A stretch of DNA of 64,000 nucleotides. Origin: Poronia punctata. Its lineage: Eukaryota > Ascomycota > Sordariomycetes > Xylariales > Xylariaceae. Below are positions 1-64,000 of the stretch, one piece after another. Numbering within the stretch: the first letter of the stretch is position 1; each line of letters starts with the position of its first letter. The notes beneath the pieces are model-generated. The model was not told the DNA's origin, ran no database searches, and saw only the letters and a list, made by a program, of their open reading frames with translations. The stretch is taken from positions 1 through 64,000 of the forward strand of contig MU401482.1 of assembly GCA_022579005.1 (NCBI GenBank), given 5' to 3'. The translations under genes and the position numbers were made by a program.

Positions 1-418
1 AGCCTATACTAATACTACATTAGTATTAAGATCTTGTTACTACACCGTTACTACATGTAGTAATACTACATGTAGTACCAATTACTACATACTAAATTAA
101 CAACCCTGCAAGTAATCAATCTACGCGCTTAGCAAAGACTCAAGCCCCGAATTGTATTATGTAATCATCACTGTACGTAGGTACCTAAAACTCTAAAACT
201 ACATAGTCTAACCCGGAAGACACTAGCGCGTTTATAGGTTTCTTACAATACAGTAATCTGTTGCGCTACAAACACTGTACGCATTACAGAATGACCGGCC
301 GGCTGGGTTGAAGGTTTCTTGAATTGAGAATCGAAAATCGAAAGCTTTCCATATTCCACGAAGAGAGTACGATACCATCCCCATCCATCAACACAAACGC
401 GCCCAAAAAAAAACCACA
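1..418. other. Upstream intergenic region with small palindromes
   Basis: I see no gene here. The first 90 bases contain two adjacent copies of the palindrome TACTACATGTAGTA. The rest is ordinary AT-leaning spacer and presumably includes the promoter and 5' leader of the L49 gene that starts at 419. Short reading frames on both strands look like chance. Confidence 0.5.
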
Positions 419-985
419 ATGCTACCGACAACACCCATCATACGCCGTATGGCATTCCGAGCAGCCCCAGCCGTCCGATTGAATAATAACATCACTCCTA
501 TCTGTCTACGATTAAGAAGATCCTTGACAACGACGACGACAACGACAACAATTGAAGCGACACCCACCACCACCATCGCCGAAGAAACGCCAGAGCCCGT
601 CACGAAAGCACAACTGCCCTACTATGTCGGTCGCAACACGCTGAATAACCTGGGCGTGTACCAGAAGAAGAGGCGCGGCGGAAACTTGCTCCTCACCGTG
701 CTCCGGTACGGCGAGGGCGATTTGATGGCGCTGAAGCAAGATATCAAGGAGGCGCTCAACTTGGCCAATGATGAGATAACGATAAATAGCGTCACGAAAC
801 AAATCGTAATAAAGGTAAGCGTTCAACTCAAGTCTCGGATGGAAACATGGAACTTTATATCTGGGGCTGCTGGCGAATACTGAATCTTCCAAATCAACTC
901 GCAACCACCTATACTAACCGTGATAAACTTCAAGGGCCACCGACGCGCCCAATTATTGAACTTCTTATATACGGCCGGCTTTTAA
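419..985 (+). CDS. mrpl49: Mitochondrial large-subunit ribosomal protein L49 (Img2 family)
   Basis: This is a structural protein of the mitochondrial large ribosomal subunit. I join 419-814 and 935-985, giving 148 residues. The intron has a GTAAGC donor, a TACTAAC branch site at about 912 and an AAG acceptor. The N-terminus is basic and rich in Arg, Ala and Thr without acids, as expected of a mitochondrial presequence. The family core follows: LPYYVGRNTLNNLGVY, then RRGGN, a segment LTVLRYGEGDLMALKQDI and a terminal block GHRRAQLLNFLYTAGF supplied by the second exon. Without splicing the frame runs into unrelated residues, so the intron is needed to recover the family C-terminus. The ATG at 449 is an alternative start within the presequence. 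The family assignment is from recognised motifs and is quite secure. Confidence 0.9.
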
Positions 986-1610
986 AACATTCCATGAGCT
1001 TCTGGGGAGGAGTTAAGCCATCGGGAAAGCGACGTTACGTCGATATGCAACCGAGAAGACTCGGTCGAGATCATCACCCAGCGTCAACATTGTACGAATA
1101 TTTCCGGCCTCACAGGAAGGCCAAAACCAACATGAACCGCCGGCCCCTTCACGATAAGACTACGTCGAAGTCGGCCCCCATATGTGATAACAAAAATGTA
1201 TACTATGTCTAGCGCGGCTTTTGCTACCGAGAACAGAGAGCTTGCCAAAATGTGCAAAGGTAGAAACCAAATGATAGAAAGGCGAAGGAGAAAAAAGCTA
1301 AAGGAGAAGATAATCCCCTACAAAATTGCGCAAAAAATGAGACGCTCAAACGTGACCTCTCAGATCCAACTTTTGTATCCGCTTCCTTGACGCCTGCTTC
1401 GATCTTGATCTTGATCGGTCGCTTGCTCTCTCGCTTTTCAAGATTTCGCTCAATATAATAATAATGAAAATCGTCCCAGTTTCCTCCACACATACTTTTT
1501 TGATTTTGTGAATGCCCAAAACCCAGTCCCATCAAGGGATGATCCCAATATAGCCCTTGTTTCGAATCCGTCATCTATAATCGTATCGCAAGCTACAGCA
1601 GCCGCCGCGT
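986..1610. other. Intergenic region between convergent genes
   Basis: This stretch separates the 3' ends of the L49 gene and the PLP-enzyme gene. It should contain both 3' untranslated regions. Open frames here have no recognisable motif. I see no RNA gene or repeat. Confidence 0.5.
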
Positions 1611-2820
1611 CTATCTTGGGACTGGATAGTCCCTCGGGCCCTCTGTACAGTAGAGGACCACCACGGAATCGCCATTCAAGTCCGTATCCTCCTTGACCTC
1701 GGCGCATGCCCTCCTTAAGGCAGCCAGGGCAGCAGCGCCACAGGGCCCAGCCAGGATCTTGGCAGACTTGAGCTCTTGGACGGCCGCGTGCACCTCGACG
1801 TCGGAAACGGTGATACTTGCGTCGATGCCAGACTGCAGCACGGGCCAGGCCGTCGTGGACAGCGTCCCACAGTTCATGCCGTTCATTATAGTCTCGCCCG
1901 TCTGCACCGAGACGGAATGACCGGCCTTCATCGACGCTTGGAGAGAGGCCGCACTTGTCGGCTCCACGGCTATTATCGTGGCTCTGGCTTCCCGTCCAGG
2001 CGCCTTGTAGTGCGCTGTAACCGCCTCGGCGATTGAGCCAGCACCGCACGGGACGAAGGCATGGGTTGCAGGCTTCTGGCCCGTCGCCTCCAACACCTGC
2101 CTATCTGCTTCCGCGAGCATCGTGCCGTAACCTTGCACAAAGTACTGCGATAAGTGTTAACCAGCGCCTCTCATGCTTGGTAGGTTGGGTACTTTGTTAA
2201 TGAGACAGCATGAATGGGTCTCGCACCTTTGGTATATCACTATAACCCTCAAAACTGACGTCAAGCACGAGTATCGTATCCTTGTCCTCGGCCTCTTCCG
2301 ACACAATAGGGATCAAATCGTCGTAGCTGCCGTCAACGACAATCACCTCGGCGTCCTCGCTGCGGATCAGCTCGCGGGTCTCCTCAGGCATGAAGGCTGG
2401 TACCCAGACGCGCGCGTCGATGCCCATATACTTGGCCATGCGGGCAACGGCCCGCCCACAGTTGCCCTCGGTGGCGGTGACAATCTCAAGACCGGCTCTG
2501 CGGGCCTTGAGGCCAAGCTCTGCGATGGGGATCTGACCCTCGGCTACAGGGATACCTAAGTGCCAGCCGACGGCGCGGTATACGGCCCATGAGGCGCCGA
2601 GGATTTTGAAGGCGGGCAGGCCAAACCGATCCGACTCATCCTTGACCAACACGTGACCAAGCCCCAGTTCTCGCGCAACGGCGGGCAGCGGGTGAAGAGG
2701 GGTCTTGTTGTAGTCGGGTAGGGTCTCGTGGAAGGCTAGCACGGTGCCCTCAGTCTTCGCCCGGGAGCCGGCGTGCGTCCAACCCCGCGCATCGGGGTTA
2801 ATAAGGGTGGATGAGGACAT
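1611..2820 (-). CDS. PLP-dependent lyase, diaminopropionate ammonia-lyase-like
   Basis: This is a fold-type II pyridoxal-phosphate enzyme (tryptophan synthase beta superfamily), most like 2,3-diaminopropionate ammonia-lyase, which splits diaminopropionate into pyruvate and ammonia. On the minus strand I join 2820-2227 and 2144-1611, giving 375 residues; the family is usually near 400. The 82-nt intron (donor GTGCGA, acceptor CGCAG) falls between codons. The PLP lysine is K72 in the motif KDESDRFGLPAFKILGAS. The substrate/phosphate loop EGNCGRAVARMA is near residues 118-129. The cofactor glycine loop CGAGSIAEAV lies in exon 2. The start ATG at 2820 begins the continuous frame with no better alternative. 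The exact substrate is inferred; a threonine- or serine-dehydratase-like activity cannot be excluded. Confidence 0.85.
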
Positions 2821-3474
2821 TTGTGACTAGCGGCTGAATTTATTTAATTGTGTGGGCGCGAGTGGGTGCGCGAGTGGGTAGAATAATAAAGCTGTTAAAC
2901 TGGGATGGCCGGACCCTTGAATAATGGGGACGGGGAGCGGCTCTGGGCATAAAAGAGGCGGATGGGAAATAAGGGCGAAAGGGGAGCTCCTGGTGGACTA
3001 AACGGACTGCTAGTGCCGGCTTGATCCGGTGATGGCGGGATAATCAAATTGAGGTTGAAGGAGGCTCTGAGAGGATTGTCCACTCGAAACAGCCACGAAA
3101 ATGTTCCCCACCTTCCCCGACGCCCCCACGCCGATTTGAAATAGTGACCGGAGCGGTCCGCGTCCCTCCATTCTGCAAAGCACTTTGTTCTTTACTTGTC
3201 CTTGTGCCTCTCGGCCTGCGTGTCATCTTTTCCCGGTATCTGTGTCGCATCGCTACGTGCCGAGGGTATGCTCTGAAACAAATCAGAGCCTCTCTTCCAT
3301 GGGTCGAAAATCAAGTAAATCGTAATTACCCCGCGGTATTTACATACATATGTACCTACGTTGGTTAGGTACTTTCCACATGCCTACAACCCTAGTGGCT
3401 AAAGGTGGTATCAGGCAGGCGCTGTCACAGCAGGTGCAGCTGCATCCTACTACCTACTGTACCGGGAGATTGAA
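2821..3474. other. Promoter-side spacer of the PLP-lyase gene
   Basis: This region lies upstream of the lyase start (minus strand) and ends at the left inverted repeat of an AT-rich element. It has normal base composition, and I see no convincing coding sequence. Confidence 0.5.
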
Positions 3475-3792
3475 GGGGGCCACAACGATTGTAAGCGTTG
3501 TACAATGGCCACAACCGTTGTAAAATTTATAATCGTTGTAAATTTCTAAGGCTGTAAGTACTATTATATATAATTTAATAAGGGAAGTATATAAATTAAC
3601 TATTAAGGGCTTACGTGCTAAACTTTAAAAGATTATAACGCTATATTATGTAAGGTCCCTTATTAGCTACTAGGTTAACCTTGCGGCTACTTTTTAAACT
3701 TAAGAAAATTTTTAACCTTATTTTATTAAGTTGTCTTTATTACTTTTGCATATACCTTTATATATACTACTACTTTAACTAAAGGCTATACT

Positions 3793-3903
3793 AACCTTGC
3801 TGCGCGCTAGCTGCTAATGCTAAAAAGTAACCTTTAATTGTAAGGGCTTTATATAATATATAAAGTTACTTTTTAGCCTAGGCAGCCGGCGCACAGCAAG
3901 GTT
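3793..3903. repeat. Long hairpin copy A inside the AT-rich element
   Basis: The left arm AACCTTGCTGCGCGC pairs with the right arm ending GCGCACAGCAAGGTT. A second inner pair, AAAAAGTAAC and GTTACTTTTT, flanks an AT-rich centre containing TATATAATATATA. The only arm mismatch noticed near the ends is a C-to-T-type transition. Confidence 0.7.
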
Positions 3904-3987
3904 AACCTAGCCCTTTGTTTAGACCTTAGACCTTAAACTATAGACTATAAAGTAGGGCTAAACAAAGGGCTACTTTAATAAACCTTA

Positions 3988-4096
3988 ACCTTGCTACGCG
4001 CTAGCTATAATAGCTACAAAGTAACCTTTAATTATAAGGTTTTTATATAATATATAAAGTTACTTTTTAGCTTTAGTAGCTAGCGCGTAATAAGGT
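3988..4096. repeat. Long hairpin copy B inside the AT-rich element
   Basis: This is a second copy of the same hairpin: ACCTTGCTACGCGCTAGCT at the left, AGCTAGCGCGTAATAAGGT at the right, and inner arms AAGTAACC/GTTACTTTTT around TATATAATATATA. Between copies A and B lies another palindrome, CTAGCCCTTTGTTTAG and its complement, so the inverted repeats are nested. Confidence 0.7.
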
Positions 4097-4873
4097 CTAG
4101 GTTTTTTAGTGTAGCTTTTAAGTTAAAGTAGTATATGCTAATTAACTGTAATTTACATATATAACTAACTAACTAACTAGGCAAATAGCTTACCTAACTT
4201 TATACTTATTTATAAAGCTAATTTTAAAAGGCTGCAAAGGGCTGGCTACATTAAAAATAGGTTATAAAAAGCTACAAAAGGCTAGCTAGAATTAAATTAG
4301 CTATGTTAAAATAGGCTACAAAGGGCTATAAAAGGCTAGCTAGGATTAAATAACTTTTGTAATAGCTATAAAAGCTAAAGGTTAAAAGCTGCAAAGCAAA
4401 ATAGGTTAATAAGTTAATAGGTTAATAGGTTAATAAGTTAATAAGTTAATAAAATAAAGCATTAAAAACTAGAAATAAAGCATTCTTATTAGCTAAAGAG
4501 CTAATTATAGCAGTTTAGTAGTATAAATTCTACAACCGTTATAGATTTTACGGCTACTATAAAGTCTACAATTGTTGTAGATTTCATAATCGTTGTGGCC
4601 CCCTACAGAGTCTCGCAGCAGTACTTAGTACAACCGAGGGGTTTATGCAAGTGCTCCCAACTGCCAGTCGATCACGGGTGATGCAGGTGCCATGTCGCCT
4701 GCCCGGTTAACAACCTTACCAAGATGTTAGGTAAGGTTTCAGTCGTATACAGACCAGGGAGCGCCATCCGAGATCTAGGCCAGACGAGACCTCAATTCGC
4801 TGGTTGTGGAACGATAAGATATGAGGTATTTTACCTTGTCAACAGATGAAGAGAAAATGTTCTGTCGCACCAC

Positions 4874-5189
4874 CTAGATAGGATGAGGCACATCGTATTT
4901 GGCTTGCAACTCTGATACGAGACGCCACAAGGTTTTGTCCTCCGACTCTCGTTGTAACACAATGGCGACATTTATCCTCGCAGAGGTCTCTAGTTGCAGC
5001 TCTATGCGAGGAATGGCTTTTCTTTTGTAACCAATGCCGTCTCTCTCAAAGGTGCCGCTGCCGTAGCCATTATCCATAAGCGCAAGATGCTGGTATGTAT
5101 TGGCGAGCGGCGCAGTATACCTATCCCTGAGAGGCGGGTCTTCTAGGTGAAATTGTCTGGTGCTGATTACATAGGTAGCACGGGCCTAT
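4874..5189 (-). pseudogene. Orphan coding-like fragment, unknown family
   Basis: On the minus strand a frame stays open for about 104 codons from an AG-ending acceptor-like site (CAATAG at about 5195-5190) to a TAG at 4874. Its composition looks protein-like, for example LMDNGYGSGTFERDGIGYKR and TLWRLVSELQAKYDVPHPI. The only ATG-initiated part is 5077-4874 (67 residues). Upstream exons would have to lie inside or beyond the collagen-like gene that ends at 5333, so this is either a truncated relic or a terminal exon whose 5' part is lost. I do not recognise the family. It could also be chance. Confidence 0.35.
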
Positions 5190-5332
5190 TGACGTGCCTC
5201 TCACGATCAAGGCAGGTGCATTTCATGAACCCTTATTAACCCACTTTCCTTCGCCACGATCCCGGGTCATTTATCCGGGCACACAATGGCCATGTTTTAC
5301 TTGACTTCTTATCATTCTTGCCATCTAGGAGG

Positions 5333-6627
5333 TCAAGTCTTGCCCTTCCGGTCGCCGCCTTTCTTCTTTTTCTTCTTTTTCTTCCCTTGATTGTCCTGCT
5401 CGCTTTCATCGTCCCAGTCCTTCGCGTTGCCGGCACAATCCATGTCGGAGTGACCAATCTCCCCATGCTGACGGTCTTTATCGCCTGAAACTTCTATATC
5501 TTCCGTGCCTTCCATGCCATCCCTACTGTCCACGTCTTCCCTGCCCTCCATGCATTCTGTATAGTATGTGCCTTCAACGTAGTCAATGCTGGCACTGCCG
5601 AAGTCGCTTGGGCCATCGTTACAATCCATGCCATCCTTGCCATCCTTGCCATCTTTGCCATCTATGCCATCCTTCCCATTCTTTCCATCCATTCCATTTC
5701 TACCCTCCACCCCGTCTCTGCCGTTTGTGCCATTCTTTCCTGGCAGTCCATCGCGACCATCCCGACCATCCCGGCCGTCTCTACCAGGTTGTCCAGGTTG
5801 TCCAGGTTGTCCAGCTGCACCTGTTGCCCCCGACGGTCTAGTGCTCGTTATCAGATACGCTTCCAAGGGGTAAAAGCCAGTGCTGGTAGATACTTGAGAA
5901 CACTTTACTTACCCTACGCCACCAGCTGGCCCTTCTGTCCCTGGACGGCCTTGAGGCCCAGCTGGGCCTTTTGAGGTTCATTAGATTTTCGTAACGCCAG
6001 CTTGCTACATCGGCAAACCTACCAATTTCTCCCTTTGGTCCCGCAATGCCGGTTGCTAACAAGTCGTGTTAGCCGGATTGACGTAATGGCTTTGCTCAGT
6101 TTCACCCCTTTTGACTTACCACCAACTGGGCCTACGTCCCCTTTTATGCCTGCGTTGCCCTGCGCGCCTTTATCCCCCTTCGGACCCGGTAACCCAGTCG
6201 CTCCTTGTGGTCCGGGGGGTCCAGGAAGACCTGGACATCCTTGCGGCCCCTCTGGGCCGGTTTCCCCGCGCCGATGGGAGGCCGAGTAAGTACTTCCTTT
6301 TCGCCGAATCTTGTAAAGCCCCCAGCCCGAGGATACGAAAAAAATTACGAATAATACGACGACAACTATGACTACGGTACCCTCCGTTGTCCCGTTCCCC
6401 GCGTGTGTGGGCTTATCCGCCGGGGTTGATGTGGCCGTGGAGCCCATAAGCCCGTTCCCCAGCTCAATTGTGGTTACCTCGACGGCCGACGAGACCGTTA
6501 CCGTCTGCGTAAGAAATATGGAGTTTTTCCGAGCCAAATCGGGAGTCACCGACGGCCCCGCAGGTCCGGAGGTAGTCGAGACCGTAATGGTTATCCGAGG
6601 TCGAGCTCGTGTTCGCCGGTTTGACAT
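5333..6627 (-). CDS. Collagen-like single-pass membrane protein
   Basis: I reconstruct four exons on the minus strand: 6627-6120, 6055-6023, 5967-5913 and 5837-5333, giving 366 residues. Every junction is GT-AG and preserves the Gly-X-Y register. The N-terminus (1-83) is basic, then Thr/Ser-rich. One membrane segment spans about 84-105 and is followed by a basic YKIRRK stop-transfer. Fifty uninterrupted Gly-X-Y triplets then run from residue 121 to 270. They start Pro-rich (for example [16 protein letters not shown]) and become charged GKD/GRD repeats. The tail is acidic and ends in a Lys run. There is no classical signal peptide, so the membrane topology is unclear. Collagen-like proteins are rare in fungi; a cell-surface or adhesive role is only inference. 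Confidence 0.8.
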
Positions 6628-9257
6628 ACTTTTCTGTTCCTGCCCTCACTGGGTGCGACCGGTAGGTAAAGGTTTACGTTGACATTGGATCGGGTTAGTA
6701 TACAGGAGGTAGAAAACTGGTTTTATATGTGCATAACCACCTGGGGAGGAAGGAGGGCGCCTGAAACTATATTGAGCCCATGCTCTCTGCTCTTTGCTTC
6801 GAGAATACAGCTATTTGCTTTTCATCGAAGTCTATCAATTGGACGAGGCGCAATATCTAGGGTACCGGCTAAATGATTGGATAACCTAGGTAGGTATCCG
6901 CCATCCCCTTCACTGGCGACCATCTCCGGTGAGCTTATCTACTACATACCCCATTCCGTGATCTCGCCGTTGCGTGATTCACCTAGGCGTATACATTCCG
7001 GTAAAGACCGTCGAAAAACCTATATACCTGTACGGTAGAGTCCAATAGGATAATTTCCTTCTCCTAGAGGACTAGTCTAGTAAGGGGCTGCGCGAGAAGA
7101 GAAGCCCTCCGGAGTAGGGTATTATGTTGGTGCGAGTGTCATTGACTAGTATATATCCTGTGATACACTGAAGCGTCTTTGGGCGGGTAGACACGTGTGG
7201 TTATTGCTGTATACGTGTTTGCTTTGCCGTGGAGACCGGATTGATCCGTTTGTCAAGTTACTCCTTCTCTCCTGATGCTGAGGATGAGTCTCTGACATTT
7301 TTCTTCCCTTTTATGTTTTGTCATGGGCAAAGAATAGCCTTTTGTGATTTAGCTCTAACGTGATACTAAATCAAGACTCGCATCTGGAGTCCTTGTCTCT
7401 GCGACGCGTAGGGGGTTGATGGTTGACGTTGTCCATCAAATGACGCTTGTGAATGGATGGATACCTTGGATGTGGACCTGACTCCCCGTTCCCTGTGATC
7501 TGTTGAGTAAATTTTCCGGCTTGCTACGTATGTTTGATAATGCTTGCCTCTGCAAGATGCATATATAGCCGAAGCCAAATACACGAAGACACATCAGAGT
7601 AGGTAACAAGGTGCTGATAATTATGTGACACCTTTTGCAAAGGTTAGGTAAGTAGAGAAACCTTGCTTGGCCGAATGGCATTATCCCGGAGATATGTTTT
7701 TGGCTCACGACAGATACCGTGATATTCTACAATCTGATTAGATTTATTTCGTCGACGGGTAAGGCGGCAGGACACGTCACACGCACTTGACAGAGCGGAC
7801 TACAAAAGAAAAACAAGAAGAAGAAAAAAATGCAAACAGACATGCAAACAGCCAATTTGGAAGTTTGCTATTATGCGCGGCTACCTAGTATATCCGGTAA
7901 GTAGGTAGTGACAGCTGCAGCTACTCTTCTACCTGGGAATAAAGTACCTACTAGGTAAGATAATAGGTAGACCAGGGAACCGGGCTTGTCAACGCGGTAA
8001 ATCTTGTGCCGGACGTACGAGGAGCTGCCGTCAGGTATCTCTTCTTTTACCCAACCTTCCCTGCCCTAGCCCGTGTGGTAGCAATTGGGTAGAAAACGAG
8101 TCGAACTGGGTAGTGATGCCGATTCGTATAAGTCCCTTCCCGCGGAGTTATTCACGAAGCCTTGCGGTGTCATTGTCTGTAGGAGTTATGCGAGAATGGA
8201 CCCTGACATCCGCTCTACGAGTACTGTTGGACTGTGAGGCTGACAGCAGCTTTCTTCAAGGAGGTTACTAAACTAGTAAGCTCATCAGTCGAAGAATTAT
8301 CCCAAAGTAGGCTCTTTCGTGATATATCCACGGAAAATGGCCAGGTTGATGACTGACCCAAAAGTGGCGTCTCGCGTTGTTTCGTTCTTTGATTAGGAAA
8401 GAATGCTGTTAGACATGGTTTCTTTTGTCTAGATGAGACTACGTGGCCTAGATATCCTTAGAGAACAGAAGAATTGGGTTGTTTGATGACTGATACTATA
8501 CCCAATTTCTCGGAGTATACATACTGAGCAGGTAGTTTCGATGATCTAAAGGATTGTAGATGGTTCATCTCATGGTGATATGCATGCCTATAGCTGCCTA
8601 CCATACATAGCGAGATCATCCATCATACATTGTATGTGGTGGATTCCTTTCCAGGTACCTACGATCTTGGCTTCTGGACAACTCTTTCCTGGTTTTCTAA
8701 ACTGAGTTTGGATAATTGCCGCGTTGTTGTAACAGGGATGAAGTTACCAGAATCGACAAAGACACGACTAGTAGGAAGCGCAAGGTGCATGTGGTTTACT
8801 GTTGACCTTTGAAGCACCTACAAAACTAAAGGCAGAACCACTCAAAGTTCCCGTCGTCTTCCCCTGTTATAACCTTTACACCTATTAAGGTTAGCTTGGT
8901 GGAATGTGGGCCCCAAAACTCTCTAACAACACCCCGGATAATTGTCGGTCAAGCCACACACAGCCACAAATCGTTAATCGATCTTGCCAAGTGCAGGCCC
9001 AAACAGCCAGCCACATTGCAGGGGGGTACGCATCCCACAATGTGGAAACCACCGCCAAAACCCATCATGGCAATTGAGCCTGCCCCTCCCAAACCGTAGG
9101 TTTTTTTTACAGCCCGCAATCTCCAAACAAGTTGTCGTATCGGCTTCGCCACGACCACGGAATACCAACTCACGATACCCATATTCCGTATTCCGTCTAT
9201 CGAGTTCATCTCATTAATAGCATCGGGAGCTAAGGAAAAAGAAATATCATCTTCAAC
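6628..9257. other. 2.6-kb intergenic region without recognisable genes
   Basis: This stretch separates the collagen-like gene from eIF3e, which runs the other way, so it holds two promoters. Several 60-90-codon frames overlap each other on both strands around 7366-7708 and 8896-9217, but none shows a family motif. Repeated TAGGTAGGTA-type motifs occur near 6890 and 7890-7965. Confidence 0.5.
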
Positions 9258-10619
9258 ATGGCCGACTACGATCTTCTGCCGAAGCTCTTACCCTACCTAG
9301 ACCGCCACCTCATTTTCCCACTTCTTGAGCACACTGCCAACCGTCTGCCGGAAGATGCCGACGATGCTGCTCTTCGGCCTATAACAAAGGCCAAGTTCGA
9401 GCTGCTGAAGACGACCAATATGATAGATTTCATCGGAAGCCTGCATGCCGAACTCGAAGGACTCGATAGCCCCCCTCAGGAATACGATCAGAAGCGCCAA
9501 AAGGTTATCCGACGCTTGGAGGAGCTTGACGAGAGCACCAAAAAACTTATCGATCTTTTTGGACGGGAGGATGTTGTTGGCAACCTGCGGAGCGACAAGG
9601 TCGCCAATTTGGAATTCCTTAAGAATGACCATGGTGTATGGGACCTACTTTTTTTCAATCTAGTTTTCACCCACCAAACGTCGGCCAGTACTGACTAGTA
9701 ACAGGTGACGCTTGAGATGGTGGACGCGCTCTACGACTTCGGAAACTTCCAGTACAGCTGCGGTAACTACGGTGCTGCTGCGGATCTTCTTTACCAGTTC
9801 CGTGTCCTCTCCACAGATAACGACAAGGTTGCCGCCGCAACCTGGGGAAAGCTTGCGTGCGAGATTCTGACGACAAACTGGGAGGGAAGCGTCGAAGAAC
9901 TTAACAAAGTCAAGGAATCTATCGACACAAAGCTGTTCAACAACCCGCTGGCCCAGCTGCAACAACGAACCTGGTTGATCCACTGGGGCCTTTTCCCCCT
10001 CTTCAACGACGACAAGGCTCGAGACCAACTCCTCGAACTGTTCTTCAGCCCCGCCTACATAAACACCATCCAGACCAGCAGCCCCTGGATCCTTCGCTAC
10101 CTGACGGCGTCCGTCATCACCGGCCGCAACCGCACCCGTAATTCCGGCCAGCATCAGAAGCAGCTCAAGGATGTCATCCGGATAGTCAAGCAAGAAGCCT
10201 ACGAGTACACTGACCCTATTACCGATTTTATTCGTGCTCTTTATGTCGACTTTGATTTTGAAGAAGCACAGCGACAACTGCTCCTAGCCGAGGAAATCTG
10301 CCGATCTGATTTCTTCCTCGTTGCCGCGGCCGATACCTTTGTCGACTGCGCCCGCCACCTCATCTCAGAAAGCTACTGCAAGATCCACGCGCGCATTGAC
10401 ATCAAGGATCTTAGCACGCGGCTAGGCCTTGGCCAGGACGAAGGAGAGAAGTGGATCGTCAACCTCATCCGAGACACCAGAGTGGACGCCAAGATTGACT
10501 ACAAGGAGGGAACCGTAGTCATGAACCACCCCCCTAGCTCTGTTTATCAGCAAGTTATCGAACGGACGAAGGGTGGTTTCTTCCGGACTCAAGTCTTGAG
10601 CGCTGCTGTAGGGCGTTAG
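9258..10619 (+). CDS. int6: Translation initiation factor eIF3 subunit e (Int6)
   Basis: This is a subunit of the eIF3 complex, which recruits mRNA to the 40S ribosome. Exons 9258-9635 and 9705-10619 give 430 residues, close to the usual fungal length. The 69-nt intron has a GTATGG donor, a CTGAC branch site and an ACAG acceptor. The N-terminal eIF3e domain begins [24 protein letters not shown]. The conserved stretch [20 protein letters not shown] follows the junction. A C-terminal PCI domain covers roughly residues 230-400 and includes [20 protein letters not shown]. The protein ends [13 protein letters not shown] at a TAG codon. The start ATG sits in CAACATGG, a good fungal context. After the stop the same frame stays open for another 39 codons (see findings). 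Confidence 0.95.
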
Positions 10620-10739
10620 GAAGAGGATATAGAGCGCAACAGGCTTAAAGATGCCGAGAGTAATGCTGAGGAGTCTGAGGCTTCCAGCGGCGGCGCAGCT
10701 CGGGAGGGAGTCCATGAGTCGGTCAACACCGTCCACTAG

Positions 10740-11453
10740 ACGTCGGAAGAAAGGGAGGCGTACGGAGTATGTCAGCTTCCACCGATGACTGATACGGATC
10801 GGGATGCAACGCCTGTACCAGCTCGTCGACAGATGACGATACACAGGCACAACTGGGCACAAAAGTAGCAGCAGAAGCAGCGAGGGAAAAGAATATTCTC
10901 TTAGTCAAGCATGAGCGGCGTCTGGTGTTCTGGTATAAAGTAAGGCGGTAGCTATATCATGGTGTCTTTTGATTTCCAAGATGATTCTTAATACAAAGCG
11001 AGAAAGCTTGACTTGTAGTTCGAGACACCCTGCTGGGATGTGTGGCTTATTGTCTTGTTGTCTTGTTGTCTTGGTGTATACGTGGTCCTCCCATTTAATA
11101 CGGGGCTATGCGGCGCACTTTCGGTGGTAGCCCTCAATTTACTAGACAAGAAAGGGGTATCTAATGACTATGTTACTCCGTCCGAAAGGCCAGATACCTT
11201 TCATTTCTGCCCACGTGGATGATGGAAGTAGAGAATCCTTTCTACTCTTTCTATGGACCTACCAAACCGGGGCAACTAGGAAGAATCGAGCTTGCCTCTC
11301 ATAAGACGCCCTAGTCCCACATGGTTACCTATTCATCTACCTATTTATTGCCCGCGATGGCCGAACTTTTTTTAATTTTTTTTCATATTTATTTCAGAAT
11401 TTCTTTCTATAGCACCCTTGCATCGCAGTTCCCTATTACTTATCCCTTTTCAT
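10740..11453. other. Intergenic region between convergent genes
   Basis: This holds the 3' flank of eIF3e and the 3' flank of the UstYa-like gene. I see no coding signal. T-rich runs at about 11369-11403 are compatible with 3'-end processing sequence. Confidence 0.5.
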
Positions 11454-12698
11454 TCATTCATCATAATCAGCAGCAATAAACGCCCCCTCAGGCGGTATCA
11501 AGGATTCCGGCCTACCCTTTGGAGGCTGTCTAACGGCATTTTCGGCCACGAATTGTTTTATAGCGTCGTAGTTGCCGCATGTATGCATTCGTTTGTTTTC
11601 CCCTGTTAACTTTCCCGTGTCGCCTATCCAGATGAAGGGGACTGTGTGTTTTTTGGGGGGATATTGTTAGTTAGGTGGTTTAAAATCGTGAGGGAGGGGA
11701 GGGGACAAGGGACAGTGGAAGGAGAGGGAAAATAAAAGGGGGGTGGGGAAAGGGAAAAGGGAAAAGGGGAGAGAGGAGAGGGGAGTAAAGTAAGTAAGTA
11801 AATAAGTACCTATGCCCAAGTCGGCTGTACATGCTATACGATGACGGATGATTTCCAAGCAGTGATCTGTTTATTTTTTTTTAAAAAAAAAAGTCTCTGG
11901 ATTAGTAGGTATTTTCATATATTGGGGAGTTTGATGACAAAAGAAAAAAAACTAGGTTTAAGTTTAGGTTTAGGTTTAGGTATCTTTACCTATATGCATA
12001 ATATCCCAGCCTTCCAACTCGGCCGGCACACACGTAGGCGGCTTACAAGTGTCGCGGGAATGTTGCACATTGTAATAGAGATTCTTGCGCAACAGGTTGA
12101 CGCAATGCATCTGATGGACTGCCTCGGGTAAGACTGGATATCCGACCATGTTCAGATCGGGTCTGTCTATGTACGCGTGACGAGAGGGGTCGATGTCTGC
12201 TTTTTGGGCTTCGGATTTGGGGATCATTATGAAGCCTTTGTCTGTTTTTTTATTAGTCTGGCTGAAAGAAAAGTAGGGAGGAGGGGGAGGGGAGGGGAAG
12301 GGGAAAGGGAAGGGGGAAAAAGTACCGGCTTGTTCGTAATCAGCCCAGATGTCATCTGCTTTTGTAGAATTGTGTTGACGCCATGGGGTTTCTTCGAGGT
12401 CGTCAGGGTAGAATGTTACGTTTATTAGTTGGGGAGATGTTGTTGCTAGGTGGGATAGGGTTGGTGTTATTCCTTTGGGGGGTGTGTTTACGCATCTGGA
12501 GGGTTTGGATTTTGTTGATGGGAGGAGGAATAGGAGGATTATCGTGATGATATTGGTGATGGTGAGGATTGAGATGGTGATTATGGAGGAATAGGAAGTA
12601 GTTCGTTTTCTAGGGGGTTCTTCGTGATATTGTTGTTGTTGTTGTTGTTCTTCCTTGGGGAGAAGCCCTTCTGTGTCTTCTGGTGATGGACTCCTCAT
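11454..12698 (-). CDS. UstYa-like (DUF3328) oxidase, first of a divergent pair
   Basis: UstYa-type membrane proteins oxidise or cross-link side chains, often Tyr, in ribosomal cyclic peptides. I join 12698-12326, 12241-11990, 11866-11810 and 11641-11454 on the minus strand (289 residues), all introns phase 1. The first intron is a multiple of three without stops and so is masked as open frame. A poly-Gln run (18-23) precedes one membrane helix (about 37-60). The two diagnostic motifs are HQMHC at 167-171 and HIDHC at 207-211; the second is created by splicing between exons 2 and 3. The C-terminal VPFIWIGDTG and HTCGNYDAIKQF match the family tail. The gene faces away from a second HxxHC gene and lies 2.2 kb from a Lys-Arg-repeat precursor. 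An alternative role is cyclisation in another secondary pathway. Confidence 0.87.
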
Positions 12699-13200
12699 TG
12701 TTTATTCATTGATATCTGCACCGGAAGGGACTGGGGAAACTTGTCTTGAAGCTTAGTCCAGAGAAGAAAACTCTAGTGTTGAAACTGATATTGAGCTGTT
12801 TGGAAGGCGGGTATATTATTAACCCGTTACGTGATATTACATTATCTATGCGATCATGGAAAGAGCTTGATATCTCGTCAGATCTTAGTTCGTCTCCATA
12901 CCCAGGCCGGAGTTGCGGGTTACAGGATTCAGGATTCGTGGGCACATGGTATCTCTCAACTTCCACCTTCCTAATTTTGTTACCTTTCCCACTCCCCTGG
13001 GAAACCTTAAAGCAGCGCGTGGGGGGAGGAAGGTATATGATATGGTAACCATGATAGGCGACTTACACGACTTATTCGGACGTTTGGATTTCATCATATG
13101 GAGTTTCCGAGACATGGCGATGACGGGATACTAGACTAGCTATAATCGTGGACTTTTGACTTTCCCTCTTCTCCCTTCAGCGAACAACATAAACATCGAG
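12699..13200. promoter_or_regulatory. Shared divergent promoter of the two UstYa-type genes
   Basis: The two HxxHC genes start 502 bp apart in opposite directions, so this segment should carry both promoters and may co-regulate them. I did not identify a specific regulator-binding site. The inference rests on gene arrangement only. Confidence 0.5.
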
Positions 13201-13897
13201 ATGAAAAGCGATATTGCATATGAGCCACTACCCGGTGGAAGACCACCAACGAAGAAATGGAATACGCTATCCTTCACCGTCGGCTGCACAACTTCGCTCG
13301 TCATAGGCATCGTCTTTCTCTTCATTCACAGCGCTGTGTCGACTCCTAAGACGACAGAAGAGATAGAAGCGGAAGATTGGAACTACTGCGGGCGCTCTAG
13401 CGAAGCTGCTAGGGAGCGCGGTTGTGTCATGGAACCCATGTTCTACGGCTGGATGCCAGCAAAGTGCGTATTTCGCGAGCTTACCGATTCTCTGCCAGTG
13501 TTCGAGGACCGCACTTATTACAGAGATCTGAATATGACGGAGAAGCTGCGGCCGGAACAGCTTTGGGCGGGAGAGTATAATATTGTTTATACGCCAAAGT
13601 AAGAAAACCGAGGGTTGTTACTCTCCTTGAGGAGCTTCCCTTCTTTACTTTGAGCCGCTTGGATTGATCTCGGCTGATATTTGTGTTTCAAGGTATCATG
13701 ATGAGCATTGCTTGTTCCAGTGGAGGAAACTCCAATATGCAATGACTAACAGGATGGACTTCGTCGACAATAAGACGATGAGTATGCACCACACTACTCA
13801 TTGTGCGGACCAGCTTTCGGAGAGCTGCGAGCCCGAGACGGGAGGGAGAGCTACTATCGAGATTGGCTTTTACCGGTGCCGGAAGACGATCTGGTGA
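13201..13897 (+). CDS. UstYa-related membrane protein with two HxxHC motifs
   Basis: Exons 13201-13598 and 13693-13897 give 200 residues; the donor is GTAAGA, the acceptor TTTCAAG, and the junction splits a Lys codon. One membrane helix spans about 22-45. A fungal-specific block CGRSSEAARERGCVMEPMF follows. After splicing there are two HxxHC motifs, HDEHC at 135-139 and HTTHC at 166-170, with the same spacing logic as UstYa proteins, where these residues are thought to bind metal. The first motif is supplied at the very start of exon 2. The sequence is divergent from the neighbour on the minus strand, so they are not a recent duplicate. I infer a second modifying enzyme of the adjacent peptide pathway. 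It could instead be a partner subunit. Start chosen at the first ATG in frame. Confidence 0.8.
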
Positions 13898-14882
13898 TGG
13901 AAATGACAGATGCCTCCTTTAGGTTAGAAGTGTCGCTTTCCTGGCTTTTGCCGGGACAGACCTCAGTGTAGTAGTACCATGGTGCTCGAGATAGTAAACT
14001 AGAAAAGCCAGCGTTATTGATTTCATACTCAACCTTTTCGCTTCCTGTAGACGAGATGAAAAACCATCCGAACCAAGCTCTAATATCAGGCTCAGTCATT
14101 GCGTGCAGTACTTCCGCTCCTTCCTCGCCACTTTTACCATGGCTTGGATCACGTCGGCGATAGAACTTATTGACCCCGCCAATTCAACAAGCCGTGTGGG
14201 CATCTTCGCATCCCCGGCTCCGCCTCAGTCTCCGACTCGGCGTTTGATACTGATTTATCATCATGACAATCGAGCAGGATTTCGGCGCATACCTAACCCA
14301 TATGGCATAGCCAAAACTCACATGTCCGCTCTATCCCATCTCCACGGAGATTTTCCCCATCGAGGTCGATAACCGCCTACACCATGTAGGGCCTATCTCG
14401 AAGGATTCGGTGAATGCTTACTTTGGAACTCTTGGCAGCGTGTGTACACTCTGTTAAACCAATCATCCATGCGGAGAAGTTGGAATGACGAGTATTGAAG
14501 CATATCATGCCGCTTTAACATGCCCATGCCCACGTGACGAGGCCAGAATGCTGGTGAGGAGAGCAGTTACTCGTATATTCGAAACCATGGGACCTCATCG
14601 ATCGGGGTGAGACACCATATGCTTCCCCACAGGTGAATGGATGAGGGAGTGTAGACATGGGAATGATGTGGGGGTCAGAATCGAATCTCGATGGCCTCAT
14701 TGCTTTCGGGCACCTGGTTATTCCTAGGTATATAATGAGCTATCGTCAGTCTGTGTTCGCAACCAAGTAACTATGGGTTACGATCGCTGCCCTGTTCGTC
14801 TAGAGAAAGCATTCGGAGTAAAATATACCTACTTATATATTGTACAAAATACACACCTATCACACAGGGAAACAGAGAAATC
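13898..14882. other. Intergenic region upstream of the peptide precursor
   Basis: No intact gene is visible. On the minus strand near 13860-14190 some short segments look weakly protein-like but are broken by stops in every frame, which could be a decayed gene. The downstream part holds the precursor promoter, including TATATAAT at 14729-14736. Confidence 0.45.
14729..14736 (+). promoter_or_regulatory. Possible TATA element for the peptide precursor
   Basis: TATATAAT lies about 150 bp before the precursor ATG at 14883. The position is plausible for a fungal core promoter. It is a single match in AT-leaning DNA, so confidence is low. Confidence 0.3.
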
Positions 14883-15317
14883 ATGAAGACATACCTCTTT
14901 TTCGCTACTATGGCCCTAGGCGTCCTAGCCGCGCCCCTCGTCGGTACGTTGTTCAAGTGGCTTTGGTGGGCGTGACTGTTTAATAAGGTATAAGCTAACT
15001 GTATTCCCATAGTCGACGACGCAAAGCGCCAGTTCGTAGGAACATATGTCCCTGCCGGGGCCGAGGGGGAGGCCGCTGAAAAGCGCCAGTTCGTAGGAAC
15101 GTATGTTCCCGCAGGGGATGAAGGTGAAGCTGCAGAGAAGCGCCAGTTTGTAGGAACGTACGTTCCGGCAGGTGAAGAAGGAGAGGCTGCTGAAAAACGC
15201 CAGTTCGTGGGAACATACGTCCCTGCCGGGGATGAAGGGGAAGCTGCAGAGAAGCGCCAGTTTGTAGGAACATATGTCCCCGCAGGCGATGAAGGCGAGG
15301 CACCGGTGAAGAACTAG
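14883..15317 (+). CDS. Secreted Lys-Arg repeat precursor (candidate RiPP)
   Basis: Exons 14883-14943 and 15013-15317 give 121 residues; the intron (GTACGT...CATAG) follows the signal sequence. Residues 1-17 form a typical signal peptide, MKTYLFFATMALGVLAA. Five copies of a 19-residue unit follow, each opened by Lys-Arg at 25-26, 44-45, 63-64, 82-83 and 101-102. Each unit has an invariant QFVGTYVPAG core and an acidic spacer of the type DEGEAAE. Only the first spacer position (A, D or E) varies, apart from the altered tail of the last copy. Codons for the identical cores differ silently, so the peptide is under selection. Kexin would release 17-residue peptides starting with Gln, which may become pyroglutamate. 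A conserved Tyr is available for UstYa chemistry. Alternatives are a secreted signalling peptide or a wall peptide; it does not look like a Cys-containing mating pheromone. Confidence 0.88.
15021..15308 (+). repeat. Five tandem 57-bp coding repeats
   Basis: The unit is 19 codons and begins AAGCGCCAGTTCGT or a silent variant. The copies differ mostly at third codon positions. The array encodes the Lys-Arg-flanked peptides of the precursor; the last copy ends in a diverged tail before the TAG at 15315-15317. Confidence 0.9.
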
Positions 15318-16233
15318 ATCGAGCCTAGCAATATAATCGAGTCCACATTGTGGGACACGCTGCGCCAATGCAGTACTTTCTTCGGAAGCTGTCGTAAATA
15401 GGGTGCTGGGTTAGATAGCGGCGTTGTTAGGCCACAGGCACAGACCATGAATGCCAGTCACTTGGATAACCACGCGCGGCGCATCAACTTAAGAGGTGGC
15501 TGTTCGTTGTCTCCTGGACCTTTGTAGGACCAGACCTTCGATGGGAAGGCCTGTCACTTTCTAAGCTCAAATGATGATTTACCTGCTTCCTTACTGGTAC
15601 CTCTTATTGCATCCACGATAGACTCATAAAGTACTTCTTGTCCTGATGAACATTTGCTCCACGCACTGCGGTGGTCGACTGGCGATGGGAAATGTACGAA
15701 AGCCTTCCTACGAGTAGGATAGCGGAAGTGATTATGGACATGGTACGTACCATGACCATTTACCATTGACCACAAGCAATGATTACTTGCCAAGCGTCCA
15801 TGTCCCACGTTGTGACGTGGATAATATCATACGAGTAGGAAGGAGGCGGGCGTGTTGCCCGGCCTGAATTCCCCCACCAGCCCGCCCAGCCACAATAGGC
15901 CAAACAGGCCAAGCCACGTCGCGAGCCACAAAAAGGTTGGATTTACTCGTATAGTGCATTCACAGTGCCACAGGAATGAAAGTTCAAAGTTGCAACTTCT
16001 CAATATATTTGTATGAGCCTCGTACCTACTTCATCGTTTCTGTTTCGGGTGTAACTGGCGCCTAGGTACCTACCTACTACTACCTATTGGTTGCGATGCA
16101 CTTCTACAAGATGTCAGGGCCATGGTAAAAATTTGCAAGTACGTGTGCGTCAGGTACCTTGGGTATTTCGTTTCTCATCCATAACACATTATGCCTTGTA
16201 TATAAGCTTCAACTTCCCAAGCTCAACAGAAAT
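15318..16233. other. Spacer between peptide precursor and PKS
   Basis: This holds the 3' flanks of two convergent genes. I see no gene. The segment around 15860-15910 is rich in GCCCGCC/CCAAGCCAC words, and 16060-16090 contains TACCTACCTACTAC repeats. Confidence 0.5.
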
Positions 16234-19200
16234 CTATAACCTTCCAATGTCCGAGTCCTCCACAGCTTCCTTGAAGCCGGTGATGATCCTGATGAGATCG
16301 GACTCATGGGACGAGCCGCCCGTCCAAGAAACGTGTTTGAAGCCGACGTTTTGCATGCAATCACCCCAGTACTCGGGACTAGCAAGTACGTAAGGGCGGC
16401 CATCGTTAAACATCCACCATCCGTCTAGCAGGCCGAAGACCAGGTCAAACCAGTAGAGTCGTTCTGTGAATTCGACAACGGAGACAAAACCATTGGGCTG
16501 CAGGAGTTTGCCAATATTCTTGAGCGAGTTATTCAAGTCTCTTGTCGCATGAATGCAATTCGTCGAGATGACAACGTCGAACTGTCCGTGGAGCTCCAGT
16601 GGTGGTTCGTTCTCGATGTTCAAGGTGGTGTACTTCATACAGTCGAATCTCGAGAACTTTCGCTTTCCCCCGGCAACCAGCGCTGCCGAGATATCCGTAA
16701 AGGTGTACTCGACGGGTATCCCAAGTGTTGCCAACCCCTCTACTACCCATTTCGTCGTGGCGCCGGTCCCGCCTCCTATCTCGAGGATGCGGAACTTCTT
16801 ACCCGGAGGCTTTGGGGTTGAGTTACTCAAGAACTTCACTAGGAAATTTGTGAGAAGCTGTGATGTGGTCATGTACGAAGGACTAGTGCTGTAAAATTTC
16901 TCTAGAATATCGCGATTTGCCTTGGTCCCGAAGAGATGATTGACAGGATCTTTTGAACCCGTCATGAGGTCGGCCAGATTCGATCCGCAAAGATGAAGAA
17001 GCCGGTGGTCGTGAGCAAATTGGGGTGCATTTCGCAACAGCTCTTCGAGGAGAACTCCAGATGGCGTGCCATCCACAGGCACCTCAGAGCGACGATAGCG
17101 AGACCCGTCGCGGTCTGCGACCTTTCCTTGTTGTAGGATCTCATAGAGCGAATCGCGTAGGCGGTCATGCCTGGGTAATGTTGGAAGCAGGGAAATCTCG
17201 TCGCCTGGGTTGAGGTTCGCGAGATGTACACCCATGTCCGCAAATGCCTCGACAGTATACGCAAGTACTAGGCGCGATTCCCTCTCAAAGACATCGGCAT
17301 AATAGTTGGAAAAGCGGTGGGATGACGCTAGCTTGTCAAACTCGCTCTTGATGGACTCGAAGAGTTTGAGAGCGTTCCCGGAAGTGGAATCTCGGTGAAG
17401 AAGACCGCCATGGACATCAATATCGGTAGTCTCAGCAACTGGCGTCAGCAGTGGCGACATTGAAGTCGCAGAGGTAGGCGGACTGTCGCTATAAGTTGCC
17501 AGACCTGGCGAGACTGCGTCAAGCACTATATCTGTCAGATGTCCATAGGTACTGTCCATTGTGAGTAGGGACAGGTCGACATAAACGCCAAACTCCTTCC
17601 TAATGTCACTGACAACCTCCATGCAGAGAAGCGAATCCAGTCCGCGTTCTGCCAAGTTGGTTGAGCGGTCAAAGTCGGACGCTGGGCATTCTAAATGGCT
17701 CGCAAGCAAGCTGGCAAGGCGTGATAAAATGTCGCTGTGCTCTTGTGGCCTTGCGTATACCACTTGAGATGCTTGTCCTACAACTGATTCATCCACGATG
17801 CCAGTCGACAAAAGTTTGGGTAAGTTGGGTGTTGATGCCGGTACAACCTGCTTCGTCAAGCTTTCCGGCTTCTGCAGATTAAACTGCGATGTGATATAAC
17901 GACAAAACGAAGGGGCATCCTGAAGACCGACCAGTTGATCCGACGGTATGGATATGCCGAATTGTGCGTTAACCTCTGAAACCACTTCGTTCACCATTAA
18001 GGAATCGATGCCGAGGTCTGCGAGTGTCACGTCTTCCGCGAAGCACTCTGACGGCACATCGGTGACTCGACTCAGCAGCTTTCGTACTTCCTCTTCGATG
18101 CCGGAATCTCCGCGATTGTCTACGGGGTCCACAGTTGGAACGGGTGTCGGACTAGGACTAGGACGACCATTATTTACCGACTGTTTGGTCACCCTGCTAG
18201 GCTTGGGGGCATGGACTTGTGGTGTAGCCGTGGTTAGTCGTGCCGGCGTATCTTCTGGATAGAGCGCCGTGCTATTTGGGGTAGTATGGTTCGACTCGAA
18301 TAGCACCTTCGCCAGCGAGCTGGTTCTGATTCTGTTGAATCGTGCGCCGAAGGCTACAAACACGAGCCTCGAAGTATTGGCGTCTCGGGCAAATATGTCT
18401 GCATGGACCTCTTTATCACCGACACTGGATGTTGTGGTCCAGACTTTCCATTCTCCACACCCTCGACCTTGCTCTTCTCGTCCGGGGTCCACAATGATGC
18501 TATCAACCTGTGTGCACACATAAATCTCATCTGGAGGACATGGTGCAAGGCAGTTTTGATATATGCTCGCTATTTGGAAGAAGTTGTCGATTGCAACAGG
18601 GTGGGTGAAGAATCCCTTTAGACGCGGTGGCTGAGGATCTGGCAGTGCGACTTGGCCTACGACTGTGTTATCATCCGCAGCTATGTGGCGAACGCCTCTG
18701 TAAAAGTCTTGATAGCTAACAACTTTGGAGAAGACATTGTAGATCACAGACCCGTGCATGGCCTCGGCGCTGCGGTCTAAGGTGACTTCGTCGGTTCTCT
18801 GATACTTCAGGAGTCTATCGATTCGGCTCATCTCAACATCAAGGCTGGTATCATGCTGAGCGACAATCTCGAATTCTCCGGTCGCGTGTACGGTAGGTTC
18901 CTCCAAGTTCTTGCTTTGATCTCGAAGCTCAGAGCTAAAGGCAAACTCCCATCTGAGACCGGCTTGGTCTAGCTGCCTGAACACCAGTTTAACGCTTTTA
19001 TCGTCAGCGAGTCCCACAGATGAGATGATTTTCAGGTCGCCAAGTCGCCCACGGACACCCAAAGGCATGTCCTTGGCGGCTGAAATATGGCGCCCAGCCT
19101 GGTAGACAAGCTCCACATATAGAGATGCCGGACATAACGGTTGTTGCAATACTGCGTGACCCTCGACGAGTGTCCGCCACTCTTCACTACGCGGGTCGAC

Positions 19201-22067
19201 GACGAAAATTGCCCGGTGACAGGCAGGAGACACGGTCTGCAGACCGGAAAAGCTGAGGAGCACCGGCTCAACTAATTTCTCCGTTGCCGGAACCAGCGAG
19301 CTTTCGGAATCGGCTGGTATGTCATATTTGAAGTCTAGCCAATGGCTTATTCTCTCGAACTGGTATGGAGGTAGGTTCGACGCTTGGTAGATCTGCCTAT
19401 CGGACCGGTGGAATGGCCAGAACTGTACATGGTGACCCTCCTTCCATAAATTTGCCGTTACGGCGGCCAGGCTGTTCAATCCATCATGCCTGGTCAGTTT
19501 AACAGAGTAAAGGGCATGTCTCGGATCGTCAGAGACGCAGCGGCGTACAATGTCGGTGACAGAGGTAAGTGAACCAGCCTCTACCCAGGTGCAAGGTCCG
19601 TGCAGTTCATCGATTCGCTTTATCGCATCATTGAAGAAGACGGCGTCCCGGGTGTGGTTGACTATCATCTGAGCAGATGGTGTAGTCTCGAATTCGGTTG
19701 TCATCTCAAGTGGTATCTTTGGCGAGCGGTACTGTAAGGACTGTGCTAATCTTTCGAGTCCAGGTAGGATCGGTTCGCAGAGCCTTGAGTGAAAACCGTG
19801 TGTCACATCCAGTACCTTGTATCTGGTCGCTGGGTTCCCTTTCAGAATACCCACTGCCATGTCAACTTCTGCCGCGGATCCAACAAGTACATGACTATTC
19901 GGACCATTATAACAGGCAATTTCCAGCCGAGAAGCAGGGTTGATTCTCTTGACGGACGACATGAGGCCCAAAGTGGTCGACAGGTCAGAGCTGACAGCCA
20001 ACATGGATCCATTTTCGCTGGCCCATGCCGTCTTCATGAGCATGGCGCGGCCGTAAACGAGCCGGAGTCCATCGTGAAGAGAGAGAACGCCCGATACGGT
20101 AAGCGCGACCAGTTGGCCGAAAGAGTGGCCGACTAGGCGATCGACTTTCAAGCCACATTCAATCCAAGACCGGGCACAAGCATATTGCAGAGAGAACTGT
20201 GCGGTGTGCAGTAGGGCAACATCCTCCTGGGGGGCAGTACTGAAAATGCCGGGGAAGATGCCAGGTTGGCCCCATCCCTTTACGATTGTGTCGCATTCTT
20301 GAAGATGCCTCTGGAGCAGTGTAGAGCCATCGTACACGGATCGACTCAGGCCTACAGAACGGCTTCCTTGTCCACCGAAGACTAGTACAACTGGTCTCGT
20401 GCTTGAGGGGGCGTCGAGAGCGGGAGCGGGGGCTGCGAGGACCCGGTCCAACTCTGCCAAGTCAGAAGCTGTGGCCACTAATTTCTGGGGGAGTTTTCTG
20501 TTTTGCCTTTCGCTCAGGCCGTATGCGATGTCCGCCAGCGTCAAGGATGGCGACGCTTTGACGTGGAGCCGGAGCTTTTTGCAGTTATCAGCGAGGCTCT
20601 GCGGGCTGTTTCCAGTCAGAACTAGCGGGTATGCAGACAACAACTTTCCAGTCGTCGGCCGTGTCGATGGTAGGAAACCTGCTTCTCCCACCAACAAGGC
20701 CGCAATACTACCGGCAGCGCCATAGTTGTTGACACACGCCAAGCGGTTCTCTCCCGGCCATGGTGTCGTGGTAGTCGGTATCCGCCACTGCGCCGCGTCC
20801 ATTTCGATTTTGGGGTTCAGCTTGTGGAAACCCACTTGGCGAGGGATAGCTTTGTGCTGCAGCATCAGGAGAACTTTAATCAATCCAGCCACGCCGGATG
20901 CTCCCTCCGCATGACCGATATTTCCCTTGACCGATGATATGTATAGAGGTGTTTGGCGTCGCGGACCACAGAAGACATCCTTTATCGCATCGATTTCGCG
21001 AGGATCACCTACAGGCGTTCCGGAGCCGTGAGCTGTTTTAATGCAGGTTAGCTTGTGGACACCGAGTATTTGAGCAGGGGACAACTCGAATGAAAAGACG
21101 AGTCAACTATACCTTCTAGGTAGGACACTTCCTCGGGAGCGACGCCAGCGAGATCTAAAACCTTGCGGTATAAGCTGGCGTGGGAGCCGCTGTGTGGCAC
21201 CGTGATGGGAACTTTGTTGCTACTCTGCTTGACAGCGGTCGAGAGAATAGTACCGAGGATATTGTCGCCGTCCTCTACCGCCTTGGAGAGTTTCTTCAAG
21301 ACGACCAAGCCAACACCTTCGCCACGGCAGTACCCGTCCGCACCTTGATCAAAGGGCTTAGTAGGACCCGTCTGACTGAGGAATGAAGCTTGCGCCAGAT
21401 TCTGGTATAGATGAGGGCTTGTGAAGACGGAGACGCCGCCGGCAATGGCGCTCGTGCAGTCACCCTGTAAGATGGCCTTGCAGGCTGCATCTATGGCCAC
21501 AGCGGACGAGGAACAGGCAGTGTCATACGTTATAGACGGGCCAGTGAAACCGAAAAAGTGACTGATCCTGCCGGTAAGAAATGCCCGCAAGGTGCTCAGT
21601 GCGGAAAAGGCATTAGGCGGATGGCTGGCCACATTGTCGTTGTAGTCTGACCCGATCAGGCCAACAAAACAGCCCACTTCGGTGTCTGGCTCGTTTTGTT
21701 GCGGCCGAAAGAAAGCAGCCGACTCGAGGGCTTGATAGGCGACTTCTAGGAGGAGTCTTTGTTGCGGGTCCATTGTGGCTGCCTCCCTGCTCGACACCTT
21801 GAAAAAGCGGTTATCGAAGTCGGATACGTTATTCAAGAAGTTACCAGAGAAGATAGACTTGTCATTGCTCCGTTTGTGAGTGTGGGTGGGGAACCGCTCC
21901 GGGGGAGGCTCGGAGGCCATTGACCTGCCCGACTCTAGAAGATGCCAGAATTCCTCTACTGAGTCAGCTCCTGGGAATTTACAACCCATGCCGATTATGG
22001 CGATGGCCTTGTCCGTGTCCAGTGGCGGGCCGTTACGCCCGTGGCGCTCACTGCTGCTTTCCCTCAT
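16234..22067 (-). CDS. Non-reducing polyketide synthase KS-AT-PT-ACP-ACP-CMeT
   Basis: This iterative type I PKS would make a C-methylated aromatic polyketide. Exons 22067-21113 and 21032-16234 give 1917 residues; the 80-nt intron restores the KS motif AHGSGTPVGDP. Visible domains and residues: KS with Cys185 in DTACSSSA and the later GNIGHAEGASG; AT with GHSFG (Ser about 622); product-template domain with His about 944 in EGHAVLQQPLCPASLY and Asp about 1134 in HPVAIDNFFQ; two acyl carriers, LGIDSLM (Ser about 1329) and RGLDSLL (Ser about 1452); C-methyltransferase with ILEIGGGTGATTKW near 1734. It ends with the methyltransferase: no thioesterase or reductase. Only about 20 residues precede the KS, so there is no SAT domain. 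An in-frame ATG at 22115 would add 16 residues. A TATATATATATA tract at 22254-22270 lies upstream. Confidence 0.92.
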
Positions 22068-22115
22068 TGGATGATGATGGGCAATTGAGAATTCGACAAA
22101 AAGGTTGAATGTCAA

Positions 22116-25100
22116 AATCGGAAAGAATAACGAGAATAAACGCGTGGAATCGATCCCCCTGTTGAATGGGGAAGACTTCGCCTTCTGTTTTGTTGCGTTG
22201 GGAAACTCGGGAGAACGACGACACGGTCGGTGCAGTACCCGGCTCCCATTTCAATATATATATATATATCATTCTCCCGTCGTGTGGAGCAGATACCATG
22301 GCCGGAATGAGTCTCTACACATCACTGGAAAGAGAGGCCCAGACCAGCTCCCCTGTCCCCTGTGACCAACTTGGCCCCGTCCCTGCAAGACCGGCTTTAA
22401 TCTCGCCGACTTCCTCCTCCGGAATACTACGAAGGCTTTATTCCTTTGCAAGGGTTGGTACTATATCAATGGCCAGGACGATTTCCAAAGAATCCACGGC
22501 ATGACATTACGCCGTTCTTGTAAACAACGTTCGAACTCGGAGTATTCCCAACAGCGAAGCAGCAGACGGAAAAGGGGGAAAGGGAACAATATGATAAGAC
22601 AGACCCACATCCGCCACCTCTCCCCTAGGGAAATATTGGAGAAAGTTAAGTTATGGCCAACTCGGGCCTGTCTACCTGAACCGCGCATTACCTACCCTTC
22701 CGGTGCTTCTGCAATGGTTTCAAGTCTATTCGAAAGAGGTAGATGTGTCAACATCACGGATAAGGACCCAGCCTGATGATGAATGCTACATAACATGATC
22801 TACTACCAGCTACTTCATTTATCACCTCTGCTTATAGGCTAGTAGTGAAACTCAGCTCCTCATCAGCAAGTGGCGATTTGGGTCCGGCGGTAGGGTCATT
22901 GAACGAATTCTATGACTCGTCTTCCGAGATATGTATTGTCACTTCGGTACTGATGCGCAACAAATTTCCCACCACTTCCTGCGTCCAGGTTGGGTTTGTC
23001 TGGCACAACAAGACAGTCACCAAGTTTGACTTTCCGTTCTCTTGGACGGTTGGGCATTTCGGGAATCGTACCTCTATACCGTGTTGCGTATCGCGGGTAT
23101 CTCTCCTTTGAGCACTTCACCTGTTGAACGGGGATGGTGCAGCAAGTCAAACATCCGGGTAGCTCGCGATGGCCGTAAACGTGGTTGCTTGAGCAGCCCT
23201 TCACCTAAAAGCTCGCTCTCCGGCGCCATGGATACGGATTGGTTGTTGAATAATTCAAAGGCTACGGTTGCATTCACCTCCAGCTCATTTTTCCTTTGCA
23301 AGGATACAGGGTACACTCCCACCATTGCCTCCAGTCGGCCACTCCAGTGGAATCTACACCTTTGGGCACTGGTGTCATGGGCTAAGATTGCTCTTCGCTG
23401 TATGAATGGTTGTTTCCTACCTAACAGGTTGGGCGATCGTTGCATCGAGGCCCAACTAAGCTTTTCTCCCGCCAATCCATGTCCAAGCGACGAGATATGC
23501 ACATGTGACATGGACGACTATAGCAATTATTATGGAGAATACGCTGGCTACATTATCGCCTACGCAGACACGGGATGCGAAATGCTACGGTAGGAATGCG
23601 GATTAATTATGATACGCAAATCTGGTCTATATGATACGAAACCCGTGGTCAAACGAATCTTTCCTTAGTGGCAGGCATATTCTGTCCGACATCTCCGAAC
23701 GAGTTACCTAGTTAGTTGAAGACCTTTTTAAGGAAATAGGCCAATGTCTTTCCCGAAACCCCAGAACAGGCAGCGGTTAGGTAACATTGCATCTGTAGCT
23801 GAAAAGATGCGAATGTGGGTGGTTGTGGGATTATACGGCATGGGTCCATGGGATGATTGGCTGCGATGGCTGTCTGGGTTCGGTATCTGGGGTAGGCTGA
23901 GTAACAGTAGTAGGCTATAAGGCTTCGAATCCCACCCTACCTACCTACTATAGTAGGGCGGTTAGCGGACGCCGGGATCGATCCGGCGCGGCGGCCGGGA
24001 CTCGATAGCGCCCTGGGGGAAGCGCGGCAATGCCACAATCGAGGGCCACCCCAGTCCGAGCACGGAACTTGGGAAGCACAGATCATCCTAAAATAATTCG
24101 TCATGCTGGAGGTTCTTGCCCGGAAGAGGCAGAGTTGCAAATAATCAACATAGGCAAGGAGAAAGAAGAAGAAAAGAGAAGACGGGCCGAGTTGCAATAG
24201 GAGCAAACAGCAAGCCAAAGGTTGCAATGTTGCAATGTTGCATCGCAGCGGTGGGGTAACGTTATAGCCCTACAAACCTGCACCGATCGTCAACGCAAGT
24301 TCATGCCTGCTTACTTTGGCCAGCGTCGCTGACAAACGATTACGGTCCGGCCTTGTCATGATTTTGGAGTAGGTAAGGGCACTTACTTTTATTAGCCCCA
24401 TCATCCATTATCCATACTTTCAGATATGCATAGTACCAAGCCTTGATGTAACTGTGTTACCACATCTCTGTTACTGCAACCCCGCTGGCACTTGCAAGGA
24501 AGACTGTTGTTACCTCAAGTGACCTTACGAGGTACATGTGTAGGCTAATCGATGTCTATAGGTAAGGTAGGCTTTCCGTGTTTTCATCTTACATCAGCAG
24601 GAAATCTTGTCTCGACGTCAACTCACATTCCTCTATGTAGGTAGTCAATCGCTCCGGGCAGGCTGCAGGTGCGAAGGACTAAAGAAATACAGGGCAGTCG
24701 TACCGCGTTTCATTTATCCGCGCTATACAGGGGGGGAAGGCCAGGTTTGGTCCATGTTCCAAATACCTATGTCTTTTTCTTATGAAATTACAGGCCTGCG
24801 TTTACTTGTACTCGTACGTGGATCCGGCCCCGCTCGAAGGACGGAGGAACGACGGGCACTATTTATTCCCATACCCGGCATATCTCTGTCTACCATCCTC
24901 GTCGCAACACATGATTCATGAATATAAGGGGAATCCGCAAGATAGGCAACTATTCGTGTCAGGAGGGTTCGGAGCCAATTGAAACGGCTACTCTTAACAA
25001 ATCGACGCTGTGTGTGGCATTGTCCTCGCATCTATCCCCGGCATCTTAAAGTATCTGCCCGCATGACAGACAGAATTCAGGAAGTGGAGTCGATCTACCT

Positions 25101-25740
25101 ATATATGTAGTTAGGTAGGTACTTGTATGTAAGTACCTAATTACATGTAGGTAACTACATACTGTAACAAGCTGTTGACTTTGATACATGCATGCTACCA
25201 CTTTTTCTTACTAAAAAAAAAAAAGATTATCAAGATTTGAAAAGGGAAGCTGCGACGTACGAGTGAGTACGTTGGAAGAAACTCCAGTCCCGTCTTGGTC
25301 TCTGATCCACCGGCACGGCACGGCACGTACGTCTGTGGTAGGTATACGTGTATCATTATGCAAGAGTATGAAGAGAATGAATCCACCTTGTAGGAAGTTA
25401 CCTCGCGGTGGACCGTATGTCTTAATTGTGTAAGTAAGCAAGTACCTACCTAAGTACTTTATAGATACCTAGTAGTTCCGCCTTTGGCCTTAATAGATCC
25501 CGGCTCCGACTCGGCTTCATCTGATCCCATCTTTTTGTACAAGTACTCGTAGGTAGGTACCTACATGTATGTAATCTTTAGTCAGGAATGGTTCGAGCTC
25601 ATACATACATACTTAGTCTCGAAAGGTGTGTTGTTGTTGTTTGTGGTTTGGGAACTTGAAACAGAAACAATGGTTTACAGCTGACTGACTGACTGACTGC
25701 TAACATAACTGCTAACATGACTAACTAACTGAACTATATA
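22116..25740. other. 3.6-kb intergenic region upstream of the PKS
   Basis: This holds the PKS promoter and then sequence with no recognised gene. The longest frame is 23042-23593 on the plus strand (183 codons), overlapped by a 145-codon frame on the minus strand; neither has a clear family motif. Around 25090-25600 there are many GTAGGTACTTG and TACGAGTACG words. A GACT microsatellite lies at about 25681-25698, just before the large AT-rich element. Confidence 0.5.
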
Positions 25741-25772
25741 CGGCGGACGAGAGGGGTCACTGTTTGTTTATC
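25741..25772 (+). repeat. Left terminal inverted repeat of the 7.4-kb element
   Basis: It begins CGGCGGACGAGAGGGGT and continues CACTGTTTGTTTATC. It keeps high GC within otherwise AT-saturated DNA, and is preceded by TATA. Confidence 0.85.
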
Positions 25773-28700
25773 GTTTTTTTGTCTAAATTTTGTATTAGGT
25801 ACACTTAAAGGCTTTAATAGCTAAGCAGTTAAAAATATAATTGTATATATGCAGGTTTATTTTTAATTGTACTTTTTTTTATTATAATTAAGCTATATAA
25901 ATATAAGCTGTTTTTTAACACGTTATATTTATATAAAGTAAAGTTAAATGTTTATAAGCATACTTATAAGTAATTAAATTAATTTAAACTTAAATAAAAA
26001 ATATAAATATATAATAGTTATTTACTTTTTTTTATAACTAAAAATAAACTTATATAACGTTTATTTATATAACTATAACTTAATTCTATTTTCTAAGTTT
26101 TTTTATAATAGTTAAACTATTATTTATTATTTATATAATATATAAAATAACTTAAAACAAATTAACTTTTTAAGTTTTTATTTAAAATAAAAAAAGCATA
26201 TTTTTATGTAATTAAAAGTAACTTATATTAGCTAAAATTAACTTAAGTTAAATTTATAGTAGCTAATATTAGCTTAAACCTTTTTACTATAGCTTATATT
26301 ATTAATTATTAAGCTTTGCTTTTAAAAAAGCTAGGCATACTATAGTGCTTATAGTATAATATTTTATTTATATAACGTAGTAAAAGCTTAACTAATATAG
26401 CACTAAGTAATAAAATTATTAATTTAATAGCAAATATGCTTAAATAAAAACTAAAACATTATTTATATATTATATAAAACTAAAGCATATTAAGCATATA
26501 TACTATTATATTATAACTAATAGCAATGCTAATTATATAAAAATTTATAAGTTTATATAAGCAAGCACTAATAAAGTTATAAATAAGCGTTATAAAAATA
26601 AGCAAAAAAAATAATATTAGCAATAGTATTAATATAACTATTTATATAGCAACTAAAAAAAGCACTATATTAAAAGCGTATAAATAACTAATTTATTATT
26701 GCTATAATAAATTATAGCAATTAGTTATTAAACTATATTAATTACTTATAAATTTAAAAACTAGCTTAACTTTATTTAATACTTTAAACAAAATTAACTT
26801 ATTAAATTATTATAAGTAAAGCAAACTAATTACTATATAATTTAGTTAGCAACAATTAAAAATAGCGCATATATTATAAAGCTTAAAATTAAAAAAAAGT
26901 TTTTAATTTTGCTTAAAAATATTAAAAGCAAAATTATAGCTAGTAGTAAAAAAGCTATAAGCAACATTTTTATAGTTAATTTATATTTTCTATGCTTTTT
27001 TTTTAAGCTTAATTAAAACTTTAACCTTTTAAAGCTGCTACTAAAGTTTAAAAAAAAACCTATATAGCTAAAAATAAAAGCAAGCAAAAGCAAGGCAACT
27101 TTAATTAAAAAAAAATTAACATTAATTAAAAAAAATAAAAGTTAGCTAAATAAAATTTTACTTAAATAAAGCAAAAATTAATTAAGTTTAAGCTTAATAA
27201 AAAAAGTAATTATAAATATTTTTTTACTTTAAAATAAGCGCTGCTACTAAAAAATAAAATAAATAATAGCAATACTAGTAAAAAAAAAAAAAAAAAAAAG
27301 CAAAAGTTTATTTTAATCTTTTAAGCTAGCATTATAAACATATAATGTAGCAAGAAAAAAAACAATAAAGTAAAGCTAAACTAAGCAAAGCAACAAAAAA
27401 AAAACGTATACTTTAATTACCTTGCTAAAAAAAAACGCAAAGTATATATATATAAAAAGAAAGCGTATTAAAAATAATAAAAAGCAAAAAAAAAAAAATA
27501 GTATAAGTTAGAAAATAGTTATATAAGATTATATAAGGTTTTATAAAGTAATATAATTTAGTTTAAGTAATAAAGTAATAGTATTAGTTTAAATAAAAAT
27601 AAATAAGTATTTAATTTAAAAGCTATTATTTATTTTATTATTTTTTTAGCAACTTAAGCTTTTTTAAACTACTAGTTTACTTAGCTAACTTTAATAAAAT
27701 ATAATCTTATAAACTTTAAAACTTAAATAATAATAATAAAGCTAGTTTTCGCTTTATACGCTTATAGTATGCAAAGTTTTCTTTTAAATAAATATACTTT
27801 TTTAAATACAAATACTTATATTTAAAAGTATTAATTATATTAAGTTTATATTAGTATAATATAGTAAGTTGCTTATAAGTATTTATTATATTTTGTAATA
27901 AGTAAGTATATAAATTAATTTTATTAGCTTTTATTAATTAGTTTAACTTTTTTTATTTTATATTATTAAGTAGTATTTAATAATTAATATATTAGTTATT
28001 AAAATTAAGCATAGTAAATAAGTAATATAAAACGCTAAAGATAATATAAGGTTATTTAGGTTGTTTATATATTTAGTAGCTATTTTAAAGCAAAATAAAG
28101 TTTGTAATTTTATTTTAAAGCATTAGTATAAAAATATATAGTATTATAATTTAATTAATAAAATAAAACTAAAAAAACAAGCTAGCGCTTTTAATATAAT
28201 AAAAGTAGTTTTAAATATAACTAATATTAATAAAGTAGTATAAAGTTATATAAGGTTATATATATATATATATACGCTAAAATAAAGTTTTGCTTTTTTA
28301 TAGCTTATTTTACTAAGCTTTAATATATTAATTTTTAGTACTTTTACTATGTAAAAAGTAAAACTTTTATAGTAATAGCTATATAAAGTAAAGTTACTTT
28401 AGTACTTATTTTAGCTAAGTTAAGTATAGCTTAAATTTAGCTTTAAAAGTATTATTTTTTTATAATTAAAGTTATTAAATAATATGTAATATTTTAGCTA
28501 TATTAAAAAAAAAAATAAGTTGCTGCTATTATTATAGTTTTTTTTTATAGTTAGCATAAATAATTTAAAAAATAAAGCTATATTTTTTAATAATATATAA
28601 GTACTAAGCAAACATTGCTTATGCTATTAAAGCTAAAAAGTTAATATAAAACTAAAAAATAAACTGTAAAAATGCGTTAATATTAGCATATATTTTAAAT

Positions 28701-29684
28701 TTATATTTAGCAAGCTTAAAATAGCTATTTATATATTATATATAATTTAGTTTAAGTATAGTTTATTTAATATAGTAGCAATAGGCTTTATATAGCTTTG
28801 CTTTAATTAAATTAGTATAAAACTTTTAGTAAATTTAAAATATTAAATTGTAAAAAATATTTATTTAGCATTGTTAAATATATATATATAATAAACTACA
28901 TTTAAATTAAAAAGTAAAAGTTTTACTATGCTTTTTTTTAGTAAAAAAAAGTTATAATTACTTTAATTATATTTATATAAGCTTAATAAGCATATAGCAA
29001 AATATTTATAAGTTATATTAAATATAACGTATACTAGTTAAAGTAATAGTAAACTTTTTATAATTTAATATAAATACAAAGTTAGTATTAAAATAGCTAT
29101 ATTAAAAGTATAACTTTTAAATATAAGTTTAAAGCTATAAGTTATTAATTGTATAAGTTTAATAAAAAAGTATATTTTAGCGCTTTAATACTAAATAAAA
29201 TACATTTTGTTTATAAGTAATTAAAAATTAAATATTAAGTTTATTAAAGATTATTATAACTAGCGTTTTAATTTTATATTGTTTAATAATTTAGTTTTTA
29301 TAAAGGTTAAGGTTAAGTAGTTTGCGTAGCATTTTATATAAGGCATATAAGTATAGATATAAAAGTAAAAAAAAAAAAAACAATAGCTAGAAATGCTATA
29401 GGTAATATAAATACAAGCTTAATTAATAAAGCAAAGTAAAAAGAAAACAAAGAAAATAAAGCTTATATAAACTTAAATAAGGTTATAAAAGGTTATATAA
29501 TATTAAATATAAATATATTATATTATTATAATATTAAATAAATAAATAAACCTTATTTTTAAAATAAATACTAATTAAATAAGCTATTAGTATTTATAAA
29601 AAGCTAACATAATGCTTTTAAAATAAATAAATATTTTAGTTTAAAAATAAATAAAATAATATTAATATAAATATTTAGCTTATT

Positions 29685-30130
29685 TATAAAGTAAATTTAA
29701 TTTATTTAATAAAAATAAGTAATTATTTAAAAAGTAAATATATTTTAATTAATATAAATAATTAACTAGTTTATAAAGTAAGTTTAATTTATTTAATAAA
29801 AATAAGTAATTTAATTAATAATATAAAACTTTTTTTAATATAAGTAATTAGCTTATTTATAAAATATATTTAATTTTTAATAAATTTAAGTAATTAATTA
29901 ATAAAGTAAACCTTTTTTTTAATATAAGTAATTAGCTTATTTATAAAGTATATTTAATTTTTAATTAATTTAAGTAGTTAATTAATAAAGTAAAAAAAGG
30001 TTTTAATATAAATAATTAGCTTATTTATAATATTAAATTATTTTATTTATAATATTAAATAATTAATTAATAAAGTAAATATATTTTAATTAAAATAAGC
30101 AATTAATATATTTATAAAATAAGTTTAATT
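29685..30130. repeat. Degenerate tandem repeat inside the AT-rich element
   Basis: Several copies of an approximately 90-110-bp unit recur, recognisable by AGCTTATTTATAAAGTA and AATATAAGTAATTA motifs followed by a T-rich run. The copies have diverged by A/T-only changes. I count about five, by eye. Confidence 0.5.
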
Positions 30131-30774
30131 TAATTAATATAAATAAATATTTTTTAAAATAAATATAATTTATAAATATATATAACTATTAACTTTAATA
30201 TAATAGCTTTAAATTATAAATTTTATTTATAAATAATAAATATAATAAATTTAATATTATTATAATATAAATAAATAATATTTTATTAAAACTTTTATAT
30301 TATATTTTAAATATAATTATTTTAATTATAACTTTTAACTTATAATTTAACTTAATATATTAATACTTTTATTTTATATTATAATTATATATTATTTATA
30401 ATTATAAAAGTTTTTTTAAGCTTTTTATAAATAATGCTTTTATTTTAAAATTTATAAATTTATTTAGCTAATTAAAAAGTTTTATTTATTTAATTATTTT
30501 TAATATTAATATTATTTTTTATTAGCTAGTTATATATAATAATATTTTTTTAAAGTTATTTTAAAGTTAAAATAAGTTTATTTTTTTAATATTAAATTAT
30601 AAATAAATTATAATATATTATAATTATAAAGTATAAAATAAAAAAAATACTTATTATTTTTAAAGTTTTTAATTAATATTATATTTAATATATATAATTA
30701 AATTTTATAATTATAAAATTTTTATAAATTATTTATAAATAAAGTACTATATAATTTTTAATAATAATTTACTT

Positions 30775-30930
30775 ATATAGCTAGCTAGTTAACTAGTTAA
30801 TTAATTTTTTTATTTAGCTAGCTAGTTAATTAGTTAACTTAATTTATTTATATAGCTAGCTAGTTAACTAGTTAATTAACTTTTTTATTTAGCTAGCTAG
30901 TTAACTAGTTAACTTAACTAGTTAACTTTA
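30775..30930. repeat. TAGCTAGCTAGTTAACTAGTTAA palindromic tandem repeat
   Basis: About four copies of a roughly 40-bp unit built on TAGCTAGCTAGTTAACTAG alternate with T-rich spacers. Each unit is itself near-palindromic. It lies within the RIP-degraded element. Confidence 0.65.
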
Positions 30931-33110
30931 AATATTATATTTTTTAAATATATATTTTAATAACTTTGCTATTAAAGTTTTAATAAAATATAAAATAATT
31001 TCTAGCATTTTTAAATTTTTTTTATTTAATTAATTTTATATTTTAAAGCTTAATATATTTAATTACTTATTAATTTATATATATTTAAAATAAAAATAAT
31101 AGCTTAAAATAAAAATAATAAAAATATATAAACTTTTTTTACTTTATATATTAATATAATATATTATTATATATTATTATATTAACTTTATTTTTATTAA
31201 ACTAATATTATATATATTTTTATTTTTATTAATAAGTTTTTATAAATTTAAATTAATATAATTAATTAATTAAAAATATAAAATAAAACTTTATTTATTT
31301 ATTTTAATATATATTTATATTAATTAAACTAATTTTTAATTAAATAATAAAATATATTTATTAAATTTTAATTTTTTTAATAAATTAATTTTAATAGCTT
31401 TTATAAATTAAAACTTATATAATAAATAAGTTTAAAAATAAAGTAAAATATATTATAATAATAAAATAAATAATATATATATATATTTATAATTATATTA
31501 ATTAAAAAATATATTTTAAATTTATTTTAAATTATAATAATATTTATAATATTTATTTTAATTTTTAAAAAATAAGTTTTTAAATAAAATTTTTATATAT
31601 ATTATAAACTAAAGTAAACTTATTATAAAAGTTTAAAACTTTTATTAACTTTAGTTTAACTATATACTAATAAAACTATACTTTATTAACTTATATTAAT
31701 TGTTATTAATAAAATATAAGAAATATTAACTATAACTAGCTTAAATTAATTTAAAAATATATAAAATTAATATAATATAACTAAACTTTACTATATATAA
31801 CTTAAGTTAACTTTAAACTATTTAAAATTAATATAACTTAACTATAATTTGCTTTAATTTTTTTTAATTTACTTTGTACTTTTTTTAGTTTTTATAAGCA
31901 CGCTTATAAAAAGTTATAATAATATTGCGTTATATAATTTTAAAGTTAATTATATATTAAAAACGTTTTAATATAATAATTAAAATATTATATAATAACT
32001 TAATAGTTAGCTTTAGCTAAGTATTAGCTTTATTTTTTTTTATTTTATTTATATATATTAATAAGTATAAGCATATAGTTAATATAATTACTTACTACCT
32101 TATATAAACTTAATACTTTTATTATTTTTATAAAACTTATATTTAGTAGCTAAAAATAAGTACTAGTAATAGGCATAAGCTTTATAAAAGATATTTTTAC
32201 TAAATATAACGTAGTTTTTAAATAAACTATTACTTTTTAAGTTTTTATAAGCTTAACAATTTTTAACGTTAACTATATTAAGTATAATATAAGCTATAAT
32301 AGCTAAAATATGCTATAAACGTATTGTTTTAAACTTTGTAATAACTTAATTATTATTTTTATAAATTAGGCAAAAAATAAGCAATTAGGCAATAACTTAT
32401 ATAAGTTAGTTTTAAGTTAATTTAAAGTTATATAATATTATATATACTAAAAATAATTTAATATACTTTTATATATTGTTATTTAAGCATTTATAAATAA
32501 TATTAAAGTTTTTATAAGTTTGTTTAATATTAGTATATTTTTTTTTTTTTTTTTAACTTGTTTATAATATTGCTTGCTTAAAATTAATAAGCAATATTAT
32601 AAACTTTATTTATATTTTTATGCTTTTTAATTTAATTAGCAAAAAATTGCTTATAAAAAGTTAATATAAAGCTATGCAAAGTTAATTATACTTATATAAC
32701 CTTATTTTAGCTTATATTGCTTATTATTTTGTTATTTTTAATTTTAAAACTTTTAGCGCTGCTTGCACTAATATGCGCTTAAGTATATAGCATATTACTA
32801 AAAGCGTATAAGGTTTTATAAGGTTGTATAAGGTTGCGTAAAGTTATACTAGCTTAATAACGTTTTTAATAAGTTTGTACACTTTTATATAGTAGCATTT
32901 TTTTTTACTTATTAAAAAAAAATAATATAAGGTTAAAAAATTAAATAAATATATTTAAAATAAAAAGCTAACTATATAGGAAATTTTCAAACCTACTTTA
33001 TAGCTTAGGTACTATTTTAGTTAGTATTAGTACCGTTAATTAAAAATGTATTTTTTCTAACTTAGTAGGTGCATAATTAAAAATTTTAAATTTACCTAGG
33101 TGTTAATTAG

Positions 33111-33142
33111 GATAAACAAACAGTAACCCCTCTCGTCCGCCG
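33111..33142 (-). repeat. Right terminal inverted repeat of the 7.4-kb element
   Basis: Its reverse complement matches the left repeat at 31 of 32 positions; the difference is T for C, a RIP-type change. It is followed by TA. Confidence 0.85.
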
Positions 33143-34822
33143 TATCAAGTAGGTACCTGCCTAGCCTCGGGTGGCATTGACGATGGATTGTCAAGATGGA
33201 GACGTTTTATCGTGTTTTCCAAATCAACGACTGGTACGTACAATGTACAACAAATTCTATAATTATACAAACTCCGTGTACAGATGGATGGCGCAAAGTT
33301 GTCAAAGAGACCTAGTACGTCCTGCCACTTTTCTTTCAAAGTGCGATATGCGATCTCGTGTACCTACATTTTTATTTTTCAACGGCCATGTCGGTGTCCA
33401 ACAGGCACTTTTGCCATGTCCACTGTCTAAACTTACCGGCGAATAAGAAGGGAGTGAAACATCATTGGACGAGTAAGTACGAGTAAGGAAGTAAGGTAGG
33501 TACCACCTAGGTAAGTTAGATACCACCCGCCCTTGCTTGCTCAAGGGCACTTGTTCAAAAAACGTTGTCAGCATGAAATGACGTTGTGCCTGCCGAAATG
33601 ACCGGGAAGTTGGTGTTTCTTAACCCCCGGAAATAAGCGAGCTCGACAAACCCCTACCTAACCTAGCAACAGCGGAAATTTTACGAGGCAGGCCCCAGGC
33701 AGAGGCGGCAGTCAAGGAGCGTCAAAGACAACTCTCACCTGACATTGACAGTTTCCAGGCAGCCAGGGTCAAGAAAAACAGAAAGGCATATCAGTAACGA
33801 AAGTAGTCTAGTTGGTGAGATGTGGACTGGGGCATTGCATCTTAAAGTCTAACCGCACTAGGATTGGCTAGTTAGGGGTCTAATGCAACTAAGAAATACA
33901 GTGCCGGTAAGGCTAGGACGGCAGACGGCACTTTTTCATCACCAAAACCAAAACCCCTGGCGAATCGGTGCATGACATCTGAACAGAGAAAAAAATACTC
34001 CATCGCGATGCTACATACGTCGATAAATCATGTTGATCTTTCCCTCGGAAAAACCAGATAAGGTGCCAGATAATAGGGAGACTAAGATTCGAGGACCCAT
34101 CTCACTTACGAGTACCTATCTGCTGGCTACCCGCAAGAAATGGAATACGTCACACAAATGCTACATAACCTAGGTTAGTCAAGGAGGTAGCAAATAGGTA
34201 CCTAGACCAAAGGGTCTCGTCGTCAAAAAGGTATTCTTTTCAAAGCTAAAATAAAAGTGCCGAATTATGTTGTGACAGGGTAACAACGTTTTCTCGGGAT
34301 GCTACCTACAAATCAGACTAGGTAATTACATGTAGATATGCTGCTTACCAACGGTAAAAGTAAGTAACTTTTGCCCATCGTCAAAACGCTGTTCATAACA
34401 TCTTTCTTTACCAACGGAGGCTGAGTACCTACTTTATTATCACCCCACGGCCGGGAAGGAGGGAGGGAGACAGGGAATGGAAATCGGGGGGGTTTGCGCT
34501 TGGCATTCGTATTTTGCCGATCTCTTCCCTTCCCTTCCCCCACACCTGTCAGTGGTCACTCACCCACCCACCCCCTCTCTCCTCTCTCGTACGCAAATCA
34601 CAGAATGCGATACCTACTCTTAATGACCCAGCCAAATTATCTGGTCACTGGTGTATGCAAATGCCACTCTCTGCCATTTTCCTACCGACCAATAACTTAC
34701 AATAAAAAGAATGGGGGGAAAAAAACCGCTGCGAAGGAATCGCGCATAGCCACTTAAATTTACATGGCACCATACTCGTACATACATACAACCAAAATAC
34801 TACCCACACACAACACAGCGTT

Positions 34823-34864
34823 GGTTGTGTTGTTGTTATTGTTGTTGTTGTTGTTGTTGTTGTT
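34823..34864. repeat. GTT trinucleotide microsatellite
   Basis: The run is mostly TTG repeats with one TTA interruption, in non-coding DNA. Confidence 0.8.
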
Positions 34865-36348
34865 CAAGGGTCTTGTTCGTCTTGAAATCACGAATCAAAT
34901 GAACACACATCTCAAACATCTCTGTTATAAATAGAAATACTCCAAGGTTTGATGTTGGTTTGAATGGGAAAAAAAAAAATTGTACGAGTAACCGTTAGCT
35001 AGTCTAGCGTCTCTGTCAGCTCGGCGGCGGGGATGATAATAAGGTACAATATGTGCATTTCACGATGTGGGAATATCTCGTATTCTGAGACATTTTGTAA
35101 CCCTCCCCTTTTGTTTTTTTTTGTTGGGTTCCGGTTATTATTAAGAAAGTAGGGTTAGCCCATACTTACTACACTACACTACACTATTAGCCTAACCTGA
35201 GCAGCACAGCCCAAGGGAATAGTTGATAGATAGAGAGAAGATAGAGGGAGAGGGAAAGAAAGACTCCGGACGGCGTTATGATTATCATTCAGGGGACGCA
35301 ATGTAAAACTGAAACGAATATTTACTACAATTATTTAAATCTACCTGACTGAGGTTGTTATTATTTTTTAAAGTTCTTTTACTTTTTGTCCCCTTTTTTT
35401 AAAAAAAAAAAGAGAAATACTTCCTTTTCAAATCGGACGGCGTCGCGGGGCGGATGGCACCACCATTCCCGCAAAAGCTTCCCTTCCCCCGACGACATGT
35501 GATTTTCCTTTCGCCCTCTTTTTTTTTATAGATGGATGATAATATCTCTTTTTCAAGTAAGTAGTACTATTTGTTAGACAATACAAGAAGCCGGTTTCAC
35601 TAGAGACACCTACTATTTAGAGGCACTTAAGTTTGAGGGCTGGGTTACTAACTTACGATGTAGGTCAGGTAGTTCTAACCTGGCCACTTTACAACCGGTG
35701 TGTAACCGAAGCCGTTCTATCTAACGTTTGTTGGATGAATCCAAGTTTATATGTGTCTAGTGGTAAAGTTCTAGATGTATGCAAAGAATCCCCGATGATT
35801 AGGTAGATGATCCAATAGAACTCCAAGATATGGATAGTCCAATGCACACGTACACACTAAGTAGGTATCTATTGTAATATCCTGTAAAAGTAAAGTAAAA
35901 GTGGTATCTAGTGGCAATCTAGTTACAACCTTGACCTGACCCCCTCGCGAATGGTCATGTAACAACAACATACTTACTTTGACTGATCTATCATCATCAT
36001 CGGCTAGACCGAAAGATAACAACCCTTGGAAAGAAAACCGGTGAAAATGAAGAGTTGAAAAAGAAGAAGGAAGAAGAAGAGAAAATAAAAACCACGTCGA
36101 AAAGAGGAAAAAGAAAACATCCCTATCCATCATTCCACCGACATCCGACATCCAACAAACTCTCATAAAGCCAAGTAACCTAACCTAGGTAGTGTATAGC
36201 CAATGCTTTCCTAATCAAAGGAAAGCAAAAGCATCGAGGTAGGTATGCCTAGGCACAGATTCCGAAATCCCGACAAACAGCCGAGATATCCACACCTTAT
36301 CTCCCTCGCAATCCAAACTTCTTCAACCCCGTTTAGATGCGAGTAAAT

Positions 36349-36391
36349 GTATGTATGTATGTATGTATGTATGTATGTAGATACATACATA
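36349..36391. repeat. GTAT tetranucleotide microsatellite
   Basis: About eight GTAT units are followed by an inverted ATAC run, so the site can form a small hairpin. It lies about 90 bp beyond the RdRP stop codon. Confidence 0.8.
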
Positions 36392-36479
36392 CTGTGTTGC
36401 TTAGTTAAACCGATGATCGAACCGATCGGGAACCGACAATAGCTAGTTCCCTCTCTTTCATAAGAAGCCAGCGCAATGC

Positions 36480-39400
36480 CTAATCGTCGTCTTCCACTGA
36501 TCCGTCACCGTCAAACACTTCCAACTCTTGAATGGCATTCTCGAATCGAAGTCCCATGTTTCGCGCAGCCACGGCCCGGATGAATTTCGCGTCCGGCCTC
36601 GTCCCGGCGTACATCTCCGGAGTCAGAAGTGCCGGAGGAGACAGCTTGCCGCCGCTCGTCGCGATGCTTTTCAGGTATGCTAGTTGGTAGCCGGCAATGT
36701 ACCAGGGGAAGGACTTGTTGTAGTACATCTTGAAGCAGTACGAGGCTTTGAGTAGATCCCATTGGGACAAGCCCACCTTGGCGAGGCCGTCCTCGCGGAG
36801 TGATCGGAGCGTGTTGGAGTTCACCTTGTCTGTTGGTAAGATGTTCTGCCACTTCTCGTGTATGACTGCGACCTTTGTCTCAAAGCTCATCTTGTTGTTG
36901 CCCGCTGACATATCCCATTCTTTGCCAACGGCGTCTATGCGCTGCTTCAGATCGTCCAAGATGGTCTCCCACGTGTTCTTTGCACGTCTCCCTTCCAGTT
37001 CGTCCTTTTTGCGCTTTTCTAATGGTCGTTTCAAGTTTTCGAAATGCTCGATAAACTTGACCAGATCCCGATCGTATTTTTCGGCATGTTTGAGGTCCTC
37101 GGTAAGATCCTTTAGTCCATGTTCGACAGTCGGCTTGCCCACGACAAACTTGACGTAGTCGATGATGTGGGTTGGTTTCGTGTTTAATCCCCAGTTCTGT
37201 TTTTTATATTCGGGTTGGGGCGGGTCTGCTCGCGCCTTGCCCAACTTGCCGTCTCCTTGCATGGGGTTAAAAAGGTTTCTTCGAAGCTCGGTCCAGGCCT
37301 CCTCGGTGAAGACGGTGCCCTGCTTCGCTCGGTCAACCAATTGACTAATCAGTGTACTCAGGTAGATGGCCTGCCAATCGCTGACACACTTCCTCGAGTA
37401 GCAAAGCTTCTCTTTGTAGTTGGTACATGCGCCCAGGAGACTCTTTTCCATGTTGAAACGAAAGGCCAGGTCGAGGAACTCGGTGGTAACGTCCGGTGCC
37501 CATTCGGCGAGCCCACTGTACGTATCACTCTTCTTGCTCAGTACCTTTTGCGTGAAGAGGTCCGGCACTGGGGGAGGATCGGCATTTTTAAAGTTTTGTA
37601 CTATGGTAGGCTCCCAGCACACCCAAGCAATATCGCCATCGTAGTCGCCGCCTGAAAGTTTGTCTGCGAGTGGGACGAGGCCTTTCCTCGGGAATATAAT
37701 GACGTCTTTCAGCGACCCGAGTTCAGGCTTGAACACGGCCTTGACCCGCTGTATGTCACTCGGATAGTGGGCGGGCGTTCGTGCTACCAGCACGTCGATG
37801 CCGTGGAGAAAGGTTTCGGAAAAGCCGGATCTCTCGTCTGTAAACTTGGAAGAGAAGCCAAAGTGAATCTCGTCTTCCTCCAAGACGCCGAGGAAGTCGA
37901 TAGTCATGTATGCGTAAGTCGACCGTCCGACCCGAACATTCAGCTTCTCCTCCAGTTCGTCGCATTTTGCCTTGCGCATATCGTAAGCAATCTTTCTTAG
38001 GAATTCTAGTTTCTTCGGATCGAAACCGTGGGACAAGAGAAACTCCATCTGGTCCTCTTTGCTGTTCGGAAGACCCCCGTTCCAGGGCACATGACCAAGC
38101 CTGATGCGGTCCTGGCGACGTGCCGGGGCACCATTTTCATATACCCACAGTTTGAACTGCGCAGCGTCTTTCATTGCCTCCTTTTGAGCTTCCATTTCGG
38201 CCTCGAGACTTTCTCTCATGAACCTGCCCACCTCCTCCCTCATCACCGCCCGATTGATCGCACGGTCTTCGAGGATAGGAAGTAACTGGAGATTCAACGT
38301 AGCTGATCGGAGTTCCTTTGATTCTTTGAGTACTTCGAATGTGCGCTGATCTTCTTCTTCATAGTCGCATTTCCACTTTCTCTGAGACGGATAGGTTTCG
38401 ATCCATATATCGTCGCTTCTATCCTCGGTATCTCGAAGCCAGAAACCCTTGGCACTGCCAAATCGGCCTTGGAATCCGGCTGGCGTGTCATCGAGGCCCA
38501 TCACATCGCGGATCCGACGAGCGAGCGCAGTTGACATGCGGGCTATGCCGTCGTTCATCTCCTTGCCGGCCGGGGATAAGATGTCTTGATCATGGTGACG
38601 AATTTGCTCCGGCATCAGGACCACGGTCGGACGTGTGCGACTAAGCCCTGCAATACCAATTAATACGAAGTCGAGGCATAAGAGGCCGAGGGGACAATTT
38701 ACCCAAGGATATGCGCGAAAAGAGCTTGCATACGGTCTGTTCCTGATTCTTTCTGTGCTTTTTGATCTGCAAGAGCCAGTTTAGGAGCTCTGCCCGTTCC
38801 ATTTTCGTGTGTCTGTGGGTGGGTTCCTGTGGTGGTGATACTGTCGTCATCCTGTCCGTCGGGCCAAAGTCATTTCCATTCTCGGCAAAAAAGTAGATTC
38901 TCTCCTGAAATATTGTCACGACTTCAGGCACAAGAGTATTATCTTTATGGATTTTCTTTGGCGCACCATCTTTTGTGAAGAATGACTTCCACACACGACC
39001 CAAGAAGATGTGGCAATCTCGAGCCAGCCAGCTGTGAATAGCATCTATGCCGTTATCGTATGTTTTCTTGATACCCTGCACGTCCCGCGAGTGCATCGAC
39101 GGAATTAGAAGTTCAAGAAAGCGGTCAGAACCAAACCGCCGATCTAGCCTGTGTGGAAGGTCCAACTTTAAGGGTTGGAGACGGAGGTTGAATAGAGGCC
39201 CGACCGCGGATGGATTGACGGTCAAGGACGCCGTGAGTGTAACGATTTGATCGAGAGAGCAGAAGCGGTCGCTCATCGCTGCATTCCAAGCTTCCGGTTT
39301 CGGCTTCTCGGGGAACACTTTGCCCTCAAAGATATCAAGCCGTCGAAGCCTGTCCCAGAGAATGCTGTGATTATTGAAGGCGGGTTCATACACGAATGCA

Positions 39401-40693
39401 AGGTCCTTTAGAGTCTGCGGGGGTATTTCACAGTGTAGGGCAACTCGCATGATCTCCCAGCGTACAGCGAAAGGCGCGTCCTGCAGATGAGGCGGGAAAA
39501 CAGCTAACTTGGTGGGTTAGTAGGTAGTGGCAAGGTAGGGATGAATAGTCGACGCATGTCCACTCACGCCAAATGGCCTCGAGCCGTCTCTTTAAGCCTC
39601 CAACATCGGGCTCATGATGGGTATACTGTGTTCTCTGACGAGGACTCGGGTCAATATTTGTGTCGGGAAATGAGACGTGTGGGAGTGCACCCTGCCTGCG
39701 TGGTTGCGACGCATTCTGCTGAAGCTGGTCGGCTTGCTGGAATGAGGCCACGAGCGCACGCTCAGTGCTTGATGAAGGGTACAAGGAGTCTACGGATTCC
39801 TGGGTCCATTTCTGCGCATGCTGTGAGTTTGCGTTCTCGACGGTAACTTGGGTATCCTGAGTAGCTGGTAATTCAAAAGACCGGCCTTCTGGTTGCGTAA
39901 AGACTTCCGACACAAAAGATGCCTTATTCGTCTCAAACGAGCGGTCGAGTCCAATATTGCCCGACCGTTGGCTCGACCGTAGTGGAAGTGAAGCACTGGA
40001 TTCCGGAGTGGCAGATCTGATCTCGCCGCTGTCAAGACGAGAGAGGACACTAGGTGGTCTCGATGCGTCTATTGCAGCTCGGGATCGTTTTGAACAAGTG
40101 TCGAGCTCATACCCTCGCTCGGATGAACGCTTGGACGGACGTCGTGGTCTAGGTGAGATGTACTCTTGAGGAGCAGGGATTTCCTCGTGGGTGGGGTAGT
40201 TGTCCGGCTCGGATAAAGCATATTGGGAGTCATCACTTGGAGCTAAGCTTTCCAGAATGGCGGTTAAGCGTTCCAGCAGGTCGGAACGCTCCGACTCGCT
40301 CGTAGCTCGGGGTAAATTGGTATAAGTGGGCGTCACGCCGAGTTCTCCTCTTGATTTCTTCACCCATCTTGAATGGACGTCGCGTGCCTCTTTGTCGAAA
40401 CTCCTAAGAATAATGTCTGCGTTGCCTAAATTATACTGCTCCTTCAGGGTGGAATAGAACCAGTTCTCGTGGTAATAAGGCGAAGGTCTCGTTTTGTCGA
40501 TGGAGAGGCTAGTTTTCGGCCTACGCAGGCTCAGACTGTAAAGATTGGAGAATTCTAAAAACCAAATGTCAAAGCGGTTGGTTCCGATTGAGCTCACGCT
40601 TGACGTAGACATTAGGTCCATAGCGGAATGCTGTCCGGGGTATAATCCCGGGTTTAACCCTGGCTTATACCCATGTCCGTAGTCCCGGGCCAT
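36480..40693 (-). CDS. qde-1: Cellular RNA-dependent RNA polymerase, QDE-1-like
   Basis: This enzyme makes double-stranded RNA from aberrant transcripts for RNA silencing (quelling in Neurospora). Exons 40693-39568, 39503-38703 and 38647-36480 give 1364 residues, close to QDE-1 at about 1400. Both introns are short GT-AG (64 and 55 nt). The second junction restores LGLSRTRPTVVLMPEQI, a conserved entry to the catalytic core. The catalytic motif is LSGGDYDGDIAWVCW with the aspartates at 977, 979 and 981. The DYDGD form matches QDE-1 rather than the DLDGD of many other RdRPs. The first 300 or so residues are Ser-, Arg- and Pro-rich and probably disordered, also as in QDE-1. The chosen ATG opens the continuous frame. 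Confidence 0.9.
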
Positions 40694-43285
40694 TGCCGGG
40701 TATTACGTAGGCTCCGGTTGGTCTATAAGAATAGAGATAAATATATGAACCGACTCTACTTGGCCTTGGTACAACAAGAGCGAAAAAGGCAGTTTTCAAC
40801 CCTCAAAACCGAGAAATCGCACCAAAGACAACACAAGCAATAAGCACATGGGTAGCACGTTGATAGCACGTCGGTAGCTAGAGAGCATGGGGATGGTGTA
40901 GCCAGCTGGATAAATGCTTTCCGGGAGATGCAGGTGTCTCGCGATATTGAAACAAAGCAGAACGAACGGCGCACTAGCAAACCAGTCAGTAAACTTAGGA
41001 AAACACATGGCAGTATGTAGTTGCACATTGAATGGCAACGTGGAGACGGGCTAGTTACGGTTTAGCAACCTCATGTGGTAGGTCAACCGTCATGAAACGT
41101 GCTTACATGTAGTAAATAATACATCCAAGTAAATATGCTTGAGAGAATCCGTCTAACGGGCCGAGCCGTGCCCGTTGCGATGTGGAGGCGATCACTAAAA
41201 CTCCTCCGAGCCGGAGTCGCCTTTAATAAGCATCGAGGAGCAAATCAGTAAAGAAAACACAGGACTAGAATACCTACGAGTAGCAGAGGTAACAACTAGA
41301 ATGAGCGAATAGCCGTGTGGACGCGCAGGAATTCAAGAAAACGTACGTGTAGAATTGCCAAGTAATTAAATTATGTTGTGGGCCTCCAGGAAGAACGTAG
41401 TCTAGTCTAGTCTAGGTTGGGTTAGTATGGCAGTCTACAACATCGGTGCCCCTAACCTAGCCCCCTACATGAACGGGAACCCAAGCTTTCTGTCTATCGT
41501 GAGACTTTATGACGTGAAGTTTGGTTTGGGTTACCAAAGTATTTCAGCCATGCTACTCTTATTTTTGGTTCTCTACCAGTACGAGTAGATTAGGTGCCAT
41601 TGGGCATGTGGGCATGACTAGGTTGTAAACGAATGCTCCCTTACTTCAGCAGGAACGAGATGCCCTACTGGGCTGAAATTTGGATCTGAGGGGCTGACAA
41701 ACACCCGGGGTCCGAACGAACGAGTACGTGTAGAAGAAAAGGTGACAGGGACAGATGGATACCTACAAGGTTACCTACATGTGCTTGTAGTACCTACCTA
41801 TTTTCCGCCTCACGCTACAAACGGGATAGACGTCCTCAGCTCTAGCGTCGGTCTGTCACATCTTTTATGGAAGATAGCTGCGGGGTTAAGTTGCCAACCA
41901 TACTCGTAACCACATGTAGTCAAGGCTGGAACGAGGCGTTTGCGCATTTCTCATTTTGCGTATTCCTATAATCACGTCTATGACTGCAAGTACTAAATAT
42001 TAATGTGGAAGAGGTAGCTGGAGGCAGGCAGCCTGTCCGTGAATTCTGCCCAACTCGGACTAAATCAGGGGCAAGAAGTAGCACCTAATACGTGTATGAT
42101 GAACTCGTAGTACTCGTAAAAGTTGGGGTAACATGGTAGGAGGATATCAATTATAGCAACTAGATAGCCGCCGTTACCTATTCTAGTCTGGCACTCTGGG
42201 TCCTATCTAGGTACATAGTTGGTGCCCGCACATGCAGTCCCCCCCCGCAAATGAAGAAATAAACCTGCCGACCTACCCCCAACCGCGTTTTTACACCAAA
42301 AACACTACTTGCAATTACATGTATTACTACCTGAATCTTTGGCCGCATTGTTTATTATTCTAAATATAGGCTATTTACATAATTCTAATTAACCTTAAAT
42401 TTTTATTTTTTTATTTAAGCTTTTGCAAGCTGTGTAATTCGGCCTCAAAGTTGAAGGGTATTATAGCACGCTTGCTAACCGCATTATTTGGCAGTGCCCA
42501 GTAACGGTGGGGCGGCAGGTTTATTTGTTCCTTTGCGTGGCAGTCTAGCATCGTGGTTCAAGAGGTCCAGCTGCAATGTCCCACTATTTCAACCCGCTCA
42601 AACGATTTCAACATCCCAACGTCCGATAGTTGCACTACAAGCATGGGTGGGCAGTGTTACAGCGTAGTATCGGTTGGTCCATCAGTTATCAATCATTAGG
42701 CATATGTACTTCCTCTTCCATCTCGGCATGTTCGGGACTTTCCCACCTTGAGAGCTCCTCACACACGCATTATGCATACACAGGACTGGACAAGACACAT
42801 CCCCATATCACATATCCCATATCCACATTCCCGCGCACATGCGCACCTGCGCATTCAGCATTAGCGAGGCAGACTGACTTGAAGCCACAGGAGACAGCTC
42901 GTTCAGCCTTACTCCTCCCGCCTGTGACCTATCTCATCCCCTCATTCATCAGACAGTAAGGTAGCCGCTAGAGGCGGGCTTGCACCTCGGTGCTTCGGAA
43001 TTCCCACGAGTCACGACGACGGATTCCACTTTTACTAAAGGTTAGATTAGGTTCGTAGGCAAGGTAACCTACCATTATTACCAATTTCGCTATTCGGCGG
43101 GCTGCTCGTTCAATTACCGCCCCGGTTGTCGCGCTATTCCGGGCACTATTTCGGATTTGATTCGACCAATATCTCTCGCCCGCCACGCAAATCTCACCGT
43201 TGCCAAGACTTCACTTCGGTACTCCGTTGCCGGCTTCAGTGTTCACACTGCGGGGCCAGGGTTACAGACATCGGTCTTTCCTGCC
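40694..43285. other. 2.6-kb divergent intergenic region
   Basis: It separates the RdRP start from the Zn2Cys6 gene start, so it should contain two promoters. Open frames at 40756-41038 and 42630-42959 have no recognisable motif. AT-rich DNA at 42340-42430 may be a small relic. TACGAGTA and GGTACCTA words are frequent. Confidence 0.5.
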
Positions 43286-45956
43286 ATGCTGGAACAAGAC
43301 ATCAGCCAAGTCCCCATCGAGGACTTGACCCCTGAGCAAGCCAGCCACATCATTCATTCTCATCGTAAAGTTCGATATGGTATGTGGGAACCAATCAGGC
43401 CGACTTGGCCCCAGAATTAGCTTCTACGGGTGGACAGCTGCTTACACAATCTAAAGGAACTGCATGCTGGCCTTGCCGCCAACGCAAAGTGAGATGTACC
43501 AACGATCTCCCTTGCGAAAATTGTGTCAAGAGAGAGCACCCCCAACTATGCAGTTATAAACCCAATCGCTCGAGCGCATCCAAACAGGGCGTCAATCCCA
43601 CTGGGACTCACTCGGGGAAGAAGCGAGCTCATTCCCCCGATGAGAGTTCCGACAATGCTCACGAAGGAGACCGGCCTCCTAGTGGCTGGCGGGCTGCGAT
43701 CGGTATGTGTCTTGGTTCATGTCAGGATGTATCCAAGACTCCATACTAAGACAAAGCTTCCTTCCTCTAGATCAGACAGATTCAAACAGTGAGCTACATC
43801 GCTACGTAGGCCAAAATAGCATTCCCGCTCTGTTGAGAGACCAACCTTCGCCCATCGACACAAGAGATGGTATCGATATACGTAGGGATATGCGTCCAAT
43901 ATTTGGGCTCGACACCTCTGCCCCTTTTCCCCTCATGTCCGCTAAGCATCTTGATATGATGACGCAAGACATATTTTCTGAATTACCACCCGATCGAGAG
44001 GTTATGATGTACGCGCCCCCCTTTCTATCTCGAAAGAGGATTTCTGACCGAACTGAGAGGATAGTCTCTTCACGGCCTATAAGGAGATAGCGCATCCGTT
44101 TTGGGGCTTTGTGGCCGACATTGACGACCTCGAGTCTCGTATAATCGTATATCTCGAGGAGAGGGCGAAAAGTGCCAAAGATAAGGATAAACCTGGAAGG
44201 GCAGTGTCAGCCTCATGGCTTGCCATCCTCTTCGCCGTCATGGCAGTGGGGTCTCAGTATCGAGACTCCCCCTACCACATAAGGACCCGTGACTCGCAGA
44301 AATATATTCAGATTTCTTTTCATTTTCTCAGGATAGGGAACTTCCTACTCCGGTGAGTATATCCGTTCCAGTTCCGCAAAGGGGACTGCTAACGTTTTCC
44401 AAGACCGAATCTGGACTCTATACAAGCCCTTTTACTTACAGGCTTCGTCTTACTCAACGACATGAAGGCCGAGGCTTCGTGGGCCATCATCGGGATGACC
44501 TGCCGGCTGGCACAGTCTCTCGGCCTTCACCGGACTATAACACACGACGAGAGTAATCAAAGCGAGGTATACCAAAAGTCGTGGATTCGTCGCAAGCTAT
44601 GGTAAGGCATCTATCTCGGACGATATAGTGGAATTGCACAGTCTAATGATTTGCAGGTGGACCTGCCAATGGCACGATACATTGACGTCCTTGTCATTTG
44701 ACCGGTAGGTGTTTGTGTTGGCATGGCGATTTCCTCGATTAGGTCTACTAACCACGGGTGAAAGGCCGAACATGACAAACATTCCCTGCTGTCCGATCCC
44801 GACGTCTCCGAGTTCCACGGCTGAAGGCCTATCTTACCTGGAGATGATGTATCACCTCTGTGAACTGATTTCCAAGCGCTTAAACCCGGATGCAACGGCA
44901 GATTACAGCTACCAAACCATTGTCGAAAATTGTCAAGAAGTTGAATCACTCAGAGCAAGAGTATATCCTCAACTGCGAAGCAGAGAGGCTTGCAAGAGCG
45001 TACTAGACAAGCTCCAACATTACGCGACTCGTCTGCACACATCGTTCGTCGTGTCGGTTTGCTGCCGACCTGCTCTACGCCGTGACTGCACCAGGTTGAC
45101 GACTTCTGAGCAGAGCGTACTGTCCGAGAGATGCAAGACGAATCTCACAGAAACTGTGCGCATGTTCTTGGCCATGCATCAATTATCCTTTATCCCGACC
45201 CGCAGCTGGGCATTCACTTACCATGGTCTCTCTTCTGCCGTGCTTCTCGGCATCCTGAACGAGACGAAGCAGGATCCCAACGTCAGACAGCTCCACGGTG
45301 ATTTGATTGCCGCCCTATCCGCAGCGACAGCCAAGGAGCAAGACAGTCCATCGCCCGACCACATCAGGAAGACGGATAAAGATATCGAGCTCTCCGGGCC
45401 TCTTTCGCGAGCCCTCACGGCCCTGAAGAACATCTATGATTATGGAACACTTCACGGCGTTACTGGACTTCGGAGCGAGAGCGCATCAGGAACAAGGACA
45501 CCGGTCAATTTGGCTACTACACAAAACCATCAGCTGTCGGGCACCCAACTTCGACAGCAGCCCATATATGACCGACATCAAGACGCCGCACTTGCCATGA
45601 CAGAATTACAAAATGGCAATCCCATCCCAGACTACCCAAAGTATGATATTCATGTCGCCTCGCCCCTGTAGTATCTTCATATTTCTAACACGGATGGCAG
45701 CCCTATGACGTACCAACCTCAGATGACAACAGCAGTTGGCCTCCATGATCAAGGAGGCCAGATTGACCCATCAACGCTCGCTCCCATGGATTTATACGAC
45801 TCTATATTTTGGGGTAAGCTTTTACTCGTCTCCCCTCAAAAGGCATCCCTGACACTTTTAGAATCGCCCGATCCTTTTTATACAGGCGTGGATTTGAATT
45901 TCGATTTTCTGCCACAGGCACCTCCAGGACAGTCTGGACAGCAGTATTATTTCTGA
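43286..45956 (+). CDS. Zn2Cys6 transcription factor with fungal regulatory domain
   Basis: I reconstruct nine exons: 43286-43379, 43457-43702, 43771-44008, 44065-44352, 44404-44601, 44657-44704, 44765-45640, 45701-45813 and 45862-45956 (731 residues). All junctions are GT-AG and keep frame. The binuclear zinc cluster is spliced from exons 1 and 2: GTACWPCRQRKVRC with cysteines 35, 38, 45, 51, 54 and 63. A fungal-specific regulatory domain follows, with AYKEIAHPFWGFVADIDDLE, NLDSIQALLLTGFVLLNDMK and GMTCRLAQSLGLHR. A short acidic/aromatic tail ends PPGQSGQQYYF. It acts in the nucleus. It is followed by a convergent MFS transporter and then an amidase, so it may control them; that is inference. 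Confidence 0.88.
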
Positions 45957-46186
45957 AAGTGGCAGCGGACCATGTTTACGACGTAAGATATGTTTCCTTT
46001 GCTCTTTTCGAAAAGAAAAAAAAATTGTAGGCCTCAGCAATAGCACTTGTCAATCTTTTTAGCGTGCGGGCAGTTGAAAAAGTTCATGGGAAACATGTTA
46101 TATATCGATGTATTTAATGACAAAATACTTGGCTCGATTTGTTCTTGATAGCCAAATATGTACATATTCAAAAATACGACATGACA

Positions 46187-47381
46187 CTAACTAGCGAATT
46201 CAATATCCTGTTTCCCACTTTGCTGTGTAATCGGGGCCACATGCTCAAATTCAGCTTTCCGTCTCCTTTCATGCTGAGCTGTAAAGTATGACAATCCTGC
46301 CGTCCAGATGGCCAAAGCGATAGATACGGCTATCATTGCCCACATACCTCTCTGTAATACAGTCAGTTGGTTTCTTTTTTTCTTTTTTTCTTTTTTTCTC
46401 TCTCTTTGTGTTGTTTTTTATAAAAAACCCAAAAAAAAAAAAAAAAAAAGATAAAGGGGGTTCGAACTTACGATAAACCAAGGCGCCATAGACGCCCCGT
46501 AAAAGACTATAGCCCACCAAGCATTAAACACATTACTCCCCAGATTCATACCAGCCAGGACGATAGCGCGAAACATGTGCTCCTCATACCTCAACGTGTC
46601 ATTCGCCCAGGCGAAGAATGTCGCCTGACACGCATACACCGTCCCAGCCCAGTAATACGCGCCGAAAACGACGGGCGTGGCGCGGACCTGATCGGGGAAA
46701 CTCGACGCCGCCAGGATCAAGGCCGAGGTGACGACGCCCGTGACGGCGATGAAGTACCCGACTAGATACCGCCTGCCGCCGAGGAAGTCGGTCAGGGTGG
46801 CCCAGAACAAGGTCGATATTATCCCGACGGCGGGGACGCCGGTGGGGTAGTTGTTGAGTTGGGGGATGGTGTATCCGTGCACGGGGTGGGACTTCATGTA
46901 TAGCGCCAACAGGGCGTTGGTGCTGAAGGATTCGGTCTCGCCCGCGATGATCCATAATACCATGAAGCCCCAGAAGAAGCGCGACGTCAGGGAGCGGCGG
47001 AAGAATGTCCAGGACCAGGGGGATTTGTCCTGCACGGGCGGGACGCGGGACACGGCGAGGGCTTTTTGGGCAGGGGTTAGGTAGAATGCTGTTGTGGTTG
47101 CCGGCGTGTCGGGGAAGAATGTGTAGCCCCATATTGCGACGGGGATTGTGATCAGGCCGTCGATTCTGATGGTTTTTGTTAGTTTGTGTTGTTATCAGTT
47201 TAGAGTAAGCGGGTCGAAACACATGCGTATATATATATAATACGTGCGTAGGTAAAAGAATAAAGGGGGGGGGGGGGGGGGGGGGGGAAAAAAAAAAAAA
47301 AAAAAAAAAAAATAAAAAAAAAAAAAAAAACAACCAACAAACCAAAAGAATAACATGCAAAGAAAAATGGNNNNNNNNNNG

Positions 47382-47447
<66 letters not shown>

Positions 47448-48058
47448 GGAATGCAACAAAAAAAAGGGAAAAGAAAAACTTACATAAACAACCACCTCCA
47501 CCCACTAAGCGAATGTCTCCCATGCAAAGACTTCTGGATGCCCGTCTGGATGAAGCCGCCGACCATGGTACCAGCCAGTCCGGACGCGGTGAAGATGCCG
47601 GAGCGCTTCCCCAGCTCCCTCTCGGTATACCACGACCCGAGGATGTAATGGGTGCCGACAAAGGTGGTGGCCTCGGCGATGCCCTGGAAGAAGCGGATGG
47701 CGGCTATGCTCTGCGGGTCGTGCGTCGCGGCCGTGACCATGGTGAGGCCGGCCCAGACGATCATGCACGACGGGAAGAAGATGCGCGGCCGGACGTAATG
47801 GAGCGAGAGGTTGGCCGGGATCTGTCCGACCACGTATCCGGCCGTGAAGGCGGCGTTGATCTGGTTGAGTTGGTCGCCGACGAAGTTGAGCTCTTCCTTC
47901 ATGCCTGAGACGTAGGCGTTGTTGAGGTTGGACCGGTCCAGCTTGAATTTGAAATTTGAAATTGTTTAGTCATTTTATCAAAAGGTCAAATATGAGATGA
48001 GTAAGTATAAAATAGAAGGACGTCCTAATGAGATTTTGTCTCCGGATTGCGGTGAAAG

Positions 48059-48105
<47 letters not shown>

Positions 48106-48243
48106 GTAAAGACTCACATAATTCGTAAAGTAACTCAGACAGCAAAACGTCAAGATGAAGAAATCAATCTTGCGCACCAGCGCCTTCTCACCAGGCTGAT
48201 AGTCATTATGGAAATACTCCCTGACCCTAGATTTCGACGTCAT
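46187..48243 (-). CDS. MFS anion:cation symporter, allantoate-permease type
   Basis: This plasma-membrane transporter belongs to the Dal5/Tna1-type branch, which imports allantoate, nicotinate, ureidosuccinate or related anions. Exons 48243-48118, 47941-47484, 47165-46472 and 46351-46187 give 480 residues. The family hallmarks are visible: LDRSNLNNAYVSGM after helix 1, the helix-4 region with FFQGIAEATTFVGTHYILG, and WRWLFIIDGLITIPVAIWG spliced across the third junction. The C-terminal cytoplasmic tail carries HERRRKAEFEH. Intron 1 contains an AAAT microsatellite. Intron 2 (47166-47483) contains long homopolymers and a 10-base assembly gap, but the flanking exons join cleanly in frame. The substrate is unknown; the neighbouring amidase suggests an amide or its acid. 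Confidence 0.88.
47265..47445. repeat. Homopolymer tracts around an assembly gap
   Basis: Within intron 2 of the MFS gene there are about 23 G (47265-47287), a run of A with few interruptions (47288-47330), ten N (47371-47380) and about 64 C (47382-47445). The N run is a scaffold gap and the true length is unknown. The tracts may partly be sequencing artefacts. Confidence 0.85.
48058..48108. repeat. AAAT microsatellite in MFS intron 1
   Basis: About twelve AAAT units lie inside the first intron of the MFS gene, just inside the donor site. On the minus strand this reads as a run of TTTA. Confidence 0.85.
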
Positions 48244-50061
48244 GTTTGATAGATATAAAATCGCCAAAACATGAGCAGCTTCTTTTATTTCTCTTCAAAC
48301 CTCGTCAGATAGATTAATTTTTATACATGTAATAAATAAGTTGTGTTACTGGATGAAAAAAGAAAAAAAAAAGAATCTCATTTAAGCGACAAGACAAAAA
48401 AGTCTTTTAACTCGAATTGGGTTTTTTTTCTCTCTCTCTCCAACTATTGGTATTCAGTGTCGCAAACAAAACAACTTGGACTCTACTCGTAGACGATGAA
48501 ATCCCTTTTCTTATTTACCCAAAGTAGATAAGAGAATGATTGAGAGAGAGAGACAAGTGAGTGAGTGAGTGATAAGGGAAAAAAGGTGTTCCAGATCTCT
48601 AAACTAGAAAAACCGACTAAAAAACTAAACTCCTCACAGTGTCCTGAAACTAACCTGAATTAGGCATCTATTGATGTGGGATGAGGTTGAAATGGGATTA
48701 GTTTTGTCTCCTTGGCTTTTCTTGTTATGTCATAGTTTCCACTTGGCCTTGCATGTATCACATTTTCCCCAGATTGTTGTGTGTGTGGGTGTTTGGACGA
48801 GCTGTTGCATCTCGGCGAGCGATCGAGACCTAACCTAGAGTTTGTTATTTCAAGTTTAATAAAGATGAGGGGTTCAAGATCTCCAATTTTTTACCTACTA
48901 TCTCAAAAGTACAAGTACATGTAAGCACTTATCTTGATAAATCCTACCTTGGATCGTATTTGTCGAAATACCGGTAATGCATAAATCCCGGATATCTTTT
49001 TGCGTGGTGGTACGAGTAGTCACCTAGAGTGCTAGACTGCATCAAGATGTGGAAACACTTTTGACGAAATCACCAACTGGACCATGTAGATAGTCTTGAT
49101 TTGTCCATTCTTATGTTTATGTAGTGTAGGTACTCATGGGTCTATTCTTTATTTGAGAAGGCCAATATGACGAGTAAAACTTCAATCTCACAGGAGGCAG
49201 TCTAGGTATTTACTTACTTGGGTAAATATTGTTGATGGGCCCTGGTAAAAAGGCATAGCTAGACTACCTAAAGTACTGTCGAGCAAAACTACGGGTAGAC
49301 GGTGGGAGGTTTACCAGAGAGCTAACCTAGGTTAGATGGCAGATGGCTTGTAATATACTCGCTTATCTATGTGGATAAACGTGCTTTTGGAGTTGGCTAA
49401 CGATGGTCATATCAAAACTAGATATATCCTATATCTTTTTTTACCTATTTATATACAGACGAGTATAAAATCGACACTACCTAGACCAGATCTTGGAGCC
49501 TCAGCTTATTACAAGTTTGGTAGGGTATTATCAAATCAATCCCCAACCTTGGCTCACAGTCCTACCGAGGTCTTTATAACCAACGTTACCGCATCCCCGG
49601 CTCCCCGCTCGAAGGATGTCAATCAGAGGGGCCGAAGACGGGTGATATATGGAGTTAGGTGGTGTATGTACATACACGTACGTGTAAAAATCTACGTAGA
49701 TAGCAGTCAGTTAGTCAGTCGGTAAGTGACATGTTCCCACGCTTTCCCCTTTTCCCCCAAACTACCTACGAGTACATGCAAAGTTGTCAATGTGTACGGT
49801 ATGCGGGGCCACGGTTCGAGGCAAACCAACCCCCTCACATGTTGTACCGTTTGTATGGTTAGGTTACCATACGATATATGATCAGGTAATCAATAATCCA
49901 ACGTCGGAACTACCTACCTACCTACCAATCCTCCTCACCTACCTACCCTATCTACTTTGATCTCACCAAACCATCCATCCATTTATTTATTTATTTATTT
50001 CCTCTTTTCATCTAGACGGACACCCTCATAAAACAAAAAAAAAACAATAAATAAAAGGAAA
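48244..50061. other. 1.8-kb divergent intergenic region, transporter/amidase
   Basis: The MFS and amidase genes start on either side, so shared control is possible. No coding sequence is convincing; a 118-codon frame at 49369-49725 lacks any motif. CCTACCTACC runs lie at 49911-49945 and an ATTT run at 49980-50000, close to the amidase start. Confidence 0.5.
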
Positions 50062-51994
50062 ATGGGTGGAACATGGGAATCCCTATCGGCTAAAAAGCGT
50101 CAAGACCTCTTAAACTCGATCCCGGAAGAATGGCGAATACCAAGCGAACTTCTGCCCCCCGAATCTCAAAAGGACGTGACCGGGTTCCCGGAGAGTTCGG
50201 GATGGTTCACTCGGGAAGAGCTGGACATCACCAACTCGACAGCGACGGAATTACTCCCGAAACTAGCCAGTGGCGAGCTCAAGTCCGAGACCGTCACAAG
50301 GGCTTTTTGTAAACGGGCCGCTGCGGCTCATCAGTTGGTAAGTAATTTATTACATATATGAACCTATTAAAAAAAAAAAAAAAAAACCCCATATTTTTAT
50401 AATGAATGAAATAATGATGCTAAAAACGAGAATTAATTTTTTAAAAAAAAAATAAAACAAAAAAGACAAACTGTCTATCAGAAACATGTTTCGACCGCGC
50501 CATCTCCACCGCCAAAGCCCTAGACACCCACCTCTCCCAACCGGGCTCCAAACCCATCGGTCCCTTCCACGGCCTCCCCATCTCGATAAAGGACAACTTC
50601 CACATCCGCGGCCTGGACTCGACCGTCGGCTTCTCCTCGCACATCAACGACCCGGCCACCACCGACGCCGTCCTCGTGCAGCTCCTGGTCTCCGCCGGCG
50701 CGGTGGTCTACGTGAAGACCAACGTGCCCACCGCGATGATGATCGCCGAAAGCGTCAACAACGTCTTCGGCCGCACGGTGAACCCCCTCGACAGATCCCT
50801 CACGCCCGGCGGCTCGTCCGGCGGCGAATCGGCGCTCATCGCGTTCGGCGGGAGTCCGATCGGGGTGGGGACGGATATCGGCGGATCTTTAAGAATCCCG
50901 GCTGCTTGTACGGGGTTATTCACGATTCGACCTTCGTTCGGCAGGTTCCCCACCACGGGGTGTCGGTCGGGATTGCCGGGGCAAGAGGCCGTGCATTCGG
51001 TCAACGGCCCGCTTGCGCGCTCGTTGGATGATCTGGAGTACTATTGTAAAGCCGTGGTTGGTTCCGAACCGTGGCATCTCGACCCGCGATGCGTGCCTGT
51101 TCCTTGGAGAGGAGGAGACGGGGGGGTCTTGCTGCCGGAGAGGTTGCGGATTGCCGTCATGTGGCATGATGGGATTGTCGTGCCTACTCCGCCCGTGGCG
51201 CGCGCGCTTAGACATGCGGTGGGGAAGTTGAAAGCTGCGGGGCACGAGATGATCGATTGGTCGCCGGAGGATCAGGCCGAAGGCGCAAAGTTGTTGTTCA
51301 GAATGTTTGTTGCCGATGGCGGGAGGGCGATCTTCCGGGAACTGGAGAGGACGGGGGAACCGTTGAGGCCCGAGTTGGAGGGTTACGAGTCGGCAAAGGA
51401 GTTGGGCGCGTTGGAGTATTGGGGTTTACATCTGGAAAGACAGGAGTTTCAGAAACGGTATTTGGATAGGTGGAGGAATGCGGGTATCGATGCGATTTTG
51501 TGTCCTACTACGCCTTATACTAGTGTTGAGCATGGGAAGTTTAAGCATGGTATGTCTCTGTCCCGGCCTCTTTCTTTTTTTTTCTTTTTTTTTTCTTTTT
51601 TTGGGGCCAATATCTTTTTCATTTTTCCCATCCAGATTACCTAATGTAAATGCTAACATTGTGGATATTACAGTCGCTTACACGGGCGTCTTTAACGTGC
51701 TGGACTATGCCGCCATGTCATTCCCTACAGGATTAAGAGCGGAAAAGGAAAAGGATGTGTCGCTAGGGGATTCCTACGAACCATTAAGCGACACTGACAA
51801 GTTGGTCCAGAGCACATGTAAGCAGTGGAAACCCAAACTGTATAACTTGCGACCAGGTCTTGCTGATTACATGATTTTCAGATGACCCCGAGTCTGTACA
51901 CGGAATGCCGATCAATCTGCAATTAGTAGCCCAAAGAATGGAGGAGGAAAAGTGCATCAAGATGTGTAAAGTCGTCTTAGATGCTCTAGCATGA
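50062..51994 (+). CDS. Amidase-signature hydrolase
   Basis: This enzyme hydrolyses an amide to acid and ammonia. Exons 50062-50337, 50466-51549, 51674-51817 and 51882-51994 give 538 residues. All junctions are GT-AG. The Ser-cisSer-Lys triad is complete: Lys134 in SIKDN, Ser209 in PGGSSGGES and Ser233 in GVGTDIGGSLRIPA. The 75- and 24-residue spacings equal those of the fatty-acid amide hydrolase triad. The sequence AHQLTNCLSE across the first junction and HGMPINLQLVAQR near the C-terminus are typical of fungal acetamidase-like members. There is no signal peptide, so it is probably cytosolic. Its neighbours are a permease of the allantoate family and a Zn2Cys6 regulator, which fits use of an external amide as a nitrogen source. 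Confidence 0.92.
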
Positions 51995-52214
51995 CAAACA
52001 TGACATACAATGTCAAGTTGCTATGTTCTTGGGTTCACTTTCGGCCCTGATAAAACACAAACACCTGGCATCGTCTGCTATGATATGTTTATTTCCATCA
52101 TTTCATCATGGCCTCGATGCCTTTCTGGTACGCTAGCTCTCGGGATATAATAATATCCCCGCCCCACGAGAGCCATGAGATGAGCTGAGGATAGAGCGAT
52201 AAAACACTTCTTGT

Positions 52215-53720
52215 CTAGGCATAAGTGTAACAGAATGGCCCGTCAACAACACTGACCAACTCCTTGATCTTGTACTTGTCCTTTGCGACTGAACCTAGTT
52301 CTACTATATCATCCAGAGTTGCGTCCGCACCTCCGCCAAACATTGAACGTCCGCCCTACATATCCAGAGTTAGACGTATGTGACCGGACAAGAGGTACAA
52401 AGATGTTGTGGTAGACTCCGACTTACCGAAATGACTTGCTGTCGATTCTCGAGGTCCTGGATCTGCCATGTCGTCCAAGTGCGGTCAATCATTGCATGAT
52501 GCAAGACTGTTTGTAACATGCCACTATTAGCAAGAGAAAGACAAAGCCCGGAAAGGATAGAGTAAAGACGTACAGAAAGCCGGGTCGCCGGGAGAGGTGA
52601 AGAAATCACCGCCCGGATCTCCCGAGATGGTAAAGTGACCACCTCCATGGACACCCATGCCGCCGTTAGTAGTCGCCTGCATCGTGTCCTGGAAGCTCCT
52701 GATGTCACTTGTACCGCTGATGAGGCTCACGATGTCTTCGGTGCGCGTGTATCGTGACGACAGGTAGTTCGAGATGTCGCGTCGCAGGCACCGCGGGTTA
52801 TATCCGAAACCGTCGCTTTGGGGGTTGGATGGCGGTGCCGGTGAGATGACTGAGCTTACTGGGCTGGTATTGTTCGAGCAGGTTAGTTACCAATTTCCTT
52901 CCTTTCCCTCTAATCCTACTTGGGCTTGCACACTACTCACCCGAGGTTGACCGTGAAGCTGTGGCGCATGTAATTAGTCCTCATCTCTGTACTCGTAGAC
53001 GGTAGGGACGGCTTACTTCTTGAATGGTCCTTCTTGGACACATCCGCCGCCGTTGCCTGGGGGAGACACGGTCGAATTGTGATCGATATACTCGCCGTTG
53101 CCGCTCATGCTGGTGTCGCTTCCGTCAAAGATGGGAGAGCTCTCGGGATCGTCTGCCCATCTTCCCCAGTCCCAGTACGGCTGCGTGCCATTATAACCGC
53201 ACTCGTTTCGGAGCACCTGTTCGTAGGCCCACGTGTAGTATCGGTGCCATGATAGAAAGTTTCCCTGCTACCGGTTAGGAAATCGACCTGGCTAAGCGGA
53301 AAGTCGGGGGAGGCGTGCTGTGCCGTGAATACTCAAGGTTTGGTTCATGTGTTCGGCCACAAAGTCGTCGTAGCGCGTCTTGGCTCCCGGGATCTTCTCC
53401 GGATCCAGCTTCGATGGCGAGTTGGTGACGCACAAGACGGCCTTGATATACGCTTTTCTTTCTGCCGCACTCAGATCGCCCCTATGAAGGAGGGATGCTC
53501 TCTTAGCAAGTAAAATACGGGTGTGTGCCTCGAGGCGGGCCACTTACCATTCCCGTCGGACTTGTAGTTTGTCTTTGGTACATGTCGTCGACTTGGCTAG
53601 TTGGGCTTCTAGCGCTGGGTTCCCTTGATCCCAGAGATCCGACACCGCATCACCGTAAACGGAGGCGGCAAGCAAGAGTAAGTTGAGGAACAGCATCACA
53701 AATCCCTTAGCGCCCGCCAT
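52215..53720 (-). CDS. Secreted tyrosinase-family copper oxidase
   Basis: This is a type-3 copper protein that would oxidise phenols or catechols. I join 53720-53548, 53481-53319, 53264-53017, 52958-52941, 52863-52574, 52506-52427 and 52355-52215 (370 residues). A signal peptide covers about 1-23 (MLFLNLLLLAASVYG). Copper A histidines are H102, H110 and H119 in IHGTGNFLSWHRYY. Copper B histidines are H273, H277 and H300 in GVHGGGHF and AFFLHHAMIDRTW. Two oddities: intron 2 starts with GC rather than GT, and exon 4 is only 18 nt. Frame and motifs both require these choices. The protein stops soon after copper B, so it lacks the long C-terminal shielding domain of classical melanin tyrosinases. 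Confidence 0.87.
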
Positions 53721-54959
53721 ATTGGGTCATAGTTGGCTGCAGTTAGGGGGGTTGCGCAAGCCTAGAATTCCAAGATGCCACAGCTGGACCACCGCCTTCT
53801 TTATGTCTTTTCTCCTCCTTTCTCTCTTTTCCAGCCGGAGCCTCGCCCGCCAGAACCCGCCTCATATTGCCGAAAAAAGAGGAAACTCTATATTCTCAGA
53901 GGTTATCGTTTCGGAACGGAACAAACGGCCGGAAGGGGACCATCTACATGCCACCGTTAGGTGCAGCACTGGTAACAGTGGTAAGCAATGTTGCACCTTG
54001 GCATTCCGAGGAGGACCCACGGATCGGGACCATTTTTATCCACTTATGGATAGCTGCAGCCAGCAAGGCAATCTAAGAGATGACATTAATCTACCGAAAA
54101 CAAGCTGAGCTTGAGACATTTTCAGATGGGGAAGCCCTAACGAGGAAAAAAGCGGCGAGGCCACTATGGATTCTGCATTGTCTCCAGTAGCTTGGGACCC
54201 TGCCTAATTTACCCGTGCCAATCAGCCTTATCCCAAGTCTAAAATGTGGGCGGCGCTACTTGTTGACACTTTGTTCGGCCGCAGCTGATAGAACTCATCC
54301 TATAGCATCAGCTGGTCCCTCGGCAGTTGACGGCGTAAGCTAGTTATGAATAGGCGGTAGACGACGCCTTCCACGGGTTCCTCAAGTTGTTTATTTTTCA
54401 CGCCATTCACGCCCATCCGCATGCCCAGCCAGTGTCCGTGTGATCGAGAGGACGAGGGTCCAGGGTCGGGCTGCTGCTGCCGCTGCTGCCAAGAGGCGAG
54501 CTAGCCCAAAAACATATCGCCAGTTTTGCCCTTCTCAATCTCAAAGATTCGAGAATTCGAAGCCAGGATATCATAACAGACAGCCGGCACCCCGCGCGGC
54601 CCGCCTCTTATCTGTCTGCTGTACGTTGTACGTGTATGTCGTCGTTGATGCTCAAAGGCCGTGCCGAGCACCGAGTTGAGTAATTTTGGTAGCAAATCTC
54701 CCAAGGGTGGATCATTCTCTCACTGTGGAATGTGGACTCGGCCGGCAGGAGGGCCCGGATTCCCTTTTCTTGCACGACCTCATGGCCAAGACGTTTCGCC
54801 GTCCACCGCTTTGTCCCCGCGCTAACTATATTAATATGCGATTCATCCCACGGCAAGTCGTAAAACGTTGTTTTAACCTTTTTAGCGACTTCGTGAGCAT
54901 CGACGCCAAGCAACGGACCAAGGGCATAACTTGAGCAACGAATCATCGCCTTGTCGATT
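53721..54959. other. 1.2-kb intergenic region
   Basis: It contains the tyrosinase promoter and the 3' flank of the next gene. A minus-strand open frame at 54608-55021 overlaps the 3' end of that gene and looks fortuitous. A GCT-rich patch near 54470-54490 is the only simple repeat noticed. Confidence 0.5.
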
Positions 54960-56881
54960 TCAATCTTCATCCATGGCGTCACCGCCTGCTCGCGACACGA
55001 AGTTGCTTTGGATAGCTTCACCGAGCCAAGTGAGCCTCGAACTTGACGATGCCAAAACAGCTCTCGCTTCCGCCTCTGGACCCTTGGAGGGCCTAGGTCG
55101 GCTGCGAGACTTTCTTTTATCTATTTTGTCTTGTCTTGCTTGGATCCCCTTGTTCACGGCATCCATCAGGTTGTCACTGAAGTCGTCGCCCTCGCTTCCG
55201 TGCTGCAAGATGATCATCACCAAGTTTTCTAATAAGAGTGACATCTTTGCATTGTCAACGGCCTCGATCGTGTTGGCAGGATAAGGTAGGAAACAGCGTT
55301 CGAGTATGACAGGGGAAATCCCTCCCTGGTTTGCTCTTGTCCGATCGACCTTCTCCGGTTTCAGTGCGTTGGCCGGTATGAGTAGGGAGAGGACGCATTG
55401 CAAAACTTCTATCTGCTGGGGCACTAGTAGTGCCGAGGTCGTAGTGTTGATGAACGAGGCGAAGACAGCTAGAGGCAAATCCCTTATTTTCCACGCGAAT
55501 TTCTCATAGAGACTCGCGATCTCGATGGGTGAATCTTTTCCTAGGTTATAACAGAGGTAGGAAAGCTAGAAATAATAGAATGAGCAGGTCGTGGGCGAAG
55601 GGTACGTTGGGATGGATTGTATTAGATGACTTACCAAGGAAAACAGACGTTGGCGCAGTGGTATCGTCTCGACAAATGCAGCCTCCAGTACTTGTTCCTC
55701 TACCGTCTCTGCTCGTCTCCTCTCCTTGTGAGGTGTTGGCGGCTCCGAGGCTTGCGAGGATGGTACCGACTCATCGTCTAAATACCCACCATAGTGGCCC
55801 TGATCGATGTTTACCGACTCTCGCTTCCGTTTGTTGGCGGCATGATGCAATTTGCTCTTGTATTCTCTCGGCCAGATCTCTTGAAAGACAGAGGTTGCCG
55901 CTGCACTGCCATCCGCGAATATTGCTCTCATCATCCACGTGAGCACATCGGCTGTTCGTCCCGATCGTTGTGTGAGGTATAAAGCGAGGATGGATTCTCC
56001 AAGGGCCGACTCGTTCTTTTCGCCTGCTTCCTCGTCCAGTCGATGTCTTTCGTACAAGTCGTGTTCCATTATATCCACCATAAACTCGACCCAGCGTCTC
56101 CACCATTTCCATCGCTCCGGGTATATGACACTGCAATTGAAAGCCCATCCCAGCACTCTGAAGAAATCCCGTCCACGTTGCCAGACACTGTCGCTTCCGA
56201 ACCGCGGCATTAAGCGCACCAGGCCGCGCTCGTCTGCATCCGAGGTTTGGTGGTCCGACGGCGGCGAATCTCGGTCGAATATGGACGTCGCATCACTGTT
56301 GAAAAGGATGGCCTCTTTAAACCGAGCGTTGATTGGCCCAAATACGGCGAGTACATCTCGTAGATAAACCAAAGACTGAAGGCTAATTCCGGGCCAGTCT
56401 GGTTCCTTCGGTCGGGTGGTGAAGTCTGGATGGATGGTGAGGGAGAAGAGGAGGGCTATCTGGCTCGGTGGCGGGCAATAGGCTGGTTCACGGCAATTCG
56501 GAGGCCGGGTTGATAGGAGGTTTGCAAGAAATGAGATGGCTTGCCGCGCTGTGGGAAGAATGAAGCGTTCAGCACAAACAGCTACCACGACATATGATGT
56601 CAGGGTCGGGGATCGGCCGACATACGAAGTGCCTCTTCCAAGTATACTCGAGTGTGCTCTCTCAAGTCGGGTGGCAATGGTTTAGCCACATAGTATTGTG
56701 GCAATCCCGCATCAGATGGGTCGTCGTCGCGCTCGTCTTCGGCAGCACTAGGACTGTTGTCGGAATACGTGATCACTTCTTGTTGTATACCGTTGGGGGA
56801 TTCGGCAGCGGTGGCAAAAGAAGTATGTGAGTCTGTAGTATCCAAAGATGAGAGAGGCGACGAGGTTAATTTTGGTGGCAT
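54960..56881 (-). CDS. Conserved-looking fungal protein of unknown function
   Basis: Exons 56881-56626, 56548-55635 and 55565-54960 give 591 residues. Both introns are GT-AG (GTATGT...CACAG and GTAAGT...TCTAG) and all junctions keep frame. I do not recognise the family. The N-terminus (1-60) is Ser/Thr/Asp-rich and disordered. The middle is helical and Trp-rich, for example FRVLGWAFNCSVIYPERWKW, with an ERRRAETVEEQ linker near residue 380. The C-terminal third is a helical domain, followed by a basic segment KRKSRSRPRPSKG and an acidic DAMDED end. No signal peptide or membrane segment is seen, so it is probably nuclear or cytosolic. An in-frame ATG at 57028 would extend it by 49 residues, but the chosen ATG begins the better-composed sequence. 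Confidence 0.75.
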
Positions 56882-58728
56882 CTCGGAGGTGGAGGTTTCG
56901 GGATCGCGGCGCGGCTCAAAGTTGGAGTGAGTCGCGTCTAGAAGTTGACGGGCAACCCAGGACTCATTGTGATCGTGCCCCAATATGGTACCTATTCGCG
57001 AGGCAAAGATTAGGATGCCCCAAACCACTGGGTTAATCGGTTCTGTAATGGGGTAGGCGCTGTGGATAATTGAGGCTAGCAGCTAACGGTTAGTGTTGTT
57101 TGTGGGGGTTAGGTAAAGTAGGTACCTAAGTAAGTACCTAGTGGTGGAACGGTCCCGCGGGGGTCAGACCGTCATAAGCACTATATCTGCACGTCGAGTG
57201 TTTCTACAATCTGTAAAGCCGTCCAATATTAAAACTTTGATAATACAGCCGACCAATCCTTCAAGGATAACAATTAATGTACCCCAAACAGCTCCAACAT
57301 CATACTCGTATCTCTCGAGAAAATAACCTTTGTTCCCAGTTCAAGGTACCTATTTATACAAGCTGGCCAAAAGTTGGGGAGCGTTGGAGATAGATGAAGC
57401 TGTCCCGGCTGTTTCGAGGTACAGCACGAGGGACTCTGTAGCCCAAGTAAGTACCTACTTATCCTAGCATCGTAAGGAAAGCTGTCCCGTTAAGGCGTCT
57501 ACAAATGCCGACATCCACGACAAATATTGTGTAAGGGATAAAATATAAAAACAATGTTAATAAAGTGGCGGCTATTAGCTGTCCTAGTACAGTACTCGTA
57601 TGTCATGTACTCGTATGTCGTTTAAAATCACCGTCTTTCTTTGTCATACTATTACATACCTATCTTGTAGTCCATCGTAGGTGATACGTCTTATGTGATT
57701 TCAAATAAAGATACCAGTCTTTTCTCCAGAGGAATCAACCCAGCAAGGATTTTACTGTGCAATAATTGTTTCAAGCGTCCGGAGAAGCAATATATAGCAA
57801 GCGGTTGTGTTAGTTAGATACATAAGTTTGGTACATGTGGAATGTATAATTAAGACGGTGCATTTACGGTGTGCTGCGTTTTACCTGTTCTCTACTCGTA
57901 CATCAAATAGGGGCAGACTTTATACAAGTACAATAATGGTGGTGTAGGTACATGTAGTTAATAATGTTTATATCCCAGATCCCAGCGACGTCTTCAAAGT
58001 GCATTCACAGAGAAATAAAATGTTTAGGCCAAATACAAAGACTACGTTTACATATAAGGTAGTGTTTATATAGGTAATAATTATGAATTATCTGAGATGG
58101 GGTTGTCACAGAAGCTTAAAACCTCGGTGTAGGAATGGGATGTGCCAAAAGCGATCATAAGTGGCATACTATACAACCGTCTGCGGTTTAGTATATAAAT
58201 GACTTTATATCTTGACGTCGAAGTGTTGTGGTATCAAAAAAGTTGACCGTACCATATAGGTATATGTAAAGGAAGAGACCCAGCTCTTGCAGTACAAGGT
58301 TTGTTTTTTCAAGAATATTAGTAGTAGTGAGTGGCGTCAGGAACCTGCCAGACAGGTTACTTTGCCGGGTATTCCGTTCAACAATATAGGAAAGATGGAC
58401 AACTTTGTCTGCGCCTTCTTTCTCGTCGTAATGAAAAGGTTTTTGTCCCAATTTATATCCCAACGATTGTAAAGTTTTAAAAGCAAAAGGCCGCTCCCTG
58501 TTCCTAGACCAAGGTAATTATGGACTTGCCGATATTTTCTTCCGAGTTTTTGAGGAACCCGCCATCTTAGCCCTGTCCGTTCGCTTCGAATGTATACCCA
58601 GAAAGGCTAGAATTCTGAAACAGGTTGATGAAAAGCATGGGTGAAAAGTCGGCCGTTATTCCTTCGTATCCTATGTCATCCGTTCTTTCCATATCGCACA
58701 AGCCTTCACAGATTCACAGAGACCAGTC
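56882..58728. other. 1.8-kb intergenic region
   Basis: No gene is recognised. AT-leaning spacer from 57470 to 58500 carries many TACTCGTA and GTACATGTAG words. The right-hand end is the 3' flank of the second Zn2Cys6 regulator. Confidence 0.5.
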
Positions 58729-60964
58729 TCACGACGGTGGCAGGACCGACTCTGGAGCCGCGGGCAGCAAGTTGATCTCCGACATGATACCCTCATCCGC
58801 TGACATGGTGCTCATAATCTCTTCCTGCGTGAGCCCGACCCAGAAGTTCGGGTTGGTTTGCTGTGCCTTGCGGCTACGGTAAATCTCCTGCGCCACACCC
58901 TTGACTTGGGAACCGGCGGTTGAGGCGGCCCTCCAGACGCCGCTCAGTTTGTTGAGAGCGCCGATGTTGAGCCGTATCTGCTGTCGTAGGTCGTCCTCGT
59001 CATGGATAAAGTATAACGCCCATTTGCTGAGGTGCACAATCGAAGACAGCGTCAGCACGCAGGTGAAGAAATGCGTGTGGCTCGTTATCGGCACGTTGTA
59101 AGTGACCATCTTGCTGATCTCGCACGCGGCCGTGATAATATGTCGCGTATGCAGGTTGAAGTTGTCCCCGCTATCTACGGCGCGGTGTGGCGCGCAGGCC
59201 GTCACATCACGCGCGGGTGACGAGTCCAGTTGAGAGAGCGGTTGGTGTAATATGATGGAGCATCTGCATGTCAGAGGGGTTAGTGCTGACACGCGGCGTA
59301 AGAAATCCGATACGATGGGGGCTCAAAAAAACCGGACGATGGTAGGTTAGGGCTAGGGTTTGTGATGGGCATAATAATGTCAGCGGGTTTCTTACGCATG
59401 ATTGATCATAAATGCTTGGAACATCATCTCATCCAGCCGGCCGTCTTTGTCCAGGCAGTCCTTCTTCGATTTCGGCAGATGCAACCTCCAATTTGATAGG
59501 AGTGACTCGATTTTATCGACGCTCTCCTCGGGAGAAAGACCGCTGTTGGGCAGGCGCATCATCCGGCCAAGGTTCGTAATCGAGGCTACGCGGTAAGCGA
59601 ATGAGGAGAACGTCCGTTCTTCGCCCGTGAAGATCTGGTCGTCGAAATCTTCCAGATACATCGGTCGGGGGATCTTCTACAAAGGGTGTTAGCTCTCCGT
59701 TTGTGTCCTCCAGAGCACCGAGACACCGTTCCACCGGTCCTTACCCCTGAGAGATATTCATGCTCCTCGCAAGGGAGCCCGACGTCTGCCACGATATCGT
59801 ACAAGAGAAAATTCGTCTGTCGGTGAACGCCGGCAATCATGCCATCGACGACGAACAAGTCCCACCACGTCCGCCGCCAGCTTTCCTCCATTCTCGGGTT
59901 TCCACAGCCATATGTCGTGGCATAGGCTCGGGTATACAGACCAGTTTCCATAGCCACTCGCTCGGCATCCGACAGGATCTCTCTCGCCTTCTCGTTCTGT
60001 CGACAGCCGTCGAGGCCGACAATGGCGATAATCATGGCCTGCACTAGGAATCCATCTTTCCGCACATCTGGAGCGTAGAGGAGTCGCATGGTTTCCTCGA
60101 AGAAGGTGGCACGAGCTGGGCCGACTTCGATATATAAAGAGCCGACCCATCGCATTGCCGCTAGGAGATGCTCGATATTCCTCTCCTTGGCGATTTTCGT
60201 GATGTGTGCCTTGGGAAGAACAGAAGGATGACCAGGGTAGAAGTAGTAGTAAAACGCATCGATGCACTGCTCAGGGATGGATTTAGGTGGCGGCGGCTGG
60301 GCATTGGCCGGGACCATGGCTCCATTCGCGCTGTTCAGATACGGAGTCCGATACAATTGAAGAGTATTGGGAACCGGAGTTCCCACAAACGGCGATAGTG
60401 GACTTTCCGGGACGGACAAAGCTGGATTGAAAGTCGGCAAAGTCGGGGGAGGCGCACCGACCCGCGCACCCAACAACATGGGGCAGCTCTCGCCGCCGCC
60501 ACCAGCAGAAGGGGGCGAATCTGAAGCATGCCGTTTGTTGGGGTTGGCCGTGGAATTCTTCCTCGGGCCTTTGTAGCCGCGGCGTGAAGCTACGTAGACA
60601 CATTCCGAGCTTGATGATTGGCAACGCGAGCAAGGATTGGAACCGTCGCATTTGAGATGTTTGGCTCTCTTTAGCGAGCAAGAACAAAGACTGGGCGTCA
60701 GCGCGACGGCGCCCTCATTAAAACATGCGACTGGGGACTCAACGCGAGGCTACTTACACAAGCAAGGCAAGCTGCCGGGACAGTCTGGGTAGAACCCCGC
60801 GAATCACTACCTGGTGGTGAGATGGCCGGCGTCGTCTGGTGAGCCGACATATTCGAGGGTATCACAGGTGCATACAATTCAGGGGAAGAATGCGACGACG
60901 AATCTACCACGCCCGACCACTCCATTGCGGCTTTAGTACTGAGCCCAGTGGGTTTCGATAGCAT
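58729..60964 (-). CDS. Zn2Cys6 transcription factor, second in window
   Basis: Exons 60964-60758, 60668-59745, 59676-59396 and 59263-58729 give 648 residues, all junctions GT-AG. The zinc cluster is split by intron 1: AACLAC ends exon 1 and RAKHLKCDGSNPCSRC begins exon 2. Its six cysteines are at 66, 69, 76, 82, 85 and 92 (spacing 2-6-5-2-6). A Pro/Ser-rich linker leads to a regulatory domain with AFYYYFYPGHPSVLP, SWRRTWWDLFVVDGMIAG and KIPRPMYLEDFDD; the last is completed by splicing. The C-terminal half is helical. It would bind CGG-type DNA sites in the nucleus. No obvious target cluster adjoins it; the nearest neighbour is the unknown gene ending at 54960. The first ATG was chosen; another at residue 14 is possible. 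Confidence 0.88.
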
Positions 60965-63900
60965 CTAACGCGATCCAATGCAATCCGATGTGGCCCAGTG
61001 TGGACTGTGGTCCTGTGCGATCGGAACGGCACGATGGAACTGATCGAGTGACCAACTGGCCGATTGACCCGGCGATCCGGTTTCGTTAGCGGATATACGA
61101 TCTTAGTCGCCAACTAATTACAAACAGGAAGAGTTAAAAATAAAAAATAAAAAGGGCCGGACAGTGACTGAGATGGGAAGATGGTAATCTTGTAATTCGG
61201 TAGTCGAAGTCAATAGGTGGTTTTAGCAGAGCGGAAAAAACGCGGTGATCACGGAATTGGGAATACCCAGTACCTACCTCGGACTGGACACATTCACGCA
61301 GGGGTTTGAGCCTCTCTTTTCCCAGGGTCCCCAATCTCGAAGTCCAACCAAGGTTTCTGTACAGGCACCAGGGCTTCCGTACCGTGCCGCAGCAGACCGC
61401 AGCAGACCCGGATATGACCAACGAAATGCTTGCCCAGCACTGAGGATTTGAAGCGGAGCAATGCCAAGGTAAGACCCAATACGTTATCGTCGTGGGTGAC
61501 GGTTATCTCGTACTGTGTTATCCCTTTCACCCTTGGGATCTTGGAGTGCTTGGAGTGCTTGGAGTGCTTGGAGCCGAGTACTTTTTTCTAGCTGGGTATG
61601 TAATGTACGGACATGTACTCGTGAGAACGCGTGTATCGAGCGAGATCTTGGTGCTTAAGCTTTGCGATGAAATCGACTAAGGGACGTCAAACACCCACGT
61701 TTTGGTGCCGGCTCATGAAGCCGATGGAACCTGGCTCCAACGACCCAAGACAAGTCAGGCCTAGCGTTCTGATAAACCTGGACCATCTAATAACGCACGC
61801 TGGCCAACGGTAGCCAATGAGACAGAGGCACGGAGGACTAGGCCCTGTTATTTATTAGGAAGAGGAACCCTGTGAGGGCAAAATAATTATTTATCGGTAT
61901 ATCATACCTATATGGTATACCAAGATGACTAATGATATGGCCCTTTGACAGTTGCCTCTAGTTCTTATGTGTACTTGTACATAGACTAGAATCGCATAAT
62001 ATAAGAAACACAAGACGAGGGAAGATATTAGGGATTGGGGATGACAATGAAATTGATAAGTTAGATGTACGATTAAATGGTTAAACTTACTCGTAGAGTC
62101 GCGCCAGATGGATAAGGGAGTGTGACACTACACGTACAAGGCGGGAAAATCTCCGATAGCGATGGCAAAAGAGATACCTCAGTTGTACCTATGCACAAAA
62201 GTTTGATCCAGGTACATTATCTGGTAGAAGTAGATGTCGCACCTCCTCGTACTCGTACCTTGACCAAGGAAGTTGGGTAGATTATCAAAACGTATCATCT
62301 ACTTGATCTATGGTCGTACCGCTTTGGAGCATAATTAAAATTTAAACCTGCGCATGTAGGTAGGTACTTATCTTTGAGGAAATGCTAGATAGTTCCAATA
62401 GTTGAGATACCTTCCCATTTCTTCACCATTTGCTCATCACCTGCCTCATGCCAAATTCTCACTCGGCAAGCCACGCATTTCCAGACGCACCATCATAATG
62501 CATCGCAGGAAAGGGCTGCAAGAACGAATAAGTACGATACGTAGGTACCCATGATGGAGAGGGGTCGGTTGAATTTGACCAAGACACAAGACTACTCGTA
62601 GGGGGAGGGGGTCCGCTTGCTTGCTCGCTCCTCCCTCCCCACGCCCTATCCACACCAATCCCATCAATCTATCCGTTGCCCATTTCATTGCCTTGTGCAT
62701 GTTGGCAATGTCTTGATTTGTTGGTCTGTTTGATACAGTATCATGATCTCAAGCAGTTAGATAGCCATGTGCAACCAGACCAATGCAGGGACGCCGAAAT
62801 TGAGGCGGCATAGAGGGATATATATTAATATTAGCTGCATGATAAGGCATCTCTGTTCGGCTCACAGACATCCCTTGACGTTGCAAATCCTGATGGTGCT
62901 TATTACCGTCATTAACTTCTGTTCGTCCCATTTCCCACTCGTATACTAGTCACAAATGATAAGCTGAACTTTTGTGTTGGAGCAGCGACAGATGAAAAAG
63001 GGATACACGGACGTACTGTGCATGTACGAGTACATCGTAGGCTGTCACCTGTAAAGACGGAAAAGTCAGGCAGGCCTGGAATCTAGACGAAATTGGCTGT
63101 CCTTGAGCAGGTTTTGCTAATCGTAGTTACAAAAAGTGTAGATCGTTGGGTGATTAATAATGATTGATTGATTGATCTACCAACACGTTTTGATTATCAA
63201 GGCCAGTAGATACACTTTTTGCAGAAAATCAAGGCGACAACAGGAGCAGACGATACCAAGTACAAAGGTAGCCTCATGTTCCGAGACCGTCTGCAGTCAT
63301 GGCAGTATGCACACATAGTACATACACGTAATGTACCTCCAATGTCTCAGACATGCATATCGACTCCTCTCAATCAACGGTTGACATTTTGACTCGCCAG
63401 CGAGGTGGATAGGCGGGTATTGCAAAGTGAGGGACCTGTAGGCTGTAGCAAACAACCCCAACCCCGAAAGCAGAACTAGAAGCTAGTCTAGGCGATCTAG
63501 AATTCAACCAACGCCGCTTGCTTTTTCCCAGACCGGACGTCGCATAGTCCAGCCAAAAGATTTGACAGTTGTGTCCACTCATGACGATGCATACGAGTAG
63601 GGGTGCATGGCAAACACACGGCCAATACGGTTCAAGAATTGATATGTCGGTTCCGACCTGTCAATGGATAGCTGAAACAAACATGTGGGTTCGATTCGAA
63701 GTTGAATCGTCGGCGCAAATCGTGGGGCAGCCGAAGTGTCATGTCATTGCGGGAATGGTTGAACGATCCCTTACGGGTAACTTCCACAGGTGGGTACATG
63801 CTCTTACGTGTAGGTAAGGGATTAAGGTAGCTGCAGCTGCCAGATGCCAGATGCCAAATGTAAGGTGTAGAGGGGGCTTGGTTCACTGTTACCAATCAGT

Positions 63901-64000
63901 GTCCAAGTACAAAATGCCTATCTCTTATCTACCTACACTAAGTAGGTAGGTACCTATTAGGGTCAGTACAAAACACCTTATAACATACTTTGTTGGTTGT
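60965..64000. other. 3-kb right-hand intergenic region
   Basis: I find no convincing gene. The first 150 bp repeat GATCCAATGCAATCC-like words. A CTTGGAGTG nonamer repeats four times at about 61542-61575. GTAGGTAGGTACC and TACGAGTA words recur, and a GATT run lies at 63160-63175. Small overlapping frames on both strands lack any family motif. Confidence 0.5.
61542..61575. repeat. CTTGGAGTG short tandem repeat
   Basis: Four near-perfect copies of a 9-base unit (CTTGGAGTG) lie head to tail in non-coding DNA. Confidence 0.7.

What the first reader, a model, noticed from the sequence alone, without database searches (positions are those of the whole stretch)
11454..15317. Candidate new dikaritin-like RiPP cluster
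Seen: two divergently transcribed genes encode proteins with one membrane helix and two HxxHC motifs each. Within 1 kb lies a small gene for a signal-peptide protein with five Lys-Arg-flanked repeats of QFVGTYVPAG. Known: fungal dikaritin pathways (ustiloxin, phomopsin and asperipin types) combine exactly a kexin-processed repeat precursor with UstYa-type oxidases. Inferred: the cluster makes a Tyr-linked cyclic or modified peptide. I do not recognise this core from any described product.
Basis: partly seen in the sequence, partly recalled or inferred. Interest (0 to 1): 0.9.

Follow-up and report, generated by a model that had tools for sequence, protein, structure and literature searches.

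The report
Fungal Kex2-repeat cyclic-peptide gene cluster
A dung-dwelling fungus carries a three-gene cassette that very probably makes a small modified peptide of the ustiloxin kind; the cassette's type is known, but I found no description of its peptide or of the family of one of its two helper proteins.

Summary
The window matches Poronia punctata. A signal-peptide precursor with five Kex2-flanked QFVGTYVPAG copies (14883-15317, one intron) lies beside two divergent single-helix genes, each with two HxxHC motifs: A (11454-12698, minus) and B (13201-13897, plus). A is a clear UstYa (134.9 bits); B misses the Pfam UstYa cut-off (14.6 against 25). All 10 distinct core substitutions are synonymous. 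Nemania abortiva has a related precursor with one identical core.

The five B-type genes I found, at four loci, all lie beside a UstYa gene and a repeat precursor.

Most likely a dikaritin-like RiPP cluster: Kex2 frees the units, and copper enzyme A, perhaps with B, oxidises the Tyr-[Val/Ile] core. The chemistry is inferred. Such clusters are common (22% of KEPs, PMC7329392; 8 of 13 examined UstYa contigs here). New are the core and the Pfam-invisible B-type family.

The parts
11454..12698 (-). Gene A, UstYa (DUF3328/PF11807) protein, 289 aa; exons 12326-12698, 11990-12241, 11810-11866, 11454-11641; one N-terminal membrane helix, HxxHC(x)35HxxHC
   Evidence: splicing; PF11807 134.9 bits (cut-off 25); 100% identity to P0061; His and Cys of both motifs invariant in 11 of 11 aligned sequences
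13201..13897 (+). Gene B, B-type HxxHC protein, 200 aa; exons 13201-13598 and 13693-13897; one membrane helix, CG...A...C...W.P..C block, then HxxHC(x)26HxxHC
   Evidence: 100% identity to P0002; PF11807 only 14.6 bits; both motifs invariant in 20 of 20 aligned sequences; model pLDDT 81.2 with each motif on a helix
12699..13200 (.). Shared divergent promoter region between A and B
   Evidence: no exact motif of 8 bases or more common to it, the precursor promoter and the two C66 counterparts
14883..15317 (+). Precursor gene (Kex2-processed repeat protein), 121 aa: signal peptide, then five units QFVGTYVPAG-[A/D/E]EGEA..; intron 14944-15012
   Evidence: no Poronia protein among the hits, so it is apparently unannotated
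15030..15059 (+). Core copy 1 QFVGTYVPAG
15087..15116 (+). Core copy 2
15144..15173 (+). Core copy 3
15201..15230 (+). Core copy 4
15258..15287 (+). Core copy 5 (unit ends EAPVKN, no Lys-Arg)

Best explanation
A three-gene dikaritin-like RiPP cassette. Shown by sequence: a repeat precursor with signal peptide and Lys-Arg sites, a bona fide UstYa (A), and a second single-pass HxxHC protein (B), found together as a unit at two places in this genome. Inferred from named families: the precursor enters the secretory route; Kex2 cuts after Lys-Arg and gives five QFVGTYVPAG-xEGEA.. peptides; in a secretory-pathway lumen A, a binuclear copper enzyme like CctR, activates a C-H bond of the core with O2. 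I think the likeliest outcome is an oxidative link from the constant Tyr6 to a neighbouring beta-branched residue (Val7 or Thr5; in sister cores Ile at 7 and Ile or Ser at 5), followed by trimming of the acidic tail. B, which I found only beside UstYa genes in this genome, most likely acts with A, as a second oxidase, a partner subunit, or a copper/electron donor. Confidence 0.85 for a modified-peptide cluster using A; about 0.5 for a Tyr link; about 0.5 for direct action of B on the same peptide.
For: Gene models and motifs. Purifying selection on the core. Second cassette on C66: A (-), B (+) and a precursor with a shared 10-residue register: QFVGTYVPAG / NFDGIYIGPS / QINNIYIVPG / SNQCSYIVPG (the last is the first C66 unit, not preceded by Lys-Arg), Tyr at position 6 and Val/Ile at 7 in 4 of 4, then xEG[E/D]; aligned by eye. 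The 5 B-type genes found by four whole-genome queries lie at 4 loci, each with a UstYa match and a repeat precursor. A and B homologues share contig length in 7 of 15 A rows; their distances correlate over 6 pairs, r 0.85, 9 of 720 permutations as high. One place with a Kex2-type P domain in the genome. HxxHC(x)nHxxHC is a binuclear copper site in CctR (PMC12435403, parts 1-2 of 3 read).
Against: No expression or product data. I saw no tyrosinase, methyltransferase, peptidase or transporter gene in 11454-15317; the nearest tyrosinase match is 37 kb away. The core Tyr is internal, and position +2 (Pro in the window, Gly in Nemania) is not the Ile used in ustiloxin and phomopsin. The C66 precursor was not found by sequence search with the window's precursor (E<=1), so their kinship rests on position and a short register. 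B is not demonstrably UstYa: Pfam misses it, the first profile comparison gave probability 0.6%, a wider one 41%. Mirror correlation is confounded with species kinship.
Confidence: 0.8

Rival explanations
1. The precursor gives linear, unmodified secreted peptides (pheromone- or hormone-like), and A and B work on something else.
For: Most KEPs lack UstYa neighbours: 6120 of 7878 in PMC7329392 (section 7). No product data here.
Against: KEP and UstYa lie within about 3 kb of each other at all 8 contigs where I found a KEP; I looked for KEPs only around UstYa genes and in this window. Pheromone KEPs, with three exceptions, have no UstYa neighbours (PMC7329392 abstract). The A-B-KEP order is repeated at C66.
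Confidence: 0.1
2. The genes belong to a larger cluster with the adjacent non-reducing polyketide synthase (frames 16234-22250, minus), and A/B oxidise a polyketide or a peptide-polyketide hybrid.
For: The 3' end of the PKS frame lies 0.9 kb beyond the precursor. DUF3328 genes also occur in polyketide clusters (PMC12048977 section 22).
Against: At the second cassette (C66) 7 larger flanking frames were scanned: 3 hit Pfam, as an FtsH/M41 protease and a bicarbonate-type transporter, none as PKS (smaller frames not scanned). So far only the three genes are shared.
Confidence: 0.06
3. B is unrelated to UstYa; its two HxxHC motifs are convergent metal sites with some other secretory-pathway role.
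For: 0 of 20 B-family members reach the Pfam UstYa cut-off and only 1 shows it at E<=1; hhalign 0.6% with narrow profiles; B carries a Cys/Trp block (C63 G64 A70 C75 W84 P86 C89) not among the invariant columns of A.
Against: With wider profiles hhalign aligns both motifs in register, E 0.00028, probability 41%; among 9191 reading frames of held loci the best non-B match of the B profile is a UstYa frame, E 0.00085; same topology.
Confidence: 0.25

Closest known systems
Dikaritins (ustiloxin, phomopsin, asperipin-2a pathways)
   Same: Signal-peptide repeat precursor with Kex2 sites and UstYa gene(s) nearby (definition in PMC10512285, passages); Tyr in the core; Tyr-[Val/Ile] resembles the YVIPID of phomopsin (sequence quoted in PMC7099791, passages).
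   Different: Tyr is internal (position 6 of 10), no tyrosinase or methyltransferase seen in the cassette, second HxxHC gene is of the B type and not a Pfam UstYa, core found in no paper.
Epichloecyclin (gig) cluster of Epichloe
   Same: Small cluster: repeat precursor, one DUF3328 gene and one hypothetical protein of unknown function (PMC7317419 passages). That hypothetical protein could be B-type; not tested.
   Different: The gig cluster has its own kexin gene; 27-residue repeats.
CctR, cyclochlorotine hydroxylase (DUF3328)
   Same: A and B share one membrane helix and HxxHC(x)nHxxHC, shown in CctR to be needed for activity and assigned as the copper site (PMC12435403).
   Different: CctR acts on a non-ribosomal peptide as a homodimer; here two different HxxHC proteins are encoded as a pair. 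The CctR authors posit an unknown accessory protein that delivers Cu(I) or electrons, a role open to B.
KEPs with DUF3328 neighbours (Umemura 2020)
   Same: This arrangement: 1758 of 7878 KEPs (PMC7329392).
   Different: As far as the sections I read show (abstract, part 1 of section 4, section 7), neighbours were named by HMM profiles, so B-type partners without a Pfam model would not have been counted; Xylaria, Nemania, Poronia, Rosellinia and Eutypa are not named in its main text (supplements not seen).

Membership tests
Dikaritin precursor (KEP) | ER signal peptide | tested here: met
   Hydrophobic N-terminus MKTYLFFATMALGVLAAP, Kyte-Doolittle 1.99; no dedicated signal predictor was available
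Dikaritin precursor (KEP) | Repeated units bounded by Kex2 sites (Lys-Arg) | tested here: met
   Five units, 57-bp period, five Lys-Arg sites; last unit ends KN
Dikaritin cluster | UstYa/DUF3328 gene beside the precursor | tested here: met
   Gene A, PF11807 134.9 bits against cut-off 25
Dikaritin product | Core cyclised by UstYa-type oxidase | not testable with these tools
   Tyr is present in each core of the window, Nemania and C66 precursors; no chemistry available
Ustiloxin/phomopsin subgroup | Tyrosinase in the cluster | tested here: not met
   Nearest tyrosinase match 52575-53378, 37 kb from the precursor; so not filed in this subgroup
Ustiloxin/phomopsin subgroup | N-terminal Tyr linked to internal Ile | tested here: not met
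   Core starts with Gln after Lys-Arg; Tyr at position 6; no Ile in QFVGTYVPAG
UstYa Pfam family (gene B) | PF11807 above curated cut-off | tested here: not met
   14.6 bits against 25; 1 of 20 aligned members shows it at E<=1
DUF3328 superfamily in the wide sense (gene B) | Single membrane helix and HxxHC(x)nHxxHC | tested here: met
   motifs invariant in 20 of 20
DUF3328 superfamily in the wide sense (gene B) | Homology to UstYa | tested here: inconclusive
   hhalign 0.6% and 41%, E 0.00028; A model too poor to compare (pLDDT 43.5)

The most novel reading that the evidence does not exclude
B founds a second, Pfam-invisible family of HxxHC copper proteins that is a dedicated partner of UstYa in Kex2-repeat RiPP clusters. 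It works as a heteromeric subunit or as the Cu(I)/electron donor that the CctR study postulates, and so defines a new dikaritin subclass; in the C29/C66/Nemania branch the cores have an internal Tyr.
Probability: 0.35. Interest if true: 0.75.

Novelty: new variant of a known kind. Interest (0 to 1): 0.5.

Why it matters
Only five dikaritins were counted as reported in a 2022 review (PMC10512285, passages), though their clusters are common. Here is a small three-gene cassette with a core conserved between two genera, easy to test. If B-type proteins are obligate partners, they might help explain the hindrances to heterologous production which that review mentions, and they would give genome miners a marker that Pfam-based surveys miss: the five B-type genes found here all sit beside a KEP and a UstYa gene.

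Tried and rejected

No random-region control for KEP density could be fetched; I rely on the published average of 5.25 KEPs per ascomycete strain (PMC7329392).
Full report
WHAT IS THERE. Two genes of the window equal public Poronia punctata proteins over their full length (100%), so the source is this xylariaceous fungus (coprophilous, from recall); its assembly (45.05 Mb, 573 contigs) is held as G000 and the window is the start of contig C29. The precursor at 14883-15317 has one short intron and encodes a signal peptide and five units QFVGTYVPAG-xEGEA.., with Lys-Arg before each. No Poronia protein came up for it at E<=0.001 (1 hit among the 8000 candidates scored), so it is apparently unannotated. 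The ten distinct substitutions among the five cores are all third-position and synonymous; random placement gave at most 7 of 10 in 20000 draws. The linker does change residues (4 of 15 distinct substitutions, same call).

GENE A is a textbook UstYa: PF11807 134.9 bits, His and Cys of HxxHC(x)35HxxHC invariant in 11 of 11 aligned sequences. GENE B is different: 200 aa, one helix, CG..A..C..W.P..C block, then HxxHC(x)26HxxHC, all invariant in 20 of 20 aligned sequences (20 of the 59 found). Pfam gives it 14.6 bits for UstYa, below the cut-off of 25; 59 of 59 rows carry no precomputed Pfam domain, whereas 14 of 15 rows for A carry PF11807. Profile comparison of B and A gave 0.6% with narrow alignments and 41%, E 0.00028, with wider ones, both motifs in register; among 9191 reading frames of held loci, the best non-B match of the wider B profile is a UstYa frame, E 0.00085. 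I read B as a remote branch of the DUF3328 superfamily, likely but unproven. B's predicted structure (pLDDT 81.2) puts each motif on a helix, as described for CctR (PMC12435403). No solved structure matches A's profile by sequence at E<=1.

IS THE ASSOCIATION REAL? Gene B has a paralogue on C66, and so has A, again divergent. 1.5 kb past that B lies a second precursor, missed by a simple frame scan because introns interrupt the repeats; tandem repeat search exposed it. Its inferred protein is 88 aa with units QINNIYIVPG-EEGDAP. It was not found by sequence search with the window's precursor. Aligned by eye on the acidic tail, the four different cores (two from C66, one of them the first, incomplete unit; one from Nemania; one from the window) all have Tyr at position 6 and Val or Ile at 7. 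Nemania abortiva's precursor (94 aa) mixes two NFDGIYIGPS-bearing units with one identical QFVGTYVPAG.

Searching the whole genome with B, with its Trichoderma relative P0026, and with two distant B-type proteins found five B-type genes at four loci: C29, C66, C44 (two) and C350; one further weak match on C14 (E 0.0097, to an acidic stretch of the query outside the motifs) I do not count. All four loci hold a UstYa match and a repeat precursor. C44 and C350 cores contain Trp and no Tyr (VPWKEGV, VPWNAVG). I met the C44 and C350 proteins while examining UstYa loci, but searches scanned the whole genome and added no locus elsewhere. These searches score only best candidates, so more distant members may be missed.

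HOW ORDINARY IS IT? PF11807 gives 27 matches on 15 contigs. Their repeats are listed under noticed items; C117 has mostly single Arg, not Lys-Arg. The automatic scan also flagged frames on L023, L025 (two), L029, L031 and L034 that I dropped by eye as Arg-rich, low-complexity or antisense. So the genome is rich in such clusters, and Umemura counted 1758 of 7878 KEPs with DUF3328 neighbours (PMC7329392, section 7). The kind is known.

CONSERVATION ELSEWHERE. Two of the seven are verified directly (C29, C66); for the rest equal contig length is my inference of linkage. Eight A rows, including a second A of strain FL0594 (P0062), and 52 of 59 B rows have no such partner listed, which may reflect search sensitivity or real absence. 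Distances of A and B correlate over six pairs (r 0.85; 9 of 720 permutations), and both matrices put the C66-type Poronia gene closest to FL0594; species kinship confounds this.

MECHANISM. Shown in print: DUF3328 enzyme CctR binds two copper ions per monomer, loses activity when HxxHC(x)nHxxHC is mutated, uses O2, needs electrons, and is membrane-anchored with a lumenal domain as proposed there (PMC12435403). Ustiloxin and phomopsin form a Tyr-Ile link through enzymes like UstYa/UstYb, asperipin links internal Tyr (PMC9233826 passages). Inferred: A oxidises the QFVGTYVPAG core; because Tyr6 and the beta-branched residue at 7 are the constant pair, I expect a Tyr link to residue 7 or 5 rather than the +2 residue used by ustiloxin. 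B acts with A; whether as second oxidase, subunit or copper/electron donor is open. A Kex2-type P domain is found at one place. No tyrosinase lies in the cassette.

VERDICT. A real, selected, dikaritin-like cassette with an undescribed core and a Pfam-invisible partner family. New variant of a known kind.

Noticed in passing
16234-22250 (-): Non-reducing polyketide synthase frames (KS, AT, PT-like, two ACP, C-methyltransferase at the end), 3' end 0.9 kb from the precursor.
   Followed up: partly
52575-53378 (-): Tyrosinase-domain gene, best tyrosinase match in the genome search, 37 kb from the precursor.
   Followed up: no
L018 1653-2095 (C66:97653-98095, +): Repeat precursor whose tandem repeat (period 124 bp) includes an intron: intron and unit were duplicated together.
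   Followed up: yes
C44 (L020 57-839, L019), C350 (L038 7173-7907, L039): Trp-bearing KEPs (GEAIVPWKEGVQER; SGDAVPWNAVGSEKR) beside UstYa matches and distant B-type open frames of 279-387 residues.
   Followed up: partly
C37 (L024 1686-2234), C197 (L033 626-919), C5 (L034 7919-8599), C117 (L025 7543-8262): Four more repeat precursors near UstYa genes: CNAPKCAKDTAYAIIKR, VQVSEGFRR, DAAYREGAWGKR, and about 17 copies of AVDQDAAKFYDR-like units with mostly single Arg.
   Followed up: partly
36480-38780 (-): RNA-dependent RNA polymerase (PF05183), some kilobases from an AT-rich, repeat-laden block at about 26.4-32 kb.
   Followed up: no
47382-47445: Run of 64 C, possibly an assembly artefact.
   Followed up: no
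9702-10619 (+): eIF3e gene (PF21357, PCI) next to the cassette: housekeeping neighbour on the left.
   Followed up: no
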